64,000 nucleotides of DNA from Psychrobacillus psychrodurans (lineage in GTDB: Bacteria > Bacillota > Bacilli > Bacillales_A > Planococcaceae): the NCBI GenBank assembly GCA_900114885.1, contig FOUN01000014.1:1-64000 (forward strand). The letters are read 5' to 3'. This document shows, piece after piece, positions 1 through 64,000 of this stretch (within the stretch, counting starts at the first letter, position 1; each line of letters starts with the position of its first letter). A program made the position numbers and the translations under genes. Under the pieces are notes generated by a model. The model was not told the DNA's origin and did no database searches. It saw only the letters and a program-made list of their open reading frames with translations.

Positions 1-922
1 TTCTTGGTTTTAGCTGATTTTCTTTTTCCAGCACTTTCGTTATGACCAGGAACTAATCCTGCCCAAGAACACATATGAGCTGCGCTGGGAAATTGCTTTT
101 TCACATCAGTACCAATTTCAGATAAAATTTGTTCCGCCATTCTTGTAGCTATTCCAGGAATAGAATCTAGTCGGTCAATATCATCTTGATGTGTACTTAC
201 TCTTTCAGCTACTTCTTGATCTAACATCTCGATTTGCTCAGTTAAAAAGTCTATATGTTTTAAAATAGTCTTTAACATTAAGCGTTGATGAGAATTAATA
301 TATCCTCTTAGGGCAAGCTCCAGTTCTTCTTTTTTCTTTTTCATAGTACGTCGAGCGAAGTTTGATAGAATTTCAGGATCTTTTTCGCCGTTGGCGATAG
401 CGTTAAGCATATCTCGTGAAGAAACACCCATTACATTTGAAACAACAGAACCAAGTTTGATATTTGCACCCTCTAATACTTTCTGTATGCGATTATGTTG
501 CCTAGCGCGTTCTTCAATAATACTTCGACGGTATCGAACTAGTTCTCGGAGTTCTCGTTGATTTCTGTCGGGAATATAACTAGCTTTTAAAAGCCCATGA
601 CTAAGGAGTTTAGCAATCCATTCTGCGTCCTTCACATCTGTTTTACGTCCTGGGACCGCCTTCATGTGTTGGGCATTCACAACTAGAAACTCAATATCCT
701 CAGCTTCTAATAAGTTCACAATAGGTTTCCAGTAAACACTAGTGCTTTCCATGGCAACATGCGTACAGTTATTCTCTTTAATCCAGTCTACCAACTGTAT
801 TAAAAAAATAGTTTTAGTTGAAAACGTTTTAATCTCCTTTCCTTCTGGTGTGATAATGCAAGCGGTTATATTGTCCTTATGAACATCCATACCACATGCT
901 CTTTCAATGACTACATCCATTG
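1..922 (-). CDS. IS110 family transposase (C-terminus cut by window edge)
   Basis: The reverse strand reads from ATG at 922, behind a good AAAGGA site, to the window edge without a stop. The N-terminal half has the DEDD-type catalytic domain of IS110 transposases: GMDVHKD near the start, then AMESTSVYW and KTDVKDAEW. The later part carries the Transposase_20 region (SIPGIATRMAEQILSEIG, then CSWAGLVPGHNESAGKRKS). About 307 codons are visible, out of the roughly 400 usual for the family, so only the tail is missing. IS110 enzymes act as DEDD-serine transposases guided by a bridge RNA made from the element's own non-coding end. Family assignment is firm; activity cannot be judged from a partial gene. 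Confidence 0.93.
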
Positions 923-1183
923 AAATACATCCTTTCTACGGCTCTAATTATTATTGGAGGCTGGTGCAACAATCAGAATAGGATTAATCTACCATGTGTG
1001 CTTCCCGTAAGGGAGCGACAGTCAGTGGTGCACCGTGGTCGTTGGAGTCAGACTAACGGATGGGCTCTAACGCACCATAGTTCATCGACCTTCCTCTCCC
1101 AGCCGTAGAATCAGTATGGACGGTTTTTCACCATTTTCATTCTCTGTGGTGCAGCGTTTTTTGCTGCATGGGTGGCTAACGGG
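923..1183. other. Non-coding end of the IS110 element (candidate bridge RNA region)
   Basis: This stretch upstream of the transposase start has no credible gene: the short frame inside it has no ribosome site and no recognisable product. It is relatively GC-rich and structured, with local repeats such as TGGTGCA and GTGGTGCA. In IS110 elements the non-coding end upstream of the transposase encodes the bridge RNA, so this is the expected place for one. The exact element boundary is not resolved here. Confidence 0.4.
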
Positions 1184-1218
1184 TGCTTTACTTAAATAAG
1201 GAGTAAAGCATTTTTTTT
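1184..1218 (+). terminator. Intrinsic terminator next to the IS110 end
   Basis: A 9-bp perfect stem (TGCTTTACT at 1184-1192, AGTAAAGCA at 1202-1210) with a 9-nt loop is followed by eight T residues on the plus strand. Confidence 0.65.
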
Positions 1219-1247
1219 ATTGAACTAACGCGGCAGTTTAGTTCAAT
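1219..1247. repeat. Short palindromic repeat TTGAACTAA...TTAGTTCAA
   Basis: A 10-bp inverted repeat with an 8-nt loop. Related half-copies of CTAACGGGTGCTTTA lie at 1176-1190 and 1558-1572, so the element is repeated around this small locus. Confidence 0.55.
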
Positions 1248-1332
1248 AAGAGGATATTATTTGAAGAATGACGAATTTGTCAATATTAGTGTAGTTTTTG
1301 AGTATTTCCTTTTACAAATGAGGGGTGACAAT

Positions 1333-1527
1333 ATGGAATTATTAGTTCAAGCAGGATTTTTTTTAAATCCAATTTTAGCAATAGTATTTTGCTTAAATTT
1401 AGTAGCATTAATCAAAAAAGTTAGTAGTGATAGTAATGCTGGTACCTCTAAAAATACATTTTGGATGACTATTTCAGCTACTTATATCATATTTAGTATA
1501 ACTTGGTTGTTGATGTTTCTATTGTAA
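1333..1527 (+). CDS. Small membrane protein, 64 aa
   Basis: The ATG at 1333 follows GAGGGGTGA at a normal distance. The longer TTG reading from 1261 lacks such a site, so the short form is preferred. The product has two hydrophobic stretches, roughly residues 5-28 and 46-64, separated by a polar Ser/Asn/Lys linker (KKVSSDSNAGTSKN), and so looks like a two-pass membrane peptide. It is followed by a terminator at 1590. I do not recognise a family, and its place next to an IS110 end leaves open that it is cargo. Existence is likely; function unknown. Confidence 0.6.
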   Translation: MELLVQAGFFLNPILAIVFCLNLVALIKKVSSDSNAGTSKNTFWMTISATYIIFSITWLLMFLL

Positions 1528-1589
1528 TTCATTTACAACTCAATCTTTCTTCTTCAACTAACGGGTGCTTTAGTGAAAAAGACAGTAAA

Positions 1590-1621
1590 AAAAAGAGTTT
1601 GGAAATTCCAAGCTCTTTTTT
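1590..1621 (+). terminator. Terminator after the small membrane protein
   Basis: The stem AAAGAGTTTGGAA / TTCCAAGCTCTTT has one mismatch and runs into a T tract. Confidence 0.75.
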
Positions 1622-1760
1622 CTATACAAAAACAACCATTAGCTTTAACATAGCCTTACATTATTTTAAATGCAATCCTTATAGGACAGAACATTTGAAG
1701 TGAGTTAAACAAAGTGACTATTATCGTGAACATAATAATCAAGATATTAAAAAGTGAAAA

Positions 1761-1807
1761 AATGTAAAACTCACAAATGTTTGGTCGACATTTGTGAGTT
1801 TTACATT
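1761..1807 (-). terminator. Perfect 20-bp hairpin terminator of the OLD-family gene
   Basis: Twenty bases at 1761-1780 are perfectly complementary to 1788-1807, with loop TTGGTCG. Read on the minus strand the stem is followed by TTTT, placing it directly after the stop of the ATPase gene. Confidence 0.8.
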
Positions 1808-1826
1808 TAATAAATTCTTAATTCTA

Positions 1827-3731
1827 TTAGATTTCACTGGATACTAATGAGCCAATATTTAGGGAATCTGCTGCTTCTTCACCTATTACAAAGTTAAAAA
1901 ATCTTAATAATCCTTCTTCGTATTGATCAAATCTTTCGCTAATAAGCTTTGTTGCTTTCCATGGCTTATCATTCAACCATTCTTCACCAAATATATCCTC
2001 TTCAAAGTTTGGTGAGTGGTAAAGTCTCCTAGTTTCATCTAAGTTAATTGACTCTAACATTCTTAAATTATTTCCCGAATTATATGGTTCACCATCTAAA
2101 TCATGTATTATTACTGGTTCAATTCCGAAATGAGTTAAAACTTCGCAATACGTTCTTTGAGTAAGTTTTCCTTTGCATGAAATTATATTTATGTCTTTAC
2201 AATAACTTTCAATTTCTTCCTTTATATTTGGATATTTAGAAATAAGAACATCTCTAATAGATTTGAAGCTGGCAATTTCACAGTCTCCCTCAACTAATAT
2301 TACTCTCCTTGAAAAAAATGACTCAAGTGTTGATGAGTTAAAATTTAAAAGCATTCTCATCGCATTGCGCTTATCTATTGCATTATCCCCGTTATAAAGA
2401 TTATCCTCTACTTGAGAAAAAAGTGTAGTGCCAGTTGTAAAATTACGTTTTGCTATTACAATTCCTTGATGACGATCTGCTAAATCAATAAAGTGTTCGG
2501 AGTGTGAGGTACAAATGACTTGCGACAGTTCAGACTCAGAAATTTTCAGTAAAGAGTCTCTCATTTTTCTTTGTAGCTGCGGATGTAAATATATCTCAGG
2601 TTCTTCTACTAAAAATAAAAAGCTTCTTTGCCATGATTCTTCTACTTCCTCTACAGTTACATCTAGTTCTTGTGACATCAATTCCAATAATGACAATATT
2701 AATAGCCTCTGTGCACCACTACCCTGATGGTCGGTTGTAGTTTCTACATCATTGTAAATTAATGAAAACGTAGTGTTCTCATGAAGTTTTTCAATGACAG
2801 GGGGGCTAAAGTTGACCCTCGCTTCAATATCCATTAACCTTTTTAACTTGAGGTTTAGGGATGTCTCTAAAGAACTTAGAGACTCATGACGATCTTCTCC
2901 AACGAATGCATTTGTTAAATTAGTTGCTGCCGTTTCAAATTCTACAAATTTTTGTGAAGTTCGCATTTTCTTTTCTATTAACGATGACATAATGTTTTTG
3001 GCTGCAGAGTTAGCTTTTGCAGGATTAGTTTCATCCTGTAATAACTTCATGGCAGGTATGTAAATTACTTTAGGCATTATTGATCTAAGCACGCTACTAA
3101 GTCCGTTAGGGTTTGCCATCCATTCGGGATCTCGATGCTGAACTAATGCTGAATTCTCCTCTAAAACGTATTGTAAAAAGGCCTCTTTTTTAGGCGCAGG
3201 AATTGTCCCAGTTAATCCTTGTTGAGCACAAAATCTTTGGTGTAGGTCTTGAAGTTCGGATGAAGAGTCTCGAAATGCAGCATTATTCCAAGTTGTACTA
3301 CCTTCCAATTCATGAATATATGCTTGTTGAATATAAGCATAATAAGGAACATCCTTATCATTTAAGTTAGAAGAATTCCAAATTCTTTTAATCTTTAGTT
3401 CATCATTAAAAATGTATCTACTAATCTCTTTTTTACTTAAATCTTGGTCTGTGAATTTATGGAATGTTACACGTATTTCCATATGTTCAGCTTCATTGAG
3501 TGGGTTCGGTTCAACTTTTTTAGGAAATCGGTCTATATCAGGGCAATGCGGTTTTTCATAAGGGAAAAACATTCTTAATGCTTCTAAAACAGTTGATTTC
3601 CCTACATTATTTTCTCCAATTATTGTTAGCATATCTGAATTTCCATCAGATTTATTTGGAAACTTGATGGTACACAATTCATCTATGCCGATATTCTTAT
3701 AATTTTTGATAACAAATTCTTTTATTCTCAT
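1827..3731 (-). CDS. OLD-family ATP-dependent nuclease (AAA ATPase + TOPRIM)
   Basis: A 634-aa protein with an ABC/SMC-like ATPase and a C-terminal TOPRIM domain, the layout of OLD (overcoming lysogenisation defect) nucleases. Visible motifs are Walker A GENNVGKS (residues 39-46), a signature-like GSGAQR, Walker B FLFLVEEPEIYLHP, an H-loop TSHSEHF, then TOPRIM acidic motifs VILVEGDCE and IIHDLDGE. ATG at 3731 follows an AAGGGGGG-like site. OLD proteins are ATP-controlled DNA nucleases, and several act in phage defence (GajA of Gabija, PARIS, retron Eco8). No UvrD-like GajB lies next to it, so it is not a complete Gabija system. The divergent neighbour is a restriction-enzyme remnant, consistent with a decayed defence locus. 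Confidence 0.88.
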   Translation of the reverse strand: MRIKEFVIKNYKNIGIDELCTIKFPNKSDGNSDMLTIIGENNVGKSTVLEALRMFFPYEKPHCPDIDRFPKKVEPNPLNEAEHMEIRVTFHKFTDQDLSKKEISRYIFNDELKIKRIWNSSNLNDKDVPYYAYIQQAYIHELEGSTTWNNAAFRDSSSELQDLHQRFCAQQGLTGTIPAPKKEAFLQYVLEENSALVQHRDPEWMANPNGLSSVLRSIMPKVIYIPAMKLLQDETNPAKANSAAKNIMSSLIEKKMRTSQKFVEFETAATNLTNAFVGEDRHESLSSLETSLNLKLKRLMDIEARVNFSPPVIEKLHENTTFSLIYNDVETTTDHQGSGAQRLLILSLLELMSQELDVTVEEVEESWQRSFLFLVEEPEIYLHPQLQRKMRDSLLKISESELSQVICTSHSEHFIDLADRHQGIVIAKRNFTTGTTLFSQVEDNLYNGDNAIDKRNAMRMLLNFNSSTLESFFSRRVILVEGDCEIASFKSIRDVLISKYPNIKEEIESYCKDINIISCKGKLTQRTYCEVLTHFGIEPVIIHDLDGEPYNSGNNLRMLESINLDETRRLYHSPNFEEDIFGEEWLNDKPWKATKLISERFDQYEEGLLRFFNFVIGEEAADSLNIGSLVSSEI

Positions 3732-3766
3732 AAAAATCCCCCCTTTTAGTAATATATTACATTAAA

Positions 3767-4099
3767 TTGGAAATAAAGATATATAAATTAGAAATTTCTG
3801 ATAAAAGTTTCTATTTACTTCATGCATTTTTGGACCATCCAGACATAATTGACGGAAGTAATTATTCTCCAGACTTTATGTACCTAGTGAATGATAGTGA
3901 AAATAATACTGAGTTACATTTGGTTGAGAGTAAAGGTATTAAACAATCTAATTTATTAAGGGAAATTGAAAGTGACAAAATAACCGCTGCTGAAAAAGTG
4001 TACAATCTTTTTGAGTGTGAAGGTATTAAGGTTAAATATGTTAAACAACTGGATAAAGACTCTATAACCAAAATTGTGAAATCTCTTATAAATAACTGA
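3767..4099 (+). pseudogene. Remnant of a type III restriction endonuclease subunit (C-terminal nuclease part)
   Basis: An open frame of about 110 codons whose only start is a TTG at 3767 with no Shine-Dalgarno site, squeezed 36 bp from the divergent ATPase start. The translation contains YSPDFMYLV and LHLVESKG, that is a PD...ExK pattern as found in the C-terminal PD-(D/E)XK nuclease end of type III Res subunits. Helicase motifs, which would make up most of such a protein, are absent, so this is a 3' fragment. A terminator follows the stop. The family call is from motif pattern only; it could instead be a small free-standing nuclease with a poor start. Confidence 0.55.
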
Positions 4100-4104
4100 A
4101 ATTA

Positions 4105-4140
4105 GACCTCCCGATATGACAATATTGGGAGGTCATTTTT
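4105..4140 (+). terminator. Terminator after the restriction remnant
   Basis: GACCTCCCGATAT pairs with ATATTGGGAGGTC (one G-T pair) and is followed by ATTTTTT. Confidence 0.8.
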
Positions 4141-4217
4141 TGCTATGTTAAAGGAAAGGTTGATTTGTCGTAAAATAATATAGTGACACCTACCTTATAC
4201 CAGATTAAATTAGTGTT

Positions 4218-4397
4218 GTTTCCAACTTTATTTACATTACTTTATTTTCCATTAGTTTATTTTTGCTTGTTCGTTTCCAACTTTATTTTAATTTATGCAA
4301 AATTTAATAGCACTTGAACCCGCAATTTATATGGAATTGCGTTTCCAACTTTATTTGTCCTATACATTAATTTGTATAGAACAAATAAAGTTGGAAA
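4218..4397. repeat. Cluster of 16-bp repeats GTTTCCAACTTTATTT ending in a 25-bp inverted repeat
   Basis: Identical 16-mers sit at 4218-4233, 4273-4288 and 4341-4356 on the plus strand. An inverted copy lies at 4383-4397. The last direct copy and the inverted copy form the ends of a 25-bp hairpin (4342-4366 with 4373-4397, one mismatch, 6-nt loop). No gene lies in the 490-bp gap that holds them. Spaced transposase-binding sites of this kind occur at the ends of Tn7-like and Tn552-like elements. That origin is an inference. Confidence 0.75.
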
Positions 4398-4474
4398 TGA
4401 GATTAAAAATAAAAAGATTTGGCGTAATTATGAAGTATATAACAGAAAGACGACAAACTTTAATAATATAATTT

Positions 4475-4507
4475 AACCCCAGGGAGAGTTATCCCTAGGG
4501 TTTTTTT
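4475..4507 (-). terminator. Hairpin between the repeat cluster and the amine oxidase gene
   Basis: AACCCCAGGGA and TCCCTAGGGTT form a stem followed by seven T on the plus strand. On the minus strand it lies downstream of the amine oxidase stop, but the T run favours plus-strand termination, so orientation is uncertain. Confidence 0.5.
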
Positions 4508-4632
4508 ATTGCGTAAATAACTGCATCAATGAAACAGGAGGAGCGCTTTTGTTTTCCTGCCTTACTCAATTATCTATATCCCTTATTAGTAAACAAACGA
4601 GGTTTCGCAATGACACAAATTAAGTGATTCTC

Positions 4633-6099
4633 TCAAGATAAATTATTGACTTCGAAAGCTACACGTATCCCAGATTCAATTGCACCCTGTATCCAACCGT
4701 GTGGGAGTGTAGTGTGTGCACCTGCAAAGTGAACACGACCCTCTGGTGTGGAAAGGTATGGAAAAAGTTCTGTTTCCTGTTCTGGCTTGAACATAGTGAA
4801 TGCTCCACCTGAAAATGGATTTTGCCCCCAACTATAGGATGCTCCCGTAATAAATTCATCATAAACTTGTCGACCATGGATGGTAGCCAAGTTCTGTAAG
4901 GCCTGCTGAATTCGTTTCTCTTCACTCAAACTTTCCCATGGGAGTGAATCATCTTCCCAAGTATAGCTAGCTAAAATTACTCCAGTCTCGTTTTTATCGA
5001 TATCATGGCTAGGATAATAACTAAATCGAATGGGCAAATCAGTTGCGGTTTGCCCACCTTGGATTCCTTGTTTCTCCCAAAATTTACTTTTAAACTGAAG
5101 ACCTATTTTTGTGGAAGTGGAATAATGGAGTTCACGAATAGCTTTCCACTTATTATGCGAGAATGAATTATGGGGGATAACTTCAACAAATTGCAGAATC
5201 GAGAATGGAATGGTCAATATGGCTATATCGCACGTTGTTTCGAATGATTGTTTCGATTCTGTATGCTCCGAATATATAGTGACTTGGTTTTGGTGCTGAA
5301 TAATTTTGGTCATCTGTTGATTAAAAATGATATTTCCCTCTAATTGTGGCAGAAATGAATTTGGGAGTTGATCGTTGCCTCCGGTAATTTCATAATACCG
5401 AGTAATTGGGTTTAAAAGAATTATAAACTCACGTAATATATCTAGAAATGCGAGCTCTGCTAAGCCCTCAATAGAAAGAAGTACCTTAATCATTTCGATG
5501 GCACCAGGCGATAAAGTCACGCCATTAGGGTTATATCTTAGAAATGCATCCATTGAATATTTATCATATTCCTTTATGACCCATTTCCAATTTTCCGTTG
5601 GATCTATATTGATAAAATCAATCACTGGTTGAATGACTGATTGTATCAACTCCAAAGCTGTTTTGCCTTTTTCATTAGGTGCGACAGGGTAGTCTAGTAT
5701 ATCTGGGTTTTGTTCATACAAGTATTGGCGTGTTATAATTCCGTTCACGTAAATCAAGTCGTTAGGTGTACTGTTTATAAATGGATTTATTGGTAAATTG
5801 AATTTTTTTATGTACGCTAACGTTAAATTGTGAGTCGATGGAATGCGCATCGCCCCAGCTTCCATATATTGATCGTTAATAAAAGGGAAGCGTTTCGTGT
5901 ATATTCGTCCCCCCACTCTTTCAGAAGCTTCAATTATGGTGACACTATGTCCGGCTTCCTCTAATAGCGAGGCAGCAACTAACCCTGACATACCTGCGCC
6001 GATAATAAGTATTCTCTTTGAGTTTTGTTTTTTACTTAATCCGTGGTGAATCATTGAAACCATTTGGTCGGGGGTTACATGAGAAAACATGGGTGTCAT
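4633..6099 (-). CDS. Flavin monoamine oxidase / L-amino-acid oxidase-like protein
   Basis: A 488-aa FAD-dependent amine oxidase. The N-terminal dinucleotide-binding fold is clear: [22 protein letters not shown] (GxGxxG near residue 34), then [14 protein letters not shown], the FAD-contact motif of the monoamine oxidase/LAAO family. The C-terminus has [11 protein letters not shown] and [14 protein letters not shown], the second flavin-binding segment. No signal peptide is seen, so it is probably cytosolic. It would oxidatively deaminate an amine or L-amino acid, giving an imine, then ammonia and hydrogen peroxide; the substrate cannot be read from sequence. ATG at 6099 lies behind AAAGGTGAAAG. 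It is a monocistronic unit, divergent from the zinc-efflux operon. Confidence 0.9.
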
Positions 6100-6247
6100 A
6101 CTCTTTCACCTTTCACCTTAGACTTAAAATAACCCTCAAATTTTTAAGTGTTACAATTTAGTCTATTCTTCCAAATAAATTTCTATGAAAATAATCTTAT
6201 AAATATGGAAATTATTTAACACATTCAAAAAATATCAGATTTAAGTG

Positions 6248-6302
6248 TTGACAATAAATTAAGTTGAATATAATGTGTATATATGAACATATCATCATAT
6301 AT
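6248..6302 (+). promoter_or_regulatory. czcD-czrA promoter with ArsR/CzrA-type operator
   Basis: TTGACA at 6248-6253 and TATAAT at 6269-6274 form a promoter with a short 15-bp spacer. Immediately downstream, ATATATGA (6279-6286) and TCATATAT (6295-6302) make a perfect inverted repeat with an 8-nt centre, the 12-2-12 layout bound by SmtB/CadC/CzrA-type repressors. It lies where a bound repressor would block RNA polymerase. The cognate repressor is encoded two genes down. Confidence 0.75.
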
Positions 6303-6332
6303 TGGTTTTATATATTAAACGGAGGGATTATA

Positions 6333-7280
6333 ATGGCGGATAATCATGACCATACAAACGGTGCAAATAAAAAGGTATTACTGATTTCATTTTTCATCAT
6401 TACAATCTATATGATTGTAGAAGCAATAGGCGGGTATTTGACAAACAGCTTGGCCCTTCTTTCGGATGCAGGACACATGCTAAGCGATGCCGTATCACTT
6501 GGGATAGCCCTGCTAGCATTTACATTTAGTGAAAGGGCAGCAAACGCAAGTAAAACTTATGGCTATAAGCGATTCGAAATATTAGCAGCAGTCTTAAACG
6601 GTGTAACACTAATATTGATTGCACTATTTATCTTTTATGAGGCAATTGAGCGGTTCGCGAATCCCCCTGTGGTTGCCACAAGTGGAATGCTTATTATTAG
6701 TAGTATTGGGTTAGGGGTAAACATCCTTGTAGCTTGGATAATGATGCGAGGCAGTGATACGCAAGACAATCTAAATATGCGTGGGGCATTTCTTCACGTG
6801 ATCAGTGATATGCTAGGCTCAGTTGGTGCAATTATTGCAGCCTTGTTAATCATATTCTTTGACTGGGGATGGGCCGATCCATTAGCTAGTGTTATTGTCG
6901 CTGTGTTAGTTTTAAGAAGTGGTTACTCTGTAACAAAAGCATCACTCCACGTCTTGATGGAGGGAACACCTCAAAATGTTAATATAGACGAAATCGTTAA
7001 AACAATAGAAATGGAAAAAGAAATTTTAAGTGTTCATGACTTACACATTTGGTCTATTACAAGTGGTTTGAACGCACTTTCCTGCCATGTGGTGGTTGAA
7101 GAACAAATGACTATTGCAGAAAGCGAAAAGCTACTTCATAAAATCGAACATAATTTAGAACATAAAAATATTCAACATGTGACCATTCAACTTGAAACTG
7201 CAGCTCATAAACACGATAACTCTATTTTATGTACGGTAAAAGCAAAGGCACCAGATGCACATGCACACCACAATCATTAA
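6333..7280 (+). CDS. czcD: Cation diffusion facilitator, zinc/cadmium/cobalt efflux
   Basis: A 315-aa CDF transporter, full length for the family. ATG at 6333 follows GGAGGG; an upstream in-frame ATG at 6264 lies within the promoter/operator and has no ribosome site. The protein begins with a His/Asp-rich tip (MADNHDHTNG), has six membrane helices, the metal-site motif ALLSDAGHMLSDA in helix II, HVISDMLGS in helix V, and a cytosolic C-terminal domain containing HDLHIW, ending in HAHHNH. CDF proteins exchange cytosolic Zn(II), Cd(II) or Co(II) for protons. It is co-transcribed with the ArsR-type repressor that follows, the usual zinc-efflux operon of Bacillales. Confidence 0.93.
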   Translation: MADNHDHTNGANKKVLLISFFIITIYMIVEAIGGYLTNSLALLSDAGHMLSDAVSLGIALLAFTFSERAANASKTYGYKRFEILAAVLNGVTLILIALFIFYEAIERFANPPVVATSGMLIISSIGLGVNILVAWIMMRGSDTQDNLNMRGAFLHVISDMLGSVGAIIAALLIIFFDWGWADPLASVIVAVLVLRSGYSVTKASLHVLMEGTPQNVNIDEIVKTIEMEKEILSVHDLHIWSITSGLNALSCHVVVEEQMTIAESEKLLHKIEHNLEHKNIQHVTIQLETAAHKHDNSILCTVKAKAPDAHAHHNH

Positions 7281-7316
7281 CATAATACTAAAACTTAAAA
7301 GAGAGGGTGCATTAAT

Positions 7317-7631
7317 ATGGAGAAAGAAGTACAAACTAACACACATGAATTAGATGAAGAAACTCTTTTTGTCGTATCCCAGACGTTTAAAGCGTTAGGT
7401 GATCCAACACGTATCCGTATTTTAAATTTGCTATGCTGTGAGGAGTATTCTGTTAATGATATTGCAGAGGCACTAAATTTAGGTCAGTCCACAGTTTCTC
7501 ACCAGCTCCGCTTTTTGAAAAACTTGCGTTTAGTTAAGTTTCGTCGTGAAGGAACAACGTTGTATTATTCAAGTGATGATGACCATATTATGAATCTGTT
7601 GCACCAGGCAATTGATCATGCAAAACATTAA
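7317..7631 (+). CDS. czrA: ArsR-family zinc-sensing repressor
   Basis: A 104-aa winged-helix repressor ([16 protein letters not shown], then [16 protein letters not shown] as recognition helix). The C-terminal helix carries D88-x-H90-x10-H101-x2-H104, exactly the alpha-5 metal motif of zinc sensors CzrA and SmtB, whereas the alpha-3 cysteine box of CadC/ArsR (ELCVCD) is absent. It should release the operator at 6279-6302 when Zn(II) or Co(II) binds. It lies 36 bp after czcD, has an AGAGGGTG ribosome site, and ends in a terminator, so the pair forms a self-regulated operon. Confidence 0.92.
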
Positions 7632-7641
7632 ACAGAAAGAT

Positions 7642-7672
7642 AAAAGGACTTAAGATTATTAGGTCCTTTTTT
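7642..7672 (+). terminator. Terminator of the czcD-czrA operon
   Basis: AAAAGGAC and GTCCTTTT form the stem, followed by a T run. Confidence 0.8.
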
Positions 7673-7734
7673 GATGAATAAGGATATGCAAAATAGTGCA
7701 GTGTAGAATTTTTATAAACAATAAAGCATTATAC

Positions 7735-7764
7735 TTTACATACCCCCTATAGGTACTGTATTAT
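7735..7764 (+). promoter_or_regulatory. csoR promoter with CsoR operator
   Basis: TTTACA (7735-7740), an 18-bp spacer and TATTAT (7759-7764) form a promoter. The spacer holds TACCCCCTATAGGTA (7741-7755), a GC-tract pseudo-palindrome of the type bound by copper sensor CsoR, so the repressor would sit between the two promoter boxes. Confidence 0.8.
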
Positions 7765-7791
7765 ATAAATAAGAAATAGGAGGTTGATGAG

Positions 7792-8118
7792 TTGGACAAT
7801 TTAATAGAAGAGAATGCAAATACATCTGATCAATCTTGTAGAAAAAGTCATCATCCTGAGCATGTAAAAAAGGACTTAACGAATCGCTTAAATCGTATTG
7901 AAGGTCAAATTCGTGGAATAAAAGGGATGGTAGACAAAGACGTCTATTGTGATGATATTATCACGCAACTCTCTGCAACTCAGTCAGCTCTGAATAGTGT
8001 AGCCAAAGTACTTTTACAAGGGCATTTAAAAGGCTGTGTAGTGGATAGACTAGCAGAAGGTGACGATGAAGTACTGGATGAATTGCTTATTACGATTCAA
8101 AAATTAATGAAAAAATAA
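7792..8118 (+). CDS. csoR: Copper-sensing transcriptional repressor CsoR
   Basis: A 108-aa all-helical CsoR/RcnR-family protein. The Cu(I) ligands Cys53, His78 and Cys82 are all present (VYCDD; GHLKGC), with the conserved NRLNRIEGQIRGIKGMV first helix. The N-terminal tail is longer than usual and rich in His and Cys. The start is TTG at 7792, eight bases after AGGAGG; the nearer ATG at 7787 is out of frame. The operator overlaps its own promoter, so the gene is autoregulated and derepressed by Cu(I). copZ follows 15 bp downstream. Confidence 0.94.
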   Translation: MDNLIEENANTSDQSCRKSHHPEHVKKDLTNRLNRIEGQIRGIKGMVDKDVYCDDIITQLSATQSALNSVAKVLLQGHLKGCVVDRLAEGDDEVLDELLITIQKLMKK

Positions 8119-8133
8119 GAGGAGGAATTTAAA

Positions 8134-8343
8134 ATGGTCAACCAAGTAACATTAAACGTACAAGGAATGTCATGTGGTCATTGTGTTAGTTCTGTAGAAG
8201 GCAGTGTAGGAAAGTTAGATGGAGTAAATGAAGTGAAGGTCGATTTAGAATCAGGAAAAGTGGACGTTTCATTTGACGAGGATAAAGTATCGCTAGATGT
8301 TATTAAAGAAACAATTGATGATCAAGGATACGATGTAAACTAG
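8134..8343 (+). CDS. copZ: Copper chaperone CopZ
   Basis: A 69-aa ferredoxin-fold metal-binding (HMA) protein with the Cu(I) motif GMSCGHC near residues 11-17. It follows csoR by 15 bp with an AGAGGAGGA site and belongs to the same transcript. CopZ normally hands Cu(I) to the CopA ATPase, and csoR-copZ-copA is the usual order. Here no copA follows: the next 200 bp hold only a second CsoR-like box and a tiny frame. The partner ATPase must lie elsewhere or be missing. Confidence 0.93.
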   Translation: MVNQVTLNVQGMSCGHCVSSVEGSVGKLDGVNEVKVDLESGKVDVSFDEDKVSLDVIKETIDDQGYDVN

Positions 8344-8390
8344 TTATGGAGGAGTGCTATGTAAGGCACTCTCTATCTCTCGTGAATTTA

Positions 8391-8405
8391 TACCCCCTGG
8401 TAGTA
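8391..8405 (+). promoter_or_regulatory. Second CsoR-like box
   Basis: TACCCCCTGGTAGTA keeps the TACCCCCT half-site and a TA end like the csoR operator at 7741. It lies between copZ and the lipoprotein gene and could put the latter under copper control. The core half-site is visible; the second half is degenerate. Confidence 0.45.
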
Positions 8406-8427
8406 TTTTGGGGTGGGTGAAAACAAG

Positions 8428-8505
8428 ATGTATAGTGAAATATACCCAGTGACAGCTCTAGCGTTTAGTTCTATATCGGTTTTACTGATTGCATTACGTT
8501 TTTAA
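8428..8505 (+). CDS. Possible 25-aa membrane micro-peptide in the copper locus
   Basis: ATG at 8428 opens 25 codons ending in TAA: a short polar start (MYSEIYP) followed by one hydrophobic segment ending in LRF. A GGGTGGGTG tract lies upstream at a slightly long distance. It sits just after the second CsoR-like box. It could be a genuine micro-protein or chance; conservation would decide. Confidence 0.3.
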   Translation: MYSEIYPVTALAFSSISVLLIALRF

Positions 8506-8535
8506 AAGAGCAGAAAAAACTTGAGGAGGATGACG

Positions 8536-9087
8536 ATGAAGAAAATAGTAATAGGAATTGTTACCTTGGTTACAGCATTCACGTTGACGGCATGTGGTAG
8601 TGATGAAAAAGAAACTAGCACACATGAAAACATGGAAATGGATCATTCTGGCATGAATCACTCTAGCACAGGTGAAGTTCCGGAAGATTTGAAAGTAGCC
8701 GATAATCCTACTTACAAAGTCGGAAGCCAAGTTATTCTTGAAACAGACCATATGGAAGGTATGAAGGGGGCAGAGGCAACGATAACGGGTGCATATGAAA
8801 CAACTGCCTATGTCATTTCCTACATGCCAACATCTGGTGGAGAAAGAGTGGAAAATCATAAATGGGTCATTCAAGAAGAAATTAAAGAAGCTGGGGATAA
8901 TAGTTTAGAACCAGGAACCAAAGTTACCATTGAAGCAGATCATATGCCTGGATTGGAAGGTGCTACTGCTGAAATTGAATCGGCAGAACCTACGACGGTA
9001 TATATGGTCGATTACACTCCAACCTCAGGTGGAGAAGTAGTCAAAAACCATAAATGGGTGACGGAAAGTGAACTATCTGCCAAATAA
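8536..9087 (+). CDS. ydhK: YdhK-like lipoprotein with two DUF1541 repeats
   Basis: A 183-aa lipoprotein: signal peptide ending in LTAC (lipobox), a His/Met-rich linker (HENMEMDHSGMNHSS) able to bind copper, then two tandem copies of a roughly 60-residue domain (YKVGSQVILETDHMEGM... and LEPGTKVTIEADHMPGL..., each ending TSGGExVxNHKWV). This is the DUF1541 layout of Bacillus YdhK. ATG at 8536 follows GAGGAGG; the ATG at 8530 is an alternative. The Met/His richness and the position behind csoR-copZ suggest copper binding outside the membrane. That role is an inference. Confidence 0.85.
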   Translation: MKKIVIGIVTLVTAFTLTACGSDEKETSTHENMEMDHSGMNHSSTGEVPEDLKVADNPTYKVGSQVILETDHMEGMKGAEATITGAYETTAYVISYMPTSGGERVENHKWVIQEEIKEAGDNSLEPGTKVTIEADHMPGLEGATAEIESAEPTTVYMVDYTPTSGGEVVKNHKWVTESELSAK

Positions 9088-9102
9088 GAGATAAACCTTA
9101 AG

Positions 9103-9144
9103 AATTTAAAGAGCTTATTCCATAAAGGATAAGCTCTTTAAATT
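9103..9144. terminator. Bidirectional terminator between ydhK and the NSS transporter gene
   Basis: A 16-bp perfect stem (9103-9118 with 9129-9144) has A- and T-rich flanks on both sides and separates two convergent genes. Confidence 0.8.
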
Positions 9145-9148
9145 TATT

Positions 9149-10519
9149 TTAAAAAATCTCAACTATTTTATTGAGTATACCAGTAATATCGAGAAAAACG
9201 AGGATAATTACTAGTGGAATAATGTATTTCATTATAAAAAGCCAAATATTAAATGCAGTAGCACCTAAACGAGAATGCTGTAATAATTCCTCCCGTAAAG
9301 TACTTTTTTCTATCTTATGCGAAACAAAAATAGAGATTAAAAGTACGCCTAACGGCATTAGTATATTACTAACTAAATAATCGGCAGAGTCAAAGAGGCT
9401 CTTCGAGAAAATAAGAATATCAGCAAAAATACTATAGGATAATGCCGAAGGGACTCCTACTAAAAATATTAAAATTCCAATCATATAAGCATATTTTGTT
9501 CGCTTTTCTGCTTTTTCTTTGACTATAGATGCCACAATTATTTCTAACATAGAAAAGGCTGAAGTTAATGTGGCAAATAAAAATAATGCTAAAAAACCTA
9601 TTAAGAAAACTTCACCAAAAACAATTTGATCAAACACAGCAGGCAATACAACAAATAGTAATCCTGGTCCTTCAGCAGGTTCTAAGCCTAGGGAAAAGAC
9701 AGCAGGGAAAATTGCTAAACCTGCTAACAAAGCAATCACTAAATTCATTGAAACGATTGAAATAGCTGGTTGTATTAAACTTTCTTTTTTGGAAAGATAG
9801 GAACTGTAAGTAACCATAACGGACACACCGACACTTAAAGAGAAAAAAGCTTGGCCCATCGCAAATAGGACACTTTCAGATGTAATATTCGAGAAATCCG
9901 GTGCTAAAAAGAATTTCACACCTTCCATAGCGTTATCTAGCGTTAGGGAGCGGATAATTAGAACGATAAATAGTCCGAATAAGGCGGGCATTAGAATTTT
10001 ATTTACTTTTTCAATTCCATTTTGAATCCCTTTAGCCACCACTAAAACTGTTATAGCCAAGAACACAAATTGGGCAACAAGAACCAACAGAGGATTCCCA
10101 ATTGTTAGGTTAAAGACAGACCCATAATCTGCACCCTCACTAATTATTTCACCAAACAGACCCTTTGCAATATATATAACAATCCATCCACCAATTACAC
10201 TGTAAAAAGATAATAAAAGAAAACAGGTGAATACCCCTAATCTCCCAATCCAATGCCAGTTACTATTAGGAGCAAGGCTACGATATGCACTAATAGCTTC
10301 TTTTTGCGTACTTCTACCAATAACAAACTCCGCTAATAATAAAGGAAAGCCCATAAACAAAGAAAATAAAATAAATAGAAGAAAGAATGCACCTCCTCCA
10401 CTTATACCAGTAACGTAAGGAAGCTTCCAAATTGCTCCTACCCCGATAGCTGATCCTGCAGCAGATAAAATAAAACCAATCTTTGATGACCATTGCTCTG
10501 TTGTTTGCAAACTAACCAA
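9149..10519 (-). CDS. Sodium-dependent amino acid transporter, NSS/SNF family
   Basis: A 456-aa neurotransmitter:sodium symporter of LeuT fold with 11-12 membrane helices. The N-terminus carries the family hallmark [26 protein letters not shown] (Na+ and substrate site in TM1) followed by GGGAFFLLF. The most upstream start is TTG at 10519 and the ribosome site there is weak; a second TTG lies three codons on. The gene is preceded by a complete T-box leader, so transcription is raised when a specific tRNA is uncharged. It therefore most likely imports an amino acid. The specifier position reads UUC, suggesting phenylalanine (inference). Confidence 0.9.
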
Positions 10520-10562
10520 TCCAATCTATTTTTATTATGTCTTCTAATTAATTGTTAAAAGA

Positions 10563-10834
10563 CAAAAAAAGCCACGTCTCTATCTTTTACGATAGGGACG
10601 TGGCTGTTCACGCGGTACCACCCTAATTGGAAACAAGTCTATGTTTCCCACTTGGTAAAATAACGGTTTAATCCGTTTTTATACTATGTTCTTTAAAATA
10701 TAGTATAAAAAAAGCTCCAAGAATGAAATTCACCTAATCTTTGTATCAGTTTTCACCAACCACTGATTCTCTTCTAACAGGGAGACCGGCTTAATAATGT
10801 TCTTTTCTTCGCTTGTTTAATATAAATAATATTA
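10563..10834 (-). promoter_or_regulatory. T-box leader controlling the NSS transporter
   Basis: Read on the minus strand, the leader has a long stem I, the conserved TGGAGC after the specifier region, the T-box TAGGGTGGTACCGCG (plus-strand positions 10611-10625), and a strong terminator (GCCACGTC...GACGTGGC, 10571-10604) followed by seven T. In T-boxes the specifier lies a few bases before the GGAGC. Here GAATTTCATTCTTGGAGC offers UUC followed by A, hence a phenylalanine codon by analogy with the glyQS layout. Uncharged tRNA would stabilise the antiterminator. T-box identity is secure; specificity is tentative. Confidence 0.92.
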
Positions 10835-10840
10835 AACGAA

Positions 10841-10869
10841 ATTATAGTATGATAACACCAATAGGTCAA
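10841..10869 (-). promoter_or_regulatory. Promoter of the T-box/NSS unit
   Basis: On the minus strand TTGACC, a 17-bp spacer and TATAAT stand just ahead of the T-box leader. Confidence 0.8.
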
Positions 10870-11046
10870 CCTTTTATTTAGTAGTAAACTCTTTGCCAAC
10901 GGATTATTACTCGGCAATCGCTTCGTACCACTACATTCAGAGTCACTTTCCAAGTTTCTAAGCTTTTCTGAAAAAAATTTAGAAATGTATCTTAACTAAG
11001 GATCACGTCCAGAAATTTTCATTTGCAACATTGAACGAAAAGCTTG

Positions 11047-12000
11047 TTACAAATTCTCAAATCCAAATGAGAGTAGCTTGTATGTCTCGCGAAAACGAGC
11101 GTCATCACTTTTAGTACCCATTACTACTGAAATAAGTCGGTTGTCTCCTTGCTTTGCTGTTCCTGCAAAGCAATATCCGGCAGTTTCTGTGTACCCAGTT
11201 TTTAATCCATCTACCAGATTAAAATATAGGTCTTGATTTTCAGGATATAGCATAGAATTTGAATTCTTTAAGTTTGTACTATCGTATGCTAATTCATATT
11301 CAAGCAAATTTGTTGTGTCCACTACTTCAGGGAAATCACTTAATAACTGATAGGCTAATATTGCAACGTCCTCTGCTGTCATTATGTTCTCAGAGCCGTC
11401 TGTATTTACTAATCCAGTTGAGTTTACAAAGTTAGTTTTGGAAGAAAGACCAATTTCTTTTGCCTTTTTATTCATTAGTTCTGCAAATCTTTTCTCAGTG
11501 CCTGCTATATGCTCTGCTAAAGCTCTTGTAGCATTATTTGCTGAGGAAATAACCATTGCGCTATATAAATCACGAACAGTTAGAGAGTCATTGTCTTTAA
11601 CATAAATTTTCACCGCTTGTGGATCCATATTATTAGCACTGTGTGAAATTTCAACCAGATCATCCCATTTAATATTTCCATTTTGAATTTGCTCCTGAAC
11701 TATATATTCTGTCATTAATTTAGACATACTTGCAACAGGGAAGGCACTGTTTGCATCTTGTTTCAGTAATATTTCTCCCGAAGAAGCATCCATTAATATT
11801 GCTGCTTGTCCTTTTATGTTAGGTGCTTTTAATGATGAATCTATGAAGGTTGTTGAGGGTCCGGAAACCTCTATTATCTCGCTCATGAAACTTTGAACTT
11901 GACTGCTCTGACTAAACTTATAAATCCCTATATAGCACACCGACAAAATGATTAAGGTAATAAAAAAATTAACTTTCCTTTTTATCTTTCTGCGTTTCAT
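11047..12000 (-). CDS. Serine D-alanyl-D-alanine carboxypeptidase (PBP5/DacA type)
   Basis: A 317-aa S11-family peptidase. An N-terminal membrane anchor (residues about 10-28) leads to the catalytic motifs SMSK (SxxK), SSAN (SxN) and LKTGYT (KTG). The protein ends soon after the catalytic domain, so it lacks the C-terminal beta-domain and amphipathic anchor of PBP5 and is held by its N-terminus. It would trim the terminal D-Ala from peptidoglycan pentapeptides. ATG at 12000 lies behind GGAGGAAAG. It is divergent from a VanRS-like two-component system, a layout suggesting control of cell-wall trimming by that system (inference). Confidence 0.9.
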   Translation of the reverse strand: MKRRKIKRKVNFFITLIILSVCYIGIYKFSQSSQVQSFMSEIIEVSGPSTTFIDSSLKAPNIKGQAAILMDASSGEILLKQDANSAFPVASMSKLMTEYIVQEQIQNGNIKWDDLVEISHSANNMDPQAVKIYVKDNDSLTVRDLYSAMVISSANNATRALAEHIAGTEKRFAELMNKKAKEIGLSSKTNFVNSTGLVNTDGSENIMTAEDVAILAYQLLSDFPEVVDTTNLLEYELAYDSTNLKNSNSMLYPENQDLYFNLVDGLKTGYTETAGYCFAGTAKQGDNRLISVVMGTKSDDARFRETYKLLSFGFENL

Positions 12001-12178
12001 CTTCTTTCCTCCGTTTCTTCTCCTTAATATTCATTAACATAACCATATTGTAGCTATTTGATATTAAAAAAAAGGAAAGAAAAGCTAAAAAATTTCTTAA
12101 GATTAATGAGAAATTAGTTTTTAGAAAGTATCTATGTTTATAATATAAGAAGAATTTTGGAATAGGTGGTGATGTCTT

Positions 12179-12868
12179 GTGGCAGAGGCTATTTTAATAA
12201 TAGATGACGATAAAGATATTACGAAATTGCTACGAATTTATTTAGAGGCGGAACATTACGAGGTTCATTTAGCCCATGATGGTGAAGAAGGATTAAATAT
12301 GCTTAAAAGGCATTCAGTAGATTTAATAATTCTAGATGTGATGATGCCAAAAAAGGACGGTATTTTAGTTTGTCGTGAAATTCGACAAGATAACCAGACT
12401 GTTCCAATTTTAATGTTAAGCGCAAAGGCAGAGGACATGGATAAAATATATGGGCTCACTACAGGTGCGGATGATTACCTTATTAAACCTTTTAATCCTT
12501 TGGAGCTTATAGCTCGAGTGAAAGCTTTGTTAAGACGAACTGGATATTTAAAAAGCAACTCTCCTAAGGAAGGTTTGATCTATGGTCCTTTAGTAATAAA
12601 TAAACAGAATCATACTGTAAATATTGATGATACCCCATTAAAATTGACCTCAATTGAATTCGATATATTATGCCTACTCTGCAGTAAGCCTGGCCGTGTT
12701 TTTAGTTCTGAAGATATCTTTCAATTGGTATGGAATGAACAGGAAATCTATTCAAGTAAAACGGTAATGGTACATATAAGTAACTTAAGAGCAAAACTAG
12801 ACAGAGTGTTAAAAGGAGAAAAAATGATTGTAACTGTTTGGGGAGTTGGTTATAAAATTGACTATTAA
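12179..12868 (+). CDS. OmpR/PhoB-family response regulator (VanR-like)
   Basis: A 229-aa regulator with an N-terminal receiver (acidic pocket IIDDDKD, phosphoacceptor D53 in LDVMMP, conserved Lys in LIKPF) and a C-terminal winged helix (LTSIEFDILCLLCSKPGRVFS... ending in WGVGYKIDY). The GTG start at 12179 follows AGGTGGTGATG. The short gap to the divergent carboxypeptidase contains TTTCTTAAGATTAATGAGAAAT, an imperfect palindrome that could be its target, and a TATAAT-like box near 12140. The partner kinase gene overlaps its 3' end. Closest in style to VanR-type regulators; no vancomycin resistance enzymes lie nearby. Confidence 0.9.
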   Translation: MAEAILIIDDDKDITKLLRIYLEAEHYEVHLAHDGEEGLNMLKRHSVDLIILDVMMPKKDGILVCREIRQDNQTVPILMLSAKAEDMDKIYGLTTGADDYLIKPFNPLELIARVKALLRRTGYLKSNSPKEGLIYGPLVINKQNHTVNIDDTPLKLTSIEFDILCLLCSKPGRVFSSEDIFQLVWNEQEIYSSKTVMVHISNLRAKLDRVLKGEKMIVTVWGVGYKIDY

Positions 12869-14027
12869 GTCTGTGTTAAGTGAATTGGTTTTTTTCTCGA
12901 GGTGGCGCATTGTTACTGGGATTATTCTATCTGTTATTTTGTCGGCAATTTCTTTATTTATAATTAAAAATGCAGTGGTAGGCTATGTTAATACCTCAGT
13001 TGTTGGTAGCGGATTGGTTACCGAATTCGTTACTTTAGTTGGTAAGAGAAGGGTTGAAAATATTCTTTATTCACCCTGGCCTTTCCTTTTTGAACAGTTA
13101 AGTTTTTTAATAGTATTTAGTTTCTATTTTAGCTTATTTTACCTACATGAAAAAAGAAGGCAGTTTTTTATATCCTTCGATCAGCTAGTTACAGAAACCA
13201 AAAAGTATGTAAGTAGTCCAGAAATTGGGTTCAGTCCTGGCTACCGGGATGAAAGATTGTTACAACTAACAGAAAGTATAAATATGATTATAAGTAAAAT
13301 GGATACACTGAGACAGGAAGAACGGAATGCTCAGAGAACAAAAAACGATCTTATTACGAATGTCTCTCACGATCTGCGTACTCCTCTGACTTCTATCATT
13401 GGTTACCTGTCACTTATTACGGAAGATAAATATAGAGATGAAGTAGAGCTAAGGTACTACATTGATATTGTCTATGAGAAGTCAACATTATTGCATAGGC
13501 TAATTCATGATTTATTTGAATATACGAGAGTGCAAAATCATCAGCTTAAAGTAAATAAGGAACCTTTAAATATAAAGGAAATGCTTGGACAACTTGTTGA
13601 ACATTATCGTATTGAGTTAGAGCAGATGCAGTATGTTTGTAATGAGAAGTATAGTTCTGAACCACTTATAACCAAAGCCGATGGTAATCTTCTTATTCGT
13701 GTTTTTGAGAACCTACTATCGAACGCTTTAAAATATGGGATAAGGAAAAAACAAATTGATATATCTGCTACTCAAAGAAATAATGACATCTTAGTAGAAG
13801 TGATAAGTTACGGGAATCCGATCCCTGCTATGGACTTACCTCATATATTCGAAAGGTTTTATCAGGTAGATAAATCACGCGGCGTGCATACTGAAAGCTC
13901 AGGATTAGGACTTGCTATTGCTAAAAGTATTGTGGAATTACATGAGGGAGAAATACAGGTAAAGAGCGACGAGGAAAAAACAGTCTTTTCCGTTTATCTG
14001 AAGCAGTTTACTAGTGTGGACAAATGA
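12846..14027 (+). CDS. Sensor histidine kinase (VanS-like), partner of the preceding regulator
   Basis: A roughly 390-aa kinase with two N-terminal membrane helices (about 22-42 and 80-100) enclosing a small external loop, a dimerisation/H-box helix (NVSHDLRTPLTSIIGYL, H175) and a HATPase domain (ENLLSNALKYG as N-box, HIFERFYQVD, SGLGLAIAKSIV). The frame opens at TTG 12846, overlapping the regulator by 23 nt; TTG at 12858 with GGGAG upstream is an equally good start. The overlap indicates translational coupling. The short loop suggests sensing in or near the membrane, as for VanS-like kinases. The stimulus cannot be read from sequence. Confidence 0.9.
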   Translation: MVIKLTIKSVLSELVFFSRWRIVTGIILSVILSAISLFIIKNAVVGYVNTSVVGSGLVTEFVTLVGKRRVENILYSPWPFLFEQLSFLIVFSFYFSLFYLHEKRRQFFISFDQLVTETKKYVSSPEIGFSPGYRDERLLQLTESINMIISKMDTLRQEERNAQRTKNDLITNVSHDLRTPLTSIIGYLSLITEDKYRDEVELRYYIDIVYEKSTLLHRLIHDLFEYTRVQNHQLKVNKEPLNIKEMLGQLVEHYRIELEQMQYVCNEKYSSEPLITKADGNLLIRVFENLLSNALKYGIRKKQIDISATQRNNDILVEVISYGNPIPAMDLPHIFERFYQVDKSRGVHTESSGLGLAIAKSIVELHEGEIQVKSDEEKTVFSVYLKQFTSVDK

Positions 14028-14114
14028 AGTATCCCTTTGGTTTAATTGTTTCATCAACTTCCTTAGAGGATGGGAAAATCGGTTATAACTAGATTTTTTA
14101 AGTGAAATGAAGTT

Positions 14115-14150
14115 AAGGCCCATTTGTATGTACAAATACAAATGGGCCTT
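14115..14150. terminator. Bidirectional terminator between the kinase and YeiB-like genes
   Basis: A 15-bp perfect stem AAGGCCCATTTGTAT / ATACAAATGGGCCTT with a 6-nt loop separates convergent genes. Confidence 0.85.
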
Positions 14151-14210
14151 TTAAGTACATATTAAGTTATTACTCGCTAGACTTTGTGTTTGAGTATTTT
14201 AACGTATTCA

Positions 14211-15251
14211 CTATCTTTTTGCATATTTCTTACCATAAGTCATATAACGCCACATTTTCTCCAATGGCCCCATAGAAAAGAATTTGAACCAGACTATACT
14301 AAAGACTATCTGAATAGCATAGATTAAGATTGCAATATAGACAATATCCTTTGGTGAAACGACATCCAGACCAATAAGTGAAATGATAATTGTTCCTATA
14401 ATGCTTTGAGCAATATAATTTGTAAAAGCCATTTGGCCGACAAATGAGATTGGTTTCAGAAATTTTAAGACATGTTTTTTTTCTAACAATAAAAATAATG
14501 TTGATAAGTAAAACAAGGTCGTTGGTATTGTCCCAAAAGCAATAAGTAAATCTACATTTTTGTCTCCGCTTTGAAAAGCATTCCAAATCGACAGAGAGAA
14601 AGGAATGAACAAAAGAAAGGTTCCAGCTTGCATCCATCGAATCTGTTTGGACAAACTTTGTATCTGTACAAGCCACCCTGCTTTAGCTGTTAAAAAACCA
14701 GCCAAAAACATAATGAATATTAGTATTAAATCGTTAGAAAAGAATTCTAAGATTGGTAAGAGCAGTTTCGTAGGCAAGAAAATCATTAATACTAGAGAAA
14801 CTAAGTGGATAGTTGTCATTCCAACAAGCCACTTTTTGATGGTAGAAACTCTAGCGCGATAAAAAGGGATTAAAAACAACCCAACAATCGAGTATACATG
14901 TAGAATTGTTCCCCAAAATATGATTGAATGTATGATCCCAAGAAGTAAGAGAGTTAATAAACGTCTTACCATTCGTAATCTAGGTTTGTCACCCCGTTTT
15001 TCCGCTCTTGAAGCAAAAATAAATAGACCTGCACCAAATAGGAAAGAAAAAATGGAAAAGAATTTCTTCTCCACTATGATTGCTATTAGTTGGTGGATAA
15101 CTCCATTAACACCACTATAATCTGGTAGTGGTTGTCCTTCTATAATAATTTTATATGCTGCAACATTTATCAGTAGTATACCAAGTAGGGCAATTCCACG
15201 AATAATGTCTAATGAAATAATTCTTTCTTTTTTTGAAATGGACGGATTCAT
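14211..15251 (-). CDS. DUF418 / YeiB-like multi-pass membrane protein
   Basis: A 346-aa protein with the heparan-alpha-glucosaminide acetyltransferase-like N-terminus (RIISLDIIRGIALLGILLINV) and the C-terminal DUF418 region (FTNYIAQSIIGT, near the end WFKFFSMGPLEKMWRYMTYG). About 8-10 membrane helices are evident. ATG at 15251 follows AAAGGAG. The biochemical role of the family is unsettled. The promoter carries the repeat TTGCTGTAAGG that also precedes the BceAB-like exporter operon at 16185, so the two are probably co-regulated, possibly as an envelope-stress response (inference). Confidence 0.85.
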   Translation of the reverse strand: MNPSISKKERIISLDIIRGIALLGILLINVAAYKIIIEGQPLPDYSGVNGVIHQLIAIIVEKKFFSIFSFLFGAGLFIFASRAEKRGDKPRLRMVRRLLTLLLLGIIHSIIFWGTILHVYSIVGLFLIPFYRARVSTIKKWLVGMTTIHLVSLVLMIFLPTKLLLPILEFFSNDLILIFIMFLAGFLTAKAGWLVQIQSLSKQIRWMQAGTFLLFIPFSLSIWNAFQSGDKNVDLLIAFGTIPTTLFYLSTLFLLLEKKHVLKFLKPISFVGQMAFTNYIAQSIIGTIIISLIGLDVVSPKDIVYIAILIYAIQIVFSIVWFKFFSMGPLEKMWRYMTYGKKYAKR

Positions 15252-15307
15252 TATAATTCTCCTTTAAGTTTTATATTACTTTGCTTAAAGGTTAGTATAA
15301 TTATCGA

Positions 15308-15350
15308 ACCTTACGTTATATTAATAGCAACCTTACAGCAACCTTAAAAC
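15308..15350 (-). promoter_or_regulatory. Direct-repeat element TTGCTGTAAGG upstream of the YeiB-like gene
   Basis: On the minus strand TAAGGTTGCTG-TAAGGTTGCTA forms an 11-bp direct repeat, containing TTGCTGTAAGG (plus positions 15331-15341). A TATAAC -10-like box follows after 10 bp (15315-15320). The same 11-mer occurs twice before the exporter operon at 16105 and 16127. Confidence 0.65.
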
Positions 15351-15440
15351 TTTTAGGGCTGTGGTAGTGCTGATGAACACCACTTATTATAAGCCATCCG
15401 TATTTTTATCAATGGGTGCTTGGGTCATCTATTTTAAAGA

Positions 15441-15970
15441 ATAAGAAAGTATATAAAATGTGCCATGAACTCTGGGTTCTTGGTACATTTTAAGAATGAA
15501 TAATCCTGTGATTTTCTTACATGTGGACGCTTTACGCGGGCGTTGCCTAAGGCTGATCCCGCTGGAGTCGCCACATTCCACGATTAATCAATTATAGCGT
15601 AGTACAACAATTTAAATTTTGACAAAGTATATCGCTTAGATGATAAAATTGATCCAATTTTAGAAAGTGATTATATTCTTAGTAATCGCCTATGAATTAG
15701 AAGTGCTATTATTTAAAGATAGATGAAGGAAGTGAATTTTATTTGTGCTAGTCCATTTCAACACGACTTATCCAAATATACTCTAAATTATTTAGCGTGA
15801 ATTCAACTATCTGTTTACTATAAGTGGACTTAGTTGATTGGAGCGCAGAGCGGCGACTCCAGTGGGAACAGCGCGAGCCTGGACTGAGCGTGCGAAGGAA
15901 GCGGCTGAAGCCGTGCCCACGGAAAGCGTCAGCCCGGAGCAGAAATCAATGGCATATCTAAGTCTCTGTT
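15441..15970. repeat. Dispersed long inverted-repeat element, copy A
   Basis: A roughly 530-bp block starting ATAAGAAAGTATATAAAATG. It contains a GC-rich arm GTGGACGCTTTACGCGGGC...CTGGAGTCGCC and, about 290 bp on, the complementary arm GGCGACTCCAG...GCCCACGGAAAGCGTC. A second copy with the same boundaries lies at 29862-30275. No gene is encoded. The paired arms and repeated boundaries look like a non-autonomous, MITE-like element. It fills most of the gap between 15252 and 16184. Confidence 0.7.
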
Positions 15971-15971
15971 T

Positions 15972-16058
15972 TTAAAGGACCGGGATTGGGTAAAGGAAAA
16001 CTTCGTTTCTATTTCGATGAAGCATATGATTAATACTCAACCAGAAAAAATAATGTAA
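15972..16058 (+). pseudogene. Possible 3' gene remnant abutting repeat A
   Basis: Immediately after the repeat, an open frame without a start reads LKDRDWVKENFV... to a TAA at 16056, followed at once by a terminator. It looks like the tail of a gene whose front was lost, perhaps on insertion of the repeat. Family unknown; chance is possible. Confidence 0.25.
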
Positions 16059-16093
16059 AACCCGATTTCTAGTTAATAGAAGTCGGGTTTTTT
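16057..16093 (+). terminator. Terminator upstream of the BceAB-like operon
   Basis: AAAACCCGATTTCTA pairs with TAGAAGTCGGGTTTT (one mismatch), then T residues. Confidence 0.8.
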
Positions 16094-16104
16094 CGGATTT
16101 AAGC

Positions 16105-16152
16105 TTGCTGTAAGGTTGGCATAAATTTGCTGTAAGGATGAGCATTTATAGT
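16105..16152 (+). promoter_or_regulatory. Promoter of the BceAB-like operon with two TTGCTGTAAGG repeats
   Basis: Identical 11-mers at 16105-16115 and 16127-16137 are spaced 22 bp, two helical turns, as for OmpR-family activators that bind in tandem. A TATAGT -10 box lies at 16147-16152, nine bases after the second copy. The same 11-mer precedes the YeiB-like gene. The likely binder is the two-component regulator at 20710 (inference). Confidence 0.7.
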
Positions 16153-16184
16153 ATACATATCGACAAAATTGAAGAGGTGAAAAA

Positions 16185-16952
16185 ATGGAATCGTTATTAA
16201 AAGTAGAAAATGTGAAAAAAATATATGGTAAATCCAATGCAGCATACACCGCATTAGAAAATATATCATTCGATATTCAAGAGGGAGAGTTTGTAGGGAT
16301 TATGGGTCCTTCTGGAGCGGGGAAGTCAACTCTGCTGAATATGTTGGCAACAATTGATTCTCCGACTGAAGGAAAGATATATATGAACAATACGAGTATC
16401 CACGATATGAAAGAAGATGCGTTAGCTGATTTCAGACGTGATAATCTCGGTTTTATATTCCAGGATTACAATTTGTTAGACTCTCTTACTGTGAAGGAAA
16501 ATATATTATTGCCTCTGGCAATTGCGAAAGTTCCAGCAAAAAAAATTAATAGCTTAGTGACTAGTATTGCTAAAGTTTTTGGTATTGAAGACTTACTAGA
16601 TAAATATCCATACCAAATTTCTGGAGGTCAAAAACAAAGAACTGCAGCTGCAAGAGCACTTGTGACGGAGCCTGTAATGATTTTAGCAGACGAGCCAACA
16701 GGTGCACTGGATTCAAAATCAGCGACAGATCTATTAGAAAGCTTAAGTAAACTAAATGAAAATAATAATTCTACTATCATGATGGTGACACATGATGCAT
16801 ATGCAGCAAGCTTCTGTCGTCGTATTATTTTCATCAAGGATGGTACGCTTTCAACAGAAATTTACCGTCGAGATAAAACACGGAAAGCATTCTTCCAAGA
16901 AATTTTGGATGTCCTTGCAACAATTGGGGGTGGGGTAGATGACGTTATTTAG
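16185..16952 (+). CDS. BceA-like ABC transporter ATPase
   Basis: A 255-aa ATPase with Walker A GPSGAGKST (41-49), Q-loop FIFQDYNLL, signature SGGQKQR (146-152) and Walker B MILADEPTG. It belongs to the MacB/LolD-like group that pairs with FtsX-type permeases. ATG at 16185 follows GAGGTGA. Its stop overlaps the permease start by 14 nt. BceAB-type systems remove antimicrobial peptides such as bacitracin from their lipid target and signal to a cognate kinase. Sequence cannot name the peptide. Confidence 0.92.
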   Translation: MESLLKVENVKKIYGKSNAAYTALENISFDIQEGEFVGIMGPSGAGKSTLLNMLATIDSPTEGKIYMNNTSIHDMKEDALADFRRDNLGFIFQDYNLLDSLTVKENILLPLAIAKVPAKKINSLVTSIAKVFGIEDLLDKYPYQISGGQKQRTAAARALVTEPVMILADEPTGALDSKSATDLLESLSKLNENNNSTIMMVTHDAYAASFCRRIIFIKDGTLSTEIYRRDKTRKAFFQEILDVLATIGGGVDDVI

Positions 16953-18852
16953 TCTAGCGAGAAAAAACATTGCACGAAACTTTTCCCAATATTTTTTATA
17001 TATCGCATCTATGGTTTTCAGTATTGTTATCTACTTTACATTTGTGACATTAAAATATAGCGATACGATTGCAGAAAAAACAGCTTCCTCGCAAAAATTG
17101 GATTCACTGATGAGCGGTGCAGCAGTCATTCTCCTACTCTTCGTTGCCGTATTTATAGCCTATTCGAACTCGTTCTTTATGAAGAAACGAAAAAAAGAAG
17201 TGGCATTGTATGCATTGCTAGGCGTTCGTAATCGTCAGATTGGCTTTATGCTCTTTTTTGAAAATTTATTATTAGGCTTGGTTTCATTAGTAGTTGGTGT
17301 TGTACTTGGGTTTCTTTGTTCAAAAGGATTTATGACGATTTTGATCCATTTAATGGGTTATGATGTCATCGCACCATTTACATTTTCGGAACAGGCAGCT
17401 TTGAATACCACTGTTGTGTTTCTAGCAGTTTTCTTTGTAACATCATTCCAAGGCTATCGTTTAATCTATCAGTTTAAACTCATCGATTTATTCCATGCAT
17501 CGAAAAAAGGAGAAGTGGCTCGGAAGCCTTCTATGACTATAGCTATTCTTGGAGTTTTATTAATTTCGATTGGTTATTGGTTGGCACTACAAGATATGTT
17601 TACTTCAAAAGTCTGGGAAGCAGTTGGCTTTTTAATGATAGCATTAATCATTTTAATGACAGTTATTGTCGGTACTTTTCTATTGTTCCATAGCGTGACT
17701 GGTTTTGTATTAACGATGATAAAGAAAAATGAAAAATGGTTGTGGAAAGGACTTCATTTAATGACGATTTCCCAACTGTTATATCGTATCCGAGGAAATG
17801 CTCGTACACTGACGATTATTGCGGTGCTCAGTGCTACAACTGTAACAGCTGGTGGAGCAGTATATGGTCTATACTACAACATAAACGATCAGGTTATAAC
17901 CTCTGATCCAAATACTTTTATGTATGAGCAAACAGATGAAAAACTCGATCAACAAGTCAGCAATGTGTTGCTAGATGTAAACTACGATGAAAATATCGAA
18001 GCGTTGTCTGTAGCCTTTCATACTGAACAATTAAACTCAGCATTCAATAACGCAGATAAGAGGATCTATACGATTATCAATGAAAAAACATATAACAAAT
18101 TAGCAGCGATTCAAAAAAGGGAAAAACTACATGTTAATAACGAAAATGCCGTTATTTTAGACATTGGATACGACGAAAGGTTCTCACCTAAATACGAAGG
18201 AAAAACTGTCTCAACTGAGAACAACACTATTCTCACATTCCAAAGCTTTAAAACACAATCAGTATTAAACTCTGGTACGGCAGGGATTACAGTGGTAGTT
18301 TCAAATGATCAATTTAAAGCGTTACAAAAAGAAGGAGAAGCACTAAAATACCGAGTCATCGGTATTGATCAAGCTTCTATAGATTTATCTAAAAAGATTG
18401 CAAAATATTTACCTGAAGAAGCACAATTTTCAAGTGCCCCTCAGGACTTCCAAACAGGTATTGAAAGTGTAGGTTCCTTGCTCTTTATCGGGAGTTTCCT
18501 TGGTCTAGTATTTTTAGCGGCAACAGGAAGTATCATTTACTTTAAAGTTTTAACAGAAGCTGGGGAAGATAAGTCCCAATACAATATGCTTCATAAAATG
18601 GGAGTAAGTCCAAAGGAAATGCGTAAATCCATTGCATCTCAAGTGTTTGTCATCTTCTTTGTGCCACTAGCAGTAGGATTATTGCACAGTGCAATTGCTT
18701 TAAAAGCTTTCTCTAGTCTACTAATGATGGATTTAGTAAAACCGGTAGTAATCTGGATGATTGCTTATACAGTTATCTATGGACTGTATTATATCTTAAC
18801 AGTAGCTTCTTACAATCGAATTATCACACAAAATAATAGAACAGAAGGATGA
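16939..18852 (+). CDS. BceB-like FtsX-family permease
   Basis: A 637-aa permease with ten predicted membrane helices in the BceB layout: one helix, then three, a further group, a large extracytoplasmic domain of about 190 residues (roughly 305-505, beginning near YNINDQVITSDP), and three C-terminal helices. FtsX core segments surround IIYFKVLTEAGEDKSQYNMLHKMG, the typical cytosolic loop. It is translationally coupled to the ATPase. The large external domain is the part that in BceB recognises peptide-lipid complexes. Partner assignment is secure from overlap; specificity is unknown. Confidence 0.92.
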   Translation: MTLFSLARKNIARNFSQYFLYIASMVFSIVIYFTFVTLKYSDTIAEKTASSQKLDSLMSGAAVILLLFVAVFIAYSNSFFMKKRKKEVALYALLGVRNRQIGFMLFFENLLLGLVSLVVGVVLGFLCSKGFMTILIHLMGYDVIAPFTFSEQAALNTTVVFLAVFFVTSFQGYRLIYQFKLIDLFHASKKGEVARKPSMTIAILGVLLISIGYWLALQDMFTSKVWEAVGFLMIALIILMTVIVGTFLLFHSVTGFVLTMIKKNEKWLWKGLHLMTISQLLYRIRGNARTLTIIAVLSATTVTAGGAVYGLYYNINDQVITSDPNTFMYEQTDEKLDQQVSNVLLDVNYDENIEALSVAFHTEQLNSAFNNADKRIYTIINEKTYNKLAAIQKREKLHVNNENAVILDIGYDERFSPKYEGKTVSTENNTILTFQSFKTQSVLNSGTAGITVVVSNDQFKALQKEGEALKYRVIGIDQASIDLSKKIAKYLPEEAQFSSAPQDFQTGIESVGSLLFIGSFLGLVFLAATGSIIYFKVLTEAGEDKSQYNMLHKMGVSPKEMRKSIASQVFVIFFVPLAVGLLHSAIALKAFSSLLMMDLVKPVVIWMIAYTVIYGLYYILTVASYNRIITQNNRTEG

Positions 18853-18857
18853 TAGAG

Positions 18858-19217
18858 ATGAAAAGATTTCTAATAGTAGTGGGTATTTTGTTTGCACTAG
18901 GAATAGTAGGGGTTTTTGCTATTACAAAAATAGATTTTAACCGTATAAATGCAAGCAATTATTATTTGCAAATTACAGAAGATGGCATACCACATGAGAA
19001 CAAACTGGATGATGGTTCTGTTATGACTTCCTATTCTTATAAACTAGACGCTACAAATGAGGATGGTAAAACAATTTCGCTTGAATTCACGGCACATAAA
19101 AGTCTTCGCAAAGATGCCTACCTAAAAATGTACGTAAAAAAGGATGATCAAGTATCGTCATATGATGAAGTGAAACTGGAAGAAATACCGAAAAAAGCAC
19201 AAAAACAATTAGAATAG
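18858..19217 (+). CDS. YxeA-like small exported protein (DUF1093)
   Basis: A 119-aa protein with an N-terminal hydrophobic signal/anchor (about 4-22) and a small soluble domain (YYLQITEDG, MTSYSYKLDATNEDGK). This pattern matches the YxeA/DUF1093 family, which commonly accompanies BceAB/YxdLM exporters. ATG at 18858 has AGAAGG nine bases upstream; the ATG at 18849 overlaps the permease stop and is too close to that site. It ends the operon. Function of the family is unknown, presumed envelope-related. Confidence 0.8.
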   Translation: MKRFLIVVGILFALGIVGVFAITKIDFNRINASNYYLQITEDGIPHENKLDDGSVMTSYSYKLDATNEDGKTISLEFTAHKSLRKDAYLKMYVKKDDQVSSYDEVKLEEIPKKAQKQLE

Positions 19218-19220
19218 AAA

Positions 19221-19263
19221 AAAGGGCTGTCTCCGATAACAAAGTGGAGAACAGTCCTTTTTT
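19221..19263. terminator. Terminator between the exporter operon and the convergent kinase gene
   Basis: AAAGGGCTGTCTCC and GGAGAACAGTCCTTT form a long stem with a T run on the plus strand and an A run (T on minus) at the other side. Confidence 0.8.
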
Positions 19264-20703
19264 CTATAAAAGTATTGTTATAGTTGTTCCTTTGTTTTCT
19301 GAGCTTTTCAAGTCTACTGTTCCGTTATGGGCTAAGATGATATCTCGTGCAATCGCCATTCCTAATCCAGTTCCATGTGTACTAGTAGTATTTGTACCTC
19401 GATAGTAGCGTTCGAAAACTTGATCCATATCTTTAGAAGAGATTCCTCTACCATTATCAGCGATGGTAATTTGTGTATGGAATGCTGAGGCTGTGGATAT
19501 GTTATTAGATTTTTGCTCTTGTCCACAATGTGGATAAACTTTATCAATTTGGATTCTTACAAAGACTTTTTCATTGTTATGCACAAGTGCATTGTTGATA
19601 AAGTTAACTATTGCTCGTTTCAGTAGTTTTTTATCCACTTTATGCACTGCTTTGTCCACATTAGCAACAAATTCTACATTTCGATTTCCGAACTGGGGAT
19701 CATTTAACAGATTGATTGTCATTTCACGTATCAATCCAATAATATCCACGTCTTCCAGTAACAATGGTAGTTTTTTATTGCGCAAGCGCATCGTTAAGTT
19801 TAAATCATCTATTAGATCACTCATGTATTTGGACTGTCTATTTATAATAGATGTATATTCATGCAATTCTTCTTCTGTTAAATCCTTGGCACTATCTTGC
19901 ATCAATTCTGCATATCCATGAATAGAGGCGAGTGGTGTCTTCATATCGTGCGAAACATTGCTGATCCATTCTTCACGCATTTGGTCAAGTTGATTACGTT
20001 CTTTCTCATATTGATCAAGCTTTAACGAGAGTTCATTCATATTGCGAAAAACATCTTCATACACACCATGTGGTATAGGCATTTTTTTAAAGCGTCTTTC
20101 ACGTAGCTGGTGGATTCCATCTATTAAAATGTGAAGGGGACCTGTTAATCTTTTTCCGAATATAAATCCAACTATTAATGCAATGAAAATATCGACTGTT
20201 AGAATTAGTAAGAGTACGATATTAATGTTTTTAAGAACTTGTCCGTAATCATAGGTAAATACATATCGGTCAATTTTTTGATTTTTAATTCCTATTAAAT
20301 AAGTAAAGTGATGGGCCTCTCCTATAAAAACTGTAGTCTTTCCATCTACTTCTTGATATTTATACGTTTGAACAACTTCAATTGGAGAATACTCTTTTTG
20401 TAAATTCTCAGGAGTATAAAAAGCTGCTACTTGGTCACCATTATTATTCAAAAATTGTATCCAAGCATTCAGTTCTCTTAGTTTTTCTAAACCTTTTTCA
20501 TTGACCGTTGGTTTGTCGTGTTGCAGTGCTATATATTGTGAAAAATTTCTGCTAAAGTTTTCAGCAGACCCTTCGTCTGTTTCAAAATTACTCATTGATT
20601 TATAGATGAGTAAGGATAAAAGTATAATTGTATTCACAACCCCTACAATCACAACAATTGTAACAACGGATCCCAAAAAGCGCCGTGTCAATTTCCACTT
20701 CAT
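19264..20703 (-). CDS. Sensor histidine kinase with extracellular domain and HAMP
   Basis: A 479-aa kinase: TM1 (about 12-34), an extracytoplasmic domain of roughly 120 residues, TM2 (about 160-183), HAMP (GKRLTGPLHILIDGI...), H-box VSHDMKTPLASIHGYAEL (H252), N-box FINNALVHN, and G-boxes DNGRGIS, FERYYRG, GTGLGMAIARDI. It is encoded six bases after its response regulator and convergent with the BceAB-like operon. Classical BceS kinases have only a few residues between their two helices and sense through the transporter. This one has a full sensor domain, so it may detect its signal directly. Confidence 0.92.
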   Translation of the reverse strand: MKWKLTRRFLGSVVTIVVIVGVVNTIILLSLLIYKSMSNFETDEGSAENFSRNFSQYIALQHDKPTVNEKGLEKLRELNAWIQFLNNNGDQVAAFYTPENLQKEYSPIEVVQTYKYQEVDGKTTVFIGEAHHFTYLIGIKNQKIDRYVFTYDYGQVLKNINIVLLLILTVDIFIALIVGFIFGKRLTGPLHILIDGIHQLRERRFKKMPIPHGVYEDVFRNMNELSLKLDQYEKERNQLDQMREEWISNVSHDMKTPLASIHGYAELMQDSAKDLTEEELHEYTSIINRQSKYMSDLIDDLNLTMRLRNKKLPLLLEDVDIIGLIREMTINLLNDPQFGNRNVEFVANVDKAVHKVDKKLLKRAIVNFINNALVHNNEKVFVRIQIDKVYPHCGQEQKSNNISTASAFHTQITIADNGRGISSKDMDQVFERYYRGTNTTSTHGTGLGMAIARDIILAHNGTVDLKSSENKGTTITILL

Positions 20704-20709
20704 TTTCCT

Positions 20710-21411
20710 TCACCTCTTGGTATGTAATTTATAGCCAAGCCCTTTAACGGTTAATATAAAGGAAGGATTGGAAGGCTCTACTTCAATTTTTTCGCGTAAT
20801 CGACGAATATGTACCATTACCGTATTATCAGAACCAAAAAAGTTATCATCCCACACATGTTCAAATAAGGTTTCCTTACTTAGAATCTGATTCGGATGAT
20901 GCATAAAACAGCTCATAAGTCCGATTTCTTTTGCAGTTAGCTCAATTGTTTTTCCATCTTTCTGCAATTCTGTTTCACTTGCACTGAGCTCAAAAGGCCC
21001 AACTTGCAAACTTTTCGGAGTCACATTTTCCTCTGAAAAACCAGCCCGCCTTAGCTGAGCCTTCACCCGATATGCCACTTCTTTGGGACTAAATGGCTTG
21101 GTAATATAATCATCACCACCAATCGCTAGCCCTAAAAGCTTATCAATTTCCTCATCCCTCGCAGACATAAATAAAATCGGTACATTGGAAACTTCACGAA
21201 TTTGCTTGCATAAGTCGTAGCCTTCTCCATCTGGTAGCATAATATCTAACAATACAAGTGCTGGATTAAACTTCTGAAACTTTTCCCATCCATCTGCAAC
21301 CGATCCTGCTGTTACAACATTCGTAATGCTTTCTTTGTATAAAACTTTCTCAAGGAGACGTGCCAAGTCTTCCTCATCGTCAATGATTAAAATCCACTGC
21401 TTACTATCCAC
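20710..21411 (-). CDS. OmpR-family response regulator
   Basis: A 233-aa regulator. The start is GTG at 21411 behind TCGGAGGTG; the longer frame to 21501 carries 30 extra residues unlike any receiver domain. Acidic pocket IIDDEED, phosphoacceptor D56 in LLDIMLP, Lys in ITKPF, and a winged-helix domain ending in VKGLGYKLHTKR. It leads a two-gene operon with the kinase. The tandem TTGCTGTAAGG repeats ahead of the neighbouring exporter operon and the YeiB-like gene are its most likely targets, by position only. Confidence 0.92.
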   Translation of the reverse strand: MDSKQWILIIDDEEDLARLLEKVLYKESITNVVTAGSVADGWEKFQKFNPALVLLDIMLPDGEGYDLCKQIREVSNVPILFMSARDEEIDKLLGLAIGGDDYITKPFSPKEVAYRVKAQLRRAGFSEENVTPKSLQVGPFELSASETELQKDGKTIELTAKEIGLMSCFMHHPNQILSKETLFEHVWDDNFFGSDNTVMVHIRRLREKIEVEPSNPSFILTVKGLGYKLHTKR

Positions 21412-21679
21412 GTTTTCACCTCCGAAACAATAATCTTTATCTACAGTATAACAATGTTCCTTATATTCGAAACCGTTTTGAATAGCTTGGCCACTCACCA
21501 CCTTGAATTTGTTTTATCATCCACTTACTTATTTGTTAAGATAAACTGATTGATAATGGCCGATTTGGTTGCCAATTCATTTCAATTCCCCTCATTAAAA
21601 TTTGGATAGATATTTGACCATCGAATTGGACCTTTTCATTATTTATATCATAGGTATGATAGAGAAGAAAGGAGTTGAA

Positions 21680-22291
21680 ATGATGGAACCGATCATTCAT
21701 GGTGTCCTGTTGGCATTTGGGCTTATACTTCCTCTAGGTGTACAAAATGTATTTGTCTTTACGCAAGGTGTCACTCAGCCAAGTTTGTTTAGAGCGCTTC
21801 CTGCAGTGGTAACCGCAGCAATTTGTGACACAGTGCTAATCGTACTCGCCATTTTAGGATTATCAATAATCGTTTTACAATTTGCGTGGTTAAGGATTAT
21901 TTTGTTAGTTGCAGGAATACTATTTCTTTTATATATGGGAAAAGTGATTTGGTCTTCGAAATCAATGAACACATTAGGAAAAGAAGCATTACCTCTGAAG
22001 AAGCAAATTGTATTTGCACTTTCCGTGTCCATCCTAAATCCACATGCATTATTAGATACAATCGGTGTAATTGGGACAAGTGCTGTAAAGTATAGTGGAC
22101 AACAACTACTTTTCTTCACAATTGCTTGTGTCTTTATATCTTGGATTTGGTTTTTGGGCTTGGCAGTTTTGGGTGCAACATTGAAAAAAATAAACATACG
22201 CAGCCAACTATTCGTTTTATTTAATAAATGTTCTGCAATTTTTATATGGGGAACAGCTATTTATTTACTGATAAGCCTGTTACCGGCGTAA
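21680..22291 (+). CDS. LysE/ArgO-family amino acid exporter
   Basis: A 203-aa six-helix protein with the LysE-family signature GLILPLGVQNVFVFTQG near the N-terminus and SILNPHALLDTIGVIG in the fourth region. These exporters expel basic or other amino acids. ATG at 21680 (or 21683) follows GAAAGGAG; the upstream TTG at 21602 is ignored because it has no ribosome site. It is monocistronic, ahead of the KtrB riboswitch. Confidence 0.88.
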   Translation: MMEPIIHGVLLAFGLILPLGVQNVFVFTQGVTQPSLFRALPAVVTAAICDTVLIVLAILGLSIIVLQFAWLRIILLVAGILFLLYMGKVIWSSKSMNTLGKEALPLKKQIVFALSVSILNPHALLDTIGVIGTSAVKYSGQQLLFFTIACVFISWIWFLGLAVLGATLKKINIRSQLFVLFNKCSAIFIWGTAIYLLISLLPA

Positions 22292-22415
22292 CTTTCCGAT
22301 TATTGATTATGATATGAAAGAGTTCTAGCGTTAAAAGAAATATATGACAAGCGTTTATCGGAATATAAACTGGTGCAAATGAATTCTTTCTATGAAAATA
22401 TAAATACAAAACACA

Positions 22416-22450
22416 AAAAAGTTTTCGAGTATAATATTCGAAAGCCTTTT
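22416..22450 (+). terminator. Weak terminator after the LysE-family gene
   Basis: AAAAGTTTTCGA and TCGAAAGCCTTTT form an imperfect stem around GTATAATAT. Confidence 0.4.
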
Positions 22451-22568
22451 CCTATATTATTGATTTTAACTTATGTCTAATCCTGATTCTCTACTATTAA
22501 AGCCTCTAAAATATTTGTTTACAAGACTAAGAGTTGGGAGTATTATTACTTTCAGTTTCATATTTCAA

Positions 22569-22768
22569 AATCGCTTAATCCATCTGGAACGGGGGAACCA
22601 TTATTCGTGGCTACTTAAGCCGCGTGGGGTGAATCCTACGATTGTAGGGGGGGCTACTCTTTGCCCTAATCCGACAGCTAACTCCGTAAGCGTTGTGAGA
22701 GAGGAATTGGAGCTAGTGAGAATGATTCTATGCCCACTAGGCTATTACCTATGCCTTGTGGGTTTTTT
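22569..22768 (+). promoter_or_regulatory. c-di-AMP (ydaO/yuaA-type) riboswitch with terminator upstream of ktrB
   Basis: The aptamer consensus is plain: TCGCTTAA opening P1, GGAACGGGGGAACCA, GGGGTGAATCC, then CTAATCCGACAGCTAACTCCGTAAGCG closing P1. An intrinsic terminator follows at 22732-22768 (CCCACTAGGC / GCCTTGTGGG, then six T). Binding of c-di-AMP would favour the terminator and lower expression of the downstream potassium transporter, as known for ydaO-class switches before ktr genes. The aptamer spans about 22569-22696. Confidence 0.95.
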
Positions 22769-22856
22769 GTTGTTTCATTGAAATGACTAGCTAATTTTGA
22801 TTTTCAGCTTTTTAAAGAAATAGTTTTTTTCAAATTTAGTGCTAGGAGGTGTTCAT

Positions 22857-24185
22857 ATGCGAATAAGCAATAAGAAAAGAAGAACCGTTTCTCCACCTAT
22901 TGTTATTGCTGGCAGTTTTTTATCTCTAATATTTGTGGGAACCATTTTGTTGAAATTACCTGTAGCGACCACAACCCACATATCTTGGATTGATGCATTA
23001 TTTGTGGTTACCTCAGCAACCACGGTGACAGGACTTAGTGTATTTGACCCTGGTACAACATTGACTGTATTTGGGGAAGTTGTATTAATGATTCTTATTC
23101 AATGTGGTGGCATTGGTTTAATGACATTTGCTGTGGCTATTCTTATACTCTTAAAGAAGAAGATAGGTATTCAAAGCCGTATTTATATACAAGAGTCATT
23201 CAATCAAAACTCAGTAGGCGGTATTATAAAGCTAGTAAAGCTAATCTTATCATTTGTTTTATCGGTTCAACTTTTTGCAGCAACAGTTTTGACCATACAC
23301 TGGATACCGACTTTTGGTTTTAACGATGCACTATATTTAAGTGTCTTTCATGTAATTTCTGCATTTAATAATGCTGGTTTTGCTTTATTCCCTGATAACC
23401 TGATTGGTTTTGCAAATGACCCTATTGTGAATATCGTATTATCGTTACTATTTATAATAGGTGGAATCGGATTTACCGTAGTAGTTGATATTCAACAAAC
23501 AAAGTCATTTAGGCAATGGTCCCTTCACACGAAAATGATGGTTGTCGGAACTATACTTATCAATGTTATAGCTATCGCTTTCGTTTTCGTGTTGGAATAT
23601 AATAATCAAGCAACAATTGGGGCTATGCCATTACAAGATAAATTAATGGTGTCTTACTTTCAAGGAGTGACCCCTCGTACTGCTGGATTCAATACATTAA
23701 ATTATGGTGATATGGAGGATCCCACAATCCTTTTAACGATGGTTCTAATGTTTATAGGTGCGGGTAGTGCATCGACAGCATCTGGGATTAAGCTAACTAC
23801 ATTTATTGTAATAGTTTTAGCTACAGTATCTTTTTTGCGCAAACGTAGTGAACCAGAGTTATTTGGAAGATCTATCCGTCTGGAGACAGTAATAAGGTCT
23901 CTAGCAATATCAACGATTGGTTTATTCATAGTCTTTTTCTTTATATTTCTATTAACTATTACGGAAAAGATACCTTTTTTACCTTTGGCATTTGAAGTTG
24001 TATCAGCTTTTGGGACTGTTGGATTATCAATGGGTATAACTGCACAAATTAGTGACATAGGTGAAGTGCTATTGTGTATGGTAATGTTTATCGGACGAAT
24101 TGGTCCTTTAACTTTGTTTTTCATACTTATGAAGCCGAAGAATGTTCATTATCGTTACCCGTATGATCAAGTATTTACAGGATAG
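22857..24185 (+). CDS. ktrB: Potassium uptake protein KtrB (TrkH/KtrB family)
   Basis: A 442-aa membrane subunit of a Ktr K+ transporter. The four pore repeats are visible, with filter-like segments TTVTGLSVFD, FNNAGFALF, PRTAGFNTL and GTVGLSMG. ATG at 22857 follows AGGAGGT; the longer frame from 22839 overlaps that site. KtrB needs a regulatory KtrA/KtrC RCK subunit, which is not encoded nearby. Control by the upstream c-di-AMP riboswitch fits the known link between c-di-AMP and potassium import. Confidence 0.94.
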   Translation: MRISNKKRRTVSPPIVIAGSFLSLIFVGTILLKLPVATTTHISWIDALFVVTSATTVTGLSVFDPGTTLTVFGEVVLMILIQCGGIGLMTFAVAILILLKKKIGIQSRIYIQESFNQNSVGGIIKLVKLILSFVLSVQLFAATVLTIHWIPTFGFNDALYLSVFHVISAFNNAGFALFPDNLIGFANDPIVNIVLSLLFIIGGIGFTVVVDIQQTKSFRQWSLHTKMMVVGTILINVIAIAFVFVLEYNNQATIGAMPLQDKLMVSYFQGVTPRTAGFNTLNYGDMEDPTILLTMVLMFIGAGSASTASGIKLTTFIVIVLATVSFLRKRSEPELFGRSIRLETVIRSLAISTIGLFIVFFFIFLLTITEKIPFLPLAFEVVSAFGTVGLSMGITAQISDIGEVLLCMVMFIGRIGPLTLFFILMKPKNVHYRYPYDQVFTG

Positions 24186-24199
24186 TATCGAATAAATAT

Positions 24200-24235
24200 C
24201 TGAAAAGAACCTTCAGCTTAGAGGGCTCTTTTCAG
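24200..24235. terminator. Terminator between ktrB and the MFS gene
   Basis: CTGAAAAGA and TCTTTTCAG form the outer stem between two convergent genes. Confidence 0.6.
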
Positions 24236-24242
24236 GGGATTA

Positions 24243-25427
24243 TTATTTAATCTCTTCTTTACTTTTCAAGAAAGCATAGCCAGTTATAGAAGTAATGCAG
24301 ATGATTGCTCCAATGACAAAGTACATAGTACGAATAGCTAAAAACTGAACACTGATTGTGGCAAATAGAATTCCAAGTGGAAGCATAAGACGCATAATTA
24401 ATAGACGTACCGATGTAACTTTACCCATGAATTGATTTGGAATTCGTTGCTGAATTAGTGTAATGTTATAAATATTAAAAATAGCAATAACAATGCCTGC
24501 AATGGCCTCTGTCACAAGGGCTAGGAGATACCATGGAGTAAAAGCTAGCGATAAATAAGTACAGCCACCGATAAAAAGGGTGCTAAATAAAACTCCGAGT
24601 CCATTTAACGGCTTCAGTCTAGAGCTTAGTAAAGCCCCAATTGTATAACCAATTGGAAAGCCTGCCATAAAGAATCCATAAGATACAATAGGTTGGTCTA
24701 ACACCGTTGTAATATAAGGCAGTGTTGTCACAATCGTTACCCCGACACCAAATTGAACAAAGCCGAAGAAAACACCCAACCAAACAATTAATGGCTGCTC
24801 AAAATAGGAATTCAATCCTTCCTTAAACTCCTCAATCCAAGGTTTTCGTAACTCATGCTTTAAATTCTTTTCATGTAGCTGTGCCAAGTTATATGTACTT
24901 AATAAAAATGCTATTGATATAATCACTAACATCCAGGTTACTGTTATAAAGTCTACTAAGACACCTGCACTGATTGGTCCCATTACTGCCATCACTTGAC
25001 GAACGCTTTCAAGAGATGCATTTGCTTTTCCTAGAAATTCTTTCTCGACAATCGTCGGTAGAATGGATTGGTTGGCAGGGGTGAATATAGGCATTACTAG
25101 CCCAACAATAACTTGAACCAAATAAATGAGTGAAACAGAGAACCAATCGGAGAACAAAGTAATCGCTAACAGAAAAGCAAGGATAGCTCGGATTAATTGG
25201 CACCAAATCATCGTATACTTACGACTCCATCGATCAATATATGGTCCGATAAACAGCTGCATAAAAAAAGATGGTATGTAATAGATTAACCACACTAGTC
25301 CGAGTGCAGTTGCAGAGCCAGTATGTTCATAGATCAGTATAGAATTGCAAAAGGTAAAAAACGCACCACCAAGTTCAGAGGTGGCACTACTGAACCAAAT
25401 AGAACGAAAGCTTTTGTTTAACTTCAC
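24243..25427 (-). CDS. MFS transporter of the MFS_3/EntS-like group
   Basis: A 394-aa, 12-helix major facilitator. The loop between helices 2 and 3 has GPYIDRWSRKYTMIW, the family's D-R-x-x-R-K pattern, and VMPIFTPANQSILPTIVEKEFLGKANAS is typical of the enterobactin-exporter/macrolide-efflux-like group. The GTG start at 25427 follows AAGGATGTG. Likely a drug or siderophore exporter; substrate not inferable. Confidence 0.85.
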   Translation of the reverse strand: MKLNKSFRSIWFSSATSELGGAFFTFCNSILIYEHTGSATALGLVWLIYYIPSFFMQLFIGPYIDRWSRKYTMIWCQLIRAILAFLLAITLFSDWFSVSLIYLVQVIVGLVMPIFTPANQSILPTIVEKEFLGKANASLESVRQVMAVMGPISAGVLVDFITVTWMLVIISIAFLLSTYNLAQLHEKNLKHELRKPWIEEFKEGLNSYFEQPLIVWLGVFFGFVQFGVGVTIVTTLPYITTVLDQPIVSYGFFMAGFPIGYTIGALLSSRLKPLNGLGVLFSTLFIGGCTYLSLAFTPWYLLALVTEAIAGIVIAIFNIYNITLIQQRIPNQFMGKVTSVRLLIMRLMLPLGILFATISVQFLAIRTMYFVIGAIICITSITGYAFLKSKEEIK

Positions 25428-25543
25428 ATAATCACATCCTTATCTCTTGCTATCTTCTACAACGACTGTCTTTTTTCCTTTCCACGTTGGGTTATAAATG
25501 ATATATAATGGCGGTATTGGCACAGTGAAATGGATGTGGAAAA

Positions 25544-26227
25544 ATGCAAAAGAATATTCTGCTCGTAGAAGATGACAAAGAAATTAGTGAACTAGTAGCT
25601 AGTCATTTAAAACAGGAAAATTTTAGAGTACTGACTGCATTTAATGGGGAGGAAGCTTTAGTTATATTTAGAAACAAAGAGCCTGATTTAATTTTGCTAG
25701 ATTTGATGCTACCAAGATTAAGTGGGATGGAGGTATTAAAGGAAGTAAGAGCAACAAGTATGATTCCTATATTAATCATTTCGGCAAAAGGTAACGAAAT
25801 GGACAAAGCATTAGGCCTTGGATTTGGAGCAGATGATTATATTAGCAAGCCTTTTTCTATGATTGAACTAACTGCTAGGGTGCAAGCTGCTATTCGTAGG
25901 GCTACACAATACACTTCAGGAAATAATCAGACCACTTCACAAACATTAAACTACCTAGAGCTTACGCTGGACTTAAATACTTTTTCTGCAGAGGTTAAAG
26001 GGCGGCATATTCAACTAACATCCAAAGAGTTCCATATATTGAAGCTATTTATGAGTAATCCAAGTAGAGTGTTCACGAAGGAGCAGATTTACCATTTAAT
26101 TTGGGAGGATGATTATTATGGTAATGAAAACGTCATTAATGTTCATATTAGGCGACTTCGAGAAAAGGTTGAAGAAAATCCTTCTACTCCGAAATATATC
26201 CAAACGATATGGGGTATTGGATACTAA
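25544..26227 (+). CDS. OmpR-family response regulator with a shortened C-terminus
   Basis: A 227-aa regulator: LLVEDDKE acidic pocket, phosphoacceptor D53 in LLDLMLP, Lys in ISKPF, and a winged-helix domain whose last residues are WGIGY. Members normally continue with KxG-type residues. Here the next codon is TAA, followed in frame by CTG GGA GAG AAA TAG, so AAA to TAA would explain the early end. The loss is only about five residues and may be tolerated. The partner kinase immediately downstream is frameshifted. Confidence 0.88.
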   Translation: MQKNILLVEDDKEISELVASHLKQENFRVLTAFNGEEALVIFRNKEPDLILLDLMLPRLSGMEVLKEVRATSMIPILIISAKGNEMDKALGLGFGADDYISKPFSMIELTARVQAAIRRATQYTSGNNQTTSQTLNYLELTLDLNTFSAEVKGRHIQLTSKEFHILKLFMSNPSRVFTKEQIYHLIWEDDYYGNENVINVHIRRLREKVEENPSTPKYIQTIWGIGY

Positions 26228-26242
26228 CTGGGAGAGAAATAG

Positions 26243-27177
26243 ATGATTCCTATTTTAATTTTTATTATTATTTTTCTTCTAATACTAAATGGTCTTCAAT
26301 ACTTTTTAAGAGTTAAGATGAATAAAAACCTTAAGGAAATACACACAAGGTTATCAGATATTATCATAAATGAGTCAGCAGAAAAGGTGTTATTACAAAC
26401 TGACCAAGAGGCTGTTCAGCTTGTACTTAACCAGATTAATCGTTTCTTAAGTTATAACCAAAAAGTAAAAGCCGATTATGTAAAAGCAAAAGACAGCTCC
26501 AGTAAAATGCTATCAAATATGTCTCATGATCTGAAGCACCGCTCACGGTAATTTTGGGCTACGTAGAAAAATTAAACTTGAATGATAATATGACTGAAGA
26601 TGAACGAAAAGAGGTAAGCGACCGACTCTACCAAAAAACAAAAGATGTCATTAATTTGCTGAACCAATTTTTCGACCTTGTAAAAATAGATGCAGATGAT
26701 TATGCAATTCCATTAAAGCAGGTGGCAATCAATGAAGTCTGTCGGAAAACAGTGTTGGAGTTTTACGAATTATTAAAATCCAAAGGTATTCAAGTAGAGA
26801 TAGTTATTCCTGAACAACCACTTTATATTCTTGGAAACGAAGAGGCTCTGAGTCGAATATTTAACAATCTCATTTCGAACTCAATTCGATATGGAAGTGA
26901 TGGCGGTATGTTCGGCGTGACGGTTCGTGAGGAAGAAGAGTTTGTTGCCGTTGACATTTGGGATAATGGTAAAGGAATTGAAACGATACATCAAGATCGT
27001 ATATTTGAAAGGTTATATACATTAGATGATGCTAGAAACCCTGAATTTCAAGGGAGTGGTTTAGGCTTAAGTATTACAAAACGGTTAACCGAGTCGATGA
27101 AAGGATCGATTCATTTAAGCAGTAAGCCATACGAAAAAACAGTATTTAGCTGCATTTTCAAACGATTAATATATTAA
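26243..27177 (+). pseudogene. Sensor histidine kinase broken by a one-base frameshift at the H-box
   Basis: The first frame (26243-26551) encodes a membrane anchor and reaches NMSHDLK (H95), then reads HRSR-stop. The rest of the kinase continues in the minus-one frame from 26554: GYVEKLNL, the dimerisation helix, N-box NNLISNSIRYG, WDNGKGIE, and GSGLGLSITKRL. AAG-CAC-CGC-TCA replaces the expected AAG-ACA-CCG-CTC (KTPL), which restoring a single A after 26536 would recreate. With short N-terminal helices and no external domain it resembles kinases of lantibiotic or bacitracin exporter loci. Either a true inactivation or a sequencing error; the two halves are otherwise intact. Confidence 0.88.
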
Positions 27178-27182
27178 AGCTT

Positions 27183-27218
27183 GGAAGGGATGTCCTACTG
27201 GAACGACCTTCTTTTTTT
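27183..27218 (+). terminator. Weak terminator after the kinase pseudogene
   Basis: GAAGG...CCTTC with inner GT/AC pairing, then seven T. Confidence 0.5.
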
Positions 27219-27325
27219 GCATACTTATAGAACTATATAAATTCTTAAGAAATTTGTAAGGAATAATACAGAAAAAAGATACCTTTGCCGATTATGATAA
27301 ATATATAAGAACGGGAGGGATTAAG

Positions 27326-28249
27326 GTGGATTACGTAATTCAGACTAGTGGATTAACGAAAAAGCTAAAAGGAAAAACAATAATTTCTGATATAAATTTG
27401 CATGTAAAAAAGGGGGAAATTTATGGGTTTTTAGGGCGAAATGGAACAGGTAAAACAACGATTATGAAAATGTTGACTGGAATAACAACTCCTACTAGTG
27501 GGGAAGTATTATTGTTTAATCAAAAGTTGACAGAAGAAACGAAAACAGTTTTAAAGCGTGTGGGGAGCGTTATAGAATATCCAATCTTCTATGAGCATTT
27601 AACAGCGATAGAAAATATGAAATTGCATGGAGAATACTTAGGGTTTTATGATGAGAAAGAGATTAATGACGCTTTAGATATGGTACAGCTGAAAGATACC
27701 GAAGACAAAACCGTCAAGGACTTTTCACTGGGGATGAAGCAACGATTAGGAATTGCGAGAGCTATCGTCATGAAACCAGAACTAATTATTCTCGATGAGC
27801 CGACAAATGGTCTAGATCCAATCGGTATTAAGGATATACGAAACTTAATCTTAATGTTAAATAGAGAGTATGGAATAACTTTTTTACTTTCCAGTCATAT
27901 TCTTGGAGAAATGGAACAGGTTGTCGATAGGGTAGGAGTCATTAATAATGGTAAATTGTTGAACGAAGTTACTTTAGCAGATATTCGTAAGAAACGAACG
28001 GAGTATATAGAACTGATGACCCCGAATATGGAAAAAGCACTCTATTTACTCGAAAGTAATTTCCAAATTTCCAATTTCAAAATGGTTACTAATAATCGAA
28101 TTCGTATATATGACTTAACCCATTCACAAAAGACTATTTCCAAAATGTTAATACTTCATGATGTGGAAATTGAAGAAATACAAAAACACACGAGTTCTTT
28201 GGAAGACTACTTTTACGAGCAGGTAAATGGGGGTGGCAAACTTGATTAA
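27326..28249 (+). CDS. ABC transporter ATPase of the BcrA/lantibiotic-immunity group
   Basis: A 307-aa ATPase with Walker A GRNGTGKTT (37-45), signature LGMKQR, Walker B LIILDEPTNGLDP and the H-loop LSSHILGEM. The C-terminal extension of about 90 residues is usual for bacitracin/lantibiotic self-protection ATPases. The GTG start at 27326 follows GGGAGGG. The promoter region holds TTCTTAAGAA and TTTGTAAGGAAT, possible binding sites of the adjacent response regulator. It is coupled to a permease gene that overlaps its end. Confidence 0.9.
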   Translation: MDYVIQTSGLTKKLKGKTIISDINLHVKKGEIYGFLGRNGTGKTTIMKMLTGITTPTSGEVLLFNQKLTEETKTVLKRVGSVIEYPIFYEHLTAIENMKLHGEYLGFYDEKEINDALDMVQLKDTEDKTVKDFSLGMKQRLGIARAIVMKPELIILDEPTNGLDPIGIKDIRNLILMLNREYGITFLLSSHILGEMEQVVDRVGVINNGKLLNEVTLADIRKKRTEYIELMTPNMEKALYLLESNFQISNFKMVTNNRIRIYDLTHSQKTISKMLILHDVEIEEIQKHTSSLEDYFYEQVNGGGKLD

Positions 28250-28919
28250 ACTTATTCTCTTAGAAGGAAAAAAGTTGAAGCGACATATAATAATTGGAGA
28301 AGTGATAATCTACTGGATTGCCCTCATGTTTTTACCGTTACTCTTTATAAAACAAGTTAGTGCAGATTTTGGTAATAGCTTTACAACAGTAATGGAGCTT
28401 AATAAGGCAATTCAAACAGGGCTAATTCTCTTCGGGGCTTCTCTTATAAATCAGGTGTTTATTGATGAATATAAAAATAAAACCATCTCTCTTGCATACA
28501 GTTATCCTATCAATAGAAAACAACTCTTTACAGCAAAAATTCTCTTTATAGCTCTTCTTGTTTTCCTCGTTACAATTATTTCCTATACACTGACAGCGGT
28601 TTCTACTTATTTAATTGACCAAGTACACCCTTTTATTATGGGAGAATTTAATCCAGATGATATACTTCTCTATTTCAAGGACATGATAATTCGATCTTTT
28701 CAGATTACAGTTATTAGTTTTATACCTCTCTATTTCCTAGGTATATGGAAAAGACTCACTATTCCAACTGTACTTTGTGCAATATTAATCATGCAATTAC
28801 TTAACTTCGCTCCGATGCTTAATCTGAATCTCGACCTTTTAATAGTATTACTTTTCTTATTAGGAGGACTTAGCATAATTCTCTCGATTTTCAAGGTGAA
28901 GAAGGTAGGGGAAATTTAA
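28227..28919 (+). CDS. ABC-2 type permease partner of the BcrA-like ATPase
   Basis: A 230-aa protein with six hydrophobic segments and the ABC-2 permease motif NKTISLAYSYPINRKQLFTAKI between helices 2 and 3. The frame opens at ATG 28227, overlapping the ATPase by 23 nt; TTG at 28242 behind GGGGGTGG is an alternative start. The pair would export a peptide or lipid-targeting antibiotic. Confidence 0.85.
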   Translation: MGVANLIKLILLEGKKLKRHIIIGEVIIYWIALMFLPLLFIKQVSADFGNSFTTVMELNKAIQTGLILFGASLINQVFIDEYKNKTISLAYSYPINRKQLFTAKILFIALLVFLVTIISYTLTAVSTYLIDQVHPFIMGEFNPDDILLYFKDMIIRSFQITVISFIPLYFLGIWKRLTIPTVLCAILIMQLLNFAPMLNLNLDLLIVLLFLLGGLSIILSIFKVKKVGEI

Positions 28920-28956
28920 GTGCGTCGAAGTATGGGAAAAGAATAATAGAATATGG

Positions 28957-28998
28957 AAAAGTGGCTTTCTACTTTGAAAATAGTAGGAAGTCTCTTTT
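28957..28998 (+). terminator. Terminator after the ABC exporter
   Basis: AAAAGTGGCTTTCTACT and AGTAGGAAGTCTCTTTT form an imperfect stem with T-rich end. A second hairpin (AACCGGGTA / TACCTGGTT, then five T) lies at 29059-29093. The rest of the 310-bp gap up to the lipoprotein gene holds nothing else I can support. Confidence 0.65.
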
Positions 28999-29229
28999 CA
29001 TATAGCAGCAGGTCTATCCAAAGCTTACTGAAATCGATTGAAACAGGTTTCGTTTAAAGAACCGGGTATTATTTTACTTACCTGGTTTTTCTTATTTTTA
29101 ATTTGGGAAATCGTTAAGTTGCAAAATTGTAATGTAAACGTCATCTAAAGAGAAGGCTAAAGATAAGGTTACCTCCTATAATAAAGTCAATAGCAAGGAA
29201 GAGTAAAAATGAAAAGGAGCTAATCAAAA

Positions 29230-29814
29230 ATGAAAAAATTACTAATTGTATTTCTAACTACTCTTATAGTTGCGTCAATATTAACAGGATGTAATATGTT
29301 TGCAAAAGCAAATGGAGTAATTCTCTATGGGGAAGAACAACAAATTATCGATTCTTTGGAGCGAGAGAAGGATGATTTAGCAAAGGAAGATCAGTACAAG
29401 ATTAAGGTTATGGAAAATGGTGGACAACAAATCATCGTCCTAACAGATGAAACAGTACAAGCCCTTGTAAAGAAAAAGTTAATAAAAGAAATAACAAATC
29501 AAGAAAAAGGGAAAACAAAAGCAATTTCATCTCTTCCGAAAGTAGCTGAAGGCGAGGGAATACTTTTTGCAAAGAAAGAGCCAGCAGCACTTAACTTAGA
29601 AGGCAAGGATTTAAATGTAGAATATGAGGGGAATTTGATTATTGGAGAGGGAAGAGCCTATGGCGACATGTTTCTAATCGTAAATGATGCTGATTTCGAT
29701 TCGATAAAAGGAACAGAAAAAATGATGGCTTTACTTGAGTATGATAAAGATCCAAGTGCAGACGGATTAGATTATGATGTAGAAAAGACACAACTTGTCA
29801 GAATTCAAGAATAA
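29230..29814 (+). CDS. Lipoprotein of unknown function, 194 aa
   Basis: A signal peptide (MKKLLIVFLTTLIVASIL) ends in lipobox LTGC (Cys at residue 21). The mature part is charged and soluble, with no recognised catalytic motif. ATG at 29230 follows AAGGAG. It stands alone, between the ABC exporter and a repeat element, and ends in a strong terminator. Exported lipoproteins near peptide exporters sometimes help resistance, but nothing in the sequence shows this here. Confidence 0.8.
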   Translation: MKKLLIVFLTTLIVASILTGCNMFAKANGVILYGEEQQIIDSLEREKDDLAKEDQYKIKVMENGGQQIIVLTDETVQALVKKKLIKEITNQEKGKTKAISSLPKVAEGEGILFAKKEPAALNLEGKDLNVEYEGNLIIGEGRAYGDMFLIVNDADFDSIKGTEKMMALLEYDKDPSADGLDYDVEKTQLVRIQE

Positions 29815-29820
29815 GTTAAG

Positions 29821-29857
29821 TAGGGACTGTCCATATACATGGGCAGTCCTTTTTTAA
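29821..29857 (+). terminator. Terminator after the lipoprotein gene
   Basis: AGGGACTGTCCAT and ATGGGCAGTCCT form the stem, followed by six T. Confidence 0.85.
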
Positions 29858-29861
29858 AAAG

Positions 29862-30275
29862 ATAAGAAATTGTATAAAAATGTTCTGTGAACACTGGATT
29901 CGTAGGGCTTTAAAGAACGAATATTCTTGTGATTTACGCTTATGTGGACGCTTTCCGTGGGCGAGCCGAGCCCGAGCCTTCTCGTATGCTACGCTACCTG
30001 TGGGATCTTGACTTTTTCGCTTCTCCAGCTTGAGTCGCAGAAAGTAAAATTTCGTTGTACTAGCGTCCAGTTCAATATTACTGATTTCAAGTACACGATA
30101 AAATAGTAAGTACTATTGACTTCAATTATATCCGTTTACTTCAAGCGTACATGGTTGATTGGAGCGTATGTAGGAGACTCCAGTGAGAACAGCGCGAGCA
30201 AAAGACCCAGGATGGATCGAAGCGAAGGAAGCGTCCGCCCTTCGCTACAATCAACAGTATATCTATGTTTCTGTT
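29862..30275. repeat. Dispersed long inverted-repeat element, copy B
   Basis: A 414-bp block beginning ATAAGAAATTGTATAAAAATG, with arm GTGGACGCTTTCCGTGGGC and, about 190 bp on, the complementary arm GATTGGAGCG...GGAGACTCCAG...GGAAGCGTCC, ending ATATCTATGTTTCTGTT. Both boundaries match copy A at 15441-15970; the middle is shorter. No gene inside. Confidence 0.7.
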
Positions 30276-30379
30276 GAGAGAGGACTGAGCATCTTTTCTT
30301 ATTGGATATTTGCGATAAAAAAGGAAATACCTACCTAAATGTAGTATATATACTAATAACCATGAAGGGGGAGTTACAG

Positions 30380-30835
30380 ATGTATCATTATTTTGAAGGG
30401 CTCGTTATTAGGGAAGGAACCATGGGTATTCCTGCTGAAAGCGTAGAAGAACTTTTTAAAGATGCCGGATGGAGTAATCATACGCCAGATTGGCAGAAAG
30501 AAAAATTTACGCTTATATTTGAAAACTCCACATGGGCATATACTGTTTGGGATGATGAAAAAATGATTGGGATGGTAAGAGTCATTTCCGATCAGATAAT
30601 GGCAGCAAACATTATGGACTTAGTAGTGCATTCAGATTATCAAGGGAAAGGTATTGGCCGAAAGCTTGTGGAATTATGTGTTCAAAAGTTGCCTCATGGA
30701 GATTGGTTTGCCCATACATCAGCAAATAATTTTAGTTTTTATGAGAAATGTGGCTTTGAGGTAAAGGATTTAAGCCAACAAGGAACCTGTAGTTATTATG
30801 GGTATATACAGGCTAGAAAAGATGGACATAGATAA
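30380..30835 (+). CDS. GNAT family N-acetyltransferase
   Basis: A 151-aa GNAT protein: acetyl-CoA-binding motif A is VVHSDYQGKGIGRKLVELC (Q/RxxGxG/A) and motif B is NNFSFYEKCGFE. ATG at 30380 follows GGGGGAGTT; the frame extends upstream to 30302 without a ribosome site. Substrate unknown. Confidence 0.88.
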   Translation: MYHYFEGLVIREGTMGIPAESVEELFKDAGWSNHTPDWQKEKFTLIFENSTWAYTVWDDEKMIGMVRVISDQIMAANIMDLVVHSDYQGKGIGRKLVELCVQKLPHGDWFAHTSANNFSFYEKCGFEVKDLSQQGTCSYYGYIQARKDGHR

Positions 30836-30867
30836 TATAAGGAGTATAGACGAAGGAGTTTTTCTAT

Positions 30868-31536
30868 ATGAAGTATATAAATTCAAGTGTTACTGGATTC
30901 AAAGGTATGAAGATACCATATACGATGCATGGGAGAACGGACTGCGCAAAGGATTTAGTAATCTTTTTTCCAGGTTCAAATTATACGGTAAATAGCCCTA
31001 TATTTCACTTTTTAGGTGAAATGATATTTAAACAGTCTGTACATATTTTAGAAGTCAATTTTCCATACAAGGATGAATTTTATGATGATTTAAGTCAGGA
31101 AGATTTATACAAAGCGGTCATAACGGATGCAAAAACGGTGATAGATAAGGTTCTTGAATCTCACTCCTATGAAAACTATATATTTATCGGCAAATCAATT
31201 GGAACAATAGCAATGAGCTCTGAGTTAAATCGAAAAATTTTTAAACGTGCGAAGGGAGTATGGTTAACGCCACTAATAAATAGAACCGAAATATTAAATG
31301 TGATAAGTGAAACCTCAAATAAAGGATTATGCATACTTGGAGATAAAGATAAAATTTATTCTGAGAAAAGATGGGGCATAATAGAGAAGAATCAGCATAT
31401 TACAGCGAGACTAATACCAAATGCAAATCACAGACTAGAAGATGATGAAGATTTTTATAAATCCTTTGATATATTAAAAAGTATCATAACTGATATAGAA
31501 GACTTTTTATTAAGGGAAGTGATAAGTAATGAGTGA
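30868..31536 (+). CDS. Alpha/beta-hydrolase-like protein
   Basis: A 222-aa protein with an alpha/beta-hydrolase pattern: strand FFPGSNYTVNSP, nucleophile elbow GKSIGT (Ser near residue 110), an Asp in LGDKDKIY and a late His in NANHRLE, giving a plausible Ser-Asp-His triad. No signal peptide. It follows the GNAT gene by 32 bp with GAAGGAG and overlaps the next small gene, so these form an operon. Reaction unknown. Confidence 0.75.
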   Translation: MKYINSSVTGFKGMKIPYTMHGRTDCAKDLVIFFPGSNYTVNSPIFHFLGEMIFKQSVHILEVNFPYKDEFYDDLSQEDLYKAVITDAKTVIDKVLESHSYENYIFIGKSIGTIAMSSELNRKIFKRAKGVWLTPLINRTEILNVISETSNKGLCILGDKDKIYSEKRWGIIEKNQHITARLIPNANHRLEDDEDFYKSFDILKSIITDIEDFLLREVISNE

Positions 31537-31723
31537 ACGGTGGGAAACTAAAAAGAAAATTAGGAAGAACCGTAGAAAATATAGTGATCGATACACATTT
31601 GGTGACTTTATGTTTGAGGTTTTCTTTTGGATACCAGAATTGCTTTTCCTTCCTTTCCGTATGATTTTCTGGTTAGTTAGAGGAGTAGGAAGATTGATAT
31701 GGAATCTGTTTGATGGTATATAA
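31529..31723 (+). CDS. Small basic membrane-associated protein, 64 aa
   Basis: It overlaps the hydrolase stop by 8 nt. The first 20 residues are strongly basic (KKKIRKNRRKY), followed by an aromatic/hydrophobic helix (FEVFFWIPELLFLPFRMIFWLV) that should insert in the membrane. No family recognised. The overlap and AAGTGATAAGTA upstream support expression with the hydrolase. Confidence 0.6.
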   Translation: MSERWETKKKIRKNRRKYSDRYTFGDFMFEVFFWIPELLFLPFRMIFWLVRGVGRLIWNLFDGI

Positions 31724-31750
31724 TAGGGTTTAAAGTAAGGAGTGATGTAT

Positions 31751-32194
31751 ATGTGGAATTATATGGCCTTTGAAGAGTTAAGTCCTTTGGAGTTACAACG
31801 TATTTATAAAGAGAGAGTGGCTGTTTTTGTAGTGGAGCAGAATTGCCCATATCCAGAAGTAGACGATTTGGACCTAATAAGCGCACATATTTTTAAAGAG
31901 GAAAATAATGAATTATGTGCATACATGCGTGTGTTTCCAGAAGAGGATAATATCCATATTGGGAGAGTACTAGTGGCCGGGAATTATCGTAAATCTGGAT
32001 TAGGGAGAGAGCTTGTAGCGAGGGGACTGGAATATATAGAAACAATTTATCCAGGAATGCCTATCTATGCACAGGCTCAAGCGCATTTGGAAGAATTTTA
32101 TCGATCCTTTGGTTTTGAAACAGTGTCGGAAGTATATTTAGAAGATAATATTCCGCATATTGATATGATAATCCCGGCTAGAGAAATAGAATAG
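31751..32194 (+). CDS. ElaA-like GNAT acetyltransferase
   Basis: A 147-aa ElaA-family GNAT: ERVAVFVVEQNCPYPEVDDLD is the family signature, with the CoA motif GNYRKSGLGRELVARG. ATG at 31751 has AAGGAG nine bases upstream. It closes the small operon and ends in a terminator. The substrate of ElaA is not established. Confidence 0.9.
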   Translation: MWNYMAFEELSPLELQRIYKERVAVFVVEQNCPYPEVDDLDLISAHIFKEENNELCAYMRVFPEEDNIHIGRVLVAGNYRKSGLGRELVARGLEYIETIYPGMPIYAQAQAHLEEFYRSFGFETVSEVYLEDNIPHIDMIIPAREIE

Positions 32195-32209
32195 CAATTC
32201 TACATAAGT

Positions 32210-32242
32210 AAAACGGCTCCTTTCTAATTAGGGGCCGTTTTT
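32210..32242 (+). terminator. Terminator after the elaA-like gene
   Basis: AAAACGGCTCC and GGGGCCGTTTT form the stem, then T residues. Confidence 0.8.
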
Positions 32243-32258
32243 ATAAGGAAAATCTCAA

Positions 32259-32356
32259 ATCGCAATTTGCAGTTCGAGAATCGCAACTCCACAACCCTAA
32301 ATCGCAACATCGCACCCTCAAATAGCAAGTTCCGAGTCGAGAATCGCAAGCTAACC
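32259..32356. repeat. 21-bp-phased repeats with core ATCGCAA
   Basis: The core ATCGCAA begins at 32259, 32280, 32301 and 32343, with ATAGCAA at 32322: five units at exactly 21-bp steps. The rest of each unit varies but tends to CGAGA or CCTAA before the next core. The array occupies the gap between the terminator of the elaA-like gene and the stop of the convergent HxlR gene. Confidence 0.8.
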
Positions 32357-32359
32357 TGC

Positions 32360-32704
32360 TTATAGTTGTCCTTTTTTCGTTTTATGAAGAGTATGTGCTG
32401 TACCCCATTCGTGCATGGCTACCAAAATGGGTTCTAAGCTTTCTCCATACTCACTAATGGAATATTCTACTTTCGGCGGAACCTGAGCATAGACATTACG
32501 CGTAATGATATCTTCTTCCTCTAACTCTCGCAGCTGTTTTGTTAGCATTTTTTGAGTGATGCCAGGTACTCTACGTTTTAAATCACTGAATCTTTTTGTA
32601 CCTTCTTGTAAAAGGATTAATAAAATAATTGGTTTCCATTTTCCGACTAGAATACCTAAAGCATCGTCCACTTTGCAAAGCTCTGGTTGCATATCCATAT
32701 CCAC
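32360..32704 (-). CDS. HxlR-family transcriptional regulator
   Basis: A 114-aa winged-helix protein with family hallmarks: Cys10 near the N-terminus (ELCKVDDALGILVGKWKP), then FSDLKRRVPGITQKMLTKQLRELEEEDII and the wing PPKVEYSISEYG. The GTG start at 32704 follows GAGGAG. HxlR proteins often sense electrophiles or oxidants through that cysteine and control a divergent enzyme gene, here the LLM-type oxidoreductase 140 bp away. TATACTG motifs in the shared spacer could be its operator. Confidence 0.9.
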   Translation of the reverse strand: MDMDMQPELCKVDDALGILVGKWKPIILLILLQEGTKRFSDLKRRVPGITQKMLTKQLRELEEEDIITRNVYAQVPPKVEYSISEYGESLEPILVAMHEWGTAHTLHKTKKGQL

Positions 32705-32847
32705 AGTATAGTCTCCTCACAGTTAGTATCATTATGTATACTATACCACTTTTTTGTGCGTACTTACGGAAAGAGAATTTCAATACTATACTGCTATATG
32801 AGAAGTAATGATTTTATAGAATCTATTTATACAGAAGGGTGAGGTTA

Positions 32848-33903
32848 ATGGAAAAATACCGTATTGATCAAAGAAAAGGTTTAGAATTTGGGTTATATAC
32901 ATTAGGAGATCATATGCCGAATCCTCATACAGGAGAACGTATTACTGCAACGCAGCGCCTACATGAAATTATTGAATTGGCAAAGCTAGCAGAACAGGCT
33001 GGAATAGATTTCTTCAGTGTTGGGGAAAGTCATCAGGAATATTTTGCAACACAAGCCCACACAGTTGTTTTAGCTGCAATTGCACAAGCAACTAGTACAA
33101 TAAAAATTGCGAGTTCATCATCAATTATAAGTACGTCAGATCCAGTGCGAGTCTATGAAGACTTTGCAACAATAGATTTGCTGTCCAAGGGACGAGCAGA
33201 GATCGTAGCTGGACGTGCATCTAGAATAGGGCTTTTTGAGTTGTTAGGATACGATGTTCGATATTACGAGGAGCTATACGAAGAAAAGTTCGATTTATTA
33301 CTAATGATTAACCAAGAAAATGTCGTCAATTGGAATGGACAATTCCGTGCACCACTAAAAGATGCAAGCGTCATACCACGTCCGCAGGGAGGCTCTTTAC
33401 CTATTTGGCGTGCAGTAGGTGGGCATCCTGCAAGTGCGATTAAGGCAGGGAATGCTGGTGTACCAATGTTCTTAGCTACTTTAGGGGGACCTGTCTCCTC
33501 TTTTAAACGCTCCATTGAAGCATATAGAGATGCGGCTAAAAGGAGTGGCTTTGATCCTTCTAAACTTCCAGTTGCTACAGCGGGTTTCTTTTACGCAGCG
33601 GAAACGACGCAACAGGCACAAAACGAATACTATCCTTATATCAATGAAGGAATGAAATTATCGAATGGCAGTGGTTATCCAAAAGATGCATTTGCTTTAG
33701 GGGCAGATCCGCACAATGTCATGAATATCGGAAGTCCACAGCAAATTATCGAAAAAATTCTATATCAGCATGAAGTATTTGGTCATCAAAGATATATTGG
33801 ACAAATGGATTTTGGAGGCGTACCTTTCGATAAACTTATGAAGAATATTGAACTCATCGGCAATGAAATTTTACCTGCTATTAAAAAATATACAGCTAAA
33901 TAG
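32848..33903 (+). CDS. LLM-class flavin-dependent oxidoreductase
   Basis: A 351-aa luciferase-like monooxygenase-fold protein: LAEQAGIDFFSVGESHQEYF near the N-terminus, RAEIVAGRASRIG in the middle, WRAVGGHPASAIKAGNAGVPMFLATLGG as flavin-binding part. ATG at 32848 follows GGGTGAGG. It probably uses FMNH2 supplied by a separate reductase. The divergent HxlR regulator is the likely controller. Substrate unknown. Confidence 0.88.
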   Translation: MEKYRIDQRKGLEFGLYTLGDHMPNPHTGERITATQRLHEIIELAKLAEQAGIDFFSVGESHQEYFATQAHTVVLAAIAQATSTIKIASSSSIISTSDPVRVYEDFATIDLLSKGRAEIVAGRASRIGLFELLGYDVRYYEELYEEKFDLLLMINQENVVNWNGQFRAPLKDASVIPRPQGGSLPIWRAVGGHPASAIKAGNAGVPMFLATLGGPVSSFKRSIEAYRDAAKRSGFDPSKLPVATAGFFYAAETTQQAQNEYYPYINEGMKLSNGSGYPKDAFALGADPHNVMNIGSPQQIIEKILYQHEVFGHQRYIGQMDFGGVPFDKLMKNIELIGNEILPAIKKYTAK

Positions 33904-33909
33904 TATTTA

Positions 33910-33938
33910 TTGAATAGTAAAAAAATATATGGTAAAAT
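33910..33938 (+). promoter_or_regulatory. Promoter of the macrolide-type leader and MFS pump
   Basis: TTGAAT (33910-33915), a 17-bp spacer and TAAAAT (33933-33938) stand 34 bp ahead of the leader peptide start. Confidence 0.65.
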
Positions 33939-33971
33939 GAAATTCACTTTAAAGAACGGGAGGTTTTCCTT

Positions 33972-34016
33972 TTGACAGCATCTATGAGACTTAGAATCCA
34001 AGCTTTGAACCGTTAA
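33972..34016 (+). CDS. ErmD-like leader peptide (MTASMRLRIQALNR)
   Basis: TTG at 33972, eight bases after GGGAGG, opens 14 codons. The peptide matches the ErmD leader MTHSMRLRFPTLNQ at 9 of 14 positions and keeps the arrest motif M-R-L-R, an Arg-x-Arg segment at which macrolide-bound ribosomes stall. An attenuator terminator (34101-34130) lies between it and the MFS gene. Part of the leader coding region (GACAG and GACTTAGAATCC) can pair with GGGATTAGTCTGTC at 34057-34070. Stalling should free that segment and let transcription proceed. Seen: peptide, ribosome site, terminator. Inferred: drug-induced switching. Confidence 0.85.
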   Translation: MTASMRLRIQALNR

Positions 34017-34100
34017 TTGAATAGGATCAAGGGCTCTGCACTAGTGTGGAGTAAATGGGATTAGTCTGTCTTTTTGGGAAAACTTTATTTTACGTTTATC

Positions 34101-34130
34101 AAAAAAGAGGGGAAATCTGCCCTCTTTTTT
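34101..34130 (+). terminator. Attenuator terminator between the leader peptide and the MFS gene
   Basis: AAAAAAGAGGG and CCCTCTTTTTT pair perfectly around an 8-nt loop, directly followed by G. It lies 105 bp upstream of the pump gene and must be bypassed for pump expression. Confidence 0.85.
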
Positions 34131-34234
34131 GTTGTCTAAAAATAGTTATATACTTAATCTTTTTCGACTCGAGCAAAAAAGACCTTACCATTTACTTTTC
34201 AAGCAGAAATATTTAAGAAAAGGTCGTGAAGAAG

Positions 34235-35485
34235 ATGAATACAGAGTTTGAAAATTGGAAAAGGAATATTATTATCTTTTTAAGCAGTCAAACGATATCG
34301 CTATTTGGTTCGTCGTTGGTCCAATACGCGATTATGTGGCATGTAACACTTACTACTAAATCTGGAATGATGATGACACTGTTTATATTATGTGGATTCA
34401 TTCCTACCTTTATTTTATCTCCATTTGCTGGAGTTTGGGCAGATCGCTACAATCGAAAGATGCTCATAATTTTATCTGATGGCCTAATTGCTACAGCAAC
34501 TCTCGTAATGGCAATTGTCTTTTTAATGGGATACGATGCTATTTGGCTCCTGTTTGCTATGGCGGCTGTTCGAGCTATAGGAACCGGTATTCAAGGACCA
34601 GCCGTGGGGGCTATTTTGCCACAAATTGTTCCAGAGGATAAACTTACGAAGGTAAGCGGAACTAACGGAAGTATACAGGCGATTATAATGTTTGTGTCGC
34701 CTATGGTGAGTGCAGCATTGCTGACGATGACTACGTTAGAAATAATTTTCTTTGTAGATGTTGTCACTGCAGCTATAGCAATCGCAACTTTGCTCGTGTT
34801 TTTGAAAATTCCAGCACATGCGAAGGCATCTATGCAACAAACGACTAGCTATCTTGCTGATTTTAAAGAAGGTTTATCATATATAAATAACCATGCATTT
34901 TTAAAGAAATTCTTTTTGTTTTTTGCGTTATTTTTCATTCTGATGGCACCAGCTGCATTTTTAACTCCACTACAAGTGACACGTAGCTTTGGGGATGATG
35001 TATGGCGATTAACTGCCATTGAAATTGCCTTTTCTATTGGTATGATGGCAGGGGGAGCTATTATTGCATCTTGGGGTGGCTTTGCCAACAAAGTGCATAC
35101 GATGACACTCGCCAGTGTTGTCATGGGAGTTTGTACGATTGCCTTAGGTGTGATGCCGATCTTTTGGGCTTACTTACTTTTCATGGGGCTATTCGGAGTA
35201 TCCATGCCAGTGTTCAATACACCAACTACAGTACTAATTCAGGAACGTGTTGAAGGTGATTACCTTGGGAGAATATTTGGTGTGTTTGGGATGATAGCTA
35301 CTTCTATGATGCCGATTGGGATGCTCATCTTCGGACCCATGGCAGATATCGTGAGAGTAGAATGGATATTACTAGGCACAGGAATACTTATGTTGATACT
35401 GGGACTGTTATTAGGGAGAAATAAAGTACTATTAAAGGCAGGAGAACCTGTTGTGGTCCAAGAGTCAGTCGATTTAAATAATTAA
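34235..35485 (+). CDS. MFS efflux pump, Mef-like group, under leader-peptide attenuation
   Basis: A 416-aa, 12-helix major facilitator with GVWADRYNRKMLII in the first cytosolic loop and PAVGAILPQIVPEDKLTKVSGTNGSIQA, the layout of the MFS_3 group that includes macrolide pumps Mef(A/E). ATG at 34235 is preferred over GTG 34226, which is too near AAAAGG. The upstream ErmD-like leader and attenuator strongly suggest that ribosome-targeting macrolide- or ketolide-type drugs induce it. The sequence differs clearly from Mef(A), so substrate range is inferred from regulation. Confidence 0.88.
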   Translation: MNTEFENWKRNIIIFLSSQTISLFGSSLVQYAIMWHVTLTTKSGMMMTLFILCGFIPTFILSPFAGVWADRYNRKMLIILSDGLIATATLVMAIVFLMGYDAIWLLFAMAAVRAIGTGIQGPAVGAILPQIVPEDKLTKVSGTNGSIQAIIMFVSPMVSAALLTMTTLEIIFFVDVVTAAIAIATLLVFLKIPAHAKASMQQTTSYLADFKEGLSYINNHAFLKKFFLFFALFFILMAPAAFLTPLQVTRSFGDDVWRLTAIEIAFSIGMMAGGAIIASWGGFANKVHTMTLASVVMGVCTIALGVMPIFWAYLLFMGLFGVSMPVFNTPTTVLIQERVEGDYLGRIFGVFGMIATSMMPIGMLIFGPMADIVRVEWILLGTGILMLILGLLLGRNKVLLKAGEPVVVQESVDLNN

Positions 35486-35492
35486 AAATTAT

Positions 35493-35533
35493 AAACACCT
35501 TGAGACGGTTAGTAAATCTTTTCAAGGTGTTTT
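35493..35533. terminator. Terminator between the MFS pump and the Crp-type regulator
   Basis: AAACACCTTGA and TTCAAGGTGTTT stem between convergent genes. Confidence 0.75.
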
Positions 35534-35544
35534 AATGATGGATA

Positions 35545-36210
35545 TTATTTAATTTCGTCGGCTAATGCTTGAAGCTTTTCTTTACTTTTTATTTTGTAGC
35601 CCATTTTTGTTTTTTCTATAATTCCTGCGTCGGCTAATTGGGCGAATGTATGAAGTAAATGGCGGTATGATACACCAAAATAATCGCTAATTTCCGTATG
35701 CTTTTCCTTATAGATGTCGTGGTGTGAGGACAAAAGTATAAATTCTGCTAGTTTGTTTTCAAGTGGATATGCTTGATGTTTAGTATATTTGGCAGAGTGT
35801 ACCGTTGATTTATTGCTCAAAAATATACATAAATACTTTAGGAAGTGTGCATCTGCTAATAACTTTTCTTTACATTTTTCTATAGCAATACCAATACAAA
35901 TGGACCTTGAGCTAGTTTGAATGCTTTTGGAATATTTTTCTTCATTTAACAGTTCAATTTCTCCCATAAATATAGGTGGAGTTAAAAAGTTTATCAACGA
36001 GACCTTTCCGTTTTTGTGGGTTACATAGAGTTTTGCTTTGCCTTCCACCATATAAAAGAGATATTCAGGTTCTGCTCCTTCTTGAATGATAAAATCACCT
36101 TTATCGAATTCAAAAACTTCTATGTAGGGAGAAATATCAAAGGAGAAAAATGATTGAATGGTATTGTGTTCAATATAATATAATTGCTGTTGTCCTTCTA
36201 TTCTTTTCAA
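35545..36210 (-). CDS. Crp/Fnr-family regulator (YeiL-like)
   Basis: A 221-aa protein with a cyclic-nucleotide-binding-like beta-barrel (FDKGDFIIQEGAEPEYLFYMVEGKAKLYV) and a C-terminal helix-turn-helix (TEISDYFGVSYRHLLHTFAQLADAGII). The TTG start at 36210 lies behind AAAGGAGGATG; the ATG within that site runs at once into a stop. The cAMP-contact residues of Crp are not evident and no Fnr-type cysteine cluster is seen. It is divergent from an MFS permease that it probably controls. Confidence 0.88.
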   Translation of the reverse strand: MKRIEGQQQLYYIEHNTIQSFFSFDISPYIEVFEFDKGDFIIQEGAEPEYLFYMVEGKAKLYVTHKNGKVSLINFLTPPIFMGEIELLNEEKYSKSIQTSSRSICIGIAIEKCKEKLLADAHFLKYLCIFLSNKSTVHSAKYTKHQAYPLENKLAEFILLSSHHDIYKEKHTEISDYFGVSYRHLLHTFAQLADAGIIEKTKMGYKIKSKEKLQALADEIK

Positions 36211-36308
36211 AATTACTCATCCTCCTTTGATAAATAATATGAGATATCTCCTATTATTATAATTTGACTCATGCTATCATTCAATCTAGCAATTGGAGGG
36301 ATCAGAAG

Positions 36309-37463
36309 ATGATAAATAATCAACGATGGCTTTCACAGAGCTTCTTTGTCTTCTTTTTTACATGGGGAATCTTTTTACCATACTGGACTGGCTGGTTAGT
36401 GCAAGCTAAGAATTTAACTGTAGCTGATGCAAGTATGATTATGGCATTTGGATTAGTAGCACGTGCGGTAGCGACAATGTTTGTATTTCCACTTATGTCA
36501 AAATATATGAGCAATAAAAAAATAATTATTACTTTTACTATGTTAGCCTTATGTGCAGCTGTTTTCTATATACCAGCTACTTCTAGAGTTTCTTTATTAC
36601 TAATCACGATATTATTTAGTTTAGTGTATCCGACATTGATGCCAGCAATCGAAAGTGGAGCTTCATCACTTGTCCAACAAGGAAAGGTACATTACGGTAA
36701 AAGTCGTTCTTATGGATCGATTGGGTTTGTTATTGCGGTTCTTATAATAAGTATGTTAACGGGCTTTTGGGGAGAGCAGGCGATTCTATGGAGTATGATT
36801 ATAGGCTTAATATTACTATTGATCAAACAGTTCATGCCGACTCCAGGACCATTGCTTACAAAGCCCTCTATAGAAGATAGAAGGCAAAAACTATCTATGA
36901 AGGAATTGTGGAAAGTAAAAACATTTCCGGTTGTTCTCATTGTAGTATTTTTACTTCAAGGTGCGCACGCGGCTTACTATAATTATGGATATATATATTT
37001 GCAGGAGTTAGATGTTAATGCTTTCTATATTGGTATGATTATTAATATAGCAGTTATTTTTGAGATTTTGTATTTCATGAAGGCAGATAACTTTTTGACT
37101 AAATGGCGTCCATCCTCCTTATTTTTATTGGCGGGAGCTGGGTCTACACTTCGTTGGGTATTAATCTTTTTATTTCCTAATGTAGGTATATTTATTATTT
37201 CACAAGCGTTGCATGCCTTGTCTTTCGGGATGGCTCATATTGCTTTTATTCGTTATTTAACGATTTCTTTGCCAAAAGAGCAAATTCCAAATGCACAGGG
37301 TATATATTCGGGATTGGCATTAAGCTTAAGCACAGCAATATTAACTTTTGTTGGGGGCTATCTATATGAAATTCAGCCAGGATTAGCTTTTCTTGGGATG
37401 ATTATTTGTACTGTTCCAGCAATTATTCTTATACTAATATCACGTAAAAATTTAAGATATTAA
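36309..37463 (+). CDS. MFS permease of the HcaT/nucleoside-symporter-like group
   Basis: A 384-aa 12-helix transporter. YGKSRSYGSIGFVIAVLI and LSFGMAHIAFIRYLT match the MFS_1-like group of 3-phenylpropionate (HcaT) and nucleoside:H+ symporters. ATG at 36309 follows GGAGGG. The Crp-type gene is divergent, with a 98-bp shared control region. Probably an importer; substrate unknown. Confidence 0.85.
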   Translation: MINNQRWLSQSFFVFFFTWGIFLPYWTGWLVQAKNLTVADASMIMAFGLVARAVATMFVFPLMSKYMSNKKIIITFTMLALCAAVFYIPATSRVSLLLITILFSLVYPTLMPAIESGASSLVQQGKVHYGKSRSYGSIGFVIAVLIISMLTGFWGEQAILWSMIIGLILLLIKQFMPTPGPLLTKPSIEDRRQKLSMKELWKVKTFPVVLIVVFLLQGAHAAYYNYGYIYLQELDVNAFYIGMIINIAVIFEILYFMKADNFLTKWRPSSLFLLAGAGSTLRWVLIFLFPNVGIFIISQALHALSFGMAHIAFIRYLTISLPKEQIPNAQGIYSGLALSLSTAILTFVGGYLYEIQPGLAFLGMIICTVPAIILILISRKNLRY

Positions 37464-37560
37464 GCGTAATGAATTGTGAAAAGTTCGTGACAATCATGGA
37501 ATAATTATTCGCTTCGAATTCAAAATAATTGAAAGTAGCATAATATATCTGTTATCATAA

Positions 37561-37581
37561 CCAATGTAATAACAACATTGG
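37561..37581 (+). promoter_or_regulatory. Inverted repeat CCAATGT-N7-ACATTGG abutting the azoreductase ribosome site
   Basis: The 7-bp arms flank AATAACA and the right arm runs into GGAGG. It could be a repressor operator or a translational hairpin. Confidence 0.5.
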
Positions 37582-37592
37582 AGGAATTAATC

Positions 37593-38225
37593 GTGAATAT
37601 TTTAGTAGTTAAAGCAAATAACCGTCCTTCTGCAGAAGGTATTTCTAGCAGAATGTATGATACATTTATGGGAAATTTAGAAGGTGCAAACGTAACAACT
37701 TATGATGTGTTTGCAGAAGACATGCCTTTTATCGGACAAGATCTTTTTAATGCATTTGGTAAATTATCAGAGGGTTTAGAGTTAACAGATTTAGAAGCTC
37801 GTTTAATCGCTGCTAAACAAAAAGCAATGGACGCGGTAACTGCTGCTGACGTAGTAGTATTTGCATTCCCGTTATGGAATTTAACAATTCCAGCACCGTT
37901 GCAAGTGTTTATCGACTATATTTATCAAGCTGGCTTCTCTTTCAAATATGACGAGAATGGTCAAGCAGTTCAATTATTGACTGACAAAAAAGCAGTTATC
38001 TTAAATGCTCGTGGCGGTATTTATTCTTCACCAGAAGCAGCACCAATGGAAATGGCGGTAAACTACATGAAAAATGTATTAGGTGGCGTTTTTGGTATGC
38101 AAATCGTGGATGAAGTAGTAATCGAAGGGCATAATGCTATGCCCGCACAAGCAGATGCAATCGTAGCAGAAGGCTTAGAAAAAGTTAAAGCCGCTGCTGC
38201 CAAACTATCTAAACAACTAGTATAA
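37593..38225 (+). CDS. azoR: FMN-dependent NADH-azoreductase
   Basis: A 210-aa flavodoxin-fold protein: NILVVKANNRPSAEGISSRM forms the phosphate-binding loop region, FAFPLWNLTIPAPLQVFIDYI is the hallmark of AzoR/AcpD, and NARGGIYS the second flavin loop. The GTG start at 37593 follows GGAGGAATTAATC. It reduces azo bonds and quinones with NADH. A strong terminator follows. The hairpin just ahead of the ribosome site suggests quinone-responsive control. Confidence 0.92.
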   Translation: MNILVVKANNRPSAEGISSRMYDTFMGNLEGANVTTYDVFAEDMPFIGQDLFNAFGKLSEGLELTDLEARLIAAKQKAMDAVTAADVVVFAFPLWNLTIPAPLQVFIDYIYQAGFSFKYDENGQAVQLLTDKKAVILNARGGIYSSPEAAPMEMAVNYMKNVLGGVFGMQIVDEVVIEGHNAMPAQADAIVAEGLEKVKAAAAKLSKQLV

Positions 38226-38237
38226 CTATTATTAATA

Positions 38238-38281
38238 GACGTTCATGGAGTCTTTTACGAGACTTTATGAACGTTTTTTTT
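38238..38281 (+). terminator. Terminator after azoR
   Basis: AGACGTTCAT...AGTCT / AGACT...ATGAACGTTTTTTTT: a long two-part stem and eight T. Confidence 0.85.
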
Positions 38282-38377
38282 TTGCCCTAAGAATCTAGCT
38301 ACTCTATGTTACGTTTATATTATTTGAATCAAGGGAATCACTTTGTTAAACAATACATAAAGGAGAGGTTAGTTTTT

Positions 38378-39985
38378 ATGGGAAAAACAGTTGCTGAAGT
38401 AATATTGGATCAGTTGTCTTACTATGGAGTTAAGCGTATTTATGGTGTCACGGGAGATACAATCATTGGATTATTAGATGCATTAGCTAAGCAGGATAAG
38501 ATTCAATTTATTGCAGTGAAACATGAATCAGTTGCAGCCTTTATGGCTTCTGCAGAGGCAAAGCTGACAGGAAAGCTTGCTGTTTGTACATCAACAATGG
38601 GACCGGGAGCAACAAACCTTCTTAATGGCTTAGGGGATGCCTATGCAGATAAGGCCCCAGTACTAGCGTTAACAGGTCAAGCGCCTTTAAATAAAATTGG
38701 AACCGACTTCCAACAATATGTAGATCAGCAAGAACTCTTCAAACCATTTGCTACTTATTCGGCTAATTTAGCAAGTGAAGATGCAATTGTAGAATTACTA
38801 CAAAAAGCTACTCAAATTTCTTTGCAACAACGAGCGGTTACTCATTTGTCTATACCTAAGGATTTATTTGAAAAAGAAACGCAGGTGGAGGCTCGACCAC
38901 TTCCAAAAGTAATTGAGGGAGCAGAGACATTCCAAAGTGAGGATTTGACAGAAGTGGCATCCCTGATGAAAACGGCAAAGTCCCCAATGATTTTAGCTGG
39001 CGCAGGTGCTTGGAAAGCCAATGAGGCAGTAATTAGCTTATCCAAGTTATGGGGAGCAGGCATTATTACAAGCTTCGGTGGGAAAGGACTTTTTGAGGAA
39101 ACAACTCCGTATCTTCTCCAAGGAATTGGTGAAGGAGGAAATCCTCATGCCTCAGAAGCTTTTAAAGAGGCAGATGTTGTACTTCTTGCAGGTGTCTCCT
39201 GGTGGCCAGAAGGCTATGTTCCAGAGAAAGCTAGGATTATTCAGATTGATACACATATAGAAAGTGCTTCAAGTGGTATTCCTGTAGAAATAGCTATTAA
39301 AGGTAAAACAGAGCAAGTTATTCCACTTCTTCAAAAAGCTATTACTGGATATGAACCGAATACCGAATGGCTTAATCGTATCGAACAAATAAAAACAAAA
39401 TGGGCAAATGAAAACGAACAAGAAGGGGAAATCACCGACTATCCTCTACATCCTTCGCGTATTGTTCGAGCTATAGAGCGGTCAGTTGCAGAAGACGCCA
39501 TACTAACAATAGACACTGGAGATGTGACAGTCTGGATGAATCGTAATTTCCGCCAAAGCAAGCAAACTATCCTGTTTTCTGGTTATTGGCGTTCAATGGG
39601 CTTTGGATTACCTGCAGCAATCGCAGCGAAAATGGAGAAGCCAGATAAACAGGTCGTTGCTATCGTAGGAGACGGTGGTCTCGAAATGACACTTGCAGAC
39701 TTGTTAACGGCGACGCGTTACAACTTAGATATTACAGTTATTGTGTTTAATAATGGTGCTTTGCAGATGGAAAGCGATAAAATACAAGCAGCAGGATTAA
39801 AGGAAGAAGGGACCGACCTAACGAATCCTGACTTTGTAAAAGTAGCAGAAGCTTGCAGTTGGACAGCTTTTGGAGTCAAAGAAGAGGGAGAGTTAGAATC
39901 TGCTATCCAGAACGCAATTAGAACAGCAGGACCAAGTTTAGTGAATGTATTAACTGCGCAAGCATTCTTTCCGGAAACGGAATAA
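38378..39985 (+). CDS. Thiamine-diphosphate enzyme, pyruvate oxidase-like (YdaP-like)
   Basis: A 535-aa ThDP enzyme with the three domains in order: PYR domain with catalytic Glu in AVKHESVAAFMA, central domain (SPMILAGAGAWKANEAV, binding FAD or ADP), and PP domain with the ThDP motif GDGGLEMTLADLLTATRYNLDITVIVFNN. It most resembles pyruvate oxidase YdaP/SpxB, which turns pyruvate into acetyl phosphate or acetate. It is somewhat shorter than YdaP. ATG at 38378 follows AAAGGAGAGG. It stands alone between two terminators. Confidence 0.85.
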   Translation: MGKTVAEVILDQLSYYGVKRIYGVTGDTIIGLLDALAKQDKIQFIAVKHESVAAFMASAEAKLTGKLAVCTSTMGPGATNLLNGLGDAYADKAPVLALTGQAPLNKIGTDFQQYVDQQELFKPFATYSANLASEDAIVELLQKATQISLQQRAVTHLSIPKDLFEKETQVEARPLPKVIEGAETFQSEDLTEVASLMKTAKSPMILAGAGAWKANEAVISLSKLWGAGIITSFGGKGLFEETTPYLLQGIGEGGNPHASEAFKEADVVLLAGVSWWPEGYVPEKARIIQIDTHIESASSGIPVEIAIKGKTEQVIPLLQKAITGYEPNTEWLNRIEQIKTKWANENEQEGEITDYPLHPSRIVRAIERSVAEDAILTIDTGDVTVWMNRNFRQSKQTILFSGYWRSMGFGLPAAIAAKMEKPDKQVVAIVGDGGLEMTLADLLTATRYNLDITVIVFNNGALQMESDKIQAAGLKEEGTDLTNPDFVKVAEACSWTAFGVKEEGELESAIQNAIRTAGPSLVNVLTAQAFFPETE

Positions 39986-40038
39986 AAAGTATTGGATTAG
40001 ATTGATATGCATACAGATTAATAAATATTTTCCATATA

Positions 40039-40082
40039 AAAAGCGATATCTCCATTAAACATTTAATGGAGATATCGCTTTA
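40039..40082. terminator. Strong hairpin terminator after the ThDP enzyme
   Basis: About 20 bp of near-perfect stem around ACAT (AAAGCGATATCTCCATTAA and its complement), then TTTA. Confidence 0.8.
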
Positions 40083-40120
40083 TCCCTCGAGTTACTTTAG
40101 GTTTTCGGGCCACGCGATGC

Positions 40121-40167
40121 GGGTCAGTCGATGTGACACTAAGTCACGAATTTAGACTGACTTACCC
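40121..40167. other. Nested hairpin of unknown role
   Basis: GGTCAGTC (40122-40129) pairs with GACTGAC...ACC (40155-40166), enclosing GTGAC / GTCAC (40133-40147). It lies downstream of the small minus-strand gene at 40233. It is GC-richer than its surroundings and has no T run, so it is not an obvious terminator. Confidence 0.4.
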
Positions 40168-40232
40168 TCTGTAAGGTACGCCTTTAACTGAACCTTTCCA
40201 TTGTATATCGATCGGTACTTCTAATTTTTGAA

Positions 40233-40382
40233 TTAAAACATTGGAAATACATATGAGATTAAGAACCAAAGGACACCAAAGAATATTATTAAGTATGCGG
40301 CATATTTGATGAAAGTGGCACCAACCATTCCAGAATCTGTTCTTTCTTCGCGGCGCACTTCTACGCGTTTCTCTTCTTCCAT
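40233..40382 (-). CDS. Small single-pass membrane protein, 49 aa
   Basis: ATG at 40382 on the minus strand follows AGGAGTG. The product begins with a highly charged stretch (MEEEKRVEVRREERTDSG) and continues with one membrane helix (FIKYAAYLIIFFGVLWFLISYVF), ending MF. The strong ribosome site and typical soluble-then-membrane design make it a real gene despite its size. Small proteins of this design are widespread in Bacillaceae; function unknown. Confidence 0.75.
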   Translation of the reverse strand: MEEEKRVEVRREERTDSGMVGATFIKYAAYLIIFFGVLWFLISYVFPMF

Positions 40383-40538
40383 TTTAGTTCACTCCTGCCG
40401 TTATAGTCTTATAGTTTAGGTACCCATAGGAAGAATATAGTAAACATCTAGACACCTACTAGGGCCAGTAAGTGGTTGAATGGAGGCAAGCAATGCATTA
40501 GAATGGAGATTAATAGTGAATGGAGGAATAATAATATT

Positions 40539-40880
40539 ATGGAAGCTTTACCAAATTGTCCGAAATGTAATTCAGAGTATACATATGAAGATGGAAGTAA
40601 CTTTGTTTGTCCGGAATGTGCACACGAATGGTCGCAACAGTCAGTAGGCGATAGTAATGAGGAACAACAAATTGTAAAAGACTCTAATGGAAATGTCTTA
40701 AATGACGGGGATGCAGTAACGGTTATTAAAGACTTAAAGGTAAAGGGTAGTTCCTCTACATTGAAACAAGGTACGAAGGTAAAAAGTATCCGCTTAGTAG
40801 AAGGAGATCATAACATCGACTGTAAAATTGATGGGTTCGGTGCGATGAAACTAAAATCGGAATTTGTGAAAAAGATATAA
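40539..40880 (+). CDS. PhnA/YjdM-family zinc-ribbon protein
   Basis: A 113-aa protein with an N-terminal zinc ribbon ([25 protein letters not shown], four cysteines) and the PhnA C-terminal domain ([27 protein letters not shown]...[16 protein letters not shown]). ATG at 40539 follows GGAGGAATAATAATATT, a slightly long spacing. Despite the old name, the family is not part of C-P lyase. Exact role unknown. Confidence 0.9.
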
Positions 40881-40903
40881 CTAAAGAATTGAGGGTGTAA
40901 TAT

Positions 40904-41209
40904 ATGATTAAAACGACACTTGGACAATTAAGGATTGCCGGCATTTTAGATGGTATTTCCCTAGTAATCCTCCTATTTATAGCGATGCCATTAAAGTATT
41001 GGATGGATATACCAATGGCGGTTACAATAGCTGGCTCAGTACATGGTTTTATCTTTGTGTCGTATGTGCTTGTTATTTTATATGCACAAATTCGATTAAG
41101 ATGGAATATTATTTGGTCTATGTTAGCTTTGGCAGTAGCATTTATTCCTTTTGGAAACTTTTTTTATGACTGGCAATTAAAAAAGATGGAAACGCGGTTC
41201 CAAAACTAA
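40904..41209 (+). CDS. DUF3817 membrane protein (YdzA-like)
   Basis: A 101-aa protein with three hydrophobic segments; LRIAGILDGISLVILLFIAMPLKY and AGSVHGFIFVSYVL are the DUF3817 signature. ATG at 40904 follows GAGGGTG. It lies 23 bp behind the PhnA-like gene and is probably co-transcribed. Confidence 0.85.
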   Translation: MIKTTLGQLRIAGILDGISLVILLFIAMPLKYWMDIPMAVTIAGSVHGFIFVSYVLVILYAQIRLRWNIIWSMLALAVAFIPFGNFFYDWQLKKMETRFQN

Positions 41210-41290
41210 AAATATTCATGTCTGTAAGTCAAGAGATTCTAGTATTTTGAAGAATAAAATCTATCTAATAATCCTGCTGAACTACATTAT

Positions 41291-41428
41291 AGAAGGGTGC
41301 TTTCCACAGGGTAAGCGGTGAGCCTACAAATCACTGTGAAAGTCTTACTACGGAACGAAAGATAAGAGCGCAACTCCGTGTGGCAACGGCTGCGACTTAC
41401 ATCTTGTTGGTCAGCGCTGTACCCTTCT
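41291..41428. other. Candidate multi-branched structured RNA or palindromic repeat
   Basis: AGAAGGGT (41291-41298) and ACCCTTCT (41421-41428) close a 138-nt block. Inside, CTTTCCACAG (41300-41309) pairs with CTGTGAAAG (41334-41342) and ACGGA (41350-41354) with TCCGT (41375-41379). The block is much GC-richer than the surrounding 330-bp gap, which otherwise holds no gene. It could be a small RNA or a dispersed palindromic element. Confidence 0.45.
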
Positions 41429-41539
41429 CATGCCAACTTCAGATAACAAATTGAATAATTAAATGTACTAAGAGAAGTATTTCTTGGCTCATTTTCTACC
41501 TATCTCTTCTACTAAAGAACAAGTTAATTGAATAACACT

Positions 41540-41992
41540 TTAGTTTTTGAACTCCATAAAGTGACTTGAATTTAGATAAAGTTTTCCTTTTGAGAATCCA
41601 ATAGATGAATAAAATTCATCAGCCTGTTCGGAATCAGTGTGAAGCACCAAAATTTTATAATAACCTTTTGCTTCGTCAATTATCCTTTTTAACAATAGAC
41701 TCCCTATACCAATTCTCCTATACTCTTTGCTGACATAAAATCTTCTCAGTCTGCCAATATGTGGTTCATTAGAAAATGGGTCTTTATTTAATCCACCAAT
41801 AGCAACAAGTATATCTTCTTCGTTAAATACACCAAATAAACCTTCTCCAAAATGGTTAAAAGTATTCCTACCATTTTTATAATCTATTATTAATCTTTCT
41901 ACAAAACGAAAGCCTTCACCTTTGCTTTGATTTACTAAACTATCCAAATCAACATTCAATAGATTATATATATGTTTTACCTCATATTTCAT
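41540..41992 (-). CDS. GNAT family N-acetyltransferase
   Basis: A 150-aa protein with GNAT motif A RFYVSKEYRRIGIGSLLLKRIIDEA and a late DEFYSSIGFSKG. ATG at 41992 follows GAGGAA. The next gene upstream on the same strand is another GNAT gene 34 bp away, so both may share a transcript. Confidence 0.85.
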   Translation of the reverse strand: MKYEVKHIYNLLNVDLDSLVNQSKGEGFRFVERLIIDYKNGRNTFNHFGEGLFGVFNEEDILVAIGGLNKDPFSNEPHIGRLRRFYVSKEYRRIGIGSLLLKRIIDEAKGYYKILVLHTDSEQADEFYSSIGFSKGKLYLNSSHFMEFKN

Positions 41993-42026
41993 ATAATTCC
42001 TCACTAATAGCGCAATTCCTGTTCAA

Positions 42027-42659
42027 CTATTTTGTTCTCATGCTTTTTTCTATTATCAGCTGTTTTACTTTTACCCAATCATCATCGGTAATTGAGTATA
42101 TAACTGCATTTCTAATATATCCGTTTTCAAGAATTCTTTCTTTCCTTAAGATACCTTCTTTAGTAGCTCCTAAGCGTTTGATAGCTTTTTGAGAACGGAT
42201 ATTTCTCTCATCTGTCTTAAATTGTACTCTTATCATCTTTAATTCCTCGAAACAATATTTGAGTAGTAGGTACTTACACTCCAAATTGACAAAAGTCCCT
42301 AAAAAGTTACCTGCATACCAAGTTGCTCCTATTTCACATGACTTCTGACTTAGGTTGATATCATAAATACTTGTACTTCCTATAATTTCATTTGTTTCTT
42401 TTAAAACAACCACAAACGGTAATGCTGTCATTTGATTGCGAAGTAGAATTTTTTTTGACACATGTTTTTCCATTTCAGTTTCCGAATTAATTGCACCAAA
42501 CATATAAGTCCAAACTTCAGGGTAGCTAATAGAAAATAAATATTTTGCATTCTCTTGTTGTAAAGGCCTGAGTATGATGCTTTCACTCTCTAAGACAGGT
42601 GGTTCAGCAAACAATAACTGACTCAAATAGGTTCCCTCCTTCATAGAACATAATTTCAC
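42027..42659 (-). CDS. RimJ/RimL-type GNAT acetyltransferase
   Basis: Up to 210 aa; GNAT_3-type motifs ESIILRPLQQENAKYLFSI, GATWYAGNFLGTFVNLECKYLLL and QFKTDERNIRSQKAIKRLGATKEGILR. Two starts compete: GTG at 42659 behind AAAGGAG, and TTG at 42626 behind the stronger AAGGAGGG, which would give a protein starting MSQLLFAEPP as many relatives do. The CoA loop is less canonical (NFLGTFVN) than usual (RGxGxG/A), so activity may be altered. Confidence 0.8.
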   Translation of the reverse strand: MKLCSMKEGTYLSQLLFAEPPVLESESIILRPLQQENAKYLFSISYPEVWTYMFGAINSETEMEKHVSKKILLRNQMTALPFVVVLKETNEIIGSTSIYDINLSQKSCEIGATWYAGNFLGTFVNLECKYLLLKYCFEELKMIRVQFKTDERNIRSQKAIKRLGATKEGILRKERILENGYIRNAVIYSITDDDWVKVKQLIIEKSMRTK

Positions 42660-43077
42660 TAAAATAGTCTCCTTTATACTTTTATTTCAACAAATGTTAT
42701 AACGATTCCTTCTTCAAAAAGGCACCTTATTTCATGAATCGTGTAAAAGTAAGTGAAACACGGTTATAACAATAATATGATTAAAATATCAATTAGGATT
42801 TTGAACTGCTGCTAGTTTTTATTGTGTTACAAAACTACGTTAAATTTTTCAATTAATATGCTAGATAGTTAGTTGTATTGATCATCGGATTATTTGTATA
42901 TTGTTGAGGCAAAAGTTCATGGAGTTCATGCAATATGTCCAGATGATCATGTACTACTGAAAAGAGTTAGACTAACTAAAATTTTGGGTAAGTAAAAAAG
43001 CCCCATTAAAATAGAGCTCTCTCTTCTCATCACACTTATTAAGGAGTTAAAAACTTAAACAGCTAAATAAATGGAAG
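42660..43077. other. Gap with a start-less coding remnant
   Basis: This 418-bp gap has no complete gene. From 42882 to a TAA at 42993-42995 one frame reads SSDYLYIVEAKVHGVHAICP and on to KILGK without any start codon. It looks like the tail of a lost protein. Nothing else could be supported. Confidence 0.3.
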
Positions 43078-43416
43078 TTAATTATTGCTGTTTTTTTCTC
43101 CCCATTCACATAACTGTTCCAAAACAGGTAATAGAGTAGTTGCTTTATGTGTGAGACTGTACTCAACTTTAGGAGGGATTTGAGGATACTCCTTCCGTAA
43201 AACCATCCCGTCTGCTTCCAACTCTTTAAGTTGTGAACTTAACGTTTTAAAGGTAATAGCTCCTATTATTCTTTTCATTTCATTAAAACGAACAGGTTGT
43301 TTTTCTGCTAGTAGGTAGAGGATGAGCATTTTCCATTTACCACCAATCACTGATAATGTATATCCAAAAGGCGTTTCCTGGATATTCCCCTTTTCTTTAT
43401 AATCAGCCATACTCAT
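43078..43416 (-). CDS. HxlR-family transcriptional regulator
   Basis: A 112-aa winged-helix protein (FGYTLSVIGGKWKMLILYLL, RFNEMKRIIGAITFKTLSSQLKELEADGMV, PPKVEYSLTHKA). ATG at 43416 follows AGAAAGGATAG. The N-terminal cysteine typical of many HxlR sensors is absent. It is divergent from a RidA-type gene 107 bp away, its likely target. Confidence 0.88.
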   Translation of the reverse strand: MSMADYKEKGNIQETPFGYTLSVIGGKWKMLILYLLAEKQPVRFNEMKRIIGAITFKTLSSQLKELEADGMVLRKEYPQIPPKVEYSLTHKATTLLPVLEQLCEWGEKNSNN

Positions 43417-43523
43417 GTTGACACTATCCTTTCTGACAGTAGCTACCAAAAATGTGCGTACTATTTATTTGTTTCTGTTCATTCTATACTTAATTTACTT
43501 TAAAATAAAGGAGAGAAAAAGTA

Positions 43524-43907
43524 ATGGCTAATGTTAAAACCTACAACCACAATCTTTGGGATCATGGAATTACCCAAGGATACAGCGTCAACGACACTAT
43601 TTACATTTCAGGACAATTTTCCCACAATCAGGAGGGGGTGTTCGTAGGCGAAGGTGACATAGAAGCACAGGCACGACAAACCCTTGAAAATCTCGACCGT
43701 GTACTGGAGGGATTTGGTGTAACGAAGTCAAACATTGCATATGTTGAACTCTATCTAACAAATCCTCAAGAGCATTTCGAGCAAGTCATTGGACTGTTTA
43801 AGGAATATATAGGAGAGCATCGTCCAGCCGGCAGCTGTATCGGCGTGACTTACTTGGCGTTCCCAGAGCAACTGATTGAGGTAAGAGCTGTCGCGCACAC
43901 CGATTAA
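43524..43907 (+). CDS. RidA/YjgF family protein
   Basis: A 127-aa YjgF/YER057c-fold protein: GYSVNDTIYISGQFSHNQEG, ARQTLENLDRVLEGFGVTKSNIAYVELYLTN, and the C-terminal IEVRAVAHTD, where Arg is the substrate-carboxylate contact of active RidA imine deaminases (IEIExIA in the classic type). It belongs to one of the Rid subfamilies rather than archetypal RidA. ATG at 43524 follows AAAGGAGAG. Expected trimeric cytosolic enzyme clearing reactive enamines or imines. Confidence 0.88.
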   Translation: MANVKTYNHNLWDHGITQGYSVNDTIYISGQFSHNQEGVFVGEGDIEAQARQTLENLDRVLEGFGVTKSNIAYVELYLTNPQEHFEQVIGLFKEYIGEHRPAGSCIGVTYLAFPEQLIEVRAVAHTD

Positions 43908-43950
43908 GTAAACTAAATCTTACATTAAAGGTAGCAACTTGATTGAACCG

Positions 43951-44001
43951 AACACCGAATAGTGTACACTTGTAGAAAAGTGGATCTATTCGGTGTTTTT
44001 G
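43951..44001 (+). terminator. Terminator after the RidA-type gene
   Basis: AACACCGAATAG and CTATTCGGTGTT, 12-bp perfect stem with a long loop, then TTTT. Confidence 0.75.
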
Positions 44002-44203
44002 TATTTCTATTGTGCTAAGTTATTATTAAAAAATATTTAAACACCGATTATAATCATGGAACAGAACCCTCTCCCATTTCCAACTAAACTGTGGGCGTTA
44101 GTGAAATCAGGATAAGACCCGTAGTCATTTTGTATTTCTAATAAACTAAGCAAAACAGTTATACTTGGTACAAATATTTTGTTTAGAAAGGATGAGTATA
44201 AAA

Positions 44204-44773
44204 ATGGAAATTAATAATTTAATTAGAATTAAGACAAGGTCGGATTTAAGAGTTTGGTTTGAGGAAAATTCAAAAACAGAATTTTTTTGTTGGGTAATAG
44301 TAAGTATGAATGAACAATCAGAAGTCATCCAGTATTTAGATGCAGTTGAAGAAGCACTATGTTTTGGATGGATTGATGGCATAAAGAAGAAAATATCAGA
44401 TACTGAACTAGCCCAAAGGCTTTCCCCAAGAAAGCAAAAAAGTAATTGGACACAATTAAATTTAGAAAGGGTAAGGAGATTAGATAAATTAGGCTGGATG
44501 AAAGAAGAAGGACTGAGAATTCTCCCTGATATGAGACTTGAATCTTTTACTATAGATAAAGATATTGAAACTCGTTTGAAAGAAGATGACCAGTTATATG
44601 AGAACTTCATTAATTTTCCTGAACTATACAGGAGGATTAGAATTGATACAATACAAAGCAATAGAAATGAACCTGAAGTCTTTAATAAAAGATTGGATAA
44701 GTTTATTGAAAATACTAGAGAAAATAAAATGTACGGTCAATGGAATGACAATGGTCGCTTGATCAATTATTGA
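44204..44773 (+). CDS. YdeI/OmpD-associated (OmdA)-family protein
   Basis: A 189-aa protein with the family hallmarks VEEALCFGWIDGIKKKI and QRLSPRKQKSNWTQLNLERVRRL, then FINFPELYRRIRIDTI. Some members protect against antimicrobial peptides or bacteriocins; the mechanism is not known. ATG at 44204 follows AAAGGATGAG. The WYL-type regulator follows by 21 bp, so both are probably one transcript. Confidence 0.85.
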   Translation: MEINNLIRIKTRSDLRVWFEENSKTEFFCWVIVSMNEQSEVIQYLDAVEEALCFGWIDGIKKKISDTELAQRLSPRKQKSNWTQLNLERVRRLDKLGWMKEEGLRILPDMRLESFTIDKDIETRLKEDDQLYENFINFPELYRRIRIDTIQSNRNEPEVFNKRLDKFIENTRENKMYGQWNDNGRLINY

Positions 44774-44794
44774 GGAAAGGATAGGAAAAGAGAA

Positions 44795-45709
44795 TTGAAG
44801 TTAGAGCGTTTGATATCAATTGTATTTAAGCTATTACATAATGAAGTTTTGTCCGCATCTAGTTTAGCTAATGAATTTCAAGTATCATCGCGGACAATTT
44901 ACAGAGACATCGAAGCTATTTGTGCGGCTGGAATACCAGTTGTTTCATACCAAGGTACTAACGGTGGATTCGGTATAATAGAAGGTTATAAATTTGATAA
45001 AAGCTTAATTGGTTCTTATGACGTATTGAATCTTATAACAGTGTTAAGTAGTTTGTTAAGTATTTTTGAAGACAAGGAAGTTGAACAAACGATAGATAGA
45101 TTAAAACTATTAGATACAAATAGCAGCAATAAGACTTTATTGGTTGACTTGGAAAGCAATAGGACAGAACCAAACTCATTAATAGATCTAAGGAATGCTA
45201 TAAATGATCAAAGGGTGATCAGGTTTGATTATGTAAGTAATAAAAATGAACTTACATCACGACAATTAGAACCTATTCACCTTCACTATAAGTTTCGTAA
45301 CTGGTATTTATATGGCTATTGCAGAGAACGTCATAATTATAGAGAATTCAGAGTATCGCGTATGATGAGTATAACTCTAACAAAAGAAAACTTTCTACAA
45401 AATCATGAAATTAAAGATGAATTGTCTTATTCAAATAATAATATAGATGGGTTTGAAGATGTAGTAATCTGGGTAAATCCTAACTCCTTAGCAGAAGTAT
45501 TAGACCAATTCCAGAATTCCTCAAAAGTCATTAACGGGGATGGAAGTATGACATTTACATTTTCTGTTTATAAACCTCTACATGCTGGGTGGCTTAAATC
45601 TATTCTTTTAAGCTTTGGAAGTGGAGCTAAAATTATAAAACCTGTGGAACTGCAATCAATTATAATAGATGAGGCAAAAAAATTAATAAAAGTTTATCAA
45701 GATGTATGA
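44795..45709 (+). CDS. YafY-type regulator (HTH_11 + WYL domains)
   Basis: A 304-aa regulator: N-terminal winged helix (RLISIVFKLLHNEVLSASSLANEFQVSSRTIYRDIEAI), then a WYL domain (RNWYLYGYCRERHNYREFRVSRM, with the ligand-binding W-Y-L/Y residues) and a WCX-like C-terminus. The TTG start at 44795 follows a GAGG/AGG-rich stretch. WYL domains commonly bind nucleic-acid or nucleotide ligands. It may regulate the flanking genes. Confidence 0.88.
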   Translation: MKLERLISIVFKLLHNEVLSASSLANEFQVSSRTIYRDIEAICAAGIPVVSYQGTNGGFGIIEGYKFDKSLIGSYDVLNLITVLSSLLSIFEDKEVEQTIDRLKLLDTNSSNKTLLVDLESNRTEPNSLIDLRNAINDQRVIRFDYVSNKNELTSRQLEPIHLHYKFRNWYLYGYCRERHNYREFRVSRMMSITLTKENFLQNHEIKDELSYSNNNIDGFEDVVIWVNPNSLAEVLDQFQNSSKVINGDGSMTFTFSVYKPLHAGWLKSILLSFGSGAKIIKPVELQSIIIDEAKKLIKVYQDV

Positions 45710-45782
45710 CAAGCTGCTGTCATATATCTTTTTTTATAATAAACAAGTACCAAGTTTAAAACAAAAAAGGAGTAGAGGTTAA

Positions 45783-46283
45783 ATGCATCATGCAAACAAT
45801 ATGTATAATTACCATATTTGGGCTAATAAGGTGTTACTAGAAAGAGTAAAAGAATTACCAAGCAATGTCCTATATGAAGAGGTTAGCAGTTCCTATCCAA
45901 ATATTGCTCAAACTTTTAGTCACATCTATGTGGTAGACGTTATGTGGTTACAAGTGCTTAAAGGGTTTGACATGAAAGAAGCATTAGAAGCTTCTATAGC
46001 TTTATTAGAAAAGACTAATCTATTTTCTGTAGATGAATTTGTAGAGTCATTTGAAGAACTGGCATCTCAGTATGAAAAATGGATGAATAGTCAAAAAGAT
46101 TTGGAACAAAAAATTAATTTGAATAATCCATGGTCAGGTGCTAGAGAAACTGCTTACTCAGAAATTTTGTTTCATGTTACTAATCATGGTACTTATCACC
46201 GAGGTAACATAACAACTATGTTAAGACAACAGGGGTACGCTTCTACAATGAATGACTTGTCTTTATATTGGTATCAGAGTTAG
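45783..46283 (+). CDS. DinB-family metalloenzyme-like protein
   Basis: A 166-aa four-helix protein of the DinB/YfiT superfamily. The three metal-ligand histidines are recognisable: H in FSHIYVVD, and the pair in NHGTYHRGNITTML (H-x3-H). Related enzymes are thiol-dependent transferases (bacillithiol S-transferases). ATG at 45783 follows AAAAAGGAG. Ends in a terminator at 46317. Confidence 0.88.
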   Translation: MHHANNMYNYHIWANKVLLERVKELPSNVLYEEVSSSYPNIAQTFSHIYVVDVMWLQVLKGFDMKEALEASIALLEKTNLFSVDEFVESFEELASQYEKWMNSQKDLEQKINLNNPWSGARETAYSEILFHVTNHGTYHRGNITTMLRQQGYASTMNDLSLYWYQS

Positions 46284-46316
46284 GTCAACTAGCCCTATAG
46301 TTTAACAAGCTAAATA

Positions 46317-46357
46317 CAAAAAAGTCGGTTCCTTATCGTACAGGAATACGACTTTTT
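46317..46357 (+). terminator. Terminator after the DinB-family gene
   Basis: AAAAAAGTCG...TTCCT / AGGAA...CGACTTTTT imperfect long stem. Confidence 0.75.
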
Positions 46358-46472
46358 CAGCTTAAACTTCCCTTAATGTACAAAATTTACGAAATGTTCG
46401 GCACTCCAGTTAGATGTCTCATATATATATGGTCATTTAGCAATAAAAGTCCCTCGTTACTTAAAAATATAA

Positions 46473-47003
46473 TCATAATTGATATTCAATCAACCAACAA
46501 TCCTGATATACTCCTTCGTGTAACTCGTTCTTAGGAAGTATTTTAACTTTTTTAAAACCACATTTCTGATAGCATTTTATAGCCCTTGCATTTCTTATTT
46601 GAGGGTCCATAATTACTCGGTCAGCCTTTTTATGTTCGATTAAAAATTTAACCATTGATGTAACAAGGAATGTTCCAATCCCTCTATTCCAATACTCTAC
46701 TTCACCTATAAATTGATCTGTACCATAAATATTTTCGTCAAAATATCCATATTCTTTTTTCGTTTCATCATCCAAAAGATAGAATTGAATATATCCTATT
46801 TCGTTACCATCAAATTCTACAATGCATTTAAATTCATCATCTTCGGAATCATAAAAGACTTTATTAACTTTATCTAAATCAAAAGGATTGTCTCTGCCTT
46901 CATAAAATTCAAGAACTGACGGGTTCGAAAGCCATCTTGCTAACAGGTAATTATCCTTTTTTTCTAATTTACGAACTTTTAAATTCCCATTTTGAAACAA
47001 CAA
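46473..47003 (-). CDS. GNAT acetyltransferase, AAC(6')-like (Acetyltransf_8 type)
   Basis: A 176-aa protein: LKVRKLEKKDNYLLARWLSNPSVLEFYEGRD, then GTDQFIGEVEYWNRGIGTFLVTSMVKFL and MDPQIRNARAIKCYQKCGFKKVK, the pattern of aminoglycoside 6'-N-acetyltransferase relatives. TTG at 47003 behind GTGGGGAT gives MLFQNGN, typical of relatives; the frame opens further to 47021. Resistance activity cannot be assumed. A paralogous protein is encoded at 50651. Confidence 0.85.
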   Translation of the reverse strand: MLFQNGNLKVRKLEKKDNYLLARWLSNPSVLEFYEGRDNPFDLDKVNKVFYDSEDDEFKCIVEFDGNEIGYIQFYLLDDETKKEYGYFDENIYGTDQFIGEVEYWNRGIGTFLVTSMVKFLIEHKKADRVIMDPQIRNARAIKCYQKCGFKKVKILPKNELHEGVYQDCWLIEYQL

Positions 47004-47096
47004 AATAATCCCCACTCTCAATTTAAAAGTCTTTTTAAATTAATTCGTTTTCCTTCAATGAGTTTTATACTATCCTGAAAGCTCTAGGGATTGCTC

Positions 47097-47876
47097 TTAG
47101 TTATTCACTAATTCTGCTAGATACTCTCCAGCCACAAGCATTCTAGAGCCGTACCAAAACATTTCACCATCGACTAATATTATTTCTGTATTTGGGAGAA
47201 ATGCTTGAAACTCAGCTAAATGCTTTTGTTGAAATGGGAATGGTTCAGAGGCAAGAAAAAGTTTATCCAGATTGGCATTTGTAAGCTGTTCATTTGTTAC
47301 TGTAGGATATCTCGATTCTTCATTTGTAAAAGGATTTTCAAAGCCCATTACTTGTAGTACGTCATTTATGTAAGTTGTACCACCAACGACCATATAAGGT
47401 TTTCGCCAAATAACATATGTAGCTTTACCGTTCTCTCTACTTTTTATAGACTGAAAAGATTTTTGACAGGCTGTTAGGAGAAGTTTTGCAGTCATTGTAG
47501 TTGCTGTAACTTCACCTAATGTAGTAATAAATCTATAAGCATTCTGTATGGATTTTACCTCTAACACAAAAACAGGTGCTATTTTTTCAAGTTCCAGTAC
47601 TATTTCTTCTGTATTTTCCTCTTTTTCAGCAAAAATAAGATCCGGTTGAATCTCTTTGACTTTCTCAAAATTGATCTCTTTCGTTCCTCCAACAATCTGC
47701 ACCTGGTCAACTATCCCTTTAGGGAATATACAATATTTCGTCCGGCCAACAATTTCCTTTTCTAACCCTAATGAGAAAAGTGTTTCGGTAATAGCAGGGC
47801 ATATGGAAATAATACGTTTAGGCGACTCAGGGAGAACTACTTTTCTACCAAGGTGATCTGTTAATTCGTATGTCAT
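47097..47876 (-). CDS. BtuF/FecB-like helical-backbone binding protein without signal peptide
   Basis: A 259-aa protein of the ABC-transporter metal/cobalamin-binding fold: DHLGRKVVLPESPKRIISICPAITETLFSLG, VGGTKEINFEKVKEIQPDLIFAEKEEN, and a C-terminal half GGTTYINDVLQVMG. Unlike exported members it begins directly with the mature domain, with no signal sequence or lipobox, and has no neighbouring permease or ATPase gene. ATG at 47876 follows AAAGGAGG. It probably binds a cobalamin- or metal-type ligand inside the cell; role unknown. Confidence 0.82.
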   Translation of the reverse strand: MTYELTDHLGRKVVLPESPKRIISICPAITETLFSLGLEKEIVGRTKYCIFPKGIVDQVQIVGGTKEINFEKVKEIQPDLIFAEKEENTEEIVLELEKIAPVFVLEVKSIQNAYRFITTLGEVTATTMTAKLLLTACQKSFQSIKSRENGKATYVIWRKPYMVVGGTTYINDVLQVMGFENPFTNEESRYPTVTNEQLTNANLDKLFLASEPFPFQQKHLAEFQAFLPNTEIILVDGEMFWYGSRMLVAGEYLAELVNN

Positions 47877-47969
47877 TGTGTTCCTCCTTTTACTATTCCT
47901 CTATGTAATTAGTTCGTTGAAAGTAAAGAGTTCTCCTTTACATTTCAATAAAATAATATATACAAAAAG

Positions 47970-48006
47970 AAAAACCAAGGCATTCCACTGGAAGTCCTAG
48001 GTTTTC
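47970..48006 (-). terminator. Terminator after the ion-channel gene
   Basis: AAAACC...GGC..TTCC / GGAA..CC..GGTTTT imperfect stem just beyond the stop at 48019, with a T run on the minus strand. Confidence 0.65.
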
Positions 48007-48018
48007 ATGCTCATTTAC

Positions 48019-48402
48019 TTACTTTTTCTCCCTATACTCATTCAATTTCTTTTGTCCCTCTGTTTTTCTCTCTTCAAAAGCTTTTGTATTAATCATTGTT
48101 TTCCCTAAAGTAAGTAGAGTTATAAACATAACTCCTGTACCTACAACCAGATAGAGCATTGTAAATATTTTACCTAAACTGGTAACAGGTGATAAGTTTG
48201 TATTTACGCCAGTTGGGATTAAACTCACAACACAAAAGTAAATGGCATCTATGACACCCCACCCTTCTTTTTTCGTGTAGAAGAGTGTACCAGATAGAAT
48301 GATTAGAAATAACGTAGTAAAGAGAGACAAGAACATAGGATTTTTAAAAGCTTTAACAAAAGCTTCTAGAAATCTTTTTACGGTTAAAATAAAGGACAAC
48401 AT
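48019..48402 (-). CDS. Two-helix ion-channel-like protein lacking the GYG selectivity filter
   Basis: A 127-aa protein with the two-TM pore layout of small potassium channels (Ion_trans_2): outer helix about 20-42, pore loop AIYFCVVSLIPTGVNTNLSP, inner helix SLGKIFTMLYLVVGTGVMFITLL. Where potassium channels have T-V-G-Y-G-D, this one reads T-G-V-N-T-N, while the flanking LSPVTSLGKIFT is preserved. ATG at 48402 follows AAAGGAC-like sequence weakly. It may conduct a different ion, be non-conducting, or bind in hetero-oligomers. Confidence 0.82.
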   Translation of the reverse strand: MLSFILTVKRFLEAFVKAFKNPMFLSLFTTLFLIILSGTLFYTKKEGWGVIDAIYFCVVSLIPTGVNTNLSPVTSLGKIFTMLYLVVGTGVMFITLLTLGKTMINTKAFEERKTEGQKKLNEYREKK

Positions 48403-48519
48403 ACTGATTTCACCTACATATTAGATTATTATTTAAGTAGTATATCAATAAATGTCCCACTCTACTTATAATAAGTGTGAGGATTCCTTATTATATTGTA
48501 CTAACCGACACAATTTGGA

Positions 48520-49083
48520 TTAATTGTTGTTTGTGAAGCTTTCCCATTCTTCTCGTAATATCCCCATACGAATCGAATCGTAGTATTTCCCGTTATAGAT
48601 ACGTACCTTTCGAATACGGGCTTCCATTGTCATACCTAATTTTTCACCAACTCGAATCATACGATGATTACCTGACCAAGTTGTATAGCCAACGCGAACA
48701 AGTGGCAGTGTTGTAAATAGGTGATTCATCCAAAGGCTTAATGCACGGGTCCCTAAACCTTTCCCCCAACTACCTGCTTCGTGAAATCCAATGCCCATTT
48801 CCAACCATTTAGAAGGCTCATGCTCCCAATAATAAGAAACAATTCCTCTTAACACACCATCTACTTCAATTCCCCAGAAATTTTCTCGATTAATATATGA
48901 TTCAGCCTTTTCCATAAAGGTATCATATGGGACAGATGTATATTCATAATATGGGGCATCCCATTTTTTCCATTCTGGCTTTTCATCTTTGCACATTAAT
49001 TCCCATAGTCTAGTTAAATCCTCATTCTTAATAGGTCTGATAACTAATTCATTGTCTTGGTACAATATTATTCCTCTTTTCAT
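48520..49083 (-). CDS. RimJ/RimL-type GNAT acetyltransferase
   Basis: A 187-aa GNAT: ELVIRPIKNEDLTRLWELM, MGIGFHEAGSWGKGLGTRALSLWMNHLF (CoA loop), and NHRMIRVGEKLGMTMEARIRK. ATG at 49083 is the longest start; TTG at 49065 behind AGAGGAAT would give MYQDNEL and is equally plausible. Confidence 0.85.
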   Translation of the reverse strand: MKRGIILYQDNELVIRPIKNEDLTRLWELMCKDEKPEWKKWDAPYYEYTSVPYDTFMEKAESYINRENFWGIEVDGVLRGIVSYYWEHEPSKWLEMGIGFHEAGSWGKGLGTRALSLWMNHLFTTLPLVRVGYTTWSGNHRMIRVGEKLGMTMEARIRKVRIYNGKYYDSIRMGILREEWESFTNNN

Positions 49084-49279
49084 CCTAAAGTATTGTATAG
49101 GTTTATTGGATTGAAAAGAAAAAGTGTATTAATCTTTACTTCTCAATCACCTGTAGAACATTTTTCATCTTAATCACTCCTCTATAGTTATTATATAAAG
49201 TATATATAATAGTTCCGAAAATTCATATATTTAACAGGAATAAAAGTAGAAATGGCGAATTAACAATAGAGGTGAAAAG

Positions 49280-49828
49280 ATGGTTGAAAAGAAAATATAC
49301 TTAGTCAGACATTGTAAGGCGACAGGGCAAGATCCTATTGCAGAGTTAACGAATGAAGGAAGAGAGGAGGCTTTAAAGCTTGTTCCTATATTAGAAAAAT
49401 GTCATATAGATCATATTATTTCTAGTCCATATCAAAGAGCTTTGCAAACAATTAAACCCTTTTCAGAAAGTATAGGAATTCCTATTATAATAGATGACAA
49501 TTTACAAGAACGAGTGTTGAGTGCGGATCCTATGGAGGATTGGTTAGAGCATCTGGAAAGAACCTTTGTAGAAAGAGATTTAACATTTTCAGGTGGAGAA
49601 TCAAGTATTCAGGCATTAAAGCGCATACAAAAGGTCATGGACAAGGTTTTCGAAAATGACCAAATGCATCATGTAGGCATCATTTCTCATGGGAATATTT
49701 TATCCCTGCTCATTAATCACTATGTTCCGACATTCGGATTTGCTGGGTGGCAACAGATGAAAAATCCAGATGTTTTCGTACTAGAGCAAGATAATGGCAT
49801 AGTACATATAAACAGGGTTGAACAATAA
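49280..49828 (+). CDS. Histidine phosphatase family protein (phosphoglycerate-mutase-like)
   Basis: A 182-aa protein with the phosphoacceptor His in YLVRHCKATGQD (RHC in place of the usual RHG), HIISSPYQRALQTIKPF, and the second catalytic His in VGIISHGNILSLL. ATG at 49280 follows GAGGTG. Likely a small-molecule phosphatase; substrate unknown. Confidence 0.9.
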   Translation: MVEKKIYLVRHCKATGQDPIAELTNEGREEALKLVPILEKCHIDHIISSPYQRALQTIKPFSESIGIPIIIDDNLQERVLSADPMEDWLEHLERTFVERDLTFSGGESSIQALKRIQKVMDKVFENDQMHHVGIISHGNILSLLINHYVPTFGFAGWQQMKNPDVFVLEQDNGIVHINRVEQ

Positions 49829-49831
49829 AAA

Positions 49832-49860
49832 ATCCTGTGTATACAACAACAGGATTTAAG
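49832..49860. terminator. Terminator between the phosphatase and YiaAB genes
   Basis: AAATCCTGT and ACAGGATTT stem with A- and T-rich flanks, between convergent genes. Confidence 0.7.
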
Positions 49861-49866
49861 GCTTAG

Positions 49867-50160
49867 TTATGATAATTCTTTCGTGCTAGGTGGAATTCGG
49901 TTACTGCTCATTTGTCGTTCTTGTTCCTGCTCGGCGATAATGTCGTTATCTTCAGCATTGTCTCGTGTAACTTTTTGTGTAAGGATGGCTCCAACTGCAA
50001 CCAATATCATAACTGCAATATAATATCCTTTTTCATTTAGCTGTAAGTTATCAGCATTATAGAGACCAATACAGAACATGAAAACCCCGGCAATTAACGT
50101 AAAATACGCCAATACCGTAAAAGCCATCGTATTACGTCTGCGGTACCTTTTTTGATTCAT
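49867..50160 (-). CDS. YiaA/YiaB two-helix membrane protein
   Basis: A 97-aa protein with two hydrophobic helices (AFTVLAYFTLIAGVFMFCIGLYNA and GYYIAVMILVAVGAILTQKVTRD), the YiaAB domain pattern, and a polar C-terminal tail. ATG at 50160 follows AAAGGGGAG. Function unknown; inner-membrane protein. Confidence 0.85.
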   Translation of the reverse strand: MNQKRYRRRNTMAFTVLAYFTLIAGVFMFCIGLYNADNLQLNEKGYYIAVMILVAVGAILTQKVTRDNAEDNDIIAEQEQERQMSSNRIPPSTKELS

Positions 50161-50280
50161 GACAAACTCCCCTTTAAACTCGTTTTAATAGCTATTGTAT
50201 GTATTATATTTTAGCAGAAATGAATAATGATGTGAAATATTCTGAAGTATAAGATAATAGTAGAGTGGGAGGGTGATTAT

Positions 50281-50637
50281 GTGTTTACATTCAAAAAAAT
50301 GGTTCATGTTCTTATCTTACTGGTTATATTTTTGCTCGTTTCATGTAGTAACCAAACACCCCTTATTATTGAAGAGGTTGACAGTATTACCGTCCAATGT
50401 ATGGGTACAGAAGAATTGTTGGAGATAACTGATGAAAAAATGCTGAAGAAAATTATAAAGGAAATAAATAATAGTAGAAGAGAAGGTGCAGAGGAAATGA
50501 AGTTTCCAGAAGGTCACGATGTCTCACTTATAACGACCTTAGATGAAAAGTACAATATATCATTATATGAGGGTGGGAAGACGTTATTAGAAGGTTTTTA
50601 TATTCACTCCAATATTCCGGATTTTTGCGACAAGTAA
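50281..50637 (+). CDS. Small lipoprotein, 118 aa
   Basis: The GTG start at 50281 follows GGGAGGGTGA. The signal peptide ends in lipobox LVSC (Cys about residue 22). The mature part has alternating strands (SITVQCMGTEELLEIT, ISLYEGGKTLLEGFYI) but no family I recognise. The next gene begins 13 bp later, so it is probably co-transcribed with the GNAT gene. Confidence 0.75.
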   Translation: MFTFKKMVHVLILLVIFLLVSCSNQTPLIIEEVDSITVQCMGTEELLEITDEKMLKKIIKEINNSRREGAEEMKFPEGHDVSLITTLDEKYNISLYEGGKTLLEGFYIHSNIPDFCDK

Positions 50638-50650
50638 GGGTGAGGAAATT

Positions 50651-51157
50651 ATGGTTCATAAATGTGATTTAACTATTAGAGTTATGAATGAAAACGATTA
50701 TCCTTATATGACTAAATGGCTAAATGATGATTTGGTCTTAAAATATTATGGTCCAAGGCTAACATTTGAACAAGTCGTTACTAAATATGGCCCCAGATTT
50801 AACAATGAGCATTACGTGACGGCTTGCATATTGGAATATAAAGGTGCACCAATTGGTTATATACAATATTATGAAATCCCAAAAGATCAACTAAAGATAT
50901 ACGGATATCCTTTGGAAAAGTCTATCTATGGAATTGACCAATTTATCGGAGAAACTGGACTGTGGGGCAAGGGGATAGGGACCCAGATGATTAGTACTTT
51001 GTTAGAGTACTTAAGTTCAAAGTTCGATGTATCTATGGTGGTTCTGGATGTCAAAGACACTAACCAACGGGCTATAAATTGTTATGAAAAATGTGGGTTT
51101 CAAATTGTTAAGAATTTAAAAGATAATCACCTTTTAATGGAAAGGGTGATATTTTGA
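50651..51157 (+). CDS. GNAT acetyltransferase, AAC(6')-like
   Basis: A 168-aa relative of the protein at 46473: LTIRVMNENDYPYMTKWLNDDLVLKYYG, GIDQFIGETGLWGKGIGTQMISTLLEYL, NQRAINCYEKCGFQIVK. ATG at 50651 follows AAGGGTGAGG. The pattern is that of aminoglycoside 6'-acetyltransferase-like GNATs; substrate unproven. Confidence 0.85.
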   Translation: MVHKCDLTIRVMNENDYPYMTKWLNDDLVLKYYGPRLTFEQVVTKYGPRFNNEHYVTACILEYKGAPIGYIQYYEIPKDQLKIYGYPLEKSIYGIDQFIGETGLWGKGIGTQMISTLLEYLSSKFDVSMVVLDVKDTNQRAINCYEKCGFQIVKNLKDNHLLMERVIF

Positions 51158-51294
51158 AAATAGAAGATTTTTAAATAGTGAACTCGTTTTGTTACAGTTA
51201 TTCAACGAGTTTGAAGGGTACGAAAAGGAGATGAATCACTGATCGACTCGACACAAAGAGCATTAAATTTTGTTAAAAGTCACGGGGGATTAGA

Positions 51295-52083
51295 ATGAAA
51301 TTAAGCATACTCGAGCAGGCAGAAATAAAAACATTAACTTCCAGATTAAATGCCATACAATCAATCCCCGGTAACCCAATGGGGGTCCATCAATTAGTTA
51401 AGGACACAACTCATGCTTTTGCTGTTAAACATATTCCGGGTCCAGCTTTTAATACCGTTCGAGGATTGAATGAACAGGTACTTTCACATATAGAAGAGAT
51501 CTTTGGCTTCTATGAGAATCTTTCAATAAATTTTCGAGTCGAGATTGCTCCTACGAACAGTTCAGAAAAGTTATTAAGAAAACTAGCTGAACTGGGGTTT
51601 TATCAATCTGGCTTTCATGCATCTTTTATAGGAGAAGTAAAAGGCTTTAAGAGTCAGAGTATGCCATCCTCTCTAGATATTCGACCTCTAGGTAAAAATG
51701 ATTTTGATTTATTTGCTTCAATTTACGTGGCTGCATTCGGACTACCTGCTTTTATTCAAGAGGGGATTAAACAAAACAATGAAATTCTATTTGAAGTTCC
51801 AGGTTGGGAATTTTACATTGCTTACAAGCAAGATGTTCCGGTAGGAGTTGCGGTTTTAAATGTGCAAGAAGAGATTGCGACTTTGGCGGCATCTGCAACT
51901 TTACCTGGTTATCGTAATATGGGAGTACATTCTGCATTGCTTAAAAAACGTGTTGAAATTGCGATTGAAAAAGGAGCAAGGTACATAACTAGTGAGGCTA
52001 CATATGGAAGTGGAAGTCATCGAAATATGGAAAGAGCAGGACTTAAACTTGCCTATACAAAAGCGATATGGACCAAACTTTAA
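51295..52083 (+). CDS. GNAT acetyltransferase with N-terminal extension, 262 aa
   Basis: The C-terminal half holds the GNAT core (SLDIRPLGKNDFDLFASIYVAAFG, VAVLNVQEEIATLAASATLPGYRNMGVHSALLKKRVEIA, NMERAGLKLAYTKAIW). The N-terminal 120 residues look like a second, degenerate GNAT-like unit (NFRVEIAPTNSSEKLLRKLAELGFYQSGFHASFIG), so it may be a tandem fold. ATG at 51295 follows GGGGGATTAG. Substrate unknown. Confidence 0.82.
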   Translation: MKLSILEQAEIKTLTSRLNAIQSIPGNPMGVHQLVKDTTHAFAVKHIPGPAFNTVRGLNEQVLSHIEEIFGFYENLSINFRVEIAPTNSSEKLLRKLAELGFYQSGFHASFIGEVKGFKSQSMPSSLDIRPLGKNDFDLFASIYVAAFGLPAFIQEGIKQNNEILFEVPGWEFYIAYKQDVPVGVAVLNVQEEIATLAASATLPGYRNMGVHSALLKKRVEIAIEKGARYITSEATYGSGSHRNMERAGLKLAYTKAIWTKL

Positions 52084-52160
52084 GGGGAGACATGTTTTTA
52101 CGAAGGGAGTTCTATGTTATACAAGTTAAACAAGTTGGATGAGATAAAGGTGGAAGTAAT

Positions 52161-52901
52161 ATGAAAAGTATTTTAGCATTTGAGGCACCTGAAGAAGCGG
52201 CGAAATATGATATTATCACAAAAGAATTGATGGCAAAACTAAAGGGATATCAGCATGTATTGGAAGAACATTATCAATTGACCGCTATTCCTAAAGGAGT
52301 ACTTTGGACGACGGGGGAACTGGCGACTACTACCTTCTCGTCAATACCAATACCAGCATTCACGAGAGAAGATTTCATTTATATGTCCCCAATTCTAAAG
52401 GAGTGGCAAAACTTGTTGGTCTCCCAATTGGATGGTAAGGTAATACCCCATATTCAAAGTTTTTATGAGAACTTTAGTACTGACCAGTTATTTGTCATTC
52501 TGGCCCATGAACTAACGCATCATATTGATTTGTTCGTAGATGAATTTGAGGATGAACGACATGATAGTATTTGGTTTGAAGAAGGAATGTGCTTTTATTT
52601 GCCTAGAAAGTATTGTTTAACAGACGAACAATTTGAAGAAGTAACTGCTATTGAACTTGAGTTATTGACCACTTTTACAGAAGAATATGGTGATAATGAC
52701 TTGAATGATTTCGGTTCGATGTCTTACCAGGGTTCACTTTCTAGTATTATGTTTGATTATTGGAGAAGTTATTTAAAAGTTAAATCACTGGTTGAAAAGG
52801 TGAATGGGGATGTCCATATAGTATTTGAGCTATATAACAAGTGGCATGAGCAAGGAAGGTATATTTCATTAGTCCAGTATTTCGGAAATAATTTAAAATA
52901 A
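52161..52901 (+). CDS. HExxH-containing putative metallopeptidase, cytosolic
   Basis: A 246-aa protein with AHELTHHIDLF (zinc-binding HExxH at about residue 116) and IWFEEGMCFYLPRKYC about 25 residues later, where the Glu would be the third ligand of a gluzincin. There is no signal peptide or membrane helix, so it would act inside the cell. ATG at 52161 follows GGTGGAAGT. I do not recognise the family. It lies 18 bp ahead of the isochorismatase-like gene, suggesting one transcript. Confidence 0.72.
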   Translation: MKSILAFEAPEEAAKYDIITKELMAKLKGYQHVLEEHYQLTAIPKGVLWTTGELATTTFSSIPIPAFTREDFIYMSPILKEWQNLLVSQLDGKVIPHIQSFYENFSTDQLFVILAHELTHHIDLFVDEFEDERHDSIWFEEGMCFYLPRKYCLTDEQFEEVTAIELELLTTFTEEYGDNDLNDFGSMSYQGSLSSIMFDYWRSYLKVKSLVEKVNGDVHIVFELYNKWHEQGRYISLVQYFGNNLK

Positions 52902-52919
52902 ATAAAAAGAGGTGTTGTT

Positions 52920-53477
52920 ATGAAACAAGCATTATTAATCATTGACGCGCAACAGGAATTAATAGAAGGGAATGACCAGGAAGGTAGTGTATTTCTAAAA
53001 GAACAGTTAATAGAAAACATCAATTTAGTAATTAAAAAAGCAATTGAGTCAGATGCTATTATCGTTTTTGTAAGAGATACAGATGTGGCAGAAGGAAAAG
53101 GAGAAGGCTTCCAAGTCCACAGAGGTATTACTATACCTACAGACGCAAAGACATTCGATAAAGCTGCAACAAATTCATTTTATGGAACTGGATTAAGAGA
53201 ATATTTAGAAGAACAGAAGGTTCAACATGTAGTAATTATGGGCTGCAAAACGGAGCACTGCATAGATACAGCAGTACGAACTGCAACCGTTTCACAATTA
53301 GATGTCACGTTAGTTGGAGATGGACATTCAACAACAGGTTCAGCAGTTCTTACGGCAGAACAAATTATTAATCATCACAATAAAGTACTACATGGTCATT
53401 ATAATGTAGATAATTTTTCAATGGTAAGAAATGCAGCGGAAGATCTATTTGACCCATTACATGATACGCATCGATAA
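52920..53477 (+). CDS. Isochorismatase-like cysteine hydrolase
   Basis: A 185-aa protein of the isochorismatase-like superfamily: Asp in ALLIIDAQQELIEG, Lys in DKAATNSFYGTGLREYL, and the nucleophile Cys in VIMGCKTEHCIDTAVRTA, preceded by the cis-peptide-type segment. ATG at 52920 follows AGAGGTG. Such enzymes hydrolyse amides or ureas, for example nicotinamide or N-carbamoyl compounds; substrate unknown. Confidence 0.9.
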   Translation: MKQALLIIDAQQELIEGNDQEGSVFLKEQLIENINLVIKKAIESDAIIVFVRDTDVAEGKGEGFQVHRGITIPTDAKTFDKAATNSFYGTGLREYLEEQKVQHVVIMGCKTEHCIDTAVRTATVSQLDVTLVGDGHSTTGSAVLTAEQIINHHNKVLHGHYNVDNFSMVRNAAEDLFDPLHDTHR

Positions 53478-53570
53478 GTGGTAGGTTTAAAAAAATTTTT
53501 TATGACCGTATCTTTTTAGTCCATATTTCCGTTTATATTAGTGAAAGACAAATTTGAAGGAGGGGTAAAC

Positions 53571-54386
53571 ATGCGGCCGCTTGTTGAAAAAACTCCGTTT
53601 GAATTGAATGAGGAATTTGAGATGGCTATTAAGCCTTTTATGCATAGTTTAAGGAAGTATTGTTTATCCCTGACGCGTACAAAGTGGGATGGAGAAGACT
53701 TAATGCAGGAGACGATAGAAAAAGCATATATAAGTTGGATGAAAATGCCGAAGGAAATGGCAAAGTCCTATTTGTTTCGTATTGCCTCCAATGCCTGGAT
53801 CGATAAGCATCGTAAACGTAAAATAGAAGAAAATTTGCATCAAGATATGTCCAATTATAATTATCAAGAAGGAATTTCAGCAGAACTTTTCCCAAGAATC
53901 TATGCGTTATTACATGAACTGTCCGCAAAGCAAAGGGTGGTGGTATTACTGGTCATGGGATTTGGCTACTCCTCAAAAGAAACGGCAAATTTGCTTTCGG
54001 TCAGTGAGGGTTCTATCAAAGCTGCTCTAAACAGGGCTAGGAAAAATGCTAAGCAAAAATCCTACGAATCCTTCCGATATGATGTTGAAGACGAAACAGC
54101 TATGTCTTATTTACACGCGTGGAGCAGTGGAGATCCGAATGCCGTTATTCGTGTTTATCAGAACGATCATCAACAACCATATATGCAAAGTGGAAAAATA
54201 GAACTCGCTTCCTCAAGTCACTCTATCGTCCATTCATACGTACAGGGCAATTCTTCTTATATGCTAATTTCGTTCCTCAAGAAAAATGGCGAAGTGCTAA
54301 TTGTTCCGTTCTATCAATTAGAAGTAGCTAGGTTATTATCTCAGCTTACTTTTTGGAAAGAAGAGGGTCTTTTAGCTATAGCGTAG
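53571..54386 (+). CDS. ECF-type RNA polymerase sigma factor with C-terminal extension
   Basis: A 271-aa sigma-70 family protein. Region 2 ([23 protein letters not shown], then [20 protein letters not shown]) and region 4 ([42 protein letters not shown]) are clear. The last 100 residues form an extra domain, starting [23 protein letters not shown], resembling the SnoaL-like tail of ECF41-type sigma factors, which can regulate the sigma factor in place of an anti-sigma. ATG at 53571 follows GGAGGGG. A clpP paralog follows by 14 bp. Confidence 0.9.
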
Positions 54387-54400
54387 AAAGGGGAAAGAAA

Positions 54401-54976
54401 ATGTCTAACCTTATTCCATATGTTGTAGAACAAACAGGACATGGCGAGCGATCATATGATATATATTCGAGATTATTGAAAGATCGTATTATTTTCCTTG
54501 GCTCGGAAATCAATGACGTTGTTGCTAATAATATCGTGGCGCAACTATTGTTTTTAGAAGCAGATGATCCGGAGAAGGATATTTCTTTGTACATCAATAG
54601 TCCAGGAGGCTCAGTAAGTTCTGGATTTGCAATTTATGATACAATGCAGATCATTAAACCAGATGTACGTACGATTTGTACGGGAATGGCTGCTTCATTT
54701 GGTGCGACGATATTAGTTGCGGGTGCAAAAGGAAAACGTTTTGCTTTACCGAACAGTGAGATTATGATTCATCAACCTCTTGGCGGGGCACAAGGTCAGG
54801 CAAGTGATATTGAAATCAGTGCTAGACGTATTCTGTTGATGAAAGATAGAATTAACCAAATCTTTTCAGACCGAACAGGTCAGTCCATTGAAAAAATAGC
54901 AAAAGACTCTGACCGTGATTATTTTATGACAGCTGAAGAAGCGATGAGTTATGGCATTATTGATCAAATCGTATAA
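54401..54976 (+). CDS. clpP: ClpP-type serine protease (paralog)
   Basis: A 191-aa ClpP with the catalytic triad intact: Ser in GMAASFGA, His in MIHQPLGG, Asp in [12 protein letters not shown]. The N-terminus ([34 protein letters not shown]) resembles housekeeping ClpP, but substitutions in conserved positions (SFG for SMG, IMIHQ, a short C-terminus ending IIDQIV) suggest a second paralog. ATG at 54401 follows GGGGAAAG. Being in one operon with an ECF sigma factor, it may be induced under that factor's stress. That is an inference. Confidence 0.9.
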
Positions 54977-54982
54977 CGATAT

Positions 54983-55015
54983 AAAACTCCTCACCTTATT
55001 TGGTGAGGAGTTTTA
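54983..55015. terminator. Terminator between clpP and the CPBP protease gene
   Basis: A 13-bp perfect stem AAAACTCCTCACC / GGTGAGGAGTTTT between convergent genes. Confidence 0.85.
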
Positions 55016-55711
55016 TTAACTTAGAGCAGTTAATACCACAGCAATACCATTAAAGACGCCATGTATAATCATGCCAGGATATATGGATCCAGTTTTTTCA
55101 TAAGTCCATGAAAATATAACACCCGTAAGAAAATTGACTGGCAATGTATTATAGGTAGGAATATGAACAAGCATGAAAACGGAAGAACTAAGTAATATCC
55201 CAGCTGGCACTCCCCACTTAACTCTAAACCATCTATAAAGAAAGCCGCGATAGAAAATCTCCTCATAAATAGGAGAAATGATAGCAGCTGATACGAAAGC
55301 GATGAGAAATGACAAAATTCCCATATTGCTTTGTAGGCTTTGTGTCTTTGTATTTTCTGAAGTCCCCCCAAGGAGTTCCATTAATATAACTATTATTACA
55401 CTAGTTCCTATTAAAAAAACTGTCCAAGTTATAATAGACTTCCAATAGGACGTTTGGAATGAGTTGAAGCCGACAGCTCGCCATGAAAGGTTATATGGTC
55501 TCAAGGCGATGACATACACTCCTCCTGTGAAAAGAATAGACATTACGAGTCCTGTTAATGTGCCTGAATAAAGGCTATCCTCCAAAAATACAAACAAAAC
55601 ATCCTGTAATAGGTTCTCGATAACTATAGGAACAAATAAAAAAGTTATCAATAACAGCAGTATAAGTTCTCTCCAAGACCAAAACATTGTTTTGAACGAA
55701 AATTCTTTCAT
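55016..55711 (-). CDS. CPBP family intramembrane glutamic protease
   Basis: A 231-aa membrane protein with about seven helices and the three motifs of the type II CAAX/CPBP family: EEIFYRGFLY (EExxxR), FMLVHIPTYN (FxxxH) and IIHGVFNGIAV (HxxxN). ATG at 55711 follows GGAGGAAT. Bacterial members include bacteriocin-immunity and signalling proteases. The divergent MerR regulator 93 bp away probably controls it. Confidence 0.88.
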   Translation of the reverse strand: MKEFSFKTMFWSWRELILLLLITFLFVPIVIENLLQDVLFVFLEDSLYSGTLTGLVMSILFTGGVYVIALRPYNLSWRAVGFNSFQTSYWKSIITWTVFLIGTSVIIVILMELLGGTSENTKTQSLQSNMGILSFLIAFVSAAIISPIYEEIFYRGFLYRWFRVKWGVPAGILLSSSVFMLVHIPTYNTLPVNFLTGVIFSWTYEKTGSIYPGMIIHGVFNGIAVVLTALS

Positions 55712-55804
55712 TTTGTAATTCCTCCAATAACGAAATATGTTATTTTTAGAATAAGTGGTGACGTAACGTTACCTGCAAGACATTTTATATGGAGGGGATG
55801 AATA

Positions 55805-56548
55805 TTGGTTCACTACACTACCGGAGAGGTATCAAAAAAACTTCATATCTCTGTCCGTACTATTCGTTATTACGATCAAATCAATTTATTTAAACCAACA
55901 ATGATTCATGAAAGTGGTAAAAGGCTTTATTCGGAAGAGGATCTCTTATCGCTTGAAAAGATAACCTTGTTAAAAGCGGCTTCGCTTCCGCTAAAGGATA
56001 TACAGCAGATCGTGGAAAGAGTCTCTATTGCAGACATACTTAAAATGCACCGAGAACGACTCAATGTAGATATGCAGCAATTACAAAAATCTATTGAGCA
56101 TACAAACACCTTACTTAACATAGTCCAGCTCGAAGGGATGCTAAAGTGGGAAGAATTAGTACCGCTTTTCCAACAACATCAAAAGTATAGTAAGGAAGAT
56201 GTATGGAAGGAAATATTTACCGAAGAGGAAAGAGCAACCTTAACAGCTAGTCTGCCAAAATTAGAACAGGATGCAGATAACACAGTGAAATGGATCAATC
56301 TTATAAAACGAATCGAACTATGTTTGGCTGAAGGGAAACCACCAAATTCTCCAGAAGGAAAAATTATTGCGGAAGATATCCGTATTTTATCCAGTATTAC
56401 ATTCGCAAATGAAGACTTAGCTGATAAATTCTGGGAAGTTCGGAAATCTGAAGATACATCCGAAGCGTTAGGTCTCTATCCCGTTAGTCAGGAAATAATT
56501 GAGTTTATAGAAGAAGCGGTGGAAGGGATAGCTAGTGTGCAACAATAA
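55805..56548 (+). CDS. MerR-family transcriptional regulator
   Basis: A 247-aa regulator: the MerR helix-turn-helix YTTGEVSKKLHISVRTIRYYDQINLFKP and long coiled-coil dimerisation helix, followed by an additional C-terminal domain of about 120 residues (VWKEIFTEEERATLTASLPKLEQD...), a TipAS-like effector part. The TTG start at 55805 follows GGAGGGGATG. The stretched CPBP-MerR spacer is the expected operator position. Effector unknown. Confidence 0.88.
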   Translation: MVHYTTGEVSKKLHISVRTIRYYDQINLFKPTMIHESGKRLYSEEDLLSLEKITLLKAASLPLKDIQQIVERVSIADILKMHRERLNVDMQQLQKSIEHTNTLLNIVQLEGMLKWEELVPLFQQHQKYSKEDVWKEIFTEEERATLTASLPKLEQDADNTVKWINLIKRIELCLAEGKPPNSPEGKIIAEDIRILSSITFANEDLADKFWEVRKSEDTSEALGLYPVSQEIIEFIEEAVEGIASVQQ

Positions 56549-56669
56549 GGCGATAGATAAGTGCTAGCTATTCAAAATCGATAATAACTAATTCTCTAAA
56601 TGCTCCTCGTCACTCAGAGGATAAAACTAAAAATAAGATAAAAGAAGTGATATGTATATAGGTATAAGG

Positions 56670-56700
56670 AAACACACACAAGTATTTGTGTGTGTTTTTT
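56670..56700 (+). terminator. Terminator after the MerR gene
   Basis: AACACACACAA and TTTGTGTGTGTT stem followed by T7. Confidence 0.85.
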
Positions 56701-56701
56701 T

Positions 56702-57032
56702 ATTTTAACTTAAGTAATTAGTCTCAATCGTTAAGGTATTTTGAAGAAAAAAAGTGCTTATATGTAACTTTATGCCTCTAAAATAAGTCGCAAGGAAAGA
56801 ATTTATGACTTTGTTTGTAGAAAAAGTAGAGGTTATGAAGAATCCGTTACCCGCAAATTTAGCGAAAGTATAATTATGTTAATCTTCTGTCACTAACTGA
56901 TTAACTGTTAAGGAGAAGTGGAGGTAAAAATAAACTATATAACTATAAGGAGGTTATTATTTCTAAAATAATAGTTATAAAAGAATGGGCATATGGATAG
57001 AATGGTTGGGGCGAGTGAAAGGGGTGTAAACA
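56702..57032 (+). other. Leader region of the secreted coiled-coil cluster
   Basis: No gene here. Between 56938 and 56979 TATAACTAT and ATAGTTATA (9-bp perfect arms) surround TATTATTT/AAATAATA, giving a long A/T hairpin that contains an unused AAGGAGG (56947-56953). It may be an operator or a structured leader. The 15-codon frame at 56985 has no ribosome site. Confidence 0.4.
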
Positions 57033-57461
57033 ATGAAAAAAGTTATAGGAACTATCTTGATATTTCTTGTTCTACTAGGATCCAGCACCATTTATGCCAG
57101 TGGTTTGCCACAAATTTCCCTTTCCAAATGGTATGGTCAATCATTTCAAGAGGAGAGTGAGGCATTTGAAGTTGTAACATCAAAAAGTATTAAAGAGATT
57201 CTAATGGAAATGAAATTATTTCTAACGACAACAAATGAAAAACTTGATGTTGATGTTTCAACTTTTTTAGACACTCAGGTAGAGGCAACAAACTCCAATT
57301 TGGAGGGATTTTCAAATGAAACTAAAAGAAGTCTTGCTGAATCAATAAAAGATTTGGAAAAGGTTAGCTTTGATGAGTATATGGACGAAGACGAAGAACT
57401 CATAAAAGAAGAGCTCGAACAAGAGGTTGAAGGACTATTAGCAGATGTGTTAAGTAAATAA
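57033..57461 (+). CDS. Exported coiled-coil protein 1 of the cluster, 142 aa
   Basis: A signal peptide (MKKVIGTILIFLVLLGSSTIYA) is followed at once by LSKWYGQSF, the segment shared by the cluster's proteins, and then a single charged helical region (SIKEILMEMKLFLTTTNEKL..., ending in acidic DEDEELIKEELEQEVEG). No enzymatic motif. ATG at 57033 follows AAAGGGGTG. It opens a run of four same-strand exported proteins with gaps of only 40-72 bp. No named family recognised; function unknown. Confidence 0.8.
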   Translation: MKKVIGTILIFLVLLGSSTIYASGLPQISLSKWYGQSFQEESEAFEVVTSKSIKEILMEMKLFLTTTNEKLDVDVSTFLDTQVEATNSNLEGFSNETKRSLAESIKDLEKVSFDEYMDEDEELIKEELEQEVEGLLADVLSK

Positions 57462-57501
57462 ACACTAATCTAAAAACTACAGTGCCAAGGGAGATTTTTC
57501 A

Positions 57502-58281
57502 TTGAAAAAAACAGTTAAACGTAAACTAATCGCAGGAGCAGTGGTAGTAGGCCTAATATCGACTACAGGAGTTGCATTTGGAGCAACGGATGCTGGCGCA
57601 GGTTTAAAAGGTTGGTATGACTCACAATTTAAAAAGGCGAATACTGAGGTAGCTATTGAATCGGCAAAACATACTACCCAAAAATTGCTCGAATTTAATA
57701 ATGAAGCAAAAGAATTAAAAACAGGTGCTACTGAAAGTATTAATGGGACAAGGGATACTGAAACAGAAGCTGCAAAAAGTTCCATTCATCAAGAAAGTAG
57801 AGATTATATAAATTCAGTTAATAATAAAAAAGCTGAAATTCAAAATAACATCGACAATCAATTTAAGAAAATTGAGGATGATGCGAATAAGGCAATATTA
57901 GCAGCTAGCAAATTAACTTATAGTTTAGCTGAATTGGATTTAAAAACACAAACAAGTAAGGAAGGCAAAGCTGCTCTTGCGTTTTTAAATACAGAAATTG
58001 AAAAAGAAACCAACAAAGCACTTAGTGACTTGGAGTGGGAGATTCGTACAACAAAGGGTTTCTTACAGGATTTGCTAAATAAAAAGAGTAGTGCCTCAAT
58101 CGAATCCATCAATAAAACAGTGGACAATGAGATTGCTAGACTACTCGACTTAATTGCGAAGAAAACTGGAGAATTAGTAACTGCTCAACAGACTGCAATT
58201 TCGTCAAAAGCTGCAGAATTAGAAGCAGCTGCTAAATTAAAGTTAGAAGAACGAGTAAATGCATTAATTAATGAAAAATAA
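57502..58281 (+). CDS. Exported coiled-coil protein 2 of the cluster, 259 aa
   Basis: The TTG start at 57502 lies eight bases after AAGGGAG. After the signal peptide (cleavage near VAFGA) comes DAGAGLKGWYDSQF, then about 220 residues of almost pure amphipathic helix rich in Lys, Glu, Ala and Asn with heptad spacing (KKAEIQNNIDNQFKKIEDDANKA, AKKTGELVTAQQTAISSKAAELEAAAKLKLEERV). The protein is a clear paralog of the next one, sharing the first 40 residues and the C-terminal KKTxxLV segment. It resembles stalk-like coiled coils but no family is recognised. Confidence 0.85.
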   Translation: MKKTVKRKLIAGAVVVGLISTTGVAFGATDAGAGLKGWYDSQFKKANTEVAIESAKHTTQKLLEFNNEAKELKTGATESINGTRDTETEAAKSSIHQESRDYINSVNNKKAEIQNNIDNQFKKIEDDANKAILAASKLTYSLAELDLKTQTSKEGKAALAFLNTEIEKETNKALSDLEWEIRTTKGFLQDLLNKKSSASIESINKTVDNEIARLLDLIAKKTGELVTAQQTAISSKAAELEAAAKLKLEERVNALINEK

Positions 58282-58353
58282 AATAAACATATTTGATAAT
58301 TGTAAGATGGACTAATTCATACAAAATTATAAAATCAAAGGGAGATAGTTAAT

Positions 58354-59127
58354 ATGATGAAAACAGTTAAAGGGAAAGTAATCGCAGGAACAGTAGCAGT
58401 AACACTTTTTGCAGGGGCGGGGGCAGCATTTGGAGCATCTGATGCTGGCTTAAACTTAAAAAATTGGTATAAAGCTCAATTTACTAGTTCTTCGAATGAA
58501 GTAAATAAACAAGTAGCGGAATATGCGGGAAGTAAAGTAGAAGAAATTACAACAGAATATAACACTATTAAATCAGATGCTGGAGATAGTATTAATGAAA
58601 AAGGAGAATTTGTCGCAGGCGTAGCAAGTGATATTATCGATGAACGTAGTCGTGAGCATATCGATTCTATTAAAGATGAAAAAGCTCATATTGAAACCTA
58701 CCTAGCAGGTCAATTTGATTCGCTTTCAACTTTTACACAAGGTTTAATAAATGAGGCAGGCAAAGAGGCATTAAAGTATGCAGACAAAGATTTAACTAAA
58801 TATACTGGAGATACTGGAAAAGCGGCTGTTGAAAAAGTAAATACAGACGTTAAAGCAGCGACTGCAGTGGCGGTGAAAGATTTAAAGGATACAATCGATT
58901 GGGCAAAATCCGATCTTCAAGCGAAACTTGATAAAGAAACAGATTTAACAGTAGTAGAAATCAAAGCCATGATTGATGCAAAAATTGTTGAACTACGTGG
59001 GGAAATTACGAAGAAAACAAATGCATTAGTTAAAGAGCAAGAAAGAATTATCACATTGGCAGCTAAAGGTTTACAAATAGCTGGATTAAAAGAACTTGAT
59101 GATTTAGTAAGTGGCATGAACAATTAA
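58354..59127 (+). CDS. Exported coiled-coil protein 3 of the cluster, 257 aa
   Basis: ATG at 58354 (or 58357) follows AAAGGGAGATAG. Signal peptide ending GAAFGA, then DAGLNLKNWYKAQF, matching protein 2 (DAGAGLKGWYDSQF). A helical body follows (VNTDVKAATAVAVKDLKDTIDWAKSDLQAKLDK) and a C-terminal KKTNALVKEQERI that matches KKTGELVTAQQTA in protein 2. Tandem duplication is evident. No cysteine, no catalytic motif, no wall-sorting signal, so it is presumably released or held by partners. Confidence 0.85.
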   Translation: MMKTVKGKVIAGTVAVTLFAGAGAAFGASDAGLNLKNWYKAQFTSSSNEVNKQVAEYAGSKVEEITTEYNTIKSDAGDSINEKGEFVAGVASDIIDERSREHIDSIKDEKAHIETYLAGQFDSLSTFTQGLINEAGKEALKYADKDLTKYTGDTGKAAVEKVNTDVKAATAVAVKDLKDTIDWAKSDLQAKLDKETDLTVVEIKAMIDAKIVELRGEITKKTNALVKEQERIITLAAKGLQIAGLKELDDLVSGMNN

Positions 59128-59137
59128 TTAAAATTAA

Positions 59138-59167
59138 TAAGGACCTCTTACTTTAGAGGTTCTTATT
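59138..59167 (+). terminator. Hairpin between proteins 3 and 4
   Basis: AATAAGGACCTCT and AGAGGTTCTTATT stem; the T run is short, so it may only attenuate. Confidence 0.6.
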
Positions 59168-59188
59168 CTTCTAATTGGAGGAATATAA

Positions 59189-60142
59189 ATGCTAAGTAGA
59201 ATTGAGAAATACAAAAAGAAAAGACAAATTAAAAAAGCGACAATAATTATTGCTTTACTAATTATACTTTTGGGACTCTCAGGTGGTGTAAAAACTGCTT
59301 TAGCAGATCAAGATATTCAAAGTTTACTGAACAATTGGTTTAACAACAAGAAGGTGGAATCCGTTCAGGAAATTGAAGGGGCGGTCTCATCAGAAAGAGA
59401 TCGTTTAATGCAGGATCTTGAGGTGGAACTACAAAGAGAAATGCAAGCTGCTGAAAATCAGCTGAATAGCTTTACAGCAACTCAAAAACAAACTCGTATT
59501 GCGGCGTTACAAGAATATGCTAACAACATAAAAGCAGGAATGACCATTGATAATAGTGAACAACAAGCTGCAATTATGAAAAACATAGATATTATTTTAG
59601 AGAATGCAAAAGCACAGCTGGATGGTCAACAAGCTAAGTTGAATTTAGTGGCAATTCCAAATCCTGAGGCAAATCCTATACCTAATCCAGTAGTGGTTCC
59701 AGAAACAAGCCCTGCCCCTGCATTAGAAACATCACCAACACCTGATACAGAAGTGATTTCCGAAATAGAAAAAGCTCCTGAAAAGGAAGTTAAGGCCTCA
59801 TCCCCATCAGTAAAAGAAGAACCTGTTGGGATTCCTCCTGTCGAGGTAGATATTTACTCGGTTACAGATTGGTTTGTTCTGCCGAATACTTCGAATGTAC
59901 AGATAGAAGAACTGACAATCACAGATGACGTATTTTCTATTAATTCCTCTTTTTCGGATATTTTGATGAACTCCCAGTCTCGAGGAATCTTGAATAGTAT
60001 TTTACCAGGTTTAGAAAAACACCCGCAGTTTAAACTAATTCAATATAAAACAATTGAAGAAATGTCGCGTGTTGCACCAGGGCATTTTACAGAATCAATT
60101 TTATATCTATTAAATAAATCATTAAGCACAGTAAAAAAATAA
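59189..60142 (+). CDS. Exported or membrane-anchored coiled-coil protein 4 of the cluster, 317 aa
   Basis: ATG at 59189 follows GGAGG. A basic start (YKKKRQIKKA) and hydrophobic segment precede ADQDIQSLLNNWFNNKK, the same place and shape as the LxxWY segment of its neighbours. A coiled coil (SSERDRLMQDLEVELQREMQ) follows, then a Pro-rich linker (about 150-215, PNPEANPIPNPVVVPETSP), and a distinct globular C-terminal domain of about 95 residues (VDIYSVTDWFVLPNT... to SLSTVKK). The longest and only multi-domain member. Family unknown. Confidence 0.82.
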   Translation: MLSRIEKYKKKRQIKKATIIIALLIILLGLSGGVKTALADQDIQSLLNNWFNNKKVESVQEIEGAVSSERDRLMQDLEVELQREMQAAENQLNSFTATQKQTRIAALQEYANNIKAGMTIDNSEQQAAIMKNIDIILENAKAQLDGQQAKLNLVAIPNPEANPIPNPVVVPETSPAPALETSPTPDTEVISEIEKAPEKEVKASSPSVKEEPVGIPPVEVDIYSVTDWFVLPNTSNVQIEELTITDDVFSINSSFSDILMNSQSRGILNSILPGLEKHPQFKLIQYKTIEEMSRVAPGHFTESILYLLNKSLSTVKK

Positions 60143-60144
60143 AA

Positions 60145-60191
60145 AATACCAGGTAATTCAACAACTAACATTGTTGAATTATCTGGTATTT
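60145..60191 (+). terminator. Terminator after the secreted-protein cluster
   Basis: AAATACCAGGTAATTCAACA pairs with TGTTGAATTATCTGGTATTT (one mismatch), followed by T-rich sequence. Confidence 0.85.
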
Positions 60192-60211
60192 ACTTTTTTG
60201 GGGTAAAAATA

Positions 60212-60260
60212 TTTACTTTATGGAGTAAATAAATTGATTTTTAGAGTAATTTAAATTACT
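60212..60260 (+). promoter_or_regulatory. Palindromic operator-like sites ahead of the HTH-F1beta gene
   Basis: TTTACT-N6-AGTAAA (60212-60229) and the perfect 16-bp palindrome AGTAATTTAAATTACT (60245-60260) share the half-site AGTAA. A third AGTAA lies at 60267-60271, next to the AAGGAGGGG ribosome site. This suggests autoregulation by the HTH protein encoded immediately downstream. Confidence 0.55.
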
Positions 60261-60285
60261 ATTAAAAGTAATAAGGAGGGGTGTT

Positions 60286-61332
60286 ATGGAAGATATAAGA
60301 TTGAATGTTGCTTTACTAAGAAGAAAGGTTCCCAATTTGACGACCGCGGCGAAATCAATAGGGATTAGACCTGCGACCGTTTCGAATTTATGTACTGGGA
60401 AGATTGATTTGGGAAAGGCGGAGATAAGGACCCTTGTAGGTCTAGCGTCTTTGGCAAATTGTAAGGTAGATGATCTAATCATACGGGGGGAGAAGTTGGA
60501 TATGATTGAAACAAAAATCAAAGCACTCGATTTTTTTGCTCCATTAGTAAAAGAGGGAACAACTGGTTTAGTTGCAAGACCTGGAATGGGGCAGTTAGTT
60601 ATTCTTGCAGAACTTTTGCACAGATTTAAAGACGGTGATTATACGACGGTATTTTTATTGCCCAAAACACGACAAGAAGAACTTGAAACAGAGGGTATTA
60701 CTGAGTTAGCAAATTATTTAACTGAATCCACAGAAGAGACATTTTTGAAGTTATCCGAAATTTCTGGGGATATCCTGTTAATAACAGATAATAGTTATGT
60801 GGTGTCGGGACAGTTATTAGATCTGCAAGAAAAAATGATCAAAGAAGGAATTAAAAATGTCACCACAATACTATTAGACCTTTCTGGGGAAGTGGTCGAT
60901 GAGGATATTCCTTTTGGACCTTTAGAAACAGTGTGGCAATTGGATGCTGACCTTGCAGCACGTCACCTTTATCCTGCAGTTCAACCAATTATTTCTACTT
61001 CTTCACTTGTGGAAGGAGTGGACGTAGATCAACGTCACTTTAATTTAAGACAAAGAGCACAGAAATTACTTAGACGTTATAAAGAGCTGCGTTCGTTAGT
61101 TGTTGTGCATGGTTTAGATAAAATTAGAAGTAATGAATTAGAAACTTACGAACGTGGAGAACGACTAGAAGCGTATTTTACACAACCCTTTTATGTTGCA
61201 GAGTCCTTTACAGGTCAAGTTGGGCAAGAAGTTTCCCTGTCTCAAACATTGCAAGATGTCGAATATATTCTAGATGGTAAGGCTGATGAACAATCAGTAG
61301 ATAACCTGAAATATATTGGAAGTCTAGTATAA
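60286..61332 (+). CDS. Fusion of XRE-type HTH with a degenerate F1-ATPase beta-subunit domain
   Basis: A 348-aa protein. Residues about 1-68 are an XRE-like helix-turn-helix (LTTAAKSIGIRPATVSNLCTGK). From about 72 on it follows AtpD: ETKIKALDFFAPLVKEGTTGLVARPGMGQLVILAEL matches the region around the beta P-loop (ETGIKVIDLLAPYxKGGKxGLFGGAGVGKT). Later LYPAVQPIISTSSLVEG, RAQKLLRRYKELRSLVVVHGLD, YFTQPFYVAESFTGQVG and EVSLSQTLQDVEYILDG follow the AtpD C-terminal domain in order. The P-loop is GMGQL instead of GVGKT and the catalytic Glu region GERTREG reads LPKTRQEE, so ATP hydrolysis is improbable. The beta-barrel of AtpD is replaced by the HTH. ATG at 60286 follows AAGGAGGGG. Confidence 0.85.
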   Translation: MEDIRLNVALLRRKVPNLTTAAKSIGIRPATVSNLCTGKIDLGKAEIRTLVGLASLANCKVDDLIIRGEKLDMIETKIKALDFFAPLVKEGTTGLVARPGMGQLVILAELLHRFKDGDYTTVFLLPKTRQEELETEGITELANYLTESTEETFLKLSEISGDILLITDNSYVVSGQLLDLQEKMIKEGIKNVTTILLDLSGEVVDEDIPFGPLETVWQLDADLAARHLYPAVQPIISTSSLVEGVDVDQRHFNLRQRAQKLLRRYKELRSLVVVHGLDKIRSNELETYERGERLEAYFTQPFYVAESFTGQVGQEVSLSQTLQDVEYILDGKADEQSVDNLKYIGSLV

Positions 61333-61344
61333 GCTATATCGAAG

Positions 61345-61377
61345 AAAAGCAACTGAAGTTATTTCGGTTGCTTTTTT
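61345..61377 (+). terminator. Terminator after the HTH-F1beta gene
   Basis: AAAGCAACTGAA and TTTCGGTTGCTTT stem with loop GTTA, then T6. Confidence 0.85.
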
Positions 61378-61476
61378 ACTTAGTATTTTTGTTGACTATT
61401 ATTATTTCTATATCCATACCCTTCTGTTTAAATCCTTTCTGAAAAGGAGAAACTTAGTTAAAAAAGGGTGTTAAAC

Positions 61477-61968
61477 ATGACAACTTCTGTAAAAACCTCT
61501 TCCATTCATAAAAAAAATCCAAATAAAAGAGTATATGCCAAACAGAATATGTGGACAGGTATTTTGTTTGGACTGGGAATTGTAGCTTTTATAGATGAAG
61601 TAGTTTTTCATCAGCTTCTTCATTGGCACCATTTTTACGATAAATCTACTACGGATATTGGACTAGTGTCTGATGGGCTTTTTCATGCATTTAGCTTCAT
61701 AGCTACGATAGGAGCATCCTTTTTACTTGCAGATCTTCATAGGCGGCATGCTTTTTGGTTAAAGAGATGGGTAGGGGGAATCCTTCTAGGTGCAGGTGTT
61801 TTTCAACTGTACGATGGAATTATTCAACATAAGTGGATGGGTTTACATCAGATTCGTTATGGGGTAGATATCCTACCTTATGATTTAGTATGGAATATTT
61901 TAGCTGCTTTAATGATTATTTTAGGGTTTATTTTAATATATCAGACAAGCCATGAAAGGAAGGTCTGA
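61477..61968 (+). CDS. DUF2243 membrane protein
   Basis: A 163-aa four-helix protein with conserved His in GIVAFIDEVVFHQLLHWHHFYD and DGLFHAFSF, the DUF2243 signature. Such genes often lie beside ctaG-like genes, as here, where the next gene starts 6 bp after the stop. ATG at 61477 follows AAAAAAGGGTG. A role in heme/copper oxidase assembly is suggested only by context. Confidence 0.88.
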   Translation: MTTSVKTSSIHKKNPNKRVYAKQNMWTGILFGLGIVAFIDEVVFHQLLHWHHFYDKSTTDIGLVSDGLFHAFSFIATIGASFLLADLHRRHAFWLKRWVGGILLGAGVFQLYDGIIQHKWMGLHQIRYGVDILPYDLVWNILAALMIILGFILIYQTSHERKV

Positions 61969-61974
61969 GTATAA

Positions 61975-62910
61975 GTGCATACTCACGAACAGTATTCAGC
62001 GACTAGTCTCCAGTTTTTTTTAGCAATTCCTTTTATACTGTTATTTGTTTTTTATATTGTGGCGGTAGGTCTATCCAATCGAAAGAAAAAACCATGGTCA
62101 GTGTTCCGGTTAGTAGCATGGAGCTTTGGAGTACTGTGTGCATTGCTCGCAACAATTGGTCCAATTGCAGATTTAGGACACATGAATTTTTCTGTTCATA
62201 TGATTGGTCATGTATTACTGGGCATGTTGGCGCCGCTTTTAATGGCGTTAGGTGCTCCGATAAAGCTCCTGCTGCGAACGATTAGTGTATATACAGCACG
62301 AAAACTAACTACAATCTTACGACGCAATATTTTTCTTCATTTCGTTCAACATCCTATTATTGCTTCTTTACTAAATATTGGTGGCTTATGGGTTCTTTAC
62401 ACAACTGACTTGTTTCTAATGATGCACGAAAATATGCTTCTTTATGTAATTATTCATGTACATATTTTTCTAGCTGGATATGTATTTGCAGTTTCAATTA
62501 TTTACGTTGATCTGGTGATTATAAGAAAAAGTTATTTATATCGTACGGTCGTCTTTCTTTTTGCATTAGCGGGTCATTCCGTCTTAGCTAAATATATTTA
62601 TGCGAATCCGCCAAGTGGAGTTCCAATAGATCAAGCGGAATTCGGTAGCATGATTATGTACTACGGTGGGGATACTGTGGAGATAGGGCTAATTTCAATA
62701 CTGTTTTATCAGTGGTACAAAAAAAGTCGCCCTATACTCAATAATGGAAAGGATGGGTTTGCTATAAGTACTAAAAAATTTACAGTTGCAGGAACAGATA
62801 TTGAGGAAGTTAAAAGATTAAATGCAAATGCAGGCATGAGTTATCGTGAAATAAATGAGTGGTTTGCAAAAAAACAATCTAAGGCTGGCACAGTAACTAA
62901 AAAAAGATAA
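61975..62910 (+). CDS. CtaG-like cytochrome c oxidase assembly protein (caa3_CtaG)
   Basis: A 311-aa multi-pass protein: GPIADLGHMNFSVHMIGHVLLGMLAPLLMALGAP is the caa3_CtaG hallmark with conserved histidines, then LLYVIIHVHIFLAGYVFAVSI and AGHSVLAKYIYA. The C-terminal 60 residues are a soluble extension (VKRLNANAGMSYREINEWFAKK). The GTG start at 61975 follows AAGGAAGGTCTGAG. Expected to help deliver copper to the oxidase in the membrane. Part of a three-gene run with DUF2243 and DUF2512 genes. Confidence 0.9.
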   Translation: MHTHEQYSATSLQFFLAIPFILLFVFYIVAVGLSNRKKKPWSVFRLVAWSFGVLCALLATIGPIADLGHMNFSVHMIGHVLLGMLAPLLMALGAPIKLLLRTISVYTARKLTTILRRNIFLHFVQHPIIASLLNIGGLWVLYTTDLFLMMHENMLLYVIIHVHIFLAGYVFAVSIIYVDLVIIRKSYLYRTVVFLFALAGHSVLAKYIYANPPSGVPIDQAEFGSMIMYYGGDTVEIGLISILFYQWYKKSRPILNNGKDGFAISTKKFTVAGTDIEEVKRLNANAGMSYREINEWFAKKQSKAGTVTKKR

Positions 62911-62929
62911 ATCGAGAGGGGTCAAAATA

Positions 62930-63397
62930 ATGTATATGAAAGCTTTATTTATGAAATTTCTCATGATAACTGCGGTGCTATGGGTTGTTTTAAGCCTTAT
63001 TTATGAAGTGTCTTTTACTGACGTAGTTATTACTAGTGTGGTTCTTACAGCAGTAGGGTATGTAGGAGATGTCTTTATATTACCTAAAATAGGAAATGTA
63101 TGGGCAGCTATAAGTGACTTTGTTATTGCTTATGCAATTATTTACTTCCTTGGTTCCTATATTTATGAGCAACCACTAGCCTTAGGGACAGCGGCTTTTA
63201 TATCTGCGCTGATATTAATGGTAGGAGAACTCTTGTTACATCGATATATGCATACAAATATCTTCGAACCGAGGAAATCGAATCCCAATGAGAAAGTGGG
63301 ATATTACAACCGAACGAATTTACAGACTGAATTTGCAGAAGAAGTGGAGATTGAATCTTTGTCCAAAGAATTAAAAGGAAAAAATTCAAAGAAGTAA
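62930..63397 (+). CDS. yndM: YndM-like DUF2512 membrane protein
   Basis: A 155-aa four-helix protein (MKFLMITAVLWVVLSLIYEVSFTDVVITSVVLTAVGYVGDVFILPKIGN, shown in parts by its conserved core SFTDV and GDVFILPKIGN) with a charged C-terminal tail. It matches DUF2512, typified by YndM of Bacillus. ATG at 62930 follows GAGAGGGGT. Function unknown. Confidence 0.87.
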   Translation: MYMKALFMKFLMITAVLWVVLSLIYEVSFTDVVITSVVLTAVGYVGDVFILPKIGNVWAAISDFVIAYAIIYFLGSYIYEQPLALGTAAFISALILMVGELLLHRYMHTNIFEPRKSNPNEKVGYYNRTNLQTEFAEEVEIESLSKELKGKNSKK

Positions 63398-63468
63398 TAA
63401 TTTATAAACAATGAGGTATATATATCAGTCTTTAGACCATTCTAATATGGTCAAGGAGGTGAGCAGTC

Positions 63469-63681
63469 ATGGGAAACAATAATAATCGCAATAATAACAA
63501 CAACAATAACCGTAATAACAATAACCAAAATAATCCAGCTGAGTTCGGTGAGGATTTCAACTTTGACAATTTAAACGAGCAAAACCAAAACGAACAAAAC
63601 AGAAACAATAACAACCAAAACCAACGTAATAACAATCGCAACAACAATAACAACAATAACAACAATAACAACCTTAAGTAA
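63469..63681 (+). CDS. Asparagine-rich low-complexity protein, 70 aa
   Basis: ATG at 63469 stands behind the strong site AAGGAGGTGAG. More than half of the residues are Asn, with interspersed Arg and Gln, and a short acidic centre (PAEFGEDFNFDNLNEQ) separates two N-rich arms. The reverse strand has a Leu-rich open frame here that is only its shadow. Likely a disordered, possibly spore- or surface-associated protein. Terminator follows. Confidence 0.75.
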   Translation: MGNNNNRNNNNNNNRNNNNQNNPAEFGEDFNFDNLNEQNQNEQNRNNNNQNQRNNNRNNNNNNNNNNNLK

Positions 63682-63692
63682 TAATTGCTTCT

Positions 63693-63736
63693 AATACAGT
63701 TATTCCTAAAGTTAACTTTAGGAATGACTGTATTTT
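63693..63736 (+). terminator. Terminator after the Asn-rich gene
   Basis: AATACAGTTATTCCTAAAGT pairs with ACTTTAGGAATGACTGTATT (one mismatch), then T residues. Confidence 0.85.
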
Positions 63737-63796
63737 TGGTTTATGAATATCGCCAGTGAGGTAAATAAGAATAATAACTAAAAGTGGGTGGATAAA

Positions 63797-64000
63797 ATGG
63801 AGAGTTTAGTAATACAACCTTTGGATGTTACGGATGCGTACATGACTTATCTATTCCCATTTTCTTTTCGAGAGAAAGATCGTCAAAAGTTAATGGAGCA
63901 GCTAGAAAAGCACCATTTCACCTTTTTTACTTTAGAAAAAGAAGAACTACAAGACAAATATTATGGAGATGAAATAAAAATCTCTCATGAGGAATTGGAA
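63797..64000 (+). CDS. Unrecognised protein, N-terminus only (runs off the window)
   Basis: ATG at 63797 follows GTGGGTGG. The 68 visible codons (MESLVIQPLDVTDAYMTYLF... to HEELE) are soluble, rich in charged and aromatic residues, with no signal peptide. No family recognised from this part. Confidence 0.75.
   Translation, partial: MESLVIQPLDVTDAYMTYLFPFSFREKDRQKLMEQLEKHHFTFFTLEKEELQDKYYGDEIKISHEELE

Follow-up and report, generated by a model that had tools for sequence, protein, structure and literature searches.

A probable Tn7-like left end near glmS in Psychrobacillus psychrodurans, facing what may be the relic of an older insertion

A 64,000-nucleotide stretch of Psychrobacillus psychrodurans DNA (hereinafter the window, which starts at base 1 of contig C19) carries close to its left edge a set of near-identical 16-bp motifs that ends in a long inverted repeat next to a remnant of a restriction enzyme. 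What does this array belong to, and what does it separate?

The repeat array and its counterpart beside glmS

A sequence-only reading had described the motif as being present three times in direct and once in inverted orientation, in a gene-free gap between the restriction remnant and a normal operon. The copies are as described: GTTTCCAACTTTATTT recurs exactly on the + strand at 4218-4233, 4273-4288 and 4341-4356 (55 and 68 bp from start to start), and the inverted copy on the − strand at 4383-4398 agrees at 15 of 16 positions, with a single mismatch. The layout of the gap also holds, save that its remnant side lies inside a transposon (see below). When the 533-bp gap (4100-4632) was subjected to 200 dinucleotide shuffles and searched on both strands with at most one mismatch, the commonest 16-mer had one copy in 195 shuffles and two in the other five, as against four in the real gap. 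Across the whole window at up to three mismatches there are six matches to the motif against an expected mean of 2.5, and 4 of 100 shuffles reach six. Thus, the unusual aspect of the array is its clustering and exactness, the window-wide count being less striking. The inverted repeat pairs 24 of 25 bp between 4342-4366 and 4373-4397 around a 6-nt loop; the region 4335-4405 folded as DNA yields −20.4 kcal/mol (z −10.2), a stability equaled by none of 200 shuffles.

In its own genome the 16-mer TTTCCAACTTTATTTG has 18 matches with up to two mismatches. Those with zero or one mismatch are found in the window array or at 10870 and 10910 of contig C42, and nowhere else in the genome, while two-mismatch copies occur on the same contig at 10850 and 10890. 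The remaining nine, all with two mismatches, are at the chance level, with a backwards control pattern likewise giving nine. The C42 copies make up a right (R) end of four sites with a 20-bp period (C42:10850-10934), whose terminus lies 23 bp beyond the glmS stop, in the position of attTn7. Searching the genome and its relatives for such arrays at element ends, a check proposed along with the sequence-only reading, thus recovered this R end as well as the same terminus in 3 of the 19 genomes of the genus. From sequence alone, spaced repeats with a hairpin may pass for regulator-binding sites, or for a strong terminator, between ordinary genes with no transposon involved. We regard this as highly improbable: ATGAGATTA follows the hairpin on the + strand, with no T run, the homology with other left (L) ends breaks off at 4366, and the sole other cluster of the 16-mer in the genome is the R end by tnsA and glmS. 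Both the regulator-site and the plain-terminator readings are rejected on the last count, the R end being built from the same site.

Accordingly, we posit that 4218..4366 is very probably the L end of a glmS-adjacent Tn7-like transposon, facing a relic of an older R end. The features on the element side and at its edge are:

3..920, − strand: IS110-family transposase inside the element, cut by the contig edge
1827..3731, − strand: OLD-family AAA ATPase/TOPRIM protein of 634 aa, cargo (Pfam AAA_15 and OLD-like_TOPRIM; PADLOC Old, 6.9e-64)
3767..4099, + strand: C-terminal remnant of a type III restriction enzyme, 110 aa, cargo (domain and defense profile matches)
4218..4366, no strand: probable L end with three spaced putative TnsB-type sites and the terminus (site matches; homology to other L ends)
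4359-4366: L terminus CCTATACA (TGTATAGG on the − strand)
4367..4371, no strand: target-site duplication TTAAT, read from the sequence, with its R-end counterpart at C42 10935-10939 as ATTAA

The window L end is 87% identical over 153 bp, stopping at 4366, to the L ends of the genomes G005 (taken as Psychrobacillus lasiicapitis NEAU-3TGS17) and G009 (taken as Bacillus sp. FJAT-22090 strain DE0292). A terminal repeat, TGTATAGRACAAATAAAGTTGGAAA, is common to the L end in the window and the R end on C42. The target-site duplication, suggested as a further check, is found beside both ends: the ATTAA on the glmS-ward side of the R terminus is TTAAT on the other strand, so that the 5-bp duplication expected of a Tn7-like transposon flanks each side, across two contigs. 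The shared terminal repeat and TTAAT at both ends place window positions 1-4366 inside the element, with the defense genes as its cargo, making 4366 the transposon boundary between mobile defense cargo (window 1-4366) and chromosome. The earlier view that the element itself is gone or lies outside the window therefore stands in part: its R part and the tns genes are outside, on C42, but it is not gone, its L part occupying window 1-4366. The OLD-family gene also matches the PADLOC profiles AriA (2.9e-37) and GajA (2e-26), and window 1656-3805, which includes it, is 92% identical to DNA on a G005 contig that bears an R end and tnsB. A terminator-like hairpin (4105-4134) lies by the restriction remnant.

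The tns genes and the type of element

Outward from glmS, C42 codes in order for TnsA, TnsB, TnsC, a 616-aa TnsD and a 537-aa TniQ/TnsD-like protein, with the genes for TnsA, TnsB, TnsC and TniQ/TnsD thus lying together at one end. TnsA, TnsC (AAA_22, TniB), TnsD and TniQ are above the Pfam cut-offs, TnsB is under its only one (Mu-transpos_C, 20.1 versus 21.7 bits), and the tns proteins are named by no NCBIfam model. The best matches among solved chains are Tn7 proteins, namely for TnsB (2.2e-95), TnsC (4.3e-72) and TnsD (4.8e-25); for TnsB, Tn7 TnsB scores 324 bits and the runner-up 58 bits. Repeated putative TnsB-type sites at both ends, spaced in L and overlapping in R, lie within TGT...ACA termini and would be bound by TnsB. 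We infer that C42 and C19 hold the two halves of a single element. Their placement on separate contigs with the middle missing counts against this: the DNA shared by the start of C42 and the window is a 35-bp dispersed repeat only, and the middle of the element is unassembled. A TnsE domain (PF18623) had no match in the genome, the control genomes being equally without a match and part of the element being unassembled.

The sequence-only reading had allowed for transposase-binding ends of either Tn7-like or Tn552-like elements. Repeated transposase sites are also present in Tn552/Tn5053-type elements, as is generally known, and the Pfam TniB model is matched by TnsC too. That type is defined by a TniA-type transposase and has no TnsA. 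Here, a TnsA nuclease and the 616-aa TnsD are present and the best solved match of TnsB is, by the above margin in bits, that of Tn7, so that a Tn552/Tn5053-type identity is disfavored and has in our estimate very little chance of being correct; the type is set apart here by a generally known feature, with no Tn552 or TniA protein in the comparison. The Tn7-like alternative is what stood, with the tns genes, three spaced and four overlapping sites, 5-bp duplication and place at glmS all fitting it.

The element itself is of a known kind. In the parts of the sources drawn on here, TnsD of Tn7 binds the 3′ end of glmS and recruits TnsC, TnsAB insert about 20 bp beyond the stop, and target immunity makes another insertion close by less likely (PMC2918618, PMC11406308), while the left end of Tn7 has three sites and its right end four that overlap (PMC8649781, PMC11406308). 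As far as these accounts go, our element resembles Tn7 and glmS-targeting Tn7-like elements in having TnsA, TnsB, TnsC and TnsD with three spaced L and four close R sites (PMC8649781; Peters review, PMC11406308), Tn7 in its 5-bp duplication about 20 bp past the glmS stop with the R end glmS-ward (PMC2918618), and Tn7-like transposons in its OLD and restriction cargo (PMC8649781), OLD nucleases being described as common Tn7 cargo in the portion used of Benler et al. 2021 (PMC8649781). Unlike Tn7, it has a second TniQ/TnsD-type protein after TnsD. Such adjacent tniQ/tnsD genes recall the tandem tniQ-tnsD elements, which are common, the relevant part of Faure et al. 2023 (PMC10293859) giving 1,048 loci, whereas we noticed no CRISPR-Cas genes in the assembled sequence here. 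A further difference from Tn7 is the lack of a recognized TnsE, which the review excerpt calls nearly universal in glmS-targeting Tn7-like elements (PMC11406308), with the qualifications that the controls are also empty and the middle of the element is unassembled. BCEGI-1 of Bacillus cereus ATCC 10987 is depicted, in the section consulted, as one island behind glmS with two Tn7 gene sets (PMC2359905); it is similar in having Tn7-type insertions directly behind glmS and different in that we find one intact-looking element plus a stump, with end sites and duplications resolved. In a limited literature search, no title or abstract among the matches listed concerned right-end relics at glmS, which does not imply their absence from print, and no paper on Psychrobacillus and Tn7 was found. 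The part that we did not see described among those matches is the repeated occurrence of R-end relics with terminators.

The facing terminus and the order of insertions

Just outside the element are two further features:

4373..4398, + strand: R-type terminus with a single site, probably a relic of an older insertion; 25/25 identical to the C42 R terminus
4399..4549, no strand: rest of the putative relic region with a terminator-like hairpin at 4475-4502 (hairpin search; chromosome similarity from 4550)

The idea that two ends meet head to head was well founded: TGTATAGAACAAATAAAGTTGGAAA begins 1 bp beyond TTAAT, matches the R terminus at 25 of 25 positions and is one base off the L terminus, so that the L end looks onto a one-site R-type terminus. 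We read the 25-bp hairpin as an L end opposite an old R end; arising from these facing termini, it needs no function of its own. The second hairpin lies 77 bp beyond the terminus and has an 11-pair stem listed on the − strand; on the + strand the same place has a shorter stem (4481-4496) with a T run after it. From 4550 onward the window is similar to the chromosome of G014; in that genome, on a single contig, the counterpart of the window's amine-oxidase gene (4633-6099; 97% aa identity) lies about 37 kb beyond glmS, a gene order that fits with the part of the window beyond the L end being the flank away from glmS. No relative of the relic interior (4399-4549) was found in 250 family genomes, 20 of which gave matches, almost always confined to the terminus or to short segments, or among the glmS loci collected from other genomes. 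Beyond base 26 the facing terminus likewise matches neither the present R end nor those 250 genomes, and because the interior matches nothing found, it is 25-26 bp that identify the relic. Were the present element absent, this terminus would sit 24 bp beyond glmS; the R-terminus distances counted by eye are 22 bp in G005, 23 in G000, 23 for the farther element of G009 and 25 in G014.

The facing terminus thus looks like what an earlier insertion would have left behind. Its 25-bp identity to the present R terminus, as for a recent copy, could alternatively mean that the present element produced it, for instance as the stump of a tandem second copy from the same or a later transposition. This is unlikely in our view, since nothing is shared with the present R end after base 26, where the latter has three more sites, and related genomes speak for successive insertions. 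The duplication in G005 is TATGC and, compared by eye, the two 5-bp flanks agree in 10 of 11 R-L pairs across the genus, the exception being the first pair of G015 (TCACC versus CACC). G009 has two tandem elements, of which the nearer to glmS is flanked on both sides by AGTTG, the second AGTTG overlapping by two bases the start of the R terminus of the farther element. Once the nearer element is discounted, the farther one has AAAGT on both sides; this restored pair and the overlap indicate that the nearer element came second.

R ends of other families are also frequent on the outer flanks of L ends in other genomes. We examined 12 L ends from 10 genomes (two each in G009 and G015), scoring their outer flanks against ten R ends with the own genome excluded and using 165 AT-rich 60-mers as controls (95th percentile 12, maximum 18). 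R-end resemblance exceeded the 95th percentile in 11 of the 12 flanks and every control in nine, the low scores being those of G010 (17), G014 (13) and G016 (8, no better than controls). The window's own flank scores 26, owing to the A-type terminus it shares with G005, and the nearer element of G009 adjoins an intact element rather than a relic. By eye, the G016 flank has a terminator and the first tnsA codons of an R-end family known in a second genus, and that of G014 is like the glmS flank L156 of the second genus; both reassignments are post hoc, made with the data already seen. The L-end search used stretches from 13 genomes, leaving out G011 and G018. Family-specific sites yielded no accepted L end in G001, G002, G004, G006, G007, G013 and G017, where the stretches are partial (1.5 kb in G004), and these seven and the two left out do not figure among the 12 flanks.

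By analogy with Tn7, TnsD would read the 3′ end of glmS, with TnsC bridging to TnsAB, and the element would enter with its R end toward glmS, producing the 5-bp duplication TTAAT. In the order of events that we infer, an earlier element that ended in identical sequence would have inserted 1 bp more distally to glmS, and decay would have stripped it down to the outermost site of its R end, perhaps with a terminator. The element seen today would then have landed between glmS and this relic, bringing its L terminus opposite the old R terminus across 6 bp. A one-site relic, we surmise, gives little target immunity.

glmS flanks of relatives and other features of the window

Three or more copies spaced about 20 bp apart form arrays in 13 of 19 Psychrobacillus glmS flanks, as against 1 of 190 shuffles, and in 15 of 30 from a second genus in the same family (31 genomes, the 31st being without the locus), as against 2 of 300. 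In a crude search without a control, 18 of the 19 Psychrobacillus flanks yielded a hairpin plus T run inside 400 nt. Eight Psychrobacillus genomes (G002, G004, G006, G007, G011, G012, G015 and G017) have no TnsB match and no TnsD above the cut-off; all eight flanks exceed the 95th percentile of R-end likeness and six exceed every control, the weaker being G006 (16) and G011 (13). Such arrays in element-free strains had been named as evidence against transposon ends: R-end arrays do persist behind glmS where tns genes are lacking, but we read these as element relics. In G004 and by G012 and G015 there are one-site stubs that, by eye, suggest a collapse from four sites with the family terminator retained. 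In the second genus, L154 and L163 look plain, and about six other flanks (e.g., L148 and L151) belong to no assigned family, these being the ones that fit poorly.

That transposon right ends have repeatedly replaced the 3′ flank of glmS is partly shown by these data. As a tentative generalization, for which we would claim somewhat less than an even chance, the flank may be a stratigraphic stack, in which successive Tn7-like elements enter between glmS and the R-end relic of their predecessor and decay to an R-end stub, often from four sites to one with the transposon-borne terminator kept. The terminator of an essential gene would thereby be replaced repeatedly, and one-site stubs would no longer block re-entry of the same family. 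Tn7-type elements seem to have occupied the glmS flanks of the genus in succession, in an order that the duplications let one establish; from such a record one could test whether a collapsed site array entails loss of immunity and whether a need of glmS for a terminator explains why R-end terminators are retained.

Several observations stand beside this. In L139 (G012, about 99-2400 from glmS) and L140 (G015, about 171-2010), both from genomes with no TnsB or TnsD match, R and L ends of one family lie approximately 2.3 and 1.9 kb apart, respectively; these are candidates for Tn7-like elements behind glmS that are either miniature or gutted. In L150 (G194), R-type termini of two families are found in tandem about 340-430 nt beyond the glmS stop, TGTTGATTGACAACAAAGTCGG... 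and then TGTACAGAACAAATAAAGTTGG..., apparently another stack of relics.

The window also has copies of an approximately 80-90-bp repeat comprising CTAACGGGTGCTTTA and, about 47 bp further, the palindromic AACTAACGCGGCAGTTTAGTT. It is found at window 1176-1255 and 1558, at C42:646-666 and on contigs C13, C17, C24, C27, C34, C36, C37, C38 and C41, with 35 matches at up to one mismatch and 61 at up to three (backwards controls, 2 and 0). Its copies are mainly in one orientation per contig and lie between short ORFs, like cassette recombination sites; no integron integrase was above the TIGR02249 cut-off. An IS110-like end is situated at the identical point of the repeat in 6 of 16 printed units, and IS1111-type elements insert likewise at integron attC sites. 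Elsewhere in the window, a T-box leader (10591-10818, − strand) and a c-di-AMP riboswitch (22562-22708, + strand) are above their Rfam gathering scores.

Follow-up and report, generated by a model that had tools for sequence, protein, structure and literature searches.

A Cro/C1-type helix-turn-helix joined to a shortened F1-ATPase beta subunit: a putative self-repressing regulator of Bacillales

A gene in the window (the whole stretch of 64,000 nucleotides of Psychrobacillus psychrodurans DNA analysed here) encodes a protein in which a Cro/C1-type helix-turn-helix (HTH) is joined to a shortened copy of the F1-ATPase beta subunit (AtpD). Judging from sequence comparisons, the protein is probably a one-component regulator that represses its own gene, carries a signal and assembly module derived from F1 beta and, in some relatives, also governs accessory hydrolase genes. 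The role of a DNA-binding regulator, presumed in a first-pass annotation of this DNA, is supported by a conserved operator array found at the gene's own promoter and at two other kinds of predicted target.

Results

The regulator gene and its surroundings

The regulator ORF (Table 1) has a good ribosome-binding site at its 5' end and is flanked by two terminator-like hairpins; it therefore forms a single-gene unit. Full-length orthologues, with 51-93% identity, were found in Psychrobacillus, Paenisporosarcina, Planococcus, Sutcliffiella, Bacillus, Ureibacillus, Sediminibacillus and Paenibacillus. Since pairwise dN/dS values were 0.06-0.15 for the whole gene (0.02-0.04 for the HTH) and these orthologues are full-length, a decaying pseudogene is ruled out.

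The upstream region of the window (57033-60142) contains tandem genes of secreted, coiled-coil-rich proteins (142, 259, 257 and 317 aa), which have a common W[YF] motif shortly downstream of the signal peptide, gave no Pfam match above the cut-off and are conserved in close relatives only. Downstream, genes of a DUF2243 protein, Caa3_CtaG (cytochrome oxidase assembly factor) and a DUF2512 membrane protein occupy positions 61468-63397, followed by an ORF of 70 aa (63469-63681), chiefly asparagine (poly-N), without Pfam match.

Table 1. Coordinates of the regulator gene, its domains and the associated signals in the window
Feature	Position	Strand	Basis
CDS, 348 aa, HTH - F1-beta-like regulator	60286..61332	+	open ORF, 30 aligned homologues, dN/dS 0.06-0.15
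Cro/C1-type HTH (HTH_26), residues 5-66	60298..60483	+	Pfam and alignment; recognition region RPATVSNLCTGKI nearly invariant
F1-ATPase beta-like domain, residues 70-346	60493..61323	+	shortened nucleotide domain and C-terminal helical domain; NCBIfam, Foldseek, hhalign
Former P-loop, A97-R-P-G-M-G-Q-L104 replacing AtpD GGAGVGKT	60574..60597	+	homologue and AtpD alignments
Operator array, 7 alternating half-sites (predicted)	60202..60271	+	pattern scans, array model, shuffles
Probable sigma-A promoter within array, TTGATT - 17 - TACTAT	60234..60262	+	sequence; family consensus TTGCTT - 17 - TACTAT
Ribosome-binding site AAGGAGGGG	60273..60281	+	sequence
Terminator-like hairpin closing upstream unit	60144..60191	+	hairpin scan
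Terminator-like hairpin 3' of regulator gene	61343..61377	+	hairpin scan

An F1-beta copy with an HTH in place of the barrel

In Pfam searches, ATP-synt_ab and ATP-synt_VA_C both matched all 30 family members, HTH_26 matched 23 and HTH_31 six. When the window protein was searched singly, the two ATP-synthase alpha/beta domains scored just below the cut-off and HTH_26 (residues 5-66, 20.4 bits) slightly below it; the NCBIfam atpD model (TIGR01039) gave 115 bits (E 3.7e-33), against a family cut-off of 462.85. A profile-profile comparison (hhalign) of the family with 18 Bacillota AtpD sequences, assembled into a profile in the present analysis, placed residues 70-346 colinearly on AtpD 129-456 (E 4.4e-32, 31% identity), a similarity far above chance. 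The top Foldseek matches of an AlphaFold model of the regulator were F1 or F1-like beta chains; the confidence of this model is moderate overall (pLDDT 66, pTM 0.50), with weak stretches at residues 203-247 and 301-312. AtpD 1-128, the barrel, has no counterpart, and the HTH occupies its place. Thus, the first-pass proposal of an XRE-type HTH that substitutes for the beta-barrel and is fused to a domain following AtpD in order was borne out by profile, family and structure searches, the last of these covering the part after residue 70.

In a phylogenetic tree the family was monophyletic (support 1.0) and fell among Bacillota AtpD, adjoining the genome's own AtpD on a very long branch; because the stem is long, its exact origin within the tree is uncertain.

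The catalytic residues were compared using the numbering of the genome's own AtpD (L207). The P-loop G156-GAGVGKT-163 has become A97-RPGMGQL-104, with Gln103/Leu104 instead of Lys162/Thr163, and the segment no longer fits the Walker A pattern GxxxxGKT. Nevertheless invariant across the 30 sequences are A97, R98, M101, G102 and Q103, and ARPGMGQ is present in all or nearly all of them. Catalytic Glu188 (GERTREG) aligns with a variable position, Thr128 in the window protein; the nucleotide domain is shorter by ~50 residues, a deletion that includes the Arg268 loop; Arg350 is replaced by Ser240, and the DELSEED stretch has also been replaced. The YPAV-P--STS, L-RY-EL and QPF-VAE-FTG stretches are retained, as is the Walker-B Asp250, which corresponds to Asp168 in ~90% of members. 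If the adenine pocket of bovine F1 is taken to be Tyr345, Phe418, Ala421 and Phe424, the equivalents Tyr/Phe229, Phe302 and Ala305 are kept, and residue 308 is variable (Phe308 in the window protein, not conserved). Among the 30 aligned members the HTH is nearly invariant and the middle segment 115-196 is variable.

The loss of these residues suggests that the regulator is catalytically disarmed. The first-pass annotation had recorded the missing P-loop Lys and catalytic Glu correctly; its description of the domain as dead applies to catalysis, but not to Asp168 or to most of the adenine pocket. This pattern bears on the reading of the protein as a repressor whose F1-beta-like part is a rigid, ligand-free oligomerisation scaffold, leaving pure negative autoregulation and dosage. 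Such a scaffold could dispense with the P-loop Lys/Thr, the catalytic Glu and the Arg region, would tolerate variation in segment 115-196, and would be compatible with an operator array (see below) that allows a co-operative chain along one DNA face. However, strong selection acts on the YPA / QPF-x-VAE pocket as well as on the former P-loop, beyond the apparent needs of a scaffold, and we regard this reading as unlikely.

A conserved predicted operator array covering the promoter

Upstream of almost every orthologue there is an array of up to seven half-sites, (A/C)GTAA and TTAC(T/G), which alternate in orientation at an 11-bp step. In the window these are GGTAA (60202), TTACT (60213), AGTAA (60224), TTGAT (60234), AGTAA (60245), TTACT (60256) and AGTAA (60267); the fourth of these is a degenerate copy, and all steps measure 11 bp except one of 10 bp. 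The L016 array comprises seven half-sites, with every step exactly 11 bp. A three-half-site pattern had two occurrences in the 64-kb window, each of them within the array, compared with 0.01 expected, and the longest chain averaged 4.0 over 29 upstream regions, compared with 0.93 in dinucleotide shuffles (maximum 1.10 in 300 shuffled sets). A looser array pattern scan gave fewer matches than its reversed control.

The array spans -35 and -10 elements with the family consensus TTGCTT-17-TACTAT, plausibly a sigma-A promoter; a simple promoter scan at 9/12 did not pick up the window's version. In about nine of ten sequences the half-site doubling as -35 reads TTGCT, not TTACT. This is expected if half-site 4, whose neighbours are TTACT, also serves as the -35 element. 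Since the half-sites alternate at 11 bp, all binding would take place on roughly one DNA face, with dyads between all neighbours, a layout that suits co-operative, chain-like loading.

As the array covers the gene's own promoter, we propose that the regulator limits its own synthesis. The imperfect -35 boxes (TTGCTT) would also be in keeping with an activator bound to the same array, but the array extends over the -35, the -10 and past them, so that a bound protein would obstruct the polymerase; activation is accordingly improbable on this layout.

A sequence-only model of the array was built from 33 sequences, with the M3 and L029/L174/L216 sites (described below) excluded. Applied to 43 further carriers from 12 genera, it detected sites in 42 of them, almost invariably at the regulator's own promoter, and further sampling located the array at a Paenibacillus megaplasmid copy and at a copy from another class. 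Among 19 congeneric genomes, the three lacking the gene also lacked a strong site (best E 0.027), compared with 1e-14 to 2e-5 in the carriers. The array logic by itself leaves the binder unnamed, and another regulator might own the array, the HTH-F1-beta protein being a mere target. However, the array tracks the gene and is absent from the three congeners without it, its self-placement is near universal, and operons of amidase and regulator genes lie under one common array; a separate binder is therefore most improbable, and the HTH itself presumably recognises the half-sites.

Distribution of the family

The gene is patchily distributed, being present in 56 of 261 genomes in a sample of the order, 12 of 301 in a sample of the class and 3 of 399 in a sample of the phylum, the last including one genome of another class. 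No neighbour genes common across genera were found in these varied neighbourhoods, where the gene stands alone, and conserved neighbours were dropped as a functional clue because the surroundings differ from genus to genus. Nor were adjoining genes of alpha-like or other F1 subunits found.

One regulator copy is carried by a plasmid, the Paenibacillus megaplasmid, and this only annotated record found is labelled hypothetical. It lies behind a same-strand ABC transporter and FAD-binding protein/ferredoxin cluster (L210, 1-7800), which may be functionally linked to it. A second, partial regulator copy (G517:C23; L055/L214) comprises residues 2-131 with one in-frame stop and has retained the array upstream. 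A phage or plasmid origin was rejected, as the phage matches listed begin at residue 70-72, lack the HTH and show 24-26% identity, as true AtpD would. PADLOC models of anti-phage defence gave no match to the regulator.

Predicted targets

In the window's genome, the sole strong array identified with the model was that of the regulator's own promoter. The next match (C15, E 0.067) and the rest were at chance level, and a wider regulon in this genome was rejected. With only the self site strong, the regulator may control nothing else there, or just weaker sites.

Additional targets were found in relatives. In four carriers among the 19 congeneric genomes, a second strong array is located directly upstream of a gene for an accessory M3 oligopeptidase (82-100% identical), which is present in exactly those four; for the housekeeping M3 paralogue, a strong site was reported in none of the 19. 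The other kind of target is an acetamidase/formamidase gene, found (i) in L174, where the array precedes it and the regulator gene lies elsewhere, (ii) in Paenibacillus albiflavus (L029), where array, amidase, regulator and amidohydrolase form one operon, and (iii) in L216, where the array is followed by an operon of overlapping regulator and amidase genes. The amidases of L174 and L216 are 73% identical, and that of L029 shows 48% identity. The L029 acetamidase/formamidase gene under the array (about 5020-5960) has one in-frame stop (TAA), reflecting either a pseudogene or a sequencing error. Only these three acetamidase/formamidase genes have the array; such genes in general were rejected as targets, since 23 searched regions in carrier genomes lacked it. 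A Pfam tally of acetamidase/formamidase genes at 1e-20 misses the array-linked subtype, and presence/absence was left unused.

These targets also bear on the suggestion of the first-pass annotation that the protein senses the state of the ATP synthase, for instance with the domain docking on F1 alpha, gamma or free beta and signalling the state or assembly of the enzyme to DNA. The beta-derived domain and its tree position beside the genome's own AtpD, albeit on a very long branch, would fit such a sensor. In contrast, the regulator has lost the barrel along with part of the nucleotide domain and has another sequence in place of the DELSEED stretch; the window's genome has no strong array other than the self site, and the targets in relatives are hydrolase genes, with no atp gene among the array targets. 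The suggestion is thus unsupported, and we consider it very improbable indeed.

Proposed mechanism

According to the self-repression model that we prefer, the N-terminal HTH would bind (A/C)GTAA half-sites in the inverted-repeat array with its 11-bp step at the gene's own promoter, and in relatives the same array would bring M3 oligopeptidase or acetamidase/formamidase genes under repression. The C-terminal two thirds, a former F1 beta stripped of catalysis and of the ring-forming barrel, would act as the signal-receiving and assembly module. This module would bind, but not hydrolyse, a small ligand, adenine-containing or otherwise, and an open/closed movement inherited from F1 beta would alter the co-operative occupancy of the DNA.

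Binding of such a ligand without hydrolysis seems to us the most likely mode, since most of the adenine pocket is kept and the phosphate-handling residues are lost, which favours an adenine ligand, or another ligand of the same cleft. With most of the adenine pocket in place, the nucleotide sensor suggested at first pass is a possibility, although the lack of Lys/Thr in the P-loop makes ordinary ATP-Mg binding less likely. A more specific version, with the inherited F1-beta switch sensing an adenylate or related ligand, driving co-operative loading of the array and controlling both peptidase and amidase genes, is put forward tentatively and is open to considerable doubt. As a predicted operator and predicted targets are in hand, ligand and mechanism are directly testable.

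Comparison with known systems

The regulator shares with AtpD (TIGR01039) an ordered homology over residues 70-346, the Walker-B Asp and the adenine-pocket Tyr/Phe/Ala. It differs in having an HTH for the barrel, in the loss of the P-loop K/T and catalytic Glu, in the deletion of ~50 residues, in its location outside the atp operon and in its score (115 bits versus a cut-off of 463). F1-beta-derived proteins acting outside ATP synthase are known from mycoplasma F1-like ATPases (MSC_0618 type, the MMOB1670 gliding ATPase and the MIB-MIP-associated ATPase; PMC3369863, PMC11864180, PMC12994834); as described in the available parts of these papers, they are multi-subunit ATPase complexes, whereas the regulator is a single-gene, putative DNA-binding protein without catalytic residues.

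Like other XRE / Cro-C1 one-component regulators, the protein has an N-terminal HTH, a C-terminal effector domain and putative autoregulation through a palindromic operator, which differs, however, in being a long alternating array with an 11-bp step. To our knowledge, no effector domain derived from a rotary ATPase is known in that group. Rho, the transcription termination factor, is a RecA-type hexamer related to F1 and an active RNA helicase; it is thus another F1-beta relative working in transcription, whereas the regulator carries an HTH and has no ATPase residues.

Effector domains derived from enzymes are already known among one-component regulators. Searches of the literature and databases revealed no characterised regulator with the HTH and F1-beta architecture, in agreement with the unfamiliarity of the fusion remarked on at first pass, and as far as these sources show, the F1-beta-derived effector is new. 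The protein is apparently the first regulator with an F1-ATPase beta subunit as its effector domain, and its family, which spans the Bacillales, would represent a rotary-motor subunit redeployed as a one-component switch. If this is true, there is a transcription factor family derived from a rotary-ATPase subunit.
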